This document shows, one piece after another, positions 1 through 32,675 of a stretch of 32,675 bases of DNA (its first letter is position 1; each line of letters starts with the position of its first letter). Source of the DNA: Agathobacter sp. (GTDB lineage: Bacteria; Bacillota; Clostridia; Lachnospirales; Lachnospiraceae); NCBI GenBank assembly GCA_017623935.1, contig JAGAOC010000061.1:1-32675 (forward strand). Direction: 5' to 3'. The notes under the pieces were generated by a model. The model saw nothing but the letters and a program-made list of their open reading frames with translations. It had not been told where the DNA came from and did no database searches. The translations under genes and the position numbers were made by a program.

Positions 1-140
1 AAGTCTCCTGACTGGTTTGATTTCCAGCAAAGACCAGCATATTTAGCAAGAGCATCAGACGATGTGAAAGCAGATATATCGCCAATTTCAGCAACGATAC
101 CACCAGCGAAAACAGGTCCAATGCCGTCAATAGATTGGAG
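1..140 (-). pseudogene. IS110-family transposase, C-terminal remnant (runs off left edge)
   Basis: Read on the minus strand, bases 140 to 1 encode an uninterrupted stretch matching the C-terminal Transposase_20 domain of IS110-family DEDD transposases: SIDGIGPVFAGG, then VAEIGDISAF, then ALAKYAGL and SNQSGD. The family usually shows IPGIGP, LAEIGD, and a YAGL...QSG pattern in this order. The N-terminal DEDD catalytic domain should lie at higher coordinates, but a serpin gene with its own ribosome binding site starts there at 151, so the 5' part is missing. The C-terminal continuation lies outside the window. I infer a truncated, inactive element. The plus-strand open frame that runs through this segment into the serpin is not a credible start. 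Confidence 0.75.
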
Positions 141-150
141 GCAAAACGAT

Positions 151-1452
151 ATGAAAAAAAACATGAAAAAAAGCAGGATTCAGGCAGCAGTGCTAAGTGT
201 GATCACAGCAGGTGCCTTGCTGGTTCAGGCAACAGGCTGCGGGCAGGAGATTGGAAATAGCGAAAATAATAACGAGGTTCAGGCAGCTAATCTAATGCGG
301 GATGTGAAGGTAAAAGATGTGACTGGCAAGGCGGCAGATGAGAAGTTCGTAAATTCTTATTATGATTTTTCCTTGGAACTGTTAAAGAAAACGAGTGCAA
401 GCAGTAATGGTGAAAATATGCTGATCGCACCTCTTTCTGTGCAGCTTGCTCTGGCAATGACTGCGAATGGGGCTAAGGGGGATACCAAGGCTCAGATGGA
501 AGAGGTTCTTTCTGGTGGAATGACCATTGAAGAATTGAACGAATATCTGTACCGATATAAGGAAAATGCAGAAGACTCTCAGTTAAATATCGCTAATTCT
601 ATTTGGTTTCGAGATGATGAAGAAAAGATTCAGGTGGAAGAAAGTTTTTTAGAGAACAATGCCAGCTATTATGATGCAGGGATTTTTGAGGCTGCATTTG
701 ATGAGCAGACGGTATCAGACATCAATAACTGGGTAAATAAAAACACGGATGGTATGATTCCATCAATGGTGGATAGGATTGAGGACGATTCAATTATGTA
801 TCTGATCAATGCTCTGTGTTTTGAGGGGGAGTGGCAGGAAGCCTATACAGAGAAGCAGATCTATGATGAGTGTTTTGTTAATAAAGATGGAAAGAAGCAG
901 CAGGTGTCTATGATGCATTCCAATGAAAATATATATCTGGAAGATGAAAATGCCACTGGATTTATCAAGATGTATCAGGACAGAAAATACAGTTTTGTGG
1001 CTCTTTTGCCAAAGGAAGGCATGACAATAGATGAGTATGTAAATTCACTAAACGCTGATGATATACAGAAGCTTATAAAAAATGCTCAGGATGATATGGT
1101 CATTGCAACTTTGCCTAAATTTAGCTATGATTACAGTGTTTCCATGGAACGGATCTTACAGGAAATGGGAATCAAAAATGCTTTTGACGCGGATGCTGCT
1201 GAATTTTCTGGCATGGGAACAACTTCTGTGGGAAATATCTGTGTTGGAAGAGTCCTTCATAAGACATTTATCATGGTAGATGGACAGGGCACAAAGGCAG
1301 GGGCAGCCACTTCAGTAGAGATACTTTGTGAAAGTACAGCAGTGTCAGAACCTAAAGTCGTAAATCTGAACCGTCCATTTTTCTACATGATCATGGATAA
1401 TGAAACGAACTTGCCGGTATTTATGGGAACTGTGACAGACTTGGCGGAATAG
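151..1452 (+). CDS. Serpin family serine/cysteine protease inhibitor, probable lipoprotein
   Basis: 433-residue serpin. The start is taken at ATG 151 because GGAGG lies at 137-141; the frame is open further upstream, but that part overlaps the IS110 remnant. Residues 1-30 form a lysine-rich n-region, a hydrophobic core and ATGC, a plausible lipobox with Cys30 as the lipidated residue, so the protein is probably anchored outside the membrane. The serpin core follows (IAPLSVQLALAMTANGAKGDT; NSIWF; INALCFEGEW; VALLPKEGM). Near the C-terminus the hinge reads GTKAGAATS, with the small residues needed for loop insertion, and the reactive-centre loop is closed by NRPFFYMI. By alignment to alpha-1-antitrypsin numbering P1 could be the Glu in CES, but the primed side is longer than usual, so P1 is uncertain. 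Gut Firmicutes serpins are thought to act on host or microbial proteases; the target here is unknown. Confidence 0.88.
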   Translation: MKKNMKKSRIQAAVLSVITAGALLVQATGCGQEIGNSENNNEVQAANLMRDVKVKDVTGKAADEKFVNSYYDFSLELLKKTSASSNGENMLIAPLSVQLALAMTANGAKGDTKAQMEEVLSGGMTIEELNEYLYRYKENAEDSQLNIANSIWFRDDEEKIQVEESFLENNASYYDAGIFEAAFDEQTVSDINNWVNKNTDGMIPSMVDRIEDDSIMYLINALCFEGEWQEAYTEKQIYDECFVNKDGKKQQVSMMHSNENIYLEDENATGFIKMYQDRKYSFVALLPKEGMTIDEYVNSLNADDIQKLIKNAQDDMVIATLPKFSYDYSVSMERILQEMGIKNAFDADAAEFSGMGTTSVGNICVGRVLHKTFIMVDGQGTKAGAATSVEILCESTAVSEPKVVNLNRPFFYMIMDNETNLPVFMGTVTDLAE

Positions 1453-1493
1453 TTAAGTTCAACTGTCATAGATTATCAGAATATATATATGAG

Positions 1494-1520
1494 AAGCCTT
1501 GGATGATCCAGGGCTTTTTT
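1494..1520 (+). terminator. Intrinsic terminator of the serpin gene
   Basis: Stem AAGCCTTGG with CCAGGGCTT around an ATGAT loop, followed by a run of T. It lies about 40 bases after the serpin stop codon. Confidence 0.8.
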
Positions 1521-1553
1521 GTTATCTGAATCTTGCAAGCCGGTTTTCTTTCA

Positions 1554-1582
1554 TTGATTTACCGGCAGGAATTGTGTATACT
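1554..1582 (+). promoter_or_regulatory. Promoter of the beta-galactosidase gene
   Basis: TTGATT (1554-1559) and TATACT (1577-1582) with a 17-base spacer. This is the only well-spaced pair between the serpin terminator and the GH42 gene, and gives a leader of roughly 70 bases. Confidence 0.6.
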
Positions 1583-1597
1583 ATAATTAATTGCGAA

Positions 1598-1636
1598 ACA
1601 GCCGAACGGGGGGCTGTGGATAGGGCTTAGAAGCCC
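1598..1636 (+). promoter_or_regulatory. Two-hairpin 5' leader of the GH42 gene
   Basis: Two hairpins lie between the promoter and the ribosome binding site: ACAGCC (1598-1603) with GGCTGT (1612-1617), and GGGCT (1623-1627) with AGCCC (1632-1636) around a TAGA loop. The GGGGGGCT of the first could instead pair with AGCCC of the second, so two exclusive folds are possible. I do not recognise a known riboswitch class. A regulatory role is inference. Confidence 0.3.
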
Positions 1637-1660
1637 AAAAAGAAATAGGTGGAGGAAAAT

Positions 1661-3688
1661 ATGGAACAGACAGCATTATTTGAGAAAATTGGGGGCATTA
1701 TGCACGGAGGGGATTACAATCCAGAGCAGTGGCTGGATCGTCCTGATATATTAGCAAAAGACATTGAGATGATGAAAAAAGCAGGTGTAAACTGCGTGAC
1801 ATTAGGAGTTTTTGCCTGGGCAGTACATGAGCCAAGAGAGGGAGAATTTCATTTTGAATGGTTAAAAGAGATCATGGATAATCTCTATGAGAACGGCATT
1901 TATACCATTTTAGCAACACCTTCCGGAGCAAGACCGGCATGGTTGGATGAGAAATATCCAGAAGCAATGCGGGTGGATGCCTCTGGACACAGAGCGCATC
2001 ATGGAGTGCGTCACAACCATTGTATGTCTTCTCCGATCTTTCGAGAGAAGATTGCTATTATGGATCGGAAATTGGCAGAGAATTTTGCAGATCATCCGGG
2101 AATGTTATTATGGCATATCTCCAATGAATTTGGTGGGGAATGTTATTGCCCACACTGTGTGAAACGTTTCCAGAATTATCTGGCAGAGAAATTTGATCAC
2201 GATATCGATAAATTAAATCATGCATGGTGGACAACTTTCTGGAGCCACCGTTTCAATAGTTTTGATCAGATCGAGCCACCATATTCTAACGGTGAGTTTT
2301 CTATCATGGGACTGAACCTGGAGTGGAAACGATTCACAACCTGGAGCATGACAGACTTTATGAAATGGGAGATCTCTGTGCTTCGAGATGTGAAAGCAGA
2401 TGTTCCAGTGACCACTAATTTTATGAAATTATATGATGGTCTAGATTATAGAGAAATGGCAAAAGAACTGGATATGGTATCCTGGGATAGTTATCCGGCT
2501 TTCCATAATGACAGAGAGACTTTGGCAGAAACCATGCTGGAAAATGCCTTTGATCATGCGGTGATCCGTTCTATGAAGCCAGACAGACCATTTATGCTGA
2601 TGGAAAGTGTACCGGGAGCCGTAAACTGGCATCCATTTAATAAAGTGAAACGTCCGGGAGCTCACAGACTTGCTTGTTTCCAGGCAGTAGCCAGCGGATC
2701 TGACACTGTGCAGTATTTCCAGTGGAGAAAAGGAAGAGGTTCCTTCGAACAGTATCACGGAGCAGTGGTAGACCATTTGGGAACGGATGACACCAGGATC
2801 TTTAAGGAAGTAGAAGAAGTGGGACAGCTTCTTAAGAAGATTCCGGATGTGGCAGGAACTATTCCGAAGAATCAGGTGGCTATGATCTTTGATTGGGACA
2901 ATCGCTGGGCAATCGACGATGCTATGGCCTTGGCTCAGGAGACCAAGAACTATGAGAAGACCTGTATGGATATCTGGGATGAATTCATGAAAATGGGCGT
3001 AGAGCCTGATGTGATCTCGTCTGACAGTGATTTTAGCCCATATAAAGTGCTGATCTTGCCAATGTTCTACGTGCTTCATGATGGCGTAGGAGCAAAGATC
3101 AAAGACTTTGTGGCAAAAGGTGGACAGGTGTTGGCAACCTATTTTACAGGTTATGTAGATAAAGATCTCTTATGTCATCTGGGAGGATTCCCAGGAGACG
3201 GTCTTTCTGAGGTCTTTGGTATCATCAGTGAAGAGATCGATACTTTATATCCGACCGACAGAAATGCCGTAAGATTTACCAATGGAAAAGTCTGCGAAGT
3301 GAGAGATTATGCAGAAATGCTTCGGGTATCCGATGCAGAGGTGCTGGGAACTTACGAGACAGATTATTATGGAAAAATGGCAGCAGTTACTAAGAAAAAA
3401 TATGGCGAAGGCAATGCTTACTATGTGGCTTGCCGTATGGCAGCAACAGATATGAAAGATCTGTTCGTGGAAGTTCTTTCTAATGCAGGTATTGCAGGAA
3501 AAGATCTGCCAGAAGGCGTAGAATATCATGTAAGATATGGAGCAGAGAAGTCCTTTGAGTTCTATCTGAATGCTTCCGGAAAACAGATCACTCTTTCTGG
3601 TGTTTCTGGTAAGGATCTTATAGGTGAGAAGGAAATCTCCGGAGAACTGATCTTAGATCCTTGTGCTGTAGCTGTCATTGAAAAATAA
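1661..3688 (+). CDS. Beta-galactosidase, glycoside hydrolase family 42
   Basis: 675-residue GH42 enzyme that hydrolyses terminal beta-galactosides. ATG 1661 is preferred because GTGGAGG (1649-1655) is its ribosome binding site; the GTG at 1649 also opens the frame but is part of that site. Seen: N-terminal HGGDYNPEQW; acid/base Glu156 in WHISNEFGGE; nucleophile Glu315 in LMESVPG; and four cysteines (121, 161, 163, 166) matching the structural zinc site known from Thermus A4 beta-galactosidase. The order TIM barrel, trimerisation domain (about 390-600) and small C-terminal beta domain fits the family's usual length. There is no signal peptide, so it is cytoplasmic and needs imported oligosaccharide; no transporter is adjacent. 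Specificity (lactose, galacto-oligosaccharide or plant galactan) cannot be read from the sequence. Confidence 0.93.
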   Translation: MEQTALFEKIGGIMHGGDYNPEQWLDRPDILAKDIEMMKKAGVNCVTLGVFAWAVHEPREGEFHFEWLKEIMDNLYENGIYTILATPSGARPAWLDEKYPEAMRVDASGHRAHHGVRHNHCMSSPIFREKIAIMDRKLAENFADHPGMLLWHISNEFGGECYCPHCVKRFQNYLAEKFDHDIDKLNHAWWTTFWSHRFNSFDQIEPPYSNGEFSIMGLNLEWKRFTTWSMTDFMKWEISVLRDVKADVPVTTNFMKLYDGLDYREMAKELDMVSWDSYPAFHNDRETLAETMLENAFDHAVIRSMKPDRPFMLMESVPGAVNWHPFNKVKRPGAHRLACFQAVASGSDTVQYFQWRKGRGSFEQYHGAVVDHLGTDDTRIFKEVEEVGQLLKKIPDVAGTIPKNQVAMIFDWDNRWAIDDAMALAQETKNYEKTCMDIWDEFMKMGVEPDVISSDSDFSPYKVLILPMFYVLHDGVGAKIKDFVAKGGQVLATYFTGYVDKDLLCHLGGFPGDGLSEVFGIISEEIDTLYPTDRNAVRFTNGKVCEVRDYAEMLRVSDAEVLGTYETDYYGKMAAVTKKKYGEGNAYYVACRMAATDMKDLFVEVLSNAGIAGKDLPEGVEYHVRYGAEKSFEFYLNASGKQITLSGVSGKDLIGEKEISGELILDPCAVAVIEK

Positions 3689-3705
3689 GCAATAAAGGAA
3701 AGAAA

Positions 3706-4419
3706 ATGGCAGGAAAATATTACGCAGTTGCAAAAGGAAAAGTGCCGGGAATCTATTCCACCTGGGATGAATGTAAAGCCATGGTGGATGGATTTTCCGG
3801 GGCTGTATATAAAAGCTTTAAAACAAAAGAAGAAGCCGTCACATTTTTAAATGATCATAAAGGTGCCAGCGCGGCAAAGGCCCCGACAGGTGGCATAAGC
3901 AGTCGCAAGGCAGGCGTAGCAAAAGCCCCGACAGGCGGCGCAAGCGCAGGCAAAGCAGACACAGTGGCAAAAGCCCCGGCAAGCGCGGGCAAGCCAATGG
4001 CGGAGGATATGCCTTATGCCTTTGTGGATGGTTCCTTTAACGTGGCTACCGGAGTCTATGGATTTGGCGGATTTTTGTGTGCGAATGGAGAGCGTTATAC
4101 TCTCCAGGGAAGCGGAAATGAGCCGGAAATGGCGTCCATGCGCAATGTAGCAGGAGAGATCCTAGGAAGTATGGCAGCTATGGAGAAGGCTTTGGAATTG
4201 GGGCTTTCCGAAGTGGCGATCTACTATGATTATATGGGGATCGAAATGTGGGCAACCGGTGCATGGAAGCGGAATAAGACAGGCACCATTGCTTATTATG
4301 ATTATGTGCAGTCAATTAAGGATAAGATTTCCATTTCTTTCGTGAAAGTGAAAGGACATTCCGGAATTGAGGGCAATGAAGAGGCTGACGCACTGGCAAA
4401 ACAGGCAGTGGGAATTTAA
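3706..4419 (+). CDS. RNase H1-like ribonuclease with N-terminal hybrid-binding domain
   Basis: 237 residues. The N-terminus (about 1-50, KYYAVAKGKVPGIYSTWDEC) is the hybrid-binding / caulimovirus-type domain of RNase H1. A low-complexity Lys/Ala/Pro/Gly linker (about 54-97) with repeated AKAPTGG follows, then the RNase H fold from residue 103. The catalytic set is present: Asp108 (FVDGSF), Glu151 (AGEILG), Asp175 (YYDYMGIE), His218 (KGHSG) and Asp228 (NEEADALAKQA). It cleaves the RNA strand of RNA-DNA hybrids. AAGGAAAG precedes ATG 3706, 17 bases after the GH42 stop, so it may share that transcript although the functions are unrelated. A second RNase H (rnhB, type 2) is at 25.6 kb. Confidence 0.9.
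   Translation: MAGKYYAVAKGKVPGIYSTWDECKAMVDGFSGAVYKSFKTKEEAVTFLNDHKGASAAKAPTGGISSRKAGVAKAPTGGASAGKADTVAKAPASAGKPMAEDMPYAFVDGSFNVATGVYGFGGFLCANGERYTLQGSGNEPEMASMRNVAGEILGSMAAMEKALELGLSEVAIYYDYMGIEMWATGAWKRNKTGTIAYYDYVQSIKDKISISFVKVKGHSGIEGNEEADALAKQAVGI
3867..3990 (+). repeat. Degenerate in-gene repeat encoding the RNase H linker
   Basis: The unit GCAAAAGCCCCGACAGGCGG recurs in variants at about 3873, 3919 and 3967. It is clearly more GC-rich than the surrounding gene and encodes the AKAPTGG linker, so copy number could vary between strains. Confidence 0.6.
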
Positions 4420-4480
4420 GCCTATACTAGATTAAGACGACAGAAAATGAGAGAGACAAAAAGAAACAGAGGTGTTAGAA

Positions 4481-5593
4481 GTGAGTGTATTTAATGTTGA
4501 ATTAAAAAAAGTGGTAGATGACAGTTACGATATTGAGATCGGTTATAATCTGATGGGACAGCTTGTGGATGATCTAGAGACCGGATTGGTAGGAAAGATC
4601 CGCCGGTTTGCAGTGATCACAGACAGTAATGTCAGTGATCCTTATGCAAAACCAATCTGCGAGAAGTTGGTACAGGCAGGATTTTCAGTGGATCTGTTTG
4701 TATTTACTGCAGGAGAGAAGAGCAAGACCAGAAAGACCAAGGAGCTGATCGAAGACGCTATGCTGGAAAAAGGCTATCGCCGGGATTGCTGCATTATCGC
4801 AGTAGGTGGAGGCGTGGTAACAGATCTGGCTGGATTCGTGGCAGGAACCTTCGGCAGAGGCGTACCATTTATTAATTATGCCACCACACTTTTGGCGGCG
4901 GCAGATGCTTCTGTAGGTGGAAAGACCGCTGTAGATACACCACTGGCTACTAACCTTATAGGTTTATTTAACCAACCGAAAAAGGTGTATATTGATGTGG
5001 CAGCCTGGAGTACTCTGCCTAGGAGAGAAGTATACAGTGGAATGGCAGAGACCATCAAGCACGCTTGCCTTGCCAGCTTGGATATGTTTGAATTCATTGA
5101 AGAAAACATGGATGATATCTTAAGTTTTAAGAAATTTGCCTGTGAATATATTGCAGAGAATAACTGCCAGATCAAATATAATGTAGTAATGAAAGATGAA
5201 AAAGAAAGTGGTCTTCGTGAAGTATTAAATCTGGGTCATACGGTAGGAAGAGCTATTGAGACAGTCAGTGATTACCGTCTGCTTCATGGAGAGGCTCTTG
5301 CCATTGGAATGGCAGCTCAGGTGCAGTTATCTGCCAGCCTAGGATATATGTCAGAAGAAGAGGCAGAAAGAGTGATCCGTTTATATCAGAAAGCCAATCT
5401 GCCAACTACTATTCCAGATTACATAGACCGAGAAGAATTAGTGAAAAAACTCTATACCGATAAGAAGGTCAGAGATGGAAAACTTCGTTTCGTTCTTCAG
5501 CAGGGAATCGGAGACATAGTAGAGTTCTCAGATGGCGTATTTGCAAAACCGATCGAAGAAGAATTAGTCCGTGAGATCATTATGGAATTATAA
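4481..5593 (+). CDS. aroB: 3-dehydroquinate synthase
   Basis: 370 residues from GTG 4481. AGAGGTG (4469-4474) gives good spacing to this start; the in-frame GTG at 4472 overlaps that site and is less likely. The enzyme converts DAHP to 3-dehydroquinate in the shikimate pathway using NAD+ and a metal. Seen: nucleotide-binding VGGGVVTDLAGFVAGT, RGVPFINYATTLLA, DASVGGKTAVD, and the metal ligands in GMAETIKH, LNLGHTVGRAIE and LLHGEALAIGMA. Length fits the family. No other aro gene is in the window, so it is separated from the rest of its pathway. Its last 14 bases overlap the end of convergent tmcAL. Confidence 0.95.
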   Translation: MSVFNVELKKVVDDSYDIEIGYNLMGQLVDDLETGLVGKIRRFAVITDSNVSDPYAKPICEKLVQAGFSVDLFVFTAGEKSKTRKTKELIEDAMLEKGYRRDCCIIAVGGGVVTDLAGFVAGTFGRGVPFINYATTLLAAADASVGGKTAVDTPLATNLIGLFNQPKKVYIDVAAWSTLPRREVYSGMAETIKHACLASLDMFEFIEENMDDILSFKKFACEYIAENNCQIKYNVVMKDEKESGLREVLNLGHTVGRAIETVSDYRLLHGEALAIGMAAQVQLSASLGYMSEEEAERVIRLYQKANLPTTIPDYIDREELVKKLYTDKKVRDGKLRFVLQQGIGDIVEFSDGVFAKPIEEELVREIIMEL

Positions 5594-6818
5594 TGATCCT
5601 TTGAGTATATTCATTTGGAAGGTCTTTGGCACCTTTTGAGATCTGTAGCTGCCGATAGAGGTGGGAAGCAAACAGATCTTTCTCAAATAATGAATATGCG
5701 TCGGAAGATAAATATTTAGAAGCGTCCGCAACTTTTGTGATAAGAGGAACGGAGGCTTCTTTTTTTATGGCAGAAAGCAGAGGTTCGGCACTTTTTCGGA
5801 ATCCTAAGACCCGAAGGTAAGGCACATGATCTTGCTCTTTTCCTAGGGTGTAATCTTGATCGGTAAACCTTAAAAGTGCATGAAGCAACACCCGACAAAT
5901 GCGGGTATGGGTCAGTTCTTTGGATTTTAAAAGCTGGCAGAACTGAGGAAAGTCTTCATAGTGAAGCAGATTTTTGCAGATACGGTTCCATAGTTCCGGA
6001 GAACAGTCAGCAATATCCGCTTTTTCGTTCTGAGCTCTGGAAAAAAGAGCATAAAAAAGCATAGAAGAAATATCTTCTTCCCGGATCAGAGGGTATTTTT
6101 TCGTGTATTCTTCAATAATAGAAAAAGAAGAGGCTGGCAGATATTTTTTAGCTGAAGGATCTTCCTGGGTAAGTGTCTCGGAAGGCTCTAACAGCATCTT
6201 TCGGATGGCGGTAGCAGAGGCAAATTCGCTGTTTGCTTCTGTTTCGTGGTAAGCGTCTCCTTTTCTTGGAATAAGCACAGGAGTAACGGAAGAAATAGAA
6301 AACTTCTCTAAAGCCTTTAAGTATTCCATTGCCAAAATATTGTTAGGGGTGTCTAACAGGTCAGCCCGAGGATGGGACAGAGCAAGACTCCTTGCCTTAG
6401 GAAAGGATAGTCCGGCTTTTAGGGTCTCTTTTAACCGGGTCTGATAGTCCTCCGGTTCCGTTGCCAGGATCTTAGCGATCTCTTTTAGAGCTGAAAGATC
6501 ATCACTTTCTGCCCCAAAGCCCAGATAATCCAGACAGCCTGTGTGAGCAAGCAGTTTTACACCGGCTTGCCCAAACAATTCTGCAGAGGAAACTGCCCAG
6601 AGAGCCGGTAGCTCAAAGACAATATCTGCTCCCGCAGCTAAAGCCATCTTCGCCCGGGCGTATTTATTCATTATAGAAGGAACGCCTCTTTGCAGAAAAT
6701 CGCCGCTCATGGCAATCATTACATAGTCTGCTCCAGTTTTTTCCTTTAATTGTGCGATCTGATATTCGTGTCCTTTGTGGAAAGGGTTGTATTCTGCAAT
6801 GATTCCAACAGTCTTCAT
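5580..6818 (-). CDS. tmcAL: tRNA(Met) cytidine acetate ligase (TmcAL, YlbM family)
   Basis: 412 residues. In Bacillus this enzyme activates acetate with ATP and acetylates the wobble cytidine (C34) of elongator tRNA-Met. Seen: the nucleotidyltransferase start IIAEYNPFHKGHEYQI with the HxGH pair His14/His17, MSGDFLQRG, ADIVFELPALWAVSSAE and NNILAMEYLKAL, all conserved in the family (formerly annotated as a nucleotidyltransferase). AGAGGAAG precedes the start codon. It is convergent with aroB, with a 14-base overlap of coding ends, and divergent from ackA, whose product interconverts acetate and acetyl-phosphate; a link through the acetate pool is attractive but inferred. Confidence 0.92.
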   Translation of the reverse strand: MKTVGIIAEYNPFHKGHEYQIAQLKEKTGADYVMIAMSGDFLQRGVPSIMNKYARAKMALAAGADIVFELPALWAVSSAELFGQAGVKLLAHTGCLDYLGFGAESDDLSALKEIAKILATEPEDYQTRLKETLKAGLSFPKARSLALSHPRADLLDTPNNILAMEYLKALEKFSISSVTPVLIPRKGDAYHETEANSEFASATAIRKMLLEPSETLTQEDPSAKKYLPASSFSIIEEYTKKYPLIREEDISSMLFYALFSRAQNEKADIADCSPELWNRICKNLLHYEDFPQFCQLLKSKELTHTRICRVLLHALLRFTDQDYTLGKEQDHVPYLRVLGFRKSAEPLLSAIKKEASVPLITKVADASKYLSSDAYSLFEKDLFASHLYRQLQISKGAKDLPNEYTQRIIIIP

Positions 6819-6888
6819 AGGTCTTCCTCTAAAATTCTACATTAGTGATTTATGTCAGAAATCTGCCGTCAAATTCCTGATATTTATA

Positions 6889-6918
6889 ATTTTACCATGC
6901 ACATTGTACCTTTTTCAA
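6889..6918 (-). promoter_or_regulatory. Promoter of tmcAL
   Basis: On the minus strand, TTGAAA (6918-6913) and TAAAAT (6894-6889) with an 18-base spacer, about 70 bases before the start codon. Confidence 0.5.
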
Positions 6919-6936
6919 TACTGTGATATTTTTCCC

Positions 6937-6965
6937 TTGTTTACTGTAAAAAATAAGTTTATAAT
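6937..6965 (+). promoter_or_regulatory. Promoter of ackA
   Basis: TTGTTT (6937-6942) and a consensus TATAAT (6960-6965) with a 17-base spacer, about 45 bases before ackA. The divergent tmcAL promoter lies less than 50 bases away. Confidence 0.7.
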
Positions 6966-7010
6966 AAAAATATCTATGAAATCGTGATTCGATGAGAAAG
7001 GGAGAAAAAG

Positions 7011-8201
7011 ATGAACGTATTAGTTGTAAATTGTGGTAGTTCCTCACTGAAGTACCAGTTGATCAATTCTGACACAGAAGAAGTTTTAGCGAAAGGAATC
7101 TGCGAAAGGATCGGAATTGGCGGAACACTTGTATATCAGAAGAGTGGAATGGACAAAGAAAAGAAAGAACTTGATATGCCAACTCATAAGCAGGCGATCC
7201 AGTTCGTATTAGAGGCTCTGGTGAATGAGAAGACCGGTGCAATCAAAGACCTTTCTGAAATCAATGCAGTAGGCCATCGTGTTGTACACGGCGGAGAGAA
7301 ATTCGCTTCTTCCGTAATCTTAACAGAAGAAGTATTAGCAACAATTGAAGAGTGTAACGAATTAGCACCTCTTCATAATCCAGCAAACTTAATTGGAATC
7401 CGTGCATGTCAGGAAATCATGCCAAATGTACCAATGGTAGGTGTATTTGATACTGCTTTCCATCAGACTATGCCACAGAAAGCATATATGTATGGTCTTC
7501 CATATGAATATTATGAGAAATACAAAGTTCGCCGTTATGGATTCCATGGAACCAGCCATAGCTATGTATCTAAGAGAGTTGCAGAATTAATGGGCAAGCC
7601 ATATGATCAGTTAAAGATCATCGTTTGTCATTTAGGTGGCGGTGCCAGCGTAACCGCTGTAGACTGTGGTAAATCCGTTGATACATCTATGGGAATGACT
7701 CCATTAGAAGGTCTTATCATGGGAACCCGTTCCGGAGATGTAGATCCATCTATCCTGGAATTCTTAGCTCATAAAGAGAACATGAACATTGATGAGATCA
7801 TGAATATGTTAAATAAAAAAGCAGGTGTGGCAGGTCTTTCCGGAGTATCCAGCGACTTCCGTGATATTGAAGCAGCAGCAGATGAAGGACATGAGAGAGC
7901 AATCCTGGCACAGGATGCATTCGTATACCGTGTAGTGAAATACATCGGAGCTTATACTGCAGCTATGAACGGTGTAGATGCCATCGCATTTACTGCTGGT
8001 GTAGGAGAGAATAACGACTGGATGAGAAGAGACGTATTAGCTCAGTTTAAATATCTGGGAGTAGAAGTAGATCATTCTGTGAATGATGGTCTTAGAGGAG
8101 AAGATAAGCTGATCTCTACAGCAGATTCTAAGGTAGCTTGCTTCTGTATCGCTACTAACGAAGAACTGGCAATCTGCCGTGAGACTGTAGCTTTAGTATA
8201 A
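7011..8201 (+). CDS. ackA: Acetate kinase
   Basis: 396 residues, the normal length. It interconverts acetyl-phosphate plus ADP with acetate plus ATP, the substrate-level phosphorylation step of acetate-forming fermentation. All signature regions are present: NCGSSSLKYQ at the N-terminus, VGHRVVHGGEKF (substrate Arg), FDTAFHQTMP (catalytic Asp), YGFHGTSH (catalytic His), CHLGGGASV, MGTRSGDVDPS (catalytic Arg), FTAGVGENN and the C-terminal ATNEEL (metal-binding Glu). A GGGAG ribosome binding site precedes ATG 7011. A phosphotransacetylase gene is not adjacent, unlike in many Firmicutes. It has its own promoter and is separated from downstream yceD by a new promoter. I saw no clear terminator after it. 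Confidence 0.97.
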   Translation: MNVLVVNCGSSSLKYQLINSDTEEVLAKGICERIGIGGTLVYQKSGMDKEKKELDMPTHKQAIQFVLEALVNEKTGAIKDLSEINAVGHRVVHGGEKFASSVILTEEVLATIEECNELAPLHNPANLIGIRACQEIMPNVPMVGVFDTAFHQTMPQKAYMYGLPYEYYEKYKVRRYGFHGTSHSYVSKRVAELMGKPYDQLKIIVCHLGGGASVTAVDCGKSVDTSMGMTPLEGLIMGTRSGDVDPSILEFLAHKENMNIDEIMNMLNKKAGVAGLSGVSSDFRDIEAAADEGHERAILAQDAFVYRVVKYIGAYTAAMNGVDAIAFTAGVGENNDWMRRDVLAQFKYLGVEVDHSVNDGLRGEDKLISTADSKVACFCIATNEELAICRETVALV

Positions 8202-8237
8202 TCTGGAATTTCTTGTCAAATAAAAAGTAAAAAAATG

Positions 8238-8266
8238 TTGACAAACAATTAAGGCATATGTATAAT
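8238..8266 (+). promoter_or_regulatory. Consensus promoter of yceD-rpmF
   Basis: Perfect TTGACA (8238-8243) and TATAAT (8261-8266) with a 17-base spacer, the strongest sigma-A-type promoter in the window. It starts the yceD-rpmF unit. Confidence 0.88.
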
Positions 8267-8292
8267 TGTTTAGGTGTGAATAGGAGAGAACT

Positions 8293-8817
8293 ATGCAAAT
8301 AGATTTAACCGATGTAATTTCATCTATTAATAAAGTAGTTGAGAAGGAAGTTTCTATAGAGATGTCTTCTTTTTCCTCCCGTTTAGGAGATTTCCCCATT
8401 CATAAGAAGTCACCGATAGTGCTACGAATTTCTAATGTGGAGAATCGGCAATTGTTGATTCAGGGTACAGTAGAGATGGAAGTGGGATTAGCCTGTGACA
8501 GATGTCTGAAAGAAGTTCCGACATCACTTCATTTTGACATTAACAAGGAACTAGAATTAAAAGACGGTTCTGCAGTGGATGAAGAAATGGAGGAAACTGA
8601 CTACCTGATTGGGTTTGAACTGGATGTAGATAAACTTGTCTACGCCGAAATTTTGGTGAACTGGCCGATGAAAGTTCTGTGCAAGGATGATTGCAAAGGA
8701 ATTTGTAAAGTCTGCGGGATGAACTTGAATAAGGGAGCCTGCGATTGCCAGAGAACAGAACTGGATCCAAGAATGGCAGCAATCCAAGATATATTTAACA
8801 AGTTTAAGGAGGTGTAA
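8293..8817 (+). CDS. yceD: YceD family (DUF177) protein
   Basis: 174 residues. YceD/DUF177 proteins are nearly always encoded just before rpmF, as here; in E. coli the protein affects 23S rRNA maturation, and its biochemical role is not settled. Seen: the domain pair LACDRCLKEV in the middle and a C-terminal Cys-rich end with CKDDCKGICKVCG and GACDC, which could bind a metal. Length matches the family. TAGGAG precedes ATG 8293. The last codons overlap the rpmF ribosome binding site (AAGGAGGTG, 8806-8814), so the two are co-transcribed. Confidence 0.9.
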   Translation: MQIDLTDVISSINKVVEKEVSIEMSSFSSRLGDFPIHKKSPIVLRISNVENRQLLIQGTVEMEVGLACDRCLKEVPTSLHFDINKELELKDGSAVDEEMEETDYLIGFELDVDKLVYAEILVNWPMKVLCKDDCKGICKVCGMNLNKGACDCQRTELDPRMAAIQDIFNKFKEV

Positions 8818-8821
8818 ACAA

Positions 8822-9001
8822 ATGTCAATTTGTCCAAAGAATAAATCTTCTAAGGGAAGAAGAGATAAGAGAAGAGCAAACTGGAAAATGTCTGCTCCAA
8901 CCTTAGTAAAATGCAGCAAATGTGGAGAATTAATGATGCCACATAGAGTTTGCAAGAACTGTGGATCTTACAATAAGAAAGAAATCATTCCACAGGATTA
9001 A
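8822..9001 (+). CDS. rpmF: 50S ribosomal protein L32 (zinc-ribbon form)
   Basis: 59-residue small gene starting at ATG 8822, 4 bases after the yceD stop, with AAGGAGGTG upstream. The protein begins with a basic segment (KSSKGRRDKRRANW) and carries the L32 zinc ribbon as two CxxC pairs (CSKCG and CKNCG), ending in NKKEIIPQD. It is the zinc-binding form rather than the C-minus paralogue. It is followed by a strong terminator that closes the yceD-rpmF unit. Confidence 0.96.
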   Translation: MSICPKNKSSKGRRDKRRANWKMSAPTLVKCSKCGELMMPHRVCKNCGSYNKKEIIPQD

Positions 9002-9040
9002 TTGAATGGTCCGAAAGGATTACAAAAGGTAATCTTAATG

Positions 9041-9084
9041 AGGGCATTTCTGCTTTGTTTTGAGGCGGAAATGCCCTTTCATTT
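9041..9084 (+). terminator. Intrinsic terminator after rpmF
   Basis: Long stem GGGCATTTCTGC with GCGGAAATGCCC (one mismatch), then a T-rich tail, 40 bases after the rpmF stop. Confidence 0.88.
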
Positions 9085-9116
9085 TTATTTATGCATACAA
9101 AAATTAAATTTATCAA

Positions 9117-9145
9117 TTGATTTATACATAGAGTTATAGTATATT
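9117..9145 (+). promoter_or_regulatory. Promoter of plsX
   Basis: TTGATT (9117-9122) and TATATT (9140-9145) with a 17-base spacer, between the rpmF terminator and the AAGGAGG site of plsX. Confidence 0.55.
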
Positions 9146-9173
9146 TGCTAGTAGGTGCATAAGGAGGTAAACT

Positions 9174-10196
9174 ATGCAGGATATTACAAAGGTAGTACTG
9201 GATGCCATGGGCGGAGACAATGCTCCGGCAGAAGTGGTAAAAGGTGCAGTAGATGCAGTTTCTTCCAGAGACGACATCAAAGTGATCCTGGTGGGACAGG
9301 AAGCGGTTGTTAAGGAAGATCTGGAAAAACATCAGTATCCAAAGGAACGAATCCAGGTGGTAGACGCACCAGAAGTAATTGAAATGGCAGAACCGCCGGT
9401 AGTTGCAATTCGCAAAAAAAAACAGTCATCAATCGTAGTTGGAATGAATATGGTTAAGAATAAGGAAGCAGATGCTTTCGTTTCTGCTGGAAGTTCCGGT
9501 GCGATCTTAGTTGGAGGACAGGTTATCGTAGGAAGGATCAAGGGGGTACAAAGACCACCATTAGCACCATTAATTCCTACAGAGACAGGCGTTTCTCTTT
9601 TGATTGACTGTGGAGCTAATGTTGACGCAAGAGCGGAACATTTACTTCAATTTGCTAAGATCGGCTCTATTTATATGGAGCACGTAGTCGGCATTAAGAA
9701 TCCAAAGGTTGCGATCGTGAACATCGGTACGGAAGAAGAGAAAGGAAATGCCCTGGTCAAAGAGACTTTCCCTCTGTTAAAAGAATGTAAAGACATTAAT
9801 TTTGTGGGAAGTATCGAAGCTAGAGAGATTCCAAAAGGCGGAGCAGATGTCATCGTTTGTGAAGCATTTACCGGTAATGTTATTTTGAAACTGTACGAAG
9901 GTTTAAGTTCCACACTGATCAGTGTCGTGAAAAAAGGACTTATGAGCACACTAAAGAGTAAGATAGGTGCTGCCCTTGCCCTTCCAGCACTGAAGAAGAC
10001 GTTAAAGAGTTTTGATGCTGCACAATATGGTGGAGCACCACTTCTGGGACTGAATGGACTGGTGGTCAAGACCCACGGAAGTTCAAAGTCTACAGAGATC
10101 ACAAATGCCATTTATCAGTGTGTTGCTTTTAAGCAGCAGGATATTAATGGTAAGATCAAAGAGAGAATAACAGACTCACAGTTAGAAGAAGAGTAG
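9174..10196 (+). CDS. plsX: Phosphate acyltransferase PlsX
   Basis: 340 residues. It converts acyl-ACP and phosphate to acyl-phosphate, the acyl donor for PlsY in phosphatidic acid synthesis; a peripheral membrane enzyme. Seen: [10 protein letters not shown] at the start, family-defining, then [44 protein letters not shown] and [22 protein letters not shown] (9161-9167) sits 6 bases before ATG 9174. It is 13 bases upstream of acpP, whose product carries its substrate. The fab genes often found between plsX and acpP in bacilli are absent here. Confidence 0.97.
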
Positions 10197-10209
10197 AAAG
10201 GAAATTGTT

Positions 10210-10440
10210 ATGGAATTTGAAAAGTTAAAGAAAATCATTGTTGAGGTTTTAAATGTTGATGCAAGCGAGATCAGTTTGGAAACTACTTTTATTGATGATC
10301 TTGGAGCAGATTCTTTAGATGTATTTCAGATTATTATGGGATTAGAGGAAGAATTTGATATCGAAATTCCTAACGAAGAAGCAGAGAAGATCGTAACTGT
10401 TGGAGATGCAGTAGAGCAGATTAAGAACGCATTGAACTAA
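10210..10440 (+). CDS. acpP: Acyl carrier protein
   Basis: 76-residue acidic protein carrying acyl chains on 4'-phosphopantetheine in fatty acid and phospholipid synthesis. The attachment site is Ser35 in LGADSLD, and helix II/III residues follow ([17 protein letters not shown]). AAAGGAAA lies just before ATG 10210. It is the second gene of the plsX transcript. A hairpin with a short T tract follows and may reduce read-through into rnc. Confidence 0.97.
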
Positions 10441-10464
10441 TTACCAGGTATGCGTGAAAACAAG

Positions 10465-10503
10465 GGCCTTGCGTATGGAATATTGCGCTAAGGCCTACTT
10501 TTA
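10465..10503 (+). terminator. Hairpin between acpP and rnc (terminator or attenuator)
   Basis: GGCCTTGCG pairs with CGC-T-AAGGCC (one bulged T), followed by TACTTTTAA, a weak U tract. It lies in the 84-base gap between acpP and rnc. Partial termination, which would make ACP more abundant than downstream products, is inference. Confidence 0.55.
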
Positions 10504-10524
10504 ATTAGAGAAAGGAGGAAAAAG

Positions 10525-11214
10525 ATGAAGAAATTAGAAGAATTTCAGGAAAAGATCGGCTATAAGTTTCAGGCGGAAGGATTGTTAAGACAGGCTCTTA
10601 CCCACAGTTCCTATGCCAATGAGAAACATATGAAGAAACATTCTGATAATGAGCGATTGGAATTTTTAGGGGATGCGGTGCTAGAATTGGTATCCAGCGA
10701 TTTTTTATACAAAAATTATCCGGATATCTCAGAAGGAGAACTGACCAAGAAAAGAGCCAGCATTGTCTGTGAGCCAACCTTAGCTTTATGTACAGAAGCG
10801 ATCCAGTTGGGAGATTATCTTTTTTTAGGAAAAGGAGAGGATCTAACAGGTGGGAGAACGAGAAAATCAATTTTATCTGACGCTTTAGAAGCAGTCATTG
10901 GAGCCATATTTTTAGATGGTGGTCTTGCTAATGCAAAAGAGTTTATTGATAAATATATTTTAACAGATATCGAGAAAAAGCAGCTCTTTTATGATAGCAA
11001 GACTATCCTGCAGGAAGTGGTGCAGGGAGAGCACGAGACATTGTCCTATCGATTGATCGACGAATCAGGACCGGATCACAATAAGAGTTTTACAGTGGAG
11101 GTGCTGATCGACGGTCAGGTTATCAGTACAGGAACAGGACCGACCAAGAAGGCGGCAGAACAGGAGGCAGCATACCGGGCCCTTCTGAAATTAAACAAAA
11201 ACCTGGGGGAATAA
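10525..11214 (+). CDS. rnc: Ribonuclease III
   Basis: 229 residues. Cleaves double-stranded RNA in rRNA processing and mRNA turnover. Seen: the signature NERLEFLGDAVLEL (about 42-55), the second catalytic region TRKSILSDALEAVIGAIFLDGG with the metal-binding Asp and Glu, then a C-terminal double-stranded RNA-binding domain (about 155-225) ending GTGPTKKAAEQEAAYRAL. AGGAGG precedes ATG 10525. The stop is 3 bases before the smc start, so the two are translated from one message, as in most Firmicutes. Confidence 0.97.
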   Translation: MKKLEEFQEKIGYKFQAEGLLRQALTHSSYANEKHMKKHSDNERLEFLGDAVLELVSSDFLYKNYPDISEGELTKKRASIVCEPTLALCTEAIQLGDYLFLGKGEDLTGGRTRKSILSDALEAVIGAIFLDGGLANAKEFIDKYILTDIEKKQLFYDSKTILQEVVQGEHETLSYRLIDESGPDHNKSFTVEVLIDGQVISTGTGPTKKAAEQEAAYRALLKLNKNLGE

Positions 11215-11217
11215 TTC

Positions 11218-14200
11218 ATGTATTTAAAAAGTTTAGAGGTACAGGGCTTTAAGTCCTTTGCCAATAAAATCGTATTTGACTTTCATAATGGTATCACAGG
11301 TATCGTAGGGCCGAATGGAAGTGGAAAAAGTAATGTTGCTGACGCCGTGCGCTGGGTATTAGGTGAACAGAGTGCAAAACAGCTTCGAGGAGCTTCCATG
11401 CAGGATGTTATCTTTGCAGGAACAGAGAATCGTAAGCCGTTAAGTTACGCTTATGTTGCCATAACCTTGGACAATTCTGACCACCAGCTGGCAATTGATT
11501 ATGAAGAAGTTACCATTGCCCGTCGTGTATATCGTTCTGGCGAGAGTGAATATTTGATCAATGGTACTGTGTGCCGTCTGAAAGAAGTTTCTGAGCTTTT
11601 CTATGACACCGGTATCGGTAAAGAAGGATATTCCATTATCGGACAGGGTCAGATCGATAAGATCTTAAGTGGAAAACCGGAAGAACGAAGAGAGCTTTTT
11701 GACGAAGCAGCAGGTATCGTAAAATATAAAAAGCGTAAAGCTGCAACGCAGAAGAAATTGGAAAGCGAACGGGAGAACCTGGTTCGAGTGAATGATATCC
11801 TTTCTGAGTTAGAGCGTCAGGTGGGACCGTTAGAGCGTCAGTCTGAGAAAGCAAAACTCTATTTAAAGAAAAAGGAAGAGTTAAAAGATTACGAAGTCAA
11901 TGTATTTTTATTAGAAGTAGAACGCATTGAGCAGCAGCAGAAGGAAGTAGAATCCAAATTCAAGATCGCTGATGCAGAATTAAAGGAAGCTACGGAAAGC
12001 TACGAGCGTACCAAAGCTGAATATGAGAAATTAGAGCAGGATATTGCAGATATGGATGAGAAGATCACTTCTATCCGGGAAAATATCAGCAATTCCAGCG
12101 TCATGAAAGAAAAATTAGAAAGCCAGATCCGGGTCTTAACAGAACAGATCCATACGGCAGAGACTACGGACGAGCATTTACAGGGACGTTTGGATGCCAT
12201 CGAAACAGAGAAAAAAGAGCGTTTCAATTCCAGAACCCAGTATGAAGGAAAGCGGGCTTTCTATGATGAGCAGTTAGGGGAAGTTGCCCAGAGACAGAAA
12301 GAGGCAGAAGAAGAGTTAGCCCTTATTCAGCAGGAAATTGCAAAATGTAACGAAGGCATTGAGCGGGGACAGAAGGAAGTGATCGACCTTTTGAATAAGA
12401 AGATCGAAACAGAGTCCCAGCAGCAACGTTACGATGCTATGTTAGAGCAGATGAACATTCGTAAGAGCCAGCTAACTCAGCGACTTTTACAGAGAAAGTC
12501 GGAAGAAGGGGATCTGCAGGGCATTTTAGAAGAGTCCAAGAAGAATTTTGAGGCAGTCAACGAGAAACTGACCCAGTTAAAGGATCAGGAAAAAGAACTG
12601 ATCAAAAAGGCTCAGGATTGGAAAGTCAAAAACCGGGAAAATGAGCGGAAATTTGAAGAGACCCAGAGTTCTTACCATAAGCAGAGATCTCGTCTGGAGT
12701 CCTTGAAAAATATTGCAGAGCGCTATGATGGATATGGTAACAGTATTCGTAAGGTCATGGAGCAGAAATCCCAGAATCCGGGACTTCTTGGCGTTGTATC
12801 AGATCTGATACAGGTAGAGAAACGTTATGAGACTGCTATTGAGACCGCATTAGGTGGAAATATCCAGAATATCGTAACAGAGGATGAGAAGACCGCTAAG
12901 AAGATGATCGGTTTCTTAAAAGAGAATCGTTTGGGACGAGCTACCTTCCTTCCACTTACCAGTGTAAGTGCCAAGAGCAATCCTAAGAATGAAGAGGCTT
13001 TAGAAGAAGAGGGAATCATTGATCTTGCCAGCCGTTTGGTAAGCTGTGACTCCAAGTATGATGAAGTGGTAGCTTATTTATTAGGCAGAGTCATTGTTGC
13101 GGAAAATATTGATTATGCCTTAGCTTTAGCGAAAAAATATCGTTATTCTTTACATATCGTAACTTTAGAAGGAGAGTATTTAAGCCCAGGTGGTTCCATG
13201 ACCGGTGGTGCTTTTAAGAATTCCTCCAACCTTTTGGCGAGAAACAGAGAGATTGAAGAGTTAGAGAAGAAAGTTACCGCTCTTTCCAATGAGATGGAGA
13301 ACATCAAACAGCGGAAAGAGGATATCTTAACTGCTATTGCATTGAATGAAGATGAGTTAGAAGAAGTAAAAGAAGCTTTACAGCAGCAGTACATTGTGCA
13401 GAACACTGCTAAGATGAATTACGACAGAGCATTGCAACAGCAGAAAGAAAGCGAGAATGTATACGCAGGTCTGAAAAATGAAAGTGCTCAGATGGATGAG
13501 CAGATCACAGATATTCAGGGTAAAAAAGAGCAGATCAAGCAGCAGATCGCAGAGGCGGCTCTACGAGAAGAAGAGATTGGAAAAGAAAGCAAAGAATTTT
13601 CCAAGATCTTAGAAGAGCAGAGCAGATTAGAAGAATCTGCCGCATCCAAGGTATCTAAGATCCAGTTAGAGGCTGCAGGAATTGAACAGAATGTAGGATT
13701 TATCTTAGAGAACTTGAGCCGTTTGGATAGCGAGATCCAGAAGTTCGAGTCCGAACAGCAGGAACTGATCGAAAATGCAAAGCATGCCAAAGAAGATGTG
13801 GCAAAGAAACAGCAGGATATCGAGGAGATCAAGAAGACCATTGCTTCTTCTGATGAGGGCTTTAGTAAATTAGACGAAGAGTTAAAGGAAAGCCTTAAGA
13901 AAAAAGAAGCTATGTCCTCGGATTATAAGGGATTTTTCCAGAAGCGTGAAGAAATCTCAGAGCGGATGGGAGCATTGGACAAAGAGATCTTTCGTCTGAA
14001 TTCCCAGCGGGAAAAATTAAAAGATGCAGACGAATATCAGACCAATTATATGTGGACGGAATACGAGTTGACACCTCATGCAGCATTAGAATTGCGAAAT
14101 GAAGCTTACGAAGATCTGGGAGCTTTAAAGAAACTGACTTCTGAGATCAAAGATGAGATCCGTCATTTGGGAGATGTTAATGTTAATGCTATCGAAGAGT

Positions 14201-14778
14201 ATAAGGAAGTTTCTGAACGATATAATTTCTTAAAGACTCAGCATGATGATCTGATCGAAGCTGAACAGACTCTTATGGGTATCATTGAAGAACTGGATAC
14301 CGGTATGAGAAATCAGTTTACGGAGAAGTTTGCAGAGATCCAGAGAGAATTCGATTCTTCTTTCCGTCAGCTTTTCGGAGGCGGACATGGAACTTTGGAA
14401 CTGGTAGAAGACGAGGATATCTTAGAATGTGGAATCCGCATTATCGCCCAGCCACCAGGAAAGAAACTGCAGAACATGATGCAGCTCTCCGGTGGAGAAA
14501 AGGCACTGACAGCCATTGCGCTGTTATTTGCGATCCAGTCCTTAAAACCATCTCCATTCTGTCTCTTAGACGAAATCGAGGCGGCGTTAGATGACTCTAA
14601 CGTAAGCCGCTATGCGAAATACTTAAAGAAATTGACAGAGAATACCCAGTTTATCGTTATTACCCACCGAAGAGGTACTATGGCAGAGACTGACCGTCTT
14701 TACGGTATTACCATGCAGGAGAAGGGTGTATCTACTCTGGTTTCTGTTAATCTGATCGAAAATGATCTCACAGAGTAA
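11218..14778 (+). CDS. smc: Chromosome segregation ATPase SMC
   Basis: 1186 residues, the usual length. It forms the condensin ring with ScpA/ScpB (not in the window) and compacts and segregates the chromosome. Seen: Walker A GPNGSGKS at 31-38; a coiled-coil arm (about 165-500) rich in Glu, Lys and Gln; the hinge (about 515-670, from [10 protein letters not shown] to [10 protein letters not shown]); the returning coiled coil (about 680-1020); and the C-terminal head with the ABC signature LSGGEKAL near 1090 and Walker [19 protein letters not shown] overlaps the end of rnc and serves ATG 11218. ftsY follows 10 bases after the smc stop. Confidence 0.98.
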
Positions 14779-14788
14779 AGGAGTTTTC

Positions 14789-15745
14789 ATGAGCGAAGAA
14801 GTAAAAGAGAAAAAAGGCTTTTTTAATAAACTGGTAGAGGGACTGACCAAGACCAGAAATAATATCGTATCCGGCATTGATGCTATTTTCAGCGGATTTT
14901 CTAAGATTGACGAGGATTTTTACGAGGAATTAGAAGAGATCCTCATTATGGGAGATCTGGGGGTAAAAGCCACAGAAGAGATCTTAGATTCTCTGCGTCA
15001 GAAAGTAAAAGAGCAGCACATCAAGGATCCGGCTGAATGTAAGCAGCTTTTGATCGATAGTATCAAAGAGCAGATGCAAGTAGAAAATACAGCCTATCGT
15101 TTTGAAGAAGTAACTTCCGTGGTACTCGTTATTGGAGTTAACGGCGTGGGAAAAACGACTACCGTCGGAAAACTCGCTGGAAAGTTAAAGAGCCAGGGCA
15201 AGAAAGTGGTAATTGCCGGAGCGGATACTTTCCGTGCAGCTGCAGGAGACTAGCTTCAGGAATGGGCGAACCGTTCCAATGTAACCATGATCGGTGGAAC
15301 AGAAGGGGCAGACCCAGGTTCTGTAGTATTTGACGCAACCGCTGCTGCAAAAGCCAGAAATGCGGATGTACTCTTAGTGGATACTGCGGGACGTCTTCAC
15401 AATAAAAAGAACCTGATGAACGAGTTGGGCAAGATCAATAAGATCATTGATAGAGAATATCCTGACGCTCATAGAGAGACCTTAGTTGTCTTAGACGCTA
15501 CTACAGGGCAGAACGCTTTAGTACAGGCGAAGGAATTCTCAGAAGTAGCCAAGATCACAGGTATTGTTCTGACTAAGATGGACGGAACTGCCAAGGGTGG
15601 TATTGCAGTGGCGATCCAGTCTGAGCTCTCTGTTCCGGTAAAATATATCGGCGTGGGCGAGACCATTGACGACTTACAGAAATTTGACGCAGATGAGTTC
15701 GTAAATGCTTTGTTTGATGTGAAAGAAGACAAGGAAGAGGAATAA
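14789..15745 (+). pseudogene. ftsY: SRP receptor GTPase FtsY, interrupted by one in-frame TAG
   Basis: FtsY is the membrane-associated receptor that docks SRP-ribosome complexes at the translocon. Start ATG 14789, with AAAGGAG at 14777-14783. Without the internal stop the frame encodes 318 residues with a short acidic N-terminus, N domain, G1 GVNGVGKTT (116-124), G2 DTFRAAA (147-152), DTAGR and G4 TKMDG, ending in an acidic tail. Codon 155 (15251-15253) is TAG. The family reads RAAA-x-x-QL here and LQEWANRS follows in frame, so the expected codon is CAG: one C-to-T change. Termination would leave the N domain and P-loop but none of the later G motifs; the downstream ATG 15287 has no ribosome binding site. 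Because FtsY is usually essential, an assembly error, readthrough or a recent mutation are all possible. TAG is a normal stop elsewhere in the window. Confidence 0.9.
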
Positions 15746-15772
15746 AAATAGACAAGAAAGAAGGAATGAAAT

Positions 15773-16984
15773 ATGCTGACACTTGACAAGTTTGAGGAAG
15801 CAAGTGAAAAAGTAAAAGAAGTGACCCTGGAGACCAAACTGGTATACAGCGATTTTTTAAGTGAGAAAACTGGAAATAAGGTTTATTTAAAACCAGAAAA
15901 TATGCAGTTTACAGGGGCGTATAAACTACGTGGAGCATATTACAAGATCAGTACATTAACAGATGAGGAACGGTCAAGAGGTTTGATCACTGCTTCCGCA
16001 GGAAATCATGCCCAGGGTGTGGCATACGCCGCAAAATGCTATGGCTGCAAGGCAGTTATCGTTATGCCTACTACCACTCCTCTGATCAAAGTAAACCGCA
16101 CCAAGAGCTATGGCGCAGAAGTTGTTCTCTATGGTGATGTATATGATGAAGCCTGTGCAAAGGCTTTAGAACTGGCAGAGGAAAAAGGATATACTTTTAT
16201 CCATCCATTTGATGATCTGGCAGTAGCAACCGGACAGGGATCCATTGCAATGGAGATCTTCAAAGAGCTTCCATTAGTAGAATATATCCTCGTTCCGATC
16301 GGAGGAGGCGGACTGGCTACGGGAGTCTCCACTCTGGCAAAATTATTAAATCCAAAGATCAAAGTGATCGGTGTAGAACCGGCAGGAGCTGCTTGTATGC
16401 AGGCTTCTTTTGCAGCAGGTAAAGTAACAACACTTCCGGGAGTTAATACGATTGCAGATGGTACTGCAGTAAAGACACCGGGAAGCAATATTTTCCCATA
16501 CATCCAGAAAAATCTGGACGATATCATTACAGTAGAAGATGATGAATTGATCGTTGCTTTCCTGGATATGGTAGAAAATCATAAGATGGTAGTAGAAAAC
16601 TCCGGACTTTTGACCGTAGCTGCTTTAAATCATCTGGATATTCAGGACAAACGGGTAGTATCCATCTTAAGTGGTGGAAATATGGATATTATCACCATGT
16701 CTTCCGTGGTACAGCAGGGACTTATTTTCAGAGATCGTATTTTTACCGTATCTGTACTTTTGCCGGATAAGCCAGGAGAGCTTTCCAAAGTATCCGACAT
16801 TATTGCAAAAGAGCAGGGGAATGTAATCAAGTTAGAGCACAACCAGTTCGTAAGCACTAACCGTAATATGGCAGTGGAACTGCGTATCACTCTGGAGACT
16901 TTTGGTACAGAGCATAAGAAGAAGATCTTAAAGACTTTAGAAGATACAGGATACAAACCAAAACAGGTTCGCACTATGATCTAG
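15773..16984 (+). CDS. ilvA: Threonine ammonia-lyase (threonine dehydratase)
   Basis: 403 residues. A PLP enzyme converting threonine to 2-oxobutanoate and ammonia, feeding isoleucine synthesis or threonine catabolism. Seen: the PLP lysine Lys51 in TGAYKLRGA, the loop SAGNHAQGVA, the phosphate-binding GGGGLATGVS, and a single C-terminal ACT-like domain (about 325-403, from FTVSVLLPDKPGEL). Length and the single ACT domain fit the shorter IlvA/TdcB form, so the biosynthetic versus catabolic role is open. AAGGAATG precedes ATG 15773, 27 bases after ftsY, suggesting shared transcription without an obvious functional link. Confidence 0.93.
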   Translation: MLTLDKFEEASEKVKEVTLETKLVYSDFLSEKTGNKVYLKPENMQFTGAYKLRGAYYKISTLTDEERSRGLITASAGNHAQGVAYAAKCYGCKAVIVMPTTTPLIKVNRTKSYGAEVVLYGDVYDEACAKALELAEEKGYTFIHPFDDLAVATGQGSIAMEIFKELPLVEYILVPIGGGGLATGVSTLAKLLNPKIKVIGVEPAGAACMQASFAAGKVTTLPGVNTIADGTAVKTPGSNIFPYIQKNLDDIITVEDDELIVAFLDMVENHKMVVENSGLLTVAALNHLDIQDKRVVSILSGGNMDIITMSSVVQQGLIFRDRIFTVSVLLPDKPGELSKVSDIIAKEQGNVIKLEHNQFVSTNRNMAVELRITLETFGTEHKKKILKTLEDTGYKPKQVRTMI

Positions 16985-16996
16985 GGGGAAAAACAC

Positions 16997-17896
16997 ATGG
17001 AATCAATGAAAGATTATGAAAAAGAATTAGAAAGATCTTTCCGGACAATTGGAGAAGGGGACATTATCTCAGGAACTGTCATTGCAGTCAGCGAAGAAGA
17101 GGTAATGCTGGATCTGAATTATTATACTCAGGGTATTATCAAAGCTGAGAACTTAAGCAATGATCCGGATTTTCTCATTACAGAGCAGGTAAAGATCGGG
17201 GATCAGATCGAAGCAACTGTGATCCGTAAGGATGATGGCAATGGAAATATCGAACTTTCCAGAAAAGAAGCCAACGATGTGCTTGCCTGGGAAAAATTAC
17301 AGGAAATGTTAGAACAGGAGACCATCGTTTCTGTTCGTATCAAAGAAAGTGTTCCAAGTGGTGTAGTGACTTATCTGGAAGGAATCCGGGCATTTATTCC
17401 GGCTTCCCAGATCTGCAGCGATTACGTGGAAGATACCGATGCTTGGATTGGAAAACAGATCGATGTAAAAGTCATTACTGTGGATAAAGATAAGACAAAA
17501 TTAGTTTTATCTGGAAAAGCTGTTGCCAGAGAACGGGAAGAAGAAGCTAGAAATTATAGGATCTCCATGTTAGTGCCAGGCACTGTCATGGAAGGAACCA
17601 TTGAGCAGATCAAGCCTTATGGTGCATTTGTCAGCCTTGACAACGGCATCAGCGGCCTGGTTCACATTTCACAGATCTGCCAGAAGCGCATTTCATCTCC
17701 GAACGAAGTGGTAAAAGAAGGCCAGAAGGTAAAAGTTAAGATCTTAAATACCAATGACAACAAAGTAAGCCTTAGCATGAAAGCTTTAGAAGAGGAAATG
17801 ATCGACACAGAGGAAGTAGAAGAAGTGGAAGAATACATTTCCAATGAAACTGCAGGAACCAGCCTTGGGGATCTGCTGGCGAAGTTTAAGCTGTAG
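16997..17896 (+). CDS. S1-domain RNA-binding protein (ribosomal protein S1-like)
   Basis: 299 residues with three S1 modules: about 17-88 (IISGTVIAVSEEEVMLDLNY), about 105-175 (a diverged copy with GIRAFIPASQI and LVLSGKA), and about 190-262, the best match (VMEGTIEQIKPYGAFVSLDN, GLVHISQI, KVSLSMKA). An acidic C-terminal tail follows. Such RpsA-like proteins in Clostridia bind mRNA or ribosomes, but the exact role is not established. It is shorter than E. coli S1 (six modules). AGGGGGAAAA precedes ATG 16997. It ends in a strong terminator, probably closing the rnc-to-S1 unit. Confidence 0.88.
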   Translation: MESMKDYEKELERSFRTIGEGDIISGTVIAVSEEEVMLDLNYYTQGIIKAENLSNDPDFLITEQVKIGDQIEATVIRKDDGNGNIELSRKEANDVLAWEKLQEMLEQETIVSVRIKESVPSGVVTYLEGIRAFIPASQICSDYVEDTDAWIGKQIDVKVITVDKDKTKLVLSGKAVAREREEEARNYRISMLVPGTVMEGTIEQIKPYGAFVSLDNGISGLVHISQICQKRISSPNEVVKEGQKVKVKILNTNDNKVSLSMKALEEEMIDTEEVEEVEEYISNETAGTSLGDLLAKFKL

Positions 17897-17945
17897 ATAT
17901 CCTTAATAAGCAGATGGATCGACAATATACATATTGAGGTAAGGG

Positions 17946-17986
17946 AAAGGGCTGCCGCACTAATTTAGTGCGACAGCCCCTTTATA
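17946..17986 (+). terminator. Intrinsic terminator after the S1-domain gene
   Basis: GGGCTG-C-CGCACTA pairs with TAGTGCG-A-CAGCCC around a 3-base loop, then CCTTT. The strong stem could also end minus-strand transcription from the Rpn pseudogene, although the minus-strand tail is less T-rich. Confidence 0.8.
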
Positions 17987-18016
17987 ATAGTGCGCATGAT
18001 GGCGCATTTGAGTGAA

Positions 18017-18880
18017 TTAATCTTGGGTAAGCTTATTTTCTTTTAAGAGAGCTTTTAATGCTTCTACTTCAGAATGTAGAGCATCGTTTTCAGATGAAAG
18101 TGTTTCGTTCTCATCTAATAGGAAATCTCTTTCTGCAGTTACATCATCTAGTAATTTCTTCATGGTACGTTCATGTCGCTCATATTCTTCTCGGGCGCGA
18201 CAGCGCTGTTGAATCATTTGATCTTCGTTCAACATATATAAGGACTTGGATGCCTGAGTCATATATGGATTATCAGCAGATATCATACGCAATTCCTCCT
18301 ATGTTTTAGCTTTGAAGAGCCTTGCCCAATAATCAATCTTATATCGGTGGTCTTCCTCGGTTGCCTGTTCTATGTGATTCAAATATAGCACACTCAATTG
18401 GAATTTGTCATTAAAAACTTGGTGAGTTTTTACATCCAGAAGTTTGAAAGTAGAGTAGAACTGATGATCATCAGGAAAAAGAGAAAAATTTAAAATTCCG
18501 ATATGTATGACAGGCTTGGCGGGGTCATAATTTTCACCCCGGTATACTTGATCGAAATTTCGACAGAGATAACTGAGGGAACGATCAGGTCAGTTGTGTT
18601 CATTGGAGATTTGCATTTCCAGATTTAAAATTAGGGAATTATTCAGAATAAGCAGGATATCTAAAATGAAATCCTTGTTATCGATAGATTCTCCTAATAC
18701 AATTGGATTGGTGATTTCAATTGAAGAAATAGTGTCTGGATCCAAGTGTAGGAGTGAAGCAGTTAGTCCTTTCAGAACCATTTGATTGTTTTGTAAAACA
18801 GCACGAAACATATAATCGTTTGTCAAAGGAAAATCAATAATTCCCGTAGCTGTTTCATAAGAAGTATTTTTCTTTTGCAT
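18017..18880 (-). pseudogene. Rpn / PD-(D/E)XK nuclease family transposase, interrupted by two stops
   Basis: One minus-strand frame of 287 codons, about the family's usual length, from ATG 18880 (AAAGGCG upstream). The N-terminus has PLTNDYMFRAVL and the nuclease core FILDILL ... LNLEMQ (D...ExQ), typical of recombination-promoting nucleases. TGA at 18592-18590 falls where family members read NxxNWPxRSLSYLCR, and PDRSLSYLCRNFD follows in frame. TAG at 18301-18299 falls where they read TWEEL, and EELRMISADNPYM follows. Both are best explained as Trp codons (TGG) changed by one base each. The last third (from 18298) is a predicted coiled coil and could in principle be made separately from ATG 18286, which has AGGAGG upstream. 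No frameshift is seen, so decay is recent. Confidence 0.85.
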
Positions 18881-19017
18881 ATATACGCCTTTCTGATATG
18901 GGAATAAGCAGAGATATCCTGCAAAGAGTCATACGAAAAAAAGATAGGTTAATTATAAAATGATGGAAGTGGAATGTCAAACAAAAAAGTTTTTTAATAT
19001 ATACGGTAAAATTTTCA

Positions 19018-19052
19018 AGGGTGTCAAGAAAAAATACTTGACACCCTCTTTT
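19018..19052 (+). terminator. Hairpin with U tract upstream of ylxM-ffh (candidate attenuator)
   Basis: Perfect 11-base stem AGGGTGTCAAG (19018-19028) with CTTGACACCCT (19037-19047), an 8-base loop, then CTTTT. No plus-strand gene lies just upstream (the neighbour is the minus-strand Rpn pseudogene), so it may act on the leader of the ylxM-ffh message. Its right arm contains TTGACA with TAATCT 17 bases further, which might alternatively form a promoter. Confidence 0.6.
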
Positions 19053-19082
19053 GCTTGTGTTAATCTATCCAAGGTGACTGAT

Positions 19083-19427
19083 ATGGAAGAGAAAGTTGAA
19101 CAGACATATTTATATGATTTTTATGGTGAGCTGTTGAATGAACATCAGCGCCAGATATATGAGGACTTCGTTTTCAATGATCTTTCCTTGGGAGAGATCG
19201 CGGCGGAGGAAGGCATTTCCAGACAGGGTGTAGCAGATATGATCAAGCGATGCACCAAGAAGCTTAACGATTATGAAGAGAAGCTTCATCTGGTAGCGAA
19301 ATTCCTTTCCATGAAGAATGAGGTAGAGCAGATTCACAGACTGGCAGGGGAGAATAAAGAGAACCCTGGGCGGGACGTGATGACGCAGATTGAAGCAATA
19401 TCGAATCAGATTTTAAAGGAGCTGTAG
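19083..19427 (+). CDS. ylxM: YlxM, SRP-associated DNA-binding-like protein
   Basis: 114 residues. The start is ATG 19083 with AAGGTGA at 19071-19077; the frame is open for 41 more codons upstream, but that segment crosses the hairpin and lacks family similarity. YlxM has a sigma-70 region 4-like helix-turn-helix ([23 protein letters not shown], about 36-58) and in streptococci modulates SRP GTPase function. Typical N-terminus [14 protein letters not shown]. The stop is one base before the ffh start, the classical ylxM-ffh pairing. Confidence 0.93.
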
Positions 19428-19428
19428 A

Positions 19429-20790
19429 ATGGCATTTGACAGTTTATCAGAAAAACTGCAGAACGTATTCCGCAACTTGCGTAGCAAGGGAAGACTTACA
19501 GAAGATGATGTAAAGACCGCACTTCGAGAAGTTAAGATGGCTCTTTTAGAGGCTGACGTTAATTTCAAGGTAGTAAAACAGTTTACCAAAGACGTGCAAG
19601 AGCGGGCAATCGGACAGGATGTCATGAATGGATTAAATCCGGGACAGATGGTCATTAAGATCGTAAATGAGGAAATGATCAAGCTCATGGGATCTGAGAC
19701 CACAGAGATTGCTTTTAAACCAGGCAAGGAACTGACCATTATCATGATGGTAGGTCTCCAGGGTGCTGGTAAGACTACCACAACAGCTAAGATCGCAGGA
19801 AAGTTAAAGCAGAAAGGCAAGAAGACCCTTTTAGCAGCCTGTGACGTTTACCGGCCAGCAGCCATCGAACAGCTGCAGATCAACGGACAGAAGCAGGGTG
19901 TGGAAGTTTTCTCCATGGGAGATAAAAATAAGCCTGTAGATATTGCGAAAGCTGCAGTTGAGCACGCTAAGAAAAATGAATGCAATGTACTTATCATAGA
20001 TACAGCAGGACGTCTTCACGTAGATGAAGATATGATGGCAGAGTTAGTAGAGATCAAGGAAGCGGTTGGCGTGTTCCAGACTTTACTGGTAGTAGATGCC
20101 ATGACAGGTCAGGATGCAGTCAATGTAGCTAAGACCTTTGATGAGAAGATCGGACTTGATGGAGTGGTACTTACCAAGTTAGATGGTGATACCCGAGGCG
20201 GTGCAGCCCTTTCAATTCGGGCAGTGACCGGCAAACCAATCCTGTATGCAGGAATGGGTGAGAAGCTCTCTGATCTCGAGCAGTTCTATCCAGAACGAAT
20301 GGCTTCCCGAATTCTGGGAATGGGTGATGTGCTTACCATGATCGAGAAAGTTCAGGAAAGCATTGACGAGGAGAAAGCCAAAGAACTCGAGCAGAAAATG
20401 CGAAAGAACGAGTTCGATTTTGAAATGTATTTGGAATCCATGGGACAGATGAAGAAAATGGGCGGACTTTCCAGTCTGATGGGAATGATGCCGGGACTTG
20501 GTCTGGGTAATGGAAAAATGCCGGATGTAGATACTGACGCGGCAGAGAAGAATATGGCAAGGATTGAAGCCATCATTTATTCAATGACACCGGAAGAGCG
20601 TAAGAATCCAAAACTGATGAATCCAAGCCGTAAGAACCGTATTGCAAAAGGTGCAGGAGTTGATATTGCAGAAGTCAATCGTCTGATTAAACAATTCGAG
20701 CAGATGAAGAAGATGATGAAGCAGATGCCTGGAATGATGGGCGGCGGTAAACGTGGTAAAAGAGGAATGTTCAAAGGACTTCCCTTTTAA
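19429..20790 (+). CDS. ffh: Signal recognition particle protein Ffh (SRP54)
   Basis: 453 residues. Binds signal peptides and SRP RNA, and docks with FtsY through the paired GTPase domains. Seen: the N domain (1-90, with ALLEADVN), G1 GLQGAGKTT (109-117), DVYRPAAIEQL, DTAGRLHVDE, TKLDGDTRGGAA, then the methionine-rich M domain (about 300-450) with KMGGLSSLMGMMPG, MTPEERKNP, RIAKGAG and a Gly/Lys/Arg tail. Its own G2 region reads RPAAIEQL with Gln intact, supporting CAG as the ancestral codon at the FtsY stop. Length is normal and all motifs are intact. Confidence 0.98.
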   Translation: MAFDSLSEKLQNVFRNLRSKGRLTEDDVKTALREVKMALLEADVNFKVVKQFTKDVQERAIGQDVMNGLNPGQMVIKIVNEEMIKLMGSETTEIAFKPGKELTIIMMVGLQGAGKTTTTAKIAGKLKQKGKKTLLAACDVYRPAAIEQLQINGQKQGVEVFSMGDKNKPVDIAKAAVEHAKKNECNVLIIDTAGRLHVDEDMMAELVEIKEAVGVFQTLLVVDAMTGQDAVNVAKTFDEKIGLDGVVLTKLDGDTRGGAALSIRAVTGKPILYAGMGEKLSDLEQFYPERMASRILGMGDVLTMIEKVQESIDEEKAKELEQKMRKNEFDFEMYLESMGQMKKMGGLSSLMGMMPGLGLGNGKMPDVDTDAAEKNMARIEAIIYSMTPEERKNPKLMNPSRKNRIAKGAGVDIAEVNRLIKQFEQMKKMMKQMPGMMGGGKRGKRGMFKGLPF

Positions 20791-20828
20791 ATAAATTTTT
20801 TCAAATAATATGAGGAGGTGAAAACACA

Positions 20829-21074
20829 ATGGCAGTTAAAATCAGATTAAGAAGAATGGGACAGAAAAAAGCTCCTTTCTATAGAATCGTAGTTGCAGAT
20901 TCCAGATCACCAAGAGATGGAAGATGTATCGAAGAGATCGGAACTTATGATCCAACAAAGAATCCTACTGAATATCATGTAGATGCTGAGTTAGCTAAGA
21001 AATGGTTAGCAAACGGAGCACAGCCTACCGAAACTGTAAGCAGAATTTTCAAGAACGCTGGTATCGAGAAATAG
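20829..21074 (+). CDS. rpsP: 30S ribosomal protein S16
   Basis: 81 residues, normal length. N-terminus [24 protein letters not shown]-type, followed by [14 protein letters not shown], are defining. AGGAGGTGA (20813-20821) is a near-perfect ribosome binding site, fitting high expression. It lies 38 bases after ffh and 19 before khpA. Confidence 0.98.
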
Positions 21075-21093
21075 GATTTGCGAGGTAGACGTA

Positions 21094-21324
21094 ATGAAAG
21101 AATTAGTTGAAGTAATTGCAAAAGCACTCGTAGATTCTCCAGAAGAAGTTGTTGTGACTCAGACGGAGAATGATAAAGCAATTGTTTTAGAATTACGTGT
21201 TGCACAGTCTGACATGGGCAAAGTGATCGGTAAGCAGGGACGTATTGCGAAAGCAATCCGTTCTGTTGTGAAAGCCGCAGCCTCTAAAGAAGACAAGAAG
21301 GTTATTGTTGAGATTATGCAGTAA
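21094..21324 (+). CDS. khpA: KH-domain RNA-binding protein KhpA (YlqC)
   Basis: 76 residues, a single KH domain with the RNA-binding GxxG loop in VIGKQGRIAKAI. In streptococci and other Firmicutes KhpA partners with KhpB/EloR to control cell elongation and RNA binding. The position between rpsP and rimM is the conserved one. A strong terminator immediately follows, separating it from rimM-trmD. Confidence 0.94.
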   Translation: MKELVEVIAKALVDSPEEVVVTQTENDKAIVLELRVAQSDMGKVIGKQGRIAKAIRSVVKAAASKEDKKVIVEIMQ

Positions 21325-21330
21325 TCCTAA

Positions 21331-21355
21331 GCCGCCTCGTTTGAGGCGGTTTTTT
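21331..21355 (+). terminator. Intrinsic terminator after khpA
   Basis: CCGCCTC pairs with GAGGCGG around a 4-base loop, followed by six T, seven bases after the khpA stop. Confidence 0.92.
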
Positions 21356-21393
21356 GTTTACTAGGAATTCTCTAGGAAACAAAAGACTCAGAT

Positions 21394-21399
21394 TATAAT
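21394..21399 (+). promoter_or_regulatory. Candidate -10 element of rimM-trmD
   Basis: Consensus TATAAT 17 bases before rimM, after the khpA terminator. There is no good -35 box. Upstream is a short direct repeat, CTAGGAA at 21361 and 21372, of unknown meaning. Confidence 0.4.
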
Positions 21400-21415
21400 A
21401 GAAAGGACTCAAACT

Positions 21416-21928
21416 ATGGAAGATTTATTACAGGTGGGTGTCATTACCTCTACCCATGGCGTGCGTGGGGAAGTGAAAGTTTTTCCAACAACGGATGATC
21501 CCGCACGTTTTAAGAAATTAAAAAAAGTAATCTTAGACTCTGGAAAAGAGCAGTTAGAATTGGAAATTGCTTCCGTTAAATTTTTCAAAAATATGGTCAT
21601 TGTGAAATTTAAGGGAATTGATAATATAAATGACGTAGAAAAATACAAAAAAGCAGGTTTGTTCGTTACTCGGGACAACGCAGTAAAATTGAAAGAAAAT
21701 GAGTATTTTATTGCGGACTTGATTGGACTTTCTGTAGTGTCCGACGAGGGAGAAGAATTAGGAACGTTAGCAGATGTGCTTTCTACAGGAGCCAATGATG
21801 TGTATGTCATAAAGAAAGAGGGAACACAGGATCTACTTCTCCCTGCTATTAAAGATTGTATCCGCAAAGTGGATTTTGACAGTCAGACCATGACAGTCTA
21901 TGTGCTTCCGGGATTGAGGGATCTGTAA
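21416..21928 (+). CDS. rimM: Ribosome maturation factor RimM
   Basis: 170 residues. Binds S19 and assists 30S head maturation. Seen: the N-terminal motif [16 protein letters not shown] and a C-terminal PRC-barrel-like half (about 95-170, with [26 protein letters not shown] and DLLLPAI). AAAGGA precedes ATG 21416. Its stop overlaps the trmD start by one base (TAATG), indicating translational coupling. Confidence 0.95.
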
Positions 21929-23406
21929 TGGCAGAAGGAATGAATTTTCATGTGCTGACCCTTTTTCCAGAAATGATCATGCAGGGAGTCACTACCAGTA
22001 TTACGGGAAGAGCTATGGAGCAGGGAACCATTTCGGTGGAAGCTGTGAATATCCGGGATTTTACTAAGAATAAGCATAGGAAAGTAGATGATTATACCTA
22101 TGGAGGCGGAGCGGGAATGCTCATGCAGGCGCAGCCTGTTTACGATGCCTATGCCAGCGTGGCAGAAAAGATCCCATCTGACCGGAAAAAAAGAGTCATC
22201 TATGTGACGCCTCAGGGAACGCCTTTTTGTCAGGCAATGGCAGAGGATCTGGCAAAAAATGATGAGTTGATCTTTTTATGCGGTCATTATGAAGGAATTG
22301 ACGAACGGGTCTTAGAAGAAGTGGTCACAGACTATGTTTCCATTGGAGACTATGTGCTGACAGGGGGAGAACTGGCGGCTATGGTTATGATCGACGCTAT
22401 TTCTCGGCTGGTACCAGGAGTATTGAATAATGAAGAATCTGCAGAAACAGAGTCTTTTCACGGCAATCTTTTAGAATATCCGCAGTATTCCAGACCAAAG
22501 GTGTGGCACGATAAGGAAGTGCCGGAAGTGCTTTTATCCGGAAATACGAAGAATATCCGCAAATGGCGGTTAGAGCAGTCTATAGTCCGCACAAAAGAGC
22601 GCAGACCGGATTTATATGCAAAGTATGAAGAACTTCAAAGCTGTCTGGAGGTCTTAAAGAAAAACAAGTTAAATAACATTGATATGATAGAGCTGATACA
22701 GCGGGGAAGAGCAATCCTCATAGGACGCAGAGGGGGCAGTATCCTTTTAAAAGATGCAAATTCAGGAGTATTGTTCCATTATGCAGATGATCCAAAGAGT
22801 GGCGAAGAATTGCTGCAATTATATAGTGAACAAAGAACTGCAGTAGTACAGCAATATGGATCACAGGGCAGAACGCAAGAGGTCTATCTGATCCTTCATC
22901 AGCAGGAAATGGTCTCTCACGCAAAGGAAATCCTGGGAGTAGAAGAAATTATGTCCTGCTACCAGAAAGTCTATACCAGAAAGGAAAGCCTGCCCATTAC
23001 AGGACTGTACCGACTGGATGGTCAGCCGGCAGATTCGGGGCTTTTTATCCGGAAATTGGGCCAGGCTGAAGAAAATGCTGTTCTTTCTATCTATACGGGA
23101 GTGGATGGGGCTTCTTATGTGAAAAAGTGTTTAGACCATGGAAATATGTATGGCGCATTTTTCGGGGACGAGTTAGCTGGAATCATGGGAATCCATGAAG
23201 ATGGAAGCCTTGGAATGTTACAGGTAAAGCCAAGCTTCCAGGGGCGAAAAGTGGCAAAAGCCCTGGAAACCTATCTGATCAATCTGGTTATTTCCTGGGG
23301 ATGGATCCCTTACGGACAGGTAGAAGAAGACAATGAGATTTCTTGGAGACTGCAGGAGTCCTTAGGACTTTACACCTCAAAAGATAAAATCTACTGGATG
23401 AGATAA
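21928..23406 (+). CDS. trmD: TrmD tRNA (guanine37-N1)-methyltransferase fused to a GNAT-like acetyltransferase
   Basis: 492 residues, about twice the usual TrmD length. Residues 5-250 are a complete TrmD, which methylates G37 of tRNAs from SAM to prevent frameshifting: FHVLTLFPEM, YGGGAGMLMQ, VIYVTPQG, CGHYEGIDERV, SIGDYVLTGGELA and ISRLVPGVL form the trefoil-knot SAM site. From about 253 (MIELIQRGRA) a second module begins, resembling stand-alone Clostridia GNATs with an N-terminal recognition part (about 255-370) and a catalytic part (about 375-492) containing an acetyl-CoA loop-like VKPSFQGRKVAKALE. There is no stop or ribosome binding site at the junction (about 22650-22690). Start ATG 21928, with GAGGGA upstream, overlaps rimM. 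The acetyl acceptor is unknown. Confidence 0.9.
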   Translation: MAEGMNFHVLTLFPEMIMQGVTTSITGRAMEQGTISVEAVNIRDFTKNKHRKVDDYTYGGGAGMLMQAQPVYDAYASVAEKIPSDRKKRVIYVTPQGTPFCQAMAEDLAKNDELIFLCGHYEGIDERVLEEVVTDYVSIGDYVLTGGELAAMVMIDAISRLVPGVLNNEESAETESFHGNLLEYPQYSRPKVWHDKEVPEVLLSGNTKNIRKWRLEQSIVRTKERRPDLYAKYEELQSCLEVLKKNKLNNIDMIELIQRGRAILIGRRGGSILLKDANSGVLFHYADDPKSGEELLQLYSEQRTAVVQQYGSQGRTQEVYLILHQQEMVSHAKEILGVEEIMSCYQKVYTRKESLPITGLYRLDGQPADSGLFIRKLGQAEENAVLSIYTGVDGASYVKKCLDHGNMYGAFFGDELAGIMGIHEDGSLGMLQVKPSFQGRKVAKALETYLINLVISWGWIPYGQVEEDNEISWRLQESLGLYTSKDKIYWMR

Positions 23407-23445
23407 AAAATCTTATAAAATATTGCATTTGAAGTAAAAAAGTTG

Positions 23446-23474
23446 TTGCATTTGCAGAACGAGTGTGGTAATTT
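23446..23474 (+). promoter_or_regulatory. Candidate promoter and leader of rplS
   Basis: TTGCAT (23446-23451) and TAATTT (23469-23474) with 17-base spacing, in the 148-base gap after trmD. The remaining leader of about 70 bases carries two more TTGCATT copies before the AGGAGG site. An L19 autoregulatory leader is known in Firmicutes, but I could not match its structure here. Confidence 0.4.
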
Positions 23475-23554
23475 ATTAATGTTGTGAATAAAGGCGATGG
23501 TCCTCTGTTGCATTGATTGCATTAAGAACGTCAAAATAATAGGAGGTCACAAAA

Positions 23555-23908
23555 ATGAACGCAAGTGAAATTATTAAGAACATCGAAGCTGAACAGTTAA
23601 AAGCAGAAGTACCACAGTTTAATGTTGGTGATACTGTAAAAGTTTACGGAAAGATCAAAGAAGGAAACCGTGAACGTGTTCAGGTATTTGAAGGAACTGT
23701 TATTAAGAAACAGGGCGGAAGCAACCGCGCAACCTTTACTGTTAGAAAACTTTCTAATGGTGTTGGTGTAGAAAAAACCTGGCCATTACATTCTCCAAAC
23801 GTAGAGAAAGTTGATGTTGTACGTAGAGGTAAAGTAAGACGTGCAAAACTTTACTACTTAAGAGATCGTGTAGGTAAAGCTGCTAAGGTTAAAGAATTAG
23901 TAAAATAA
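23555..23908 (+). CDS. rplS: 50S ribosomal protein L19
   Basis: 117 residues, normal length. Located at the 30S-50S interface. Seen: [54 protein letters not shown] and [13 protein letters not shown], all diagnostic. AGGAGG precedes ATG 23555. Own leader and terminator make it a single-gene unit. Confidence 0.98.
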
Positions 23909-23917
23909 TCTTGCATT

Positions 23918-23962
23918 AAAAACTGCTTCATTCATTGGAAACAATGGATGGAGCAGTTTTTT
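23918..23962 (+). terminator. Intrinsic terminator after rplS
   Basis: AAAACTGCTTCATTCATTG pairs, with two mismatches, with CAATGGATGGAGCAGTTTT around a GAAA loop, followed by a T run. Confidence 0.92.
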
Positions 23963-23999
23963 ATTTATTTGACAAAAACAAAAATTGAAAAAATAAGAT

Positions 24000-24036
24000 T
24001 TTTTATGGGCAAAGAGGGTTTCTTTGCCCATAAAAA
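24000..24036 (+). repeat. Perfect 16-base inverted repeat upstream of lepB
   Basis: Arms TTTTTATGGGCAAAGA (24000-24015) and its exact complement (24021-24036) around GGGTT. Neither strand has a T tract after the GC-rich core, so it is not a standard terminator. It lies 40 bases after the rplS terminator and 43 before lepB, near a TTGACA at 23969, and may be an operator or an RNA element. Confidence 0.65.
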
Positions 24037-24079
24037 TATTGTAAAATAAAGTTTAAACTATTATGTCAAAGGAGATTTT

Positions 24080-24661
24080 ATGAGACGTCGCAGTGGGCTG
24101 AATTTTGGAAAACAACGGAAAAAGTTTAATCTGCCACTTTTTAAAGAGATTCTTACATGGATTGGAGAAATCCTGCTGATCATCGTGGTAGCGGGAATCT
24201 GTGTGAGTTTTTTTGGAGTGCGTACTACGGTAGTGGGGCAGGCAATGTCAGAGACTCTTTCCAATGGAGACCAGATTCTGATCAATAAATTTCAGTATGT
24301 TATTTCTAGTCCAAAACAGGGAGATGTAGTGGTGTTTTTACCCAATGGCAATGAGAAGTCCCATTATTATGTAAGAAGAGTCATCGGTGTCCCAGGTGAT
24401 ACCATACAGATCAAAGAAGGGGCTGTTTATGTCAATGATGAACTGTATTTGGAAGAGCGGGAAGTGGCTTCTATTGAAGAGGCGGGAATTGCCAGTGAAC
24501 CCATCACTTTGGAAGATGGGGAGTATTTTGTGCTGGGAGATAATCGAAACAACAGTGAGGACAGCAGATTTGCCAATATTGGTAATATAAAAGAAGATTA
24601 TATCATTGGCAAGGCTTGGGTCTATTTTGAATCCATCGGCAAGATGGGATTTATCAAGTAA
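24080..24661 (+). CDS. Signal peptidase I homologue lacking the catalytic Ser-Lys dyad
   Basis: 193 residues. Type I signal peptidases release exported proteins by cutting signal peptides outside the membrane. The architecture is complete: basic N-terminus, one membrane segment (about 28-46), then boxes B-E. However, box B, normally GxSMxPTL, reads GQAMSETL, so the nucleophile Ser is Ala55 (a Ser sits two residues later at 57). Box D, normally KRVIGxPGD, reads RRVIGVPGD, so the general-base Lys is Arg99. Box E GDNRNNSEDSR (153-163) is intact. A direct parallel is Staphylococcus aureus SpsA, an inactive homologue lacking both residues. AAAGGAG precedes ATG 24080. It occupies the classical lepB position before rbgA and rnhB. 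I infer it is inactive or works by an unusual mechanism. Confidence 0.88.
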   Translation: MRRRSGLNFGKQRKKFNLPLFKEILTWIGEILLIIVVAGICVSFFGVRTTVVGQAMSETLSNGDQILINKFQYVISSPKQGDVVVFLPNGNEKSHYYVRRVIGVPGDTIQIKEGAVYVNDELYLEEREVASIEEAGIASEPITLEDGEYFVLGDNRNNSEDSRFANIGNIKEDYIIGKAWVYFESIGKMGFIK

Positions 24662-24676
24662 GAAGGCAGGTAAAGT

Positions 24677-25525
24677 ATGAATTTTCAGTGGTATCCTGGC
24701 CATATGACAAAGGCCAGAAGACAGATGTTAGAAGATATCAAATTAATCGATATCGTAATTGAACTGGTGGATGCAAGAATCCCTATCAGTAGCAGAAATC
24801 CGGATATTGATGATCTGGGAAAGAATAAATATCGACTCATCCTTTTGAATAAATATGATCTGGCTGATAAGGCGAAAAGCGATGCTTGGACGGAATATTT
24901 TAAAGAAAAGGGATTTTTTGTGGTGGGGCTGGATTCCCGGACAAAAAATGCCATGAAGCAGGTAACTGCAGTGATCATGGAAGCCTGTAAGGAGAAGATC
25001 GAAAGAGACAGAAAGCGTGGGATCAAGAATCGTCCCGTAAGAGCTATGGTAGTGGGGATTCCGAATGTAGGCAAATCTACATTTATCAATTCCTATGCAG
25101 GAAAGGCCGTAACAAAGACCGGAAACAAGCCGGGAGTGACCAAAGGAAAACAGTGGATCCGTCCAAATAATCAGGTGGAATTGTTAGATACGCCGGGAAT
25201 CCTGTGGCCAAAGTTTGAAGACCAGACTGTAGGTTTAAAGCTGGCACTCATTGGTTCTATTAAGGATGAGATCTTAAATGTAGACGAGCTTGCCATCGAA
25301 CTGATCAAAATTTTAAAAATTCAGTACCCTGGAGTACTAAAGAATCGCTATGAAGTGGACGAAACAAAAGGTGATACAGAGATCTTAATGGACATTGCCC
25401 AGAACCGGAAATGTATTTCCAAGGGGAATGAACTGGATTACAGTAAGGCAGCAGGTCTTTTGATCGATGAGTTTAGAAGCGGCGTGCTGGGAAGACTTTC
25501 CTTAGAGATGCCGGAGGAGTCATAA
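24677..25525 (+). CDS. rbgA: Ribosome biogenesis GTPase RbgA (YlqF)
   Basis: 282 residues. A circularly permuted GTPase needed for late 50S assembly in Bacillus. Seen: N-terminal WYPGHMTKARRQM, then G4 NKYD (58-61) before G1 GIPNVGKST (127-135), G2 KPGVTKG and G3 DTPG (171-174), the permuted order that defines the family; a C-terminal helical RNA-binding domain follows (about 200-282). It starts 15 bases after lepB. Confidence 0.96.
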   Translation: MNFQWYPGHMTKARRQMLEDIKLIDIVIELVDARIPISSRNPDIDDLGKNKYRLILLNKYDLADKAKSDAWTEYFKEKGFFVVGLDSRTKNAMKQVTAVIMEACKEKIERDRKRGIKNRPVRAMVVGIPNVGKSTFINSYAGKAVTKTGNKPGVTKGKQWIRPNNQVELLDTPGILWPKFEDQTVGLKLALIGSIKDEILNVDELAIELIKILKIQYPGVLKNRYEVDETKGDTEILMDIAQNRKCISKGNELDYSKAAGLLIDEFRSGVLGRLSLEMPEES

Positions 25526-25639
25526 GACAAGAGGCGAAGAGCTGTTTTGGGACAGAAGAGAAAGCGCGAAGACTTGCCTTAGGACAGAAGAGAAAACGCG
25601 AAGAGCTGTCTTTGGACAGAAGACAAGAGGCACGAAAAG
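25526..25639 (+). repeat. Imperfect 32-base tandem repeat between rbgA and rnhB
   Basis: Two full units (25550-25581 and 25582-25613), each beginning GGACAGAAGAGAAA and containing CGCGAAGA, are flanked by partial copies on each side (AGACAAGAGGCGAAGAGCTG at 25526; GGACAGAAGACAAGAGGCA at 25614). The last partial copy ends at the rnhB start and may supply its weak, purine-rich ribosome binding site. In the rnhB frame the repeat contains a stop, so it is not coding. Confidence 0.75.
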
Positions 25640-26404
25640 ATGAGCGAATTAAAAATTGGACAGATCAAGGAGCAACTGGCGCAGACGCCGGAAGCATCCT
25701 TAGAGGAATTTATTGCTGAGTTTGAGGCAGATGAAAGAGCTGGCGTTGTGAAGCTGGTGGAGTCTGCTAGAAAGAAATTAGAGAAATTAGAGCAGGAGAA
25801 AGCCAGGATCGAGGGCTTGAAGAAGTACGAAAGAGAATATAGTGAACATGCTTTTATCTGCGGAATCGATGAAGTAGGAAGAGGTCCATTAGCAGGACCG
25901 GTGGTGGCAGGTGCCGTTATCCTTCCGAAGGATTGCGATATTTTATATATCAACGATTCCAAGCAGTTATCCGAAGCAAAAAGGGAAGCCTTGTATGATG
26001 AGATCATGGAGAAAGCCATAGCAGCAGAAGTAGGTCTGGTGTCTCCTGAGAGGATTGATGAGATCAATATCTTACAGGCAACTTATGAAGCTATGCGTCA
26101 GGCCATCAGCAAGTTGGATCCGGTACCGGATCTTCTCTTAAATGACGCAGTAACCATACCGGAAGTAGTAATTCAGCAGGTGCCGATCATTAAAGGAGAC
26201 GCTAAGAGTATTTCTATTGGAGCGGCCAGTATTATTGCGAAAGTTACCAGGGATCGGATGATGGTAGAATATGATCATATTTTCCCTGGATATGGATTTG
26301 CCTCCAATAAAGGATATGGTTCCAAGGAACATATAGAAGCCTTGAAAAAATTCGGACCAACCCCAATTCATCGTAGAACTTTTATTAAGAATTTTATGGA
26401 GTAG
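25640..26404 (+). CDS. rnhB: Ribonuclease HII
   Basis: 254 residues. Removes ribonucleotides and RNA-DNA hybrids. The catalytic core begins with GIDEVGRGPLAGPVVAGAVIL (Asp77, Glu78), then NDSKQLSEAKRE, LLNDAVTIP, and GDAKSISIGAASIIAKVTRD, all canonical. A charged N-terminal extension of about 70 residues, predicted helical, precedes the core, as in Bacillus-type RNase HII. The stop is two bases before the next gene. Confidence 0.96.
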   Translation: MSELKIGQIKEQLAQTPEASLEEFIAEFEADERAGVVKLVESARKKLEKLEQEKARIEGLKKYEREYSEHAFICGIDEVGRGPLAGPVVAGAVILPKDCDILYINDSKQLSEAKREALYDEIMEKAIAAEVGLVSPERIDEINILQATYEAMRQAISKLDPVPDLLLNDAVTIPEVVIQQVPIIKGDAKSISIGAASIIAKVTRDRMMVEYDHIFPGYGFASNKGYGSKEHIEALKKFGPTPIHRRTFIKNFME

Positions 26405-26406
26405 CT

Positions 26407-28413
26407 ATGCAAATAACAGATCTGATACGTCAATATAACAAAGCAACAGACAGCAATCAGAATGTGAACAGTAAGAAAGGTGTAGAGAAGCTTACTTCTT
26501 CTCTTCAAGAACTGTCCACAGGAAATGTATTTGAAGGAACTGTAAAATATGCAAAAAATGGACAGGTGGTGTTAGGATTGTCTAACGGCCAGAGGATCGT
26601 TGCCCGTATGGACGGGAAAGTGCCTCTAGAAGAGGGGCAGTCTATGTTTTTTCAGGTGAAGTCCAATGATGGAACACAGATCGCCATTCGTCCTTATACA
26701 CTAGATGGAAATAGTATCAACCTGACTTTGCTGCAGGCTTTAAAAGCAGCGAATCTTCCAGTGGATGGAGATCATCTGTCCATGGTGAATCGGATGATGC
26801 AGGAGCAGATGTCTATTGACCGGAACAGCTTATCTCAGATGGCAAGAGTGTTGACAGCAAATCCTGGAGTAGATCCTCAGACTTTGGTGCAGATGCAGAA
26901 GTTAAATCTGCCAATCTCTCCGGAAATGGCGGCTCAGTTTGAAAAATATATGAATAATGGTCAGGCAATTCATGAGTCCATGAATCAGTTTTTGGATGTG
27001 TTGCCGACGGCTATGACAGAGGAATCTTTGTCTATGGAAAGTCTGCAACAGTTGAATCTCTCGTTGCTCGAGATCGTTACAGAAGGCTTACCGGAAGCTG
27101 GTCAGTTAGCGGGAACGGCGGAGCAAAATGGCGGACAGGCTGTGTATGGAGGGATTTCCCAAGGCGTACAGGTGATCATAGATTTTGATGGAAGCGTTAC
27201 TATCAGTGGTGGAAATCCGGAAGATGCAGCCGGAGCGGAAGCAGCAGTTGCAGGACTGACAGAAGGAGAAGCCGTCCCAGGGCAGGAAGCCGGGGGAGCA
27301 GTCGGAGCAGAAGGAGCAGCTGGCGCAGAAGCAGGCTCTACAGGAGTAGCCGGAACAGAAGCGGGCGTTGCAGGAGCAGACGGAGCCATAGGTCAGGAAG
27401 CGGGCGTTGCAGGAGCAGAGAGCACAGCAGGTCAGGAAGCCGCAAACGGGGCGGTTTTAGAAGAAGGAACCCATACTTCTAAGAGTGAAGGATTTTTCGC
27501 CTCTGGAAAAGCAATCTTAGCAGATCTTTTTTCTGGAGCTACAGAGTCTCAGGGGACAGAAGAGACCCTGTTAAAAGGGAACGATTCTATGGATCGGGCA
27601 CCTCATACTTTAGGGGCAATCTTAACAGATAAAGGCATGGAGAATCTGGAAAAGAGTCTGTCACTTCTTTCAGATAAACAGGTAAAGATCGGTCAGAACA
27701 CTACCACGGCGGATCTGCTTAATTTTGTCAAACAGACTCTAGAGACAGGACAGTTTTCTAATAGAGATTCATTCCGTTCTTTCTTTGGGGGAAAGGAATT
27801 CTCTGCGGTAGTAAAGGATGCCCTGCAGCAGCAGTGGACCATTACTCCGAAGGAATTAGAGAATGAAGCAGCGATCAACAAGCTTTATGAGAAAATGGAA
27901 CAAAAAGTTACTCAGTTGGAGCAGGCCCTGCACAATGCGGGGGTGCAAAATGCCAATATTTCCCAGGCGGCGGCAGATGTAAAAGGCAATGTGGAATTTA
28001 TGAATCAGGTAAATCAGCTTTATACTTATGTTCAGATTCCTCTTAAGATGTCAGGCCAGACAGCCAGCGGGGAGCTTTATGTATATACCAATAAGAAGAA
28101 CCTTCAGGAAGGGAAAGAGGAGTTGACAGCTTTTCTGCATCTGGATATGGATAATCTGGGTTCCACCGATGTGTCCATCCGTTTGAAAGGGAAGGATCTT
28201 TCCACGAATTTCTATCTGGATGATGATGCTTCTTTTGACCTGGTGCAGGAGCATTTGCCAATTTTGGAGGCACGATTAGCTGCAAAAGGATATAACAGCA
28301 AGATTTCAGTGAGCAATGAATCAAAAAAAGTAGATTTTGTTGATGATTTCCTGAAAAAAGACCAGCCATCAGCAGGTCAGGTACACCGATATTCATTTGA
28401 CATGAGGGCTTAA
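26407..28413 (+). CDS. YlqG-like protein with FliK-type (flagellar hook-length control) C-terminal domain
   Basis: 668 residues, no membrane segment or signal peptide seen. The order rnhB-ylqG-ylqH matches Bacillus subtilis. N-terminus (about 1-110) is a small beta-rich region (FEGTVKYAKNGQVVLGLSNG); the middle is Met/Gln-rich; about 275-345 is an Ala/Gly/Glu low-complexity stretch; the C-terminus (about 515-640) resembles the Flg_hook domain of FliK (YVQIPLKMSGQTASGELYVY, LHLDMDNLGSTDVSIRLK, LPILEARLAAKGYN). In FliK this domain contacts FlhB; the next gene encodes an isolated FlhB-like cytoplasmic domain, so the pair may interact. No other flagellar gene is present. Function unknown. Confidence 0.75.
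   Translation: MQITDLIRQYNKATDSNQNVNSKKGVEKLTSSLQELSTGNVFEGTVKYAKNGQVVLGLSNGQRIVARMDGKVPLEEGQSMFFQVKSNDGTQIAIRPYTLDGNSINLTLLQALKAANLPVDGDHLSMVNRMMQEQMSIDRNSLSQMARVLTANPGVDPQTLVQMQKLNLPISPEMAAQFEKYMNNGQAIHESMNQFLDVLPTAMTEESLSMESLQQLNLSLLEIVTEGLPEAGQLAGTAEQNGGQAVYGGISQGVQVIIDFDGSVTISGGNPEDAAGAEAAVAGLTEGEAVPGQEAGGAVGAEGAAGAEAGSTGVAGTEAGVAGADGAIGQEAGVAGAESTAGQEAANGAVLEEGTHTSKSEGFFASGKAILADLFSGATESQGTEETLLKGNDSMDRAPHTLGAILTDKGMENLEKSLSLLSDKQVKIGQNTTTADLLNFVKQTLETGQFSNRDSFRSFFGGKEFSAVVKDALQQQWTITPKELENEAAINKLYEKMEQKVTQLEQALHNAGVQNANISQAAADVKGNVEFMNQVNQLYTYVQIPLKMSGQTASGELYVYTNKKNLQEGKEELTAFLHLDMDNLGSTDVSIRLKGKDLSTNFYLDDDASFDLVQEHLPILEARLAAKGYNSKISVSNESKKVDFVDDFLKKDQPSAGQVHRYSFDMRA
27220..27440 (+). 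repeat. Low-complexity Ala/Gly/Glu-encoding repeat inside the ylqG-like gene
   Basis: Degenerate repeats of GCAGGAGCAGA and GGTCAGGAAGC types encode AGAE, AGQEA and GVAG blocks. Copies GCGGGCGTTGCAGGAGCAGA at about 27361 and 27402 are identical over 20 bases. It looks like a flexible linker that could vary in length. Confidence 0.6.
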
Positions 28414-28414
28414 T

Positions 28415-28765
28415 ATGGCAGAAAATAAAGAATTTCATCCTTTTTTTGATTGGAACAAGCAGGAAAAGGAGCAGAAAAAAGAGGTAGATAAAGAGAAGAC
28501 CGCCGTTGCCATTTCCTATACACCGGGCGAGCGGGCACCTAAGATCTTAGCTACCGGAAAAGGGGCAGTGGCAGATAAGATCATTGAGACTGCCCAGGAA
28601 AATGATGTCCCTCTTTATACGGATAATCAATTGGCAGACACCTTATCCAAACTTCAGATCGGAGATATGATCCCGCCAGAGCTTTACGAAGTGGTGGCAG
28701 AGATCTTAGTCTTTGTGGATGACATGGACAAGTTGAAAGCGAAAGTGGCAGATGTGAAACGATAA
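28415..28765 (+). CDS. FlhB C-terminal-domain-like protein (YlqH family)
   Basis: 116 residues resembling only the cytoplasmic switch domain of FlhB/YscU export proteins: VAISYTPGERAPKILATGKG, ENDVPLYTDNQLADTL, IGDMIPPELYEVVAEILVFV. The autocleaving NPTH motif of true FlhB is absent, and there are no transmembrane helices. Bacillus YlqH (FlhX-type) is the closest described relative; its role is not settled. It begins one base after the ylqG-like stop with only a weak GAGGG-type ribosome site, so it is translationally coupled. Confidence 0.85.
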   Translation: MAENKEFHPFFDWNKQEKEQKKEVDKEKTAVAISYTPGERAPKILATGKGAVADKIIETAQENDVPLYTDNQLADTLSKLQIGDMIPPELYEVVAEILVFVDDMDKLKAKVADVKR

Positions 28766-28838
28766 GCAATAAATAATAAATAATAAACAAGATGCCAGTC
28801 AGTTTTGTAATGGGATTGACAGGAAAAATAGAAAGCAG

Positions 28839-29231
28839 GTGCGCGTGATAGAAAAGAGGCGCGGCAATAAAATACAGGAAAATCGCAGGCAAACGGGAGC
28901 CAGATACGAAAAACTGGCGGCGGAATATCTGACGGAGCACGGATACGAGATCTTAGAATATAATTATAGAAATCGAACCGGAGAGATAGATCTTGTCGCA
29001 AAAGACGGAGAATACCTTTGCTTTGTGGAGGTCAAATATCGAAGGGATACTTCTTCCGGAAGTCCTCTAGAAGCAGTGGGCAGGCGAAAACAACAGAATA
29101 TTTCTAAGGTGGCGAAGTATTATCTGCTGACTCATGGTCATAGTGAGTGGACGCCCTGCCGATTTGATGTAGTTGGTATAACCGGAGATAAGATCGAACT
29201 GGTGAAGAATGCTTTTGAGTTTCAGGCGTAG
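28839..29231 (+). CDS. YraN family protein (UPF0102), PD-(D/E)XK nuclease-like
   Basis: 130 residues. Family motifs: TGARYEKLAAEYL, then the nuclease-like core RTGEIDLVAKDGEYLCFVEVKYR (Asp, then ExK) and AVGRRKQQNISKVAKYYL. It resembles archaeal Holliday-junction resolvases, but its activity is not established. The start is uncertain: GTG 28839 and GTG 28845 are both possible and AGCAGGTG lies across them. The 73-base gap before it holds a short AAT-rich run and no clear promoter. Its 3' end lies just before pgeF. Confidence 0.88.
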   Translation: MRVIEKRRGNKIQENRRQTGARYEKLAAEYLTEHGYEILEYNYRNRTGEIDLVAKDGEYLCFVEVKYRRDTSSGSPLEAVGRRKQQNISKVAKYYLLTHGHSEWTPCRFDVVGITGDKIELVKNAFEFQA

Positions 29232-29277
29232 GGGCTTGGAGGAAAGCGAAGCTATGGGATTTGAAGGGAAATTATAT

Positions 29278-30144
29278 ATGAAATATCAGGATTTTAAATG
29301 GAAGGATAACAATTCCATCTTACAAGTAAAAGAATACGAACTGGCAGAGGGGGCGGTGCTTCCTCTGCTTCATTTTCCTCTGTTGGAAAAACAGGACTTT
29401 GTGGGACATTGTTTTACCACAAGAGAAGGTGGCGTCAGTCAGGGAATCTTTAGCAGTCTGAATCTGAGTTTTACAAGAGGGGATGAAAAGGAAGCGGTCT
29501 TAGAGAATTACAACCGATTGGCAGAAGCCTTAGGGGTAAAAGCAGAGCAGTTTGTCTGTTCTCATCAGACCCACACCACCAACGTAAGAAGAGTAGGAAA
29601 AATTGATTGTGGCACAGGTGTGTCACGACCTTTGACTTATGAAGATGTGGATGGTCTTATTACCAACGAACCGGGAGTAGTGCTTTCTACTTTTTATGCG
29701 GACTGTGTTCCGTTATATTTTGTGGATCCGGTTCATAAAGCTATCGGACTTAGTCATTCCGGCTGGAGGGGAACGGTAGGAAGAATGGGACAGAAGACCT
29801 TAGAAGCAATGAACGCGGCTTTTGGAACAGATCCAAAGGATGTGTATGCAACAGTAGGTCCATCTATCTGTCAGGATTGTTACGAGATCAGCAGAGATGT
29901 GGCAGAGGAGTTCATGAAAGAATTTCCGGGACATGAAGCAGAGATCTTGTGGCAGAAATCCGAAGAAAAATTCCACCTAAACCTGTGGAAATGTAATGAG
30001 ATCGTTTTAACAGAAGCAGGTATCCTGCCAGAACATCTGGCAGTGACGAATCTGTGTACCTGTTGTAACCCTAAACTTCTCTTTTCCCACCGGGCAAGCC
30101 AGGGAAAAAGAGGAAATTTGGGAGCTTTCTTGTTCATAAAATAG
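29278..30144 (+). CDS. pgeF: Peptidoglycan editing factor PgeF / YfiH purine nucleoside phosphorylase (laccase domain)
   Basis: 288 residues from ATG 29278, with GAAGGGA at 29263-29269. ATG 29254, with GGAGG at 29238, is the alternative and would add 8 residues; the frame is open even further upstream. Seen: CFTTREGGVSQGIFSSLNL, SHQTHT (His96, His99), DCVPLYFVD (Cys143), LSHSGWRGTVGRM (His160) and VGPSIC, the conserved metal/nucleoside site of the family. E. coli YfiH was linked to correct peptidoglycan composition, and homologues act on purine nucleosides; which applies here is unknown. It converges on the minus-strand gene with only 11 bases between stops. Confidence 0.92.
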   Translation: MKYQDFKWKDNNSILQVKEYELAEGAVLPLLHFPLLEKQDFVGHCFTTREGGVSQGIFSSLNLSFTRGDEKEAVLENYNRLAEALGVKAEQFVCSHQTHTTNVRRVGKIDCGTGVSRPLTYEDVDGLITNEPGVVLSTFYADCVPLYFVDPVHKAIGLSHSGWRGTVGRMGQKTLEAMNAAFGTDPKDVYATVGPSICQDCYEISRDVAEEFMKEFPGHEAEILWQKSEEKFHLNLWKCNEIVLTEAGILPEHLAVTNLCTCCNPKLLFSHRASQGKRGNLGAFLFIK

Positions 30145-30155
30145 AATTCTGGTGG

Positions 30156-31226
30156 TTAAGCAAACATCAGATCCTCAACCACATCATGTACCGTTTCGAT
30201 CTTAGTGATCTTGGAAACGTTTTCACCGCAGAAGATCAGACCCTCGTCTAGATTTCCTTTTACGGCATTGACCAAGGCGTTGGTAATGCAGTATGGGATT
30301 TCGGCAGGGTTACAATTCTTGATGCAGTGGTAGCAGCGTTTTACCTTGTGATTTCCAAATTGGAGATCCTGGATCATCTTATTATTTAACGCGCGTCCCG
30401 GCATACCGACAGGACTTTTAATGATCTTCACATCTTCGGCTTTTGCGTTAACGTATGCCATTTTAAAGGCTTCGGAGGCGTCACATTCTTCTGTGGCTAC
30501 GAAGCGGGTAGCAGCCTGGACACCGTCTACCCCAAGGCTTTTTGCAAAAAGAACATCTTTATGATCCCAGATTCCACCAGCTAGGAAGACTGGGATCTTC
30601 TTTTCGTAGGTTTCTTCGTATTTGGCTTTTTCTTCTACGATCTGTTTTACTTCCTCGGCGAAAGTCTCCTGGGTAAGTTCTTCGGCATCCTCAGCGGAAA
30701 AGCCCAGATGACCGCCGGCTTTCGGACCTTCGATCACGATGAAGTCAGGCAATACCTGATATTTTTTCATCCAGGACTTTAAGATCAGGGCAGCTGCCTT
30801 TCGGGAAGAAATGATAGGGGCGATCTTGGCTGCACTTCCTTTTACAAGGGCTGGCAGATCCATAGGAAGTCCTGCACCGCAGATGATAGCGTCGGCACCA
30901 GCTTTTACAGCAGCAAGGACATGTTCTTTATAATGCTGCAGAGCTACCATGACATTGACAGCCACCATTCCTTTCCCTTTTGCGATCTCTTTTGTTTTTT
31001 TGATATGGGATGCAATGGCTTTTAAATTACATTCCTGTTCATTTCCAGCAAAATCCGGATCGTCGTATCCAATCTGGGCGGTGGAGATCACACCCATGCC
31101 GCCTTCTTTTGCAACGGCACCTGCCAGATTACTTAAGCTGACTCCAACGCCCATACCGCCCTGGATCAGCGGAACAGACAGGTTCCAGCCATTTTGATTC
31201 ATTTTTTCAAAAATTGCTTTTTTCAT
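30156..31226 (-). CDS. Nitronate monooxygenase / FabK-like FMN-dependent oxidoreductase
   Basis: 356 residues. The start is ATG 31226 with AGGAG seven bases upstream; the frame extends to 31289, but that part lies between promoter and start and contains an operator-like palindrome. A TIM-barrel flavoprotein: PLIQGGMGVGVS, AGAVAKEGGMGVIST, ADAIICGAGLPMDLP, EGPKAGGHLGF and VFLAGGIWD (FMN phosphate site) match the 2-nitropropane dioxygenase group. The C-terminus has a Cys-rich segment (RCYHCIKNCNP, then PYCITNAL and LIFCGENV) seen in clostridial members. Relatives include nitronate oxidases and the enoyl-ACP reductase FabK; no fatty-acid genes adjoin it, so nitronate monooxygenase is the safer label. 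Confidence 0.85.
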   Translation of the reverse strand: MKKAIFEKMNQNGWNLSVPLIQGGMGVGVSLSNLAGAVAKEGGMGVISTAQIGYDDPDFAGNEQECNLKAIASHIKKTKEIAKGKGMVAVNVMVALQHYKEHVLAAVKAGADAIICGAGLPMDLPALVKGSAAKIAPIISSRKAAALILKSWMKKYQVLPDFIVIEGPKAGGHLGFSAEDAEELTQETFAEEVKQIVEEKAKYEETYEKKIPVFLAGGIWDHKDVLFAKSLGVDGVQAATRFVATEECDASEAFKMAYVNAKAEDVKIIKSPVGMPGRALNNKMIQDLQFGNHKVKRCYHCIKNCNPAEIPYCITNALVNAVKGNLDEGLIFCGENVSKITKIETVHDVVEDLMFA

Positions 31227-31268
31227 AGAATTCTCCTGTATTAATCTTATAGAAAACAAAATTAGATG

Positions 31269-31289
31269 ATGTGGTTTTAAAAACCACAT
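31269..31289. promoter_or_regulatory. Perfect palindrome at the transcription start of the nitronate monooxygenase gene
   Basis: Arms ATGTGGTTTT and AAAACCACAT around one central A. It begins 5 bases downstream of the minus-strand -10 box, so it covers the likely transcription start and reads as a repressor operator. The regulator is not identified. Confidence 0.6.
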
Positions 31290-31294
31290 AGAAA

Positions 31295-31323
31295 AGTATA
31301 GCTTTCTACATTTATATTGTCAA
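31295..31323 (-). promoter_or_regulatory. Promoter of the nitronate monooxygenase gene
   Basis: On the minus strand, perfect TTGACA (31323-31318) and TATACT (31300-31295) with a 17-base spacer, about 70 bases before the start codon. Confidence 0.85.
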
Positions 31324-31363
31324 CCCTTAAGAAATTCATAAGAATTTATTCCATTGGCTTTAA

Positions 31364-31391
31364 TTGTATTCTTGGAGAAATATGGTAGACT
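31364..31391 (+). promoter_or_regulatory. Promoter of the GntR-ABC operon
   Basis: TTGTAT (31364-31369) and TAGACT (31386-31391) with a 16-base spacer, directly followed by the YtrA-type operator. Confidence 0.6.
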
Positions 31392-31392
31392 A

Positions 31393-31417
31393 AGTGTATC
31401 AAGTGAATTAATACACT
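31393..31417. promoter_or_regulatory. YtrA-type GntR operator, AGTGTA-N13-TACACT
   Basis: AGTGTA (31393-31398) and TACACT (31412-31417) are separated by exactly 13 bases, the spacing described for Bacillus subtilis YtrA-family repressors. The site starts one base after the -10 box and lies 23 bases before the repressor gene, which fits negative autoregulation. Confidence 0.85.
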
Positions 31418-31440
31418 TATTACATGAAAGGAGAGTCAGT

Positions 31441-31815
31441 ATGATTGAGCTGAATTATCGGGATGCAAAGCCTATTTACGAGCAGATCATGGAAGGAATC
31501 CGGAAACTGGTAGTGACAGATTCCTTGGCAGTGGGAGAGAAACTTCCATCTGTAAGAGAGATGGCTTCTAAGATGGCGATCAATCCGAATACCATTTCAA
31601 GGGCATATAAGGAATTGGAAGCCGAAGGCTATATTTATACAATCAGTGGAAAAGGCACCTTTGTAGCAGAGAAAAAAGATGTGAAAGAACATCGTACCAA
31701 AGAACTGTTAGAAAAGTTTGATGAAGTTACTGGGGAACTGATCTATCTGTCTGTTCCGACTGAGGAACTGCAGGAGAGGATCACATCCATTGAGAAGGGG
31801 AGGAAAGGTGCATGA
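31441..31815 (+). CDS. GntR family transcriptional repressor, YtrA subfamily
   Basis: 124 residues. Start ATG 31441, with AAAGGAG upstream; the frame is open further upstream but crosses the promoter and operator. The winged helix-turn-helix (about 10-75) reads KPIYEQIMEGIRKLV, GEKLPSVREMASKMAINPNT and ISRAYKELEAEGYIYT with GKGTFV, typical of GntR. The short C-terminal part (about 80-124), helical, without a ligand domain, is the YtrA subfamily mark. Such repressors control an adjacent ABC transporter, often induced by cell-wall antibiotics. Its stop overlaps the ABC gene start (ATGA). Confidence 0.93.
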   Translation: MIELNYRDAKPIYEQIMEGIRKLVVTDSLAVGEKLPSVREMASKMAINPNTISRAYKELEAEGYIYTISGKGTFVAEKKDVKEHRTKELLEKFDEVTGELIYLSVPTEELQERITSIEKGRKGA

Positions 31816-32675
31816 TTAAAGTTAATAACGTCGTAAAGGAATTCCAAGGATTCCGAGCATTAGACGGTGTGAATATGAATGTAGGAAAAGGCGATATCTA
31901 TGGTCTGGTTGGACCAAACGGTGCCGGAAAATCTACGATCATCCGTCATTTAACAGGAGTGTATCGTCAGGATGCAGGCGAGATCTTCGTAAATGGAGAA
32001 CTGGTATATGAGAATCGGATCGTAAAGTCAAAGATTGCATACATTCCGGATGAACTGTTTTATTTTTTACAGGCGGATACATTGGAAATGATGAAATACT
32101 ACAAGGGAATCTACCCACAGTTTGATGAGAAGATGTTCTATCGTCTGCAGGAATTTTTCCCAAGTATCCAGTTAAGGAGAAATATCAGAAGATTATCAAA
32201 AGGTATGCAGAAGCAGGTGGCTTTCTGGCTGGCGATCTGTTGTAAGCCGGAACTTCTCATCTTAGATGAGCCGGTAGATGGATTAGATCCAGTAATGCGT
32301 CGTCAGATCTGGAGCATTTTGATGGCAGAAGTAGAAGCCCAGAAAATGACAGTATTGGTATCTTCTCACAACTTAAGAGAATTAGAGGATGTATGTGATC
32401 ACGTAGGTATCATGAATAAAGGAAAAGTCATGATCGAGCGTTCACTGTCTGAACTTCAGGGAAATATTTCCAAGATTCAGGTTGCCTGCCAGACAGGTAT
32501 GCCAAAACTTCCAGAGGAATTTAAGGTACTTCACATGGCAAATACAGGACGTGTATATACCATGATCGTAAAAGGAAATCCAAAGGAAGCAGCCCAGGCG
32601 ATCATTACAGAAGGAGAGAACCACGCCATCGTAGATGTTCTTCCTCTGACCCTGGAAGAGATCTTCATTTATGAA
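31812..32675 (+). CDS. ABC transporter ATP-binding protein (partial, runs off right edge)
   Basis: 288 codons are visible, open at the window end. Start ATG 31812 overlaps the GntR stop by four bases. Seen: Walker A GPNGAGKST (about 39-47), a Q-loop-like region, the signature LSKGMQKQVAFW (about 134), Walker B LLILDEPVDGLDP, and the H-loop SSHNLREL. The C-terminal part (about 215 on, from KIQVACQ) is the accessory region common in YtrB/EcsA-type exporters. The permease partner is expected just downstream. With the YtrA-type repressor and operator this is probably a drug- or peptide-responsive export system; the substrate is unknown. Confidence 0.93.
   Translation, partial: MIKVNNVVKEFQGFRALDGVNMNVGKGDIYGLVGPNGAGKSTIIRHLTGVYRQDAGEIFVNGELVYENRIVKSKIAYIPDELFYFLQADTLEMMKYYKGIYPQFDEKMFYRLQEFFPSIQLRRNIRRLSKGMQKQVAFWLAICCKPELLILDEPVDGLDPVMRRQIWSILMAEVEAQKMTVLVSSHNLRELEDVCDHVGIMNKGKVMIERSLSELQGNISKIQVACQTGMPKLPEEFKVLHMANTGRVYTMIVKGNPKEAAQAIITEGENHAIVDVLPLTLEEIFIYE

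Follow-up and report, generated by a model that had tools for sequence, protein, structure and literature searches.

Single inactive homologues of type I signal peptidase (SPase) are already known from staphylococci and from streptococcal pilus operons. The excerpt of PMC12445088 describes S. aureus SpsA as an SPase I homologue without two conserved catalytic residues, present beside the intact SpsB, and reports it as dispensable. Among precedents with a phenotype, SipA of S. pyogenes (PDB 4n31, 4k8w) comes nearest; excerpts of PMC4049620 propose it to be a peptide binder that does not cut. According to the same excerpts, SipA is essential for pilus polymerisation without the dyad, its peptide binding was undetectable in vitro, and the equivalents of the E. 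coli residues Gly272 and Ser278, which frame the lysine, are changed in it. In addition, the engineered SpsB S36A (4wvg) is described in excerpts of PMC4704075 as unaffected in structure; therefore, a change from Ser to Ala can spare the structure of an SPase.

Here we analysed a stretch of 32,675 nucleotides from Agathobacter sp. (the window), in which an SPase I homologue, named here LepX, is encoded at a housekeeping locus. Of the papers among the matches listed from the open-licence literature, none dealt with an inactive SPase of these bacteria. An E. rectale population paper, as excerpted, names lepB once, as under-represented in the European subspecies, with the copy unstated.

The lepX locus and its catalytic positions

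LepX matched the SPase profiles far above their cut-offs, with 134.9 bits for PF10502 (Peptidase_S26, cut-off 22.9) and 136.5 bits for TIGR02227 (signal peptidase I, cut-off 47). The phmmer alignments to 4nv4, 4wvg and 4wvh placed Ala55 at the nucleophile and Arg99 at the general-base Lys; 4wvg has its own nucleophile Ser mutated to Ala. A type I signal peptidase has a Ser nucleophile and a Lys general base, whereas LepX carries Ala55 and Arg99; judged by its residues, the window protein is a homologue of the family and not one of its enzymes. The initial annotation had reported the loss of both dyad residues, on which codons and alignment agree, and had described the membrane anchor and box E as present. 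Both were recovered, the anchor as a predicted helix and box E directly in the sequence. The predicted model of LepX (pLDDT 71.6, pTM 0.65, moderate confidence) has one N-terminal helix at residues 18-45, and its matches by Foldseek and VIA to SpsB, LepB and SipA point to an SPase fold with one anchor. The coordinates of the locus are collected in the table below.

Table. Positions of lepX, its motifs and its neighbours in the window
Feature	Position	Strand	Basis or remark
rplS, ribosomal protein L19, upstream of lepX	23555..23908	+	profile scan of window
terminator-like hairpin, rplS-lepX gap	23918..23961	+	hairpin search
lepX, SPase I homologue with Ala/Arg replacing the Ser/Lys dyad, 193 aa, P0001	24080..24661	+	ORF and profiles
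basic N-tail, presumed cytosolic, LNF...N pattern, residues 3-17	24086..24130	+	frequent in LepX
membrane-anchor helix, residues 18-45	24131..24214	+	predicted model
box B GQAMSETL	24236..24259	+	sequence, alignment
Ala55 codon GCA, nucleophile position	24242..24244	+	sequence, alignment
box D YVRRVIGVPGD	24368..24400	+	sequence, alignment
Arg99 codon AGA, general-base Lys position	24374..24376	+	sequence, alignment
box E GDNRNNSEDSR, contains G153 and S159	24536..24568	+	sequence
rbgA, 50S-binding GTPase, starts 15 bp past the lepX stop	24677..25525	+	profile scan
rnhB; LepY, found after rbgA in many relatives, is absent here	25640..26404	+	profile scan

The gene order is rplS-lepX-rbgA-rnhB, with ffh, rimM and trmD further upstream, in agreement with the earlier placement of the gene at the normal lepB position by rbgA-rnhB. 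A Pfam scan of 18 window proteins, among them the immediate lepX neighbours, found no pilin or sortase. The leader of lepX contains, at 24000-24036, a hairpin with a perfect stem of 16 pairs that is terminator-like on the minus strand. A regulatory hairpin before lepX was considered and rejected, as the hairpin of the window was not found ahead of lepX in the other loci with both genes. The spacing between rplS and lepX reaches 0.8-1.9 kb in seven relatives (L009, L118, L095, L097, L114, L116, L120), which suggests inserted genes, and in the window the gap between rbgA and rnhB, where many relatives have lepY, holds 2.8 copies of a 32-bp unit (25534-25623). Elsewhere in the window, TrmD (21928-23406) has a C-terminal stretch that scores slightly over the cut-offs of two GNAT acetyltransferase families, making a TrmD-GNAT fusion of 492 aa probable. 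Downstream of rnhB (26407-28765) come a FliK-like hook-length protein and an FlhB C-terminal domain that stands alone, and a serpin (serine-protease inhibitor, 306.7 bits) is encoded at 64-1452.

The window belongs, as contig 82, to a fragmented assembly of 2.08 Mb that is about 80% complete. The search for a second, intact lepB, suggested by the initial annotation, returned two further full-length SPases in this genome, on contigs 59 and 15 (C59 and C15), both Ser/Lys, with three weaker matches also listed. Among the genus genomes with an Ala/Arg LepX, 28 of 29 have at least one other SPase reading Ser/Lys; G024, 58% complete, is the only one in which no intact SPase was read. All 40 rows of a first paralogue set were Ser/Lys (two G000 proteins entered twice), and so were 17 rows of a second set, in which L263, a short distant match, reads Ser/Arg, probably by misalignment.

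Dyad state in the genus and beyond

Of the 62 genomes of the genus (Agathobacter-like), 59 yielded a LepX, the missing ones being G021, G022 and G079. At the rplS-rbgA locus, where a comparison of relatives had been proposed, the dyad position reads Ala/Arg in 29, Ser/Lys in 27, Ser/Arg in three (G029, G060, G078) and Ala/Lys in none, so the altered pair turned out to be shared clade-wide by 29 of the 59 genomes. Within the genus both losses go together, Ala55 without Arg99 occurring in 0/59. The pair is found in 28 genus genomes (one per species) besides that of the window, which rules out a sequencing error at the two codons; they include the isolate Agathobacter ruminis JK623 (L039) and G016, a single-contig genome of 3,449,685 bases.

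When both catalytic columns were left out of the tree, 28 of the 29 Ala/Arg proteins grouped together, with G029 nested among them and the placement of G062 unsettled, and in a larger tree all 29 form one fork with G029 (support 88). For the Ser/Arg state of G029, the best account is a reversion to Ser that left Arg in place. The Ala/Arg proteins have diverged down to 52% pairwise identity, and the Ser/Lys LepX of the genus, which are predicted to be active as SPases, share 57-65% identity with the window protein.

The family search covered 397 genomes, of which 365 had a match at 1e-30, and we fetched the best 140 outside the genus. These loci are the best matches to an Ala/Arg query and not a random sample; their LepX read Ser/Lys in 128, Ser/Arg in five, Ala/Arg in three, Ala/Lys in three and Gly/Met in one, so that one or both dyad residues are lost in 12 of the best 140. 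In three of the Ser/Arg proteins from other genera (L199, L190, L242) the box E serine is lost too (M, G and N, respectively), and this is a different path of active-site change.

The common gene order of the family is rplS-lepX-rbgA-lepY, where lepY encodes a paralogous SPase one gene off; rnhB comes after lepY in genus loci. LepY was located in 116 of the best 140 loci of other genera and in nine genus loci, 125 in total, and reads Ser/Lys in 116, Ser/Arg in one (G154) and Gln/Arg in one (G311), while the remaining seven end before box D and only their Ser could be read. Departures from the dyad in these 125 loci concern LepX alone in ten, LepY alone in one and both in one; with two genus members counted as a single event, the comparison is nine against one (p about 0.02). 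In the genus, LepY was seen at 2 of the 29 Ala/Arg and 7 of the 27 Ser/Lys loci, some of which end close to a contig edge.

Two simpler rules were abandoned. Both the claim that LepY never loses its dyad and the claim that only Ala and Arg are used as replacements were true in the first 120 genomes of other genera; the next 20 broke the former with G154 and G311, and the latter with G311. At this locus (L270) the tandem SPases are both altered, LepX to Gly/Met, a pair unseen in other LepX, and LepY to Gln/Arg, perhaps by simple decay. Replacements in LepX are otherwise Ala and/or Arg, with G311 as the one exception in 202 LepX.

Trees, as well as the codon, tail and cleft counts given below, refer to a set of 182 LepX without the last 20 genomes of other genera. 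The 182-LepX tree has 13 changes of dyad state, although it is a quick tree with 79 of 184 inner branches open, many weak forks and some long rows. Rooted with LepY, the tree has Ala/Arg arising four times (in the genus clade, in G404, in G112 and in Eubacterium sp. RUI358), Ser/Arg arising five times from Ser/Lys and Ala/Lys twice, along with two reversals; the losses of Ser number six, with the two reversals counted separately. A single origin of all Ala/Arg proteins was rejected, since a tree constrained to unite them is worse by 101 log units (p-AU 0.00044, subset of 94 LepX rows), a rejection weakened by long branches such as that of Eubacterium sp. RUI358. Another Ala/Arg protein, G473, comes from the last 20 genomes and is off the tree; it may not be a further origin because its motifs resemble those of the Eubacterium sp. 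RUI358 row. The test for correlated loss of Ser and Lys on independent pairs (3.9 in the same direction, 0 in the opposite one) was not significant, with a median p of 0.125, because independent pairs were too few.

Constraint on the altered protein

We asked what the Ala/Arg proteins have kept. At 30 positions a single residue is present in at least 93% of each of two Ser/Lys LepX sets (27 from the genus and 113 from elsewhere), and the Ala/Arg proteins keep 28 of these; the two lost are exactly 55 and 99, each in 29/29. Among the 65 positions invariant in the Ser/Lys proteins of the genus, 50 stay at or above 93% in the Ala/Arg group and 15 (55 and 99 included) do not. Since 13 of the 63 non-catalytic positions thereby drop below 93%, ordinary drift is also present in Ala/Arg LepX. 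All four Ala codons and all six Arg codons are in use across the 182 LepX; therefore, the residues have been maintained although the DNA has drifted.

The dN/dS calculation that the initial annotation had recommended (NG86) gave 0.037, 0.101, 0.244 and 0.080 for the four closest Ala/Arg pairs; the values of their Ser/Lys counterparts, again the four closest pairs, were 0.030, 0.064, 0.077 and 0.061. Taking all pairs with dS below 1.2, the range is 0.037-0.244 in nine Ala/Arg pairs, well under 1, and 0.030-0.180 in eight Ser/Lys pairs. The median ratio of LepX to RbgA protein distance is 1.89 in the Ala/Arg group (375 pairs) versus 1.47 in the Ser/Lys group (298 pairs), with pairs that are not independent. 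At the level of sequence, LepX is thus under purifying selection, and the constraint on the Ala/Arg proteins appears real and somewhat looser than on the Ser/Lys ones. Clade-wide sharing and dN/dS rule out a recent decay of the window lepX, and the proposal that it is a maintained pseudoenzyme is strengthened by the 29 of 59 genomes, the low dN/dS, the 28 of 30 positions kept and the intact SPase in 28 of 29 genomes.

Residues contacting the Ala-X-Ala end of a peptide are named in the excerpt of the SpsB-peptide paper (PMC4704075), and we mapped the corresponding cleft positions through the phmmer alignment to 49, 51, 52, 53, 56, 60, 85, 96 and 98; this set of nine omits the main-chain-only contacts 50 and 54, which vary. 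Results showed a consensus of 98.9% at these positions in the 29 Ala/Arg proteins, versus 76.9% in the extracytosolic domain (5 of 20,000 random sets equal), and of 92.5% versus 84.2% in the 27 Ser/Lys proteins (1,619 of 20,000). With positions 50 and 54 included, Ala/Arg LepX reach 90.6% (382 of 20,000), no better than the 92.2% of Ser/Lys LepX (1,284); with the six side-chain contacts only, the values are 98.3% (98 of 20,000) and 91.3% (3,679). The three contact sets therefore indicate that the pocket side chains are kept at the Ser/Lys level or above it, with freer edge positions 50 and 54. As SipA binding went undetected in vitro, a kept cleft is no proof of binding. The equivalents of Gly272 and Ser278, G153 and S159, are retained in 29/29 Ala/Arg LepX, and the Ser278 equivalent is lost in three of the seven Ser/Arg proteins of the 182-row set.

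The N-terminal tail was also compared, using tails taken from stop-to-stop frames and a pattern, L.F..N, picked post hoc from the alignment. All 32 of the genus LepX whose dyad is changed have it, as do 25/27 genus Ser/Lys LepX; outside the genus it occurs in 54 of 113 Ser/Lys but none of 10 changed LepX. LepY (0/110) and the other paralogue rows (0/40) lack it.

Readings of LepX and comparison with known systems

LepX is almost certainly catalytically dead. We favour, with a probability of about 0.57, that it is a maintained pseudoprotease binding the ends of signal peptides without cutting them, a binding that we infer. LepX would be anchored in the membrane by its single helix with the cleft outside, and the cleft would hold, uncut, the c-region of exported preproteins, of a subset of them or of another peptide tail. 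Ala would take away the nucleophile, and Arg would preserve a positive charge in the Lys pocket. LepX could then work alongside the true SPases, as a holdase, a chaperone or a regulator, docking perhaps through its basic N-tail.

We also considered whether LepX might instead be a redundant relic, whose protease job was lost as other SPases suffice and which persists mainly within its operon with rbgA and rnhB, with residual selection only against misfolding of a membrane protein. The presence of an intact SPase besides LepX in 28 of 29 genomes, the faster evolution relative to RbgA, the scarcity of LepY at genus loci (2/29 and 7/27) and the scattered losses elsewhere, including G311 with both proteins altered to unlike residues, would all fit. 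On the contrary, a relic would hardly be expected to lose only the two catalytic positions of the 30 conserved ones, to have them replaced by Ala and Arg in all cases but one among 202 LepX, to retain S159 and G153 in 29/29, and to persist in this state down to 52% identity with dN/dS well under 1; we therefore regard this explanation as rather unlikely. More doubtful is that LepX is an inactive subunit pairing with an active SPase and tuning its rate or substrate choice, in which case its own cleft need not be used. Such a partner would be at hand, considering that LepX lies one gene from LepY in 125 loci and that 28 of the 29 genomes have an intact SPase, and LepX has a tail that is missing from the paralogues read; yet 27 of the 29 Ala/Arg genus loci (some near a contig edge) have no LepY.

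A retained protease activity, by a displaced nucleophile or with Arg as the base, is very improbable. The initial annotation had offered Ser57 as such a nucleophile, and the window protein does have this serine, but in 35 Ala55 proteins position 57 is E in 14, S in 7, A in 5, T in 4 and Q, Y, L, M or N once each, so Ser57 was dropped as not conserved. The serines that are invariant in the clade (S94, S159, S162) are not new, being present in 26-27 of the 27 genus Ser/Lys LepX, and catalysis via H95 was dropped as well, this residue being conserved alike in genus Ser/Lys (26/27) and Ala/Arg (29/29) proteins. Moreover, Arg is a very poor general base. As for a sequencing or binning artefact, to which a fragmented genome about 80% complete could be prone, its probability is negligible in view of the same residues in 28 other genus genomes, the A. 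ruminis isolate and the single-contig 3.45 Mb genome among them.

The signal-peptide-binding pseudoprotease may also be placed in a wider picture, which we put forward tentatively. The ancestral job of LepX across Lachnospiraceae might be non-catalytic, that of a membrane-anchored reader of signal-peptide ends that docks via the LNF tail and serves as export chaperone, translocon partner or SPase regulator. Proteolysis would then be optional and dropped about ten times, in almost every case through a conservative switch of Ser to Ala and/or Lys to Arg, with LepY mostly staying an enzyme.

In LepX the switch has recurred within a single gene family, and at a housekeeping locus. Some species have a dead and others an intact orthologue there, often with an intact paralogue one gene off, which makes a natural experiment that bears on roles of SPases other than cutting. 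If LepX holds signal peptides, protein export in gut bacteria would have a new component in it, and for these species its annotation as an active signal peptidase would be wrong.

In comparison with the known systems, the closest intact relatives are the genus Ser/Lys LepX, which share the locus and, in 25/27, the tail pattern with the window protein; they and LepY differ from it by the kept dyad and are predicted to be active. SpsB S36A resembles LepX in the change of the nucleophile Ser to Ala, but it is laboratory-made and keeps its Lys, whereas LepX evolved Ser to Ala plus Lys to Arg. The parallel with SpsA drawn in the initial annotation holds at the level of an SPase lacking two catalytic residues, as described in the excerpt of PMC12445088, and an intact SPase is likewise found in the same genome (C59, C15). 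Unlike SpsA, LepX shows the loss in 29 genomes of a single genus, as well as in some genomes of other genera, with Ala and/or Arg as the replacement in almost every case, and it is encoded at the rplS-rbgA locus. SipA, among the top structural matches to the predicted LepX model, shares with it the SPase fold, the lost dyad and a kept peptide cleft, the last more weakly when positions 50 and 54 are counted. The two differ in that SipA has Asp/Gly at the dyad and altered equivalents of Ser278 and Gly272, and its gene lies among pilus genes, whereas LepX has Ala/Arg with S159 and G153 kept and is encoded among ffh, trmD, rplS, rbgA and rnhB.
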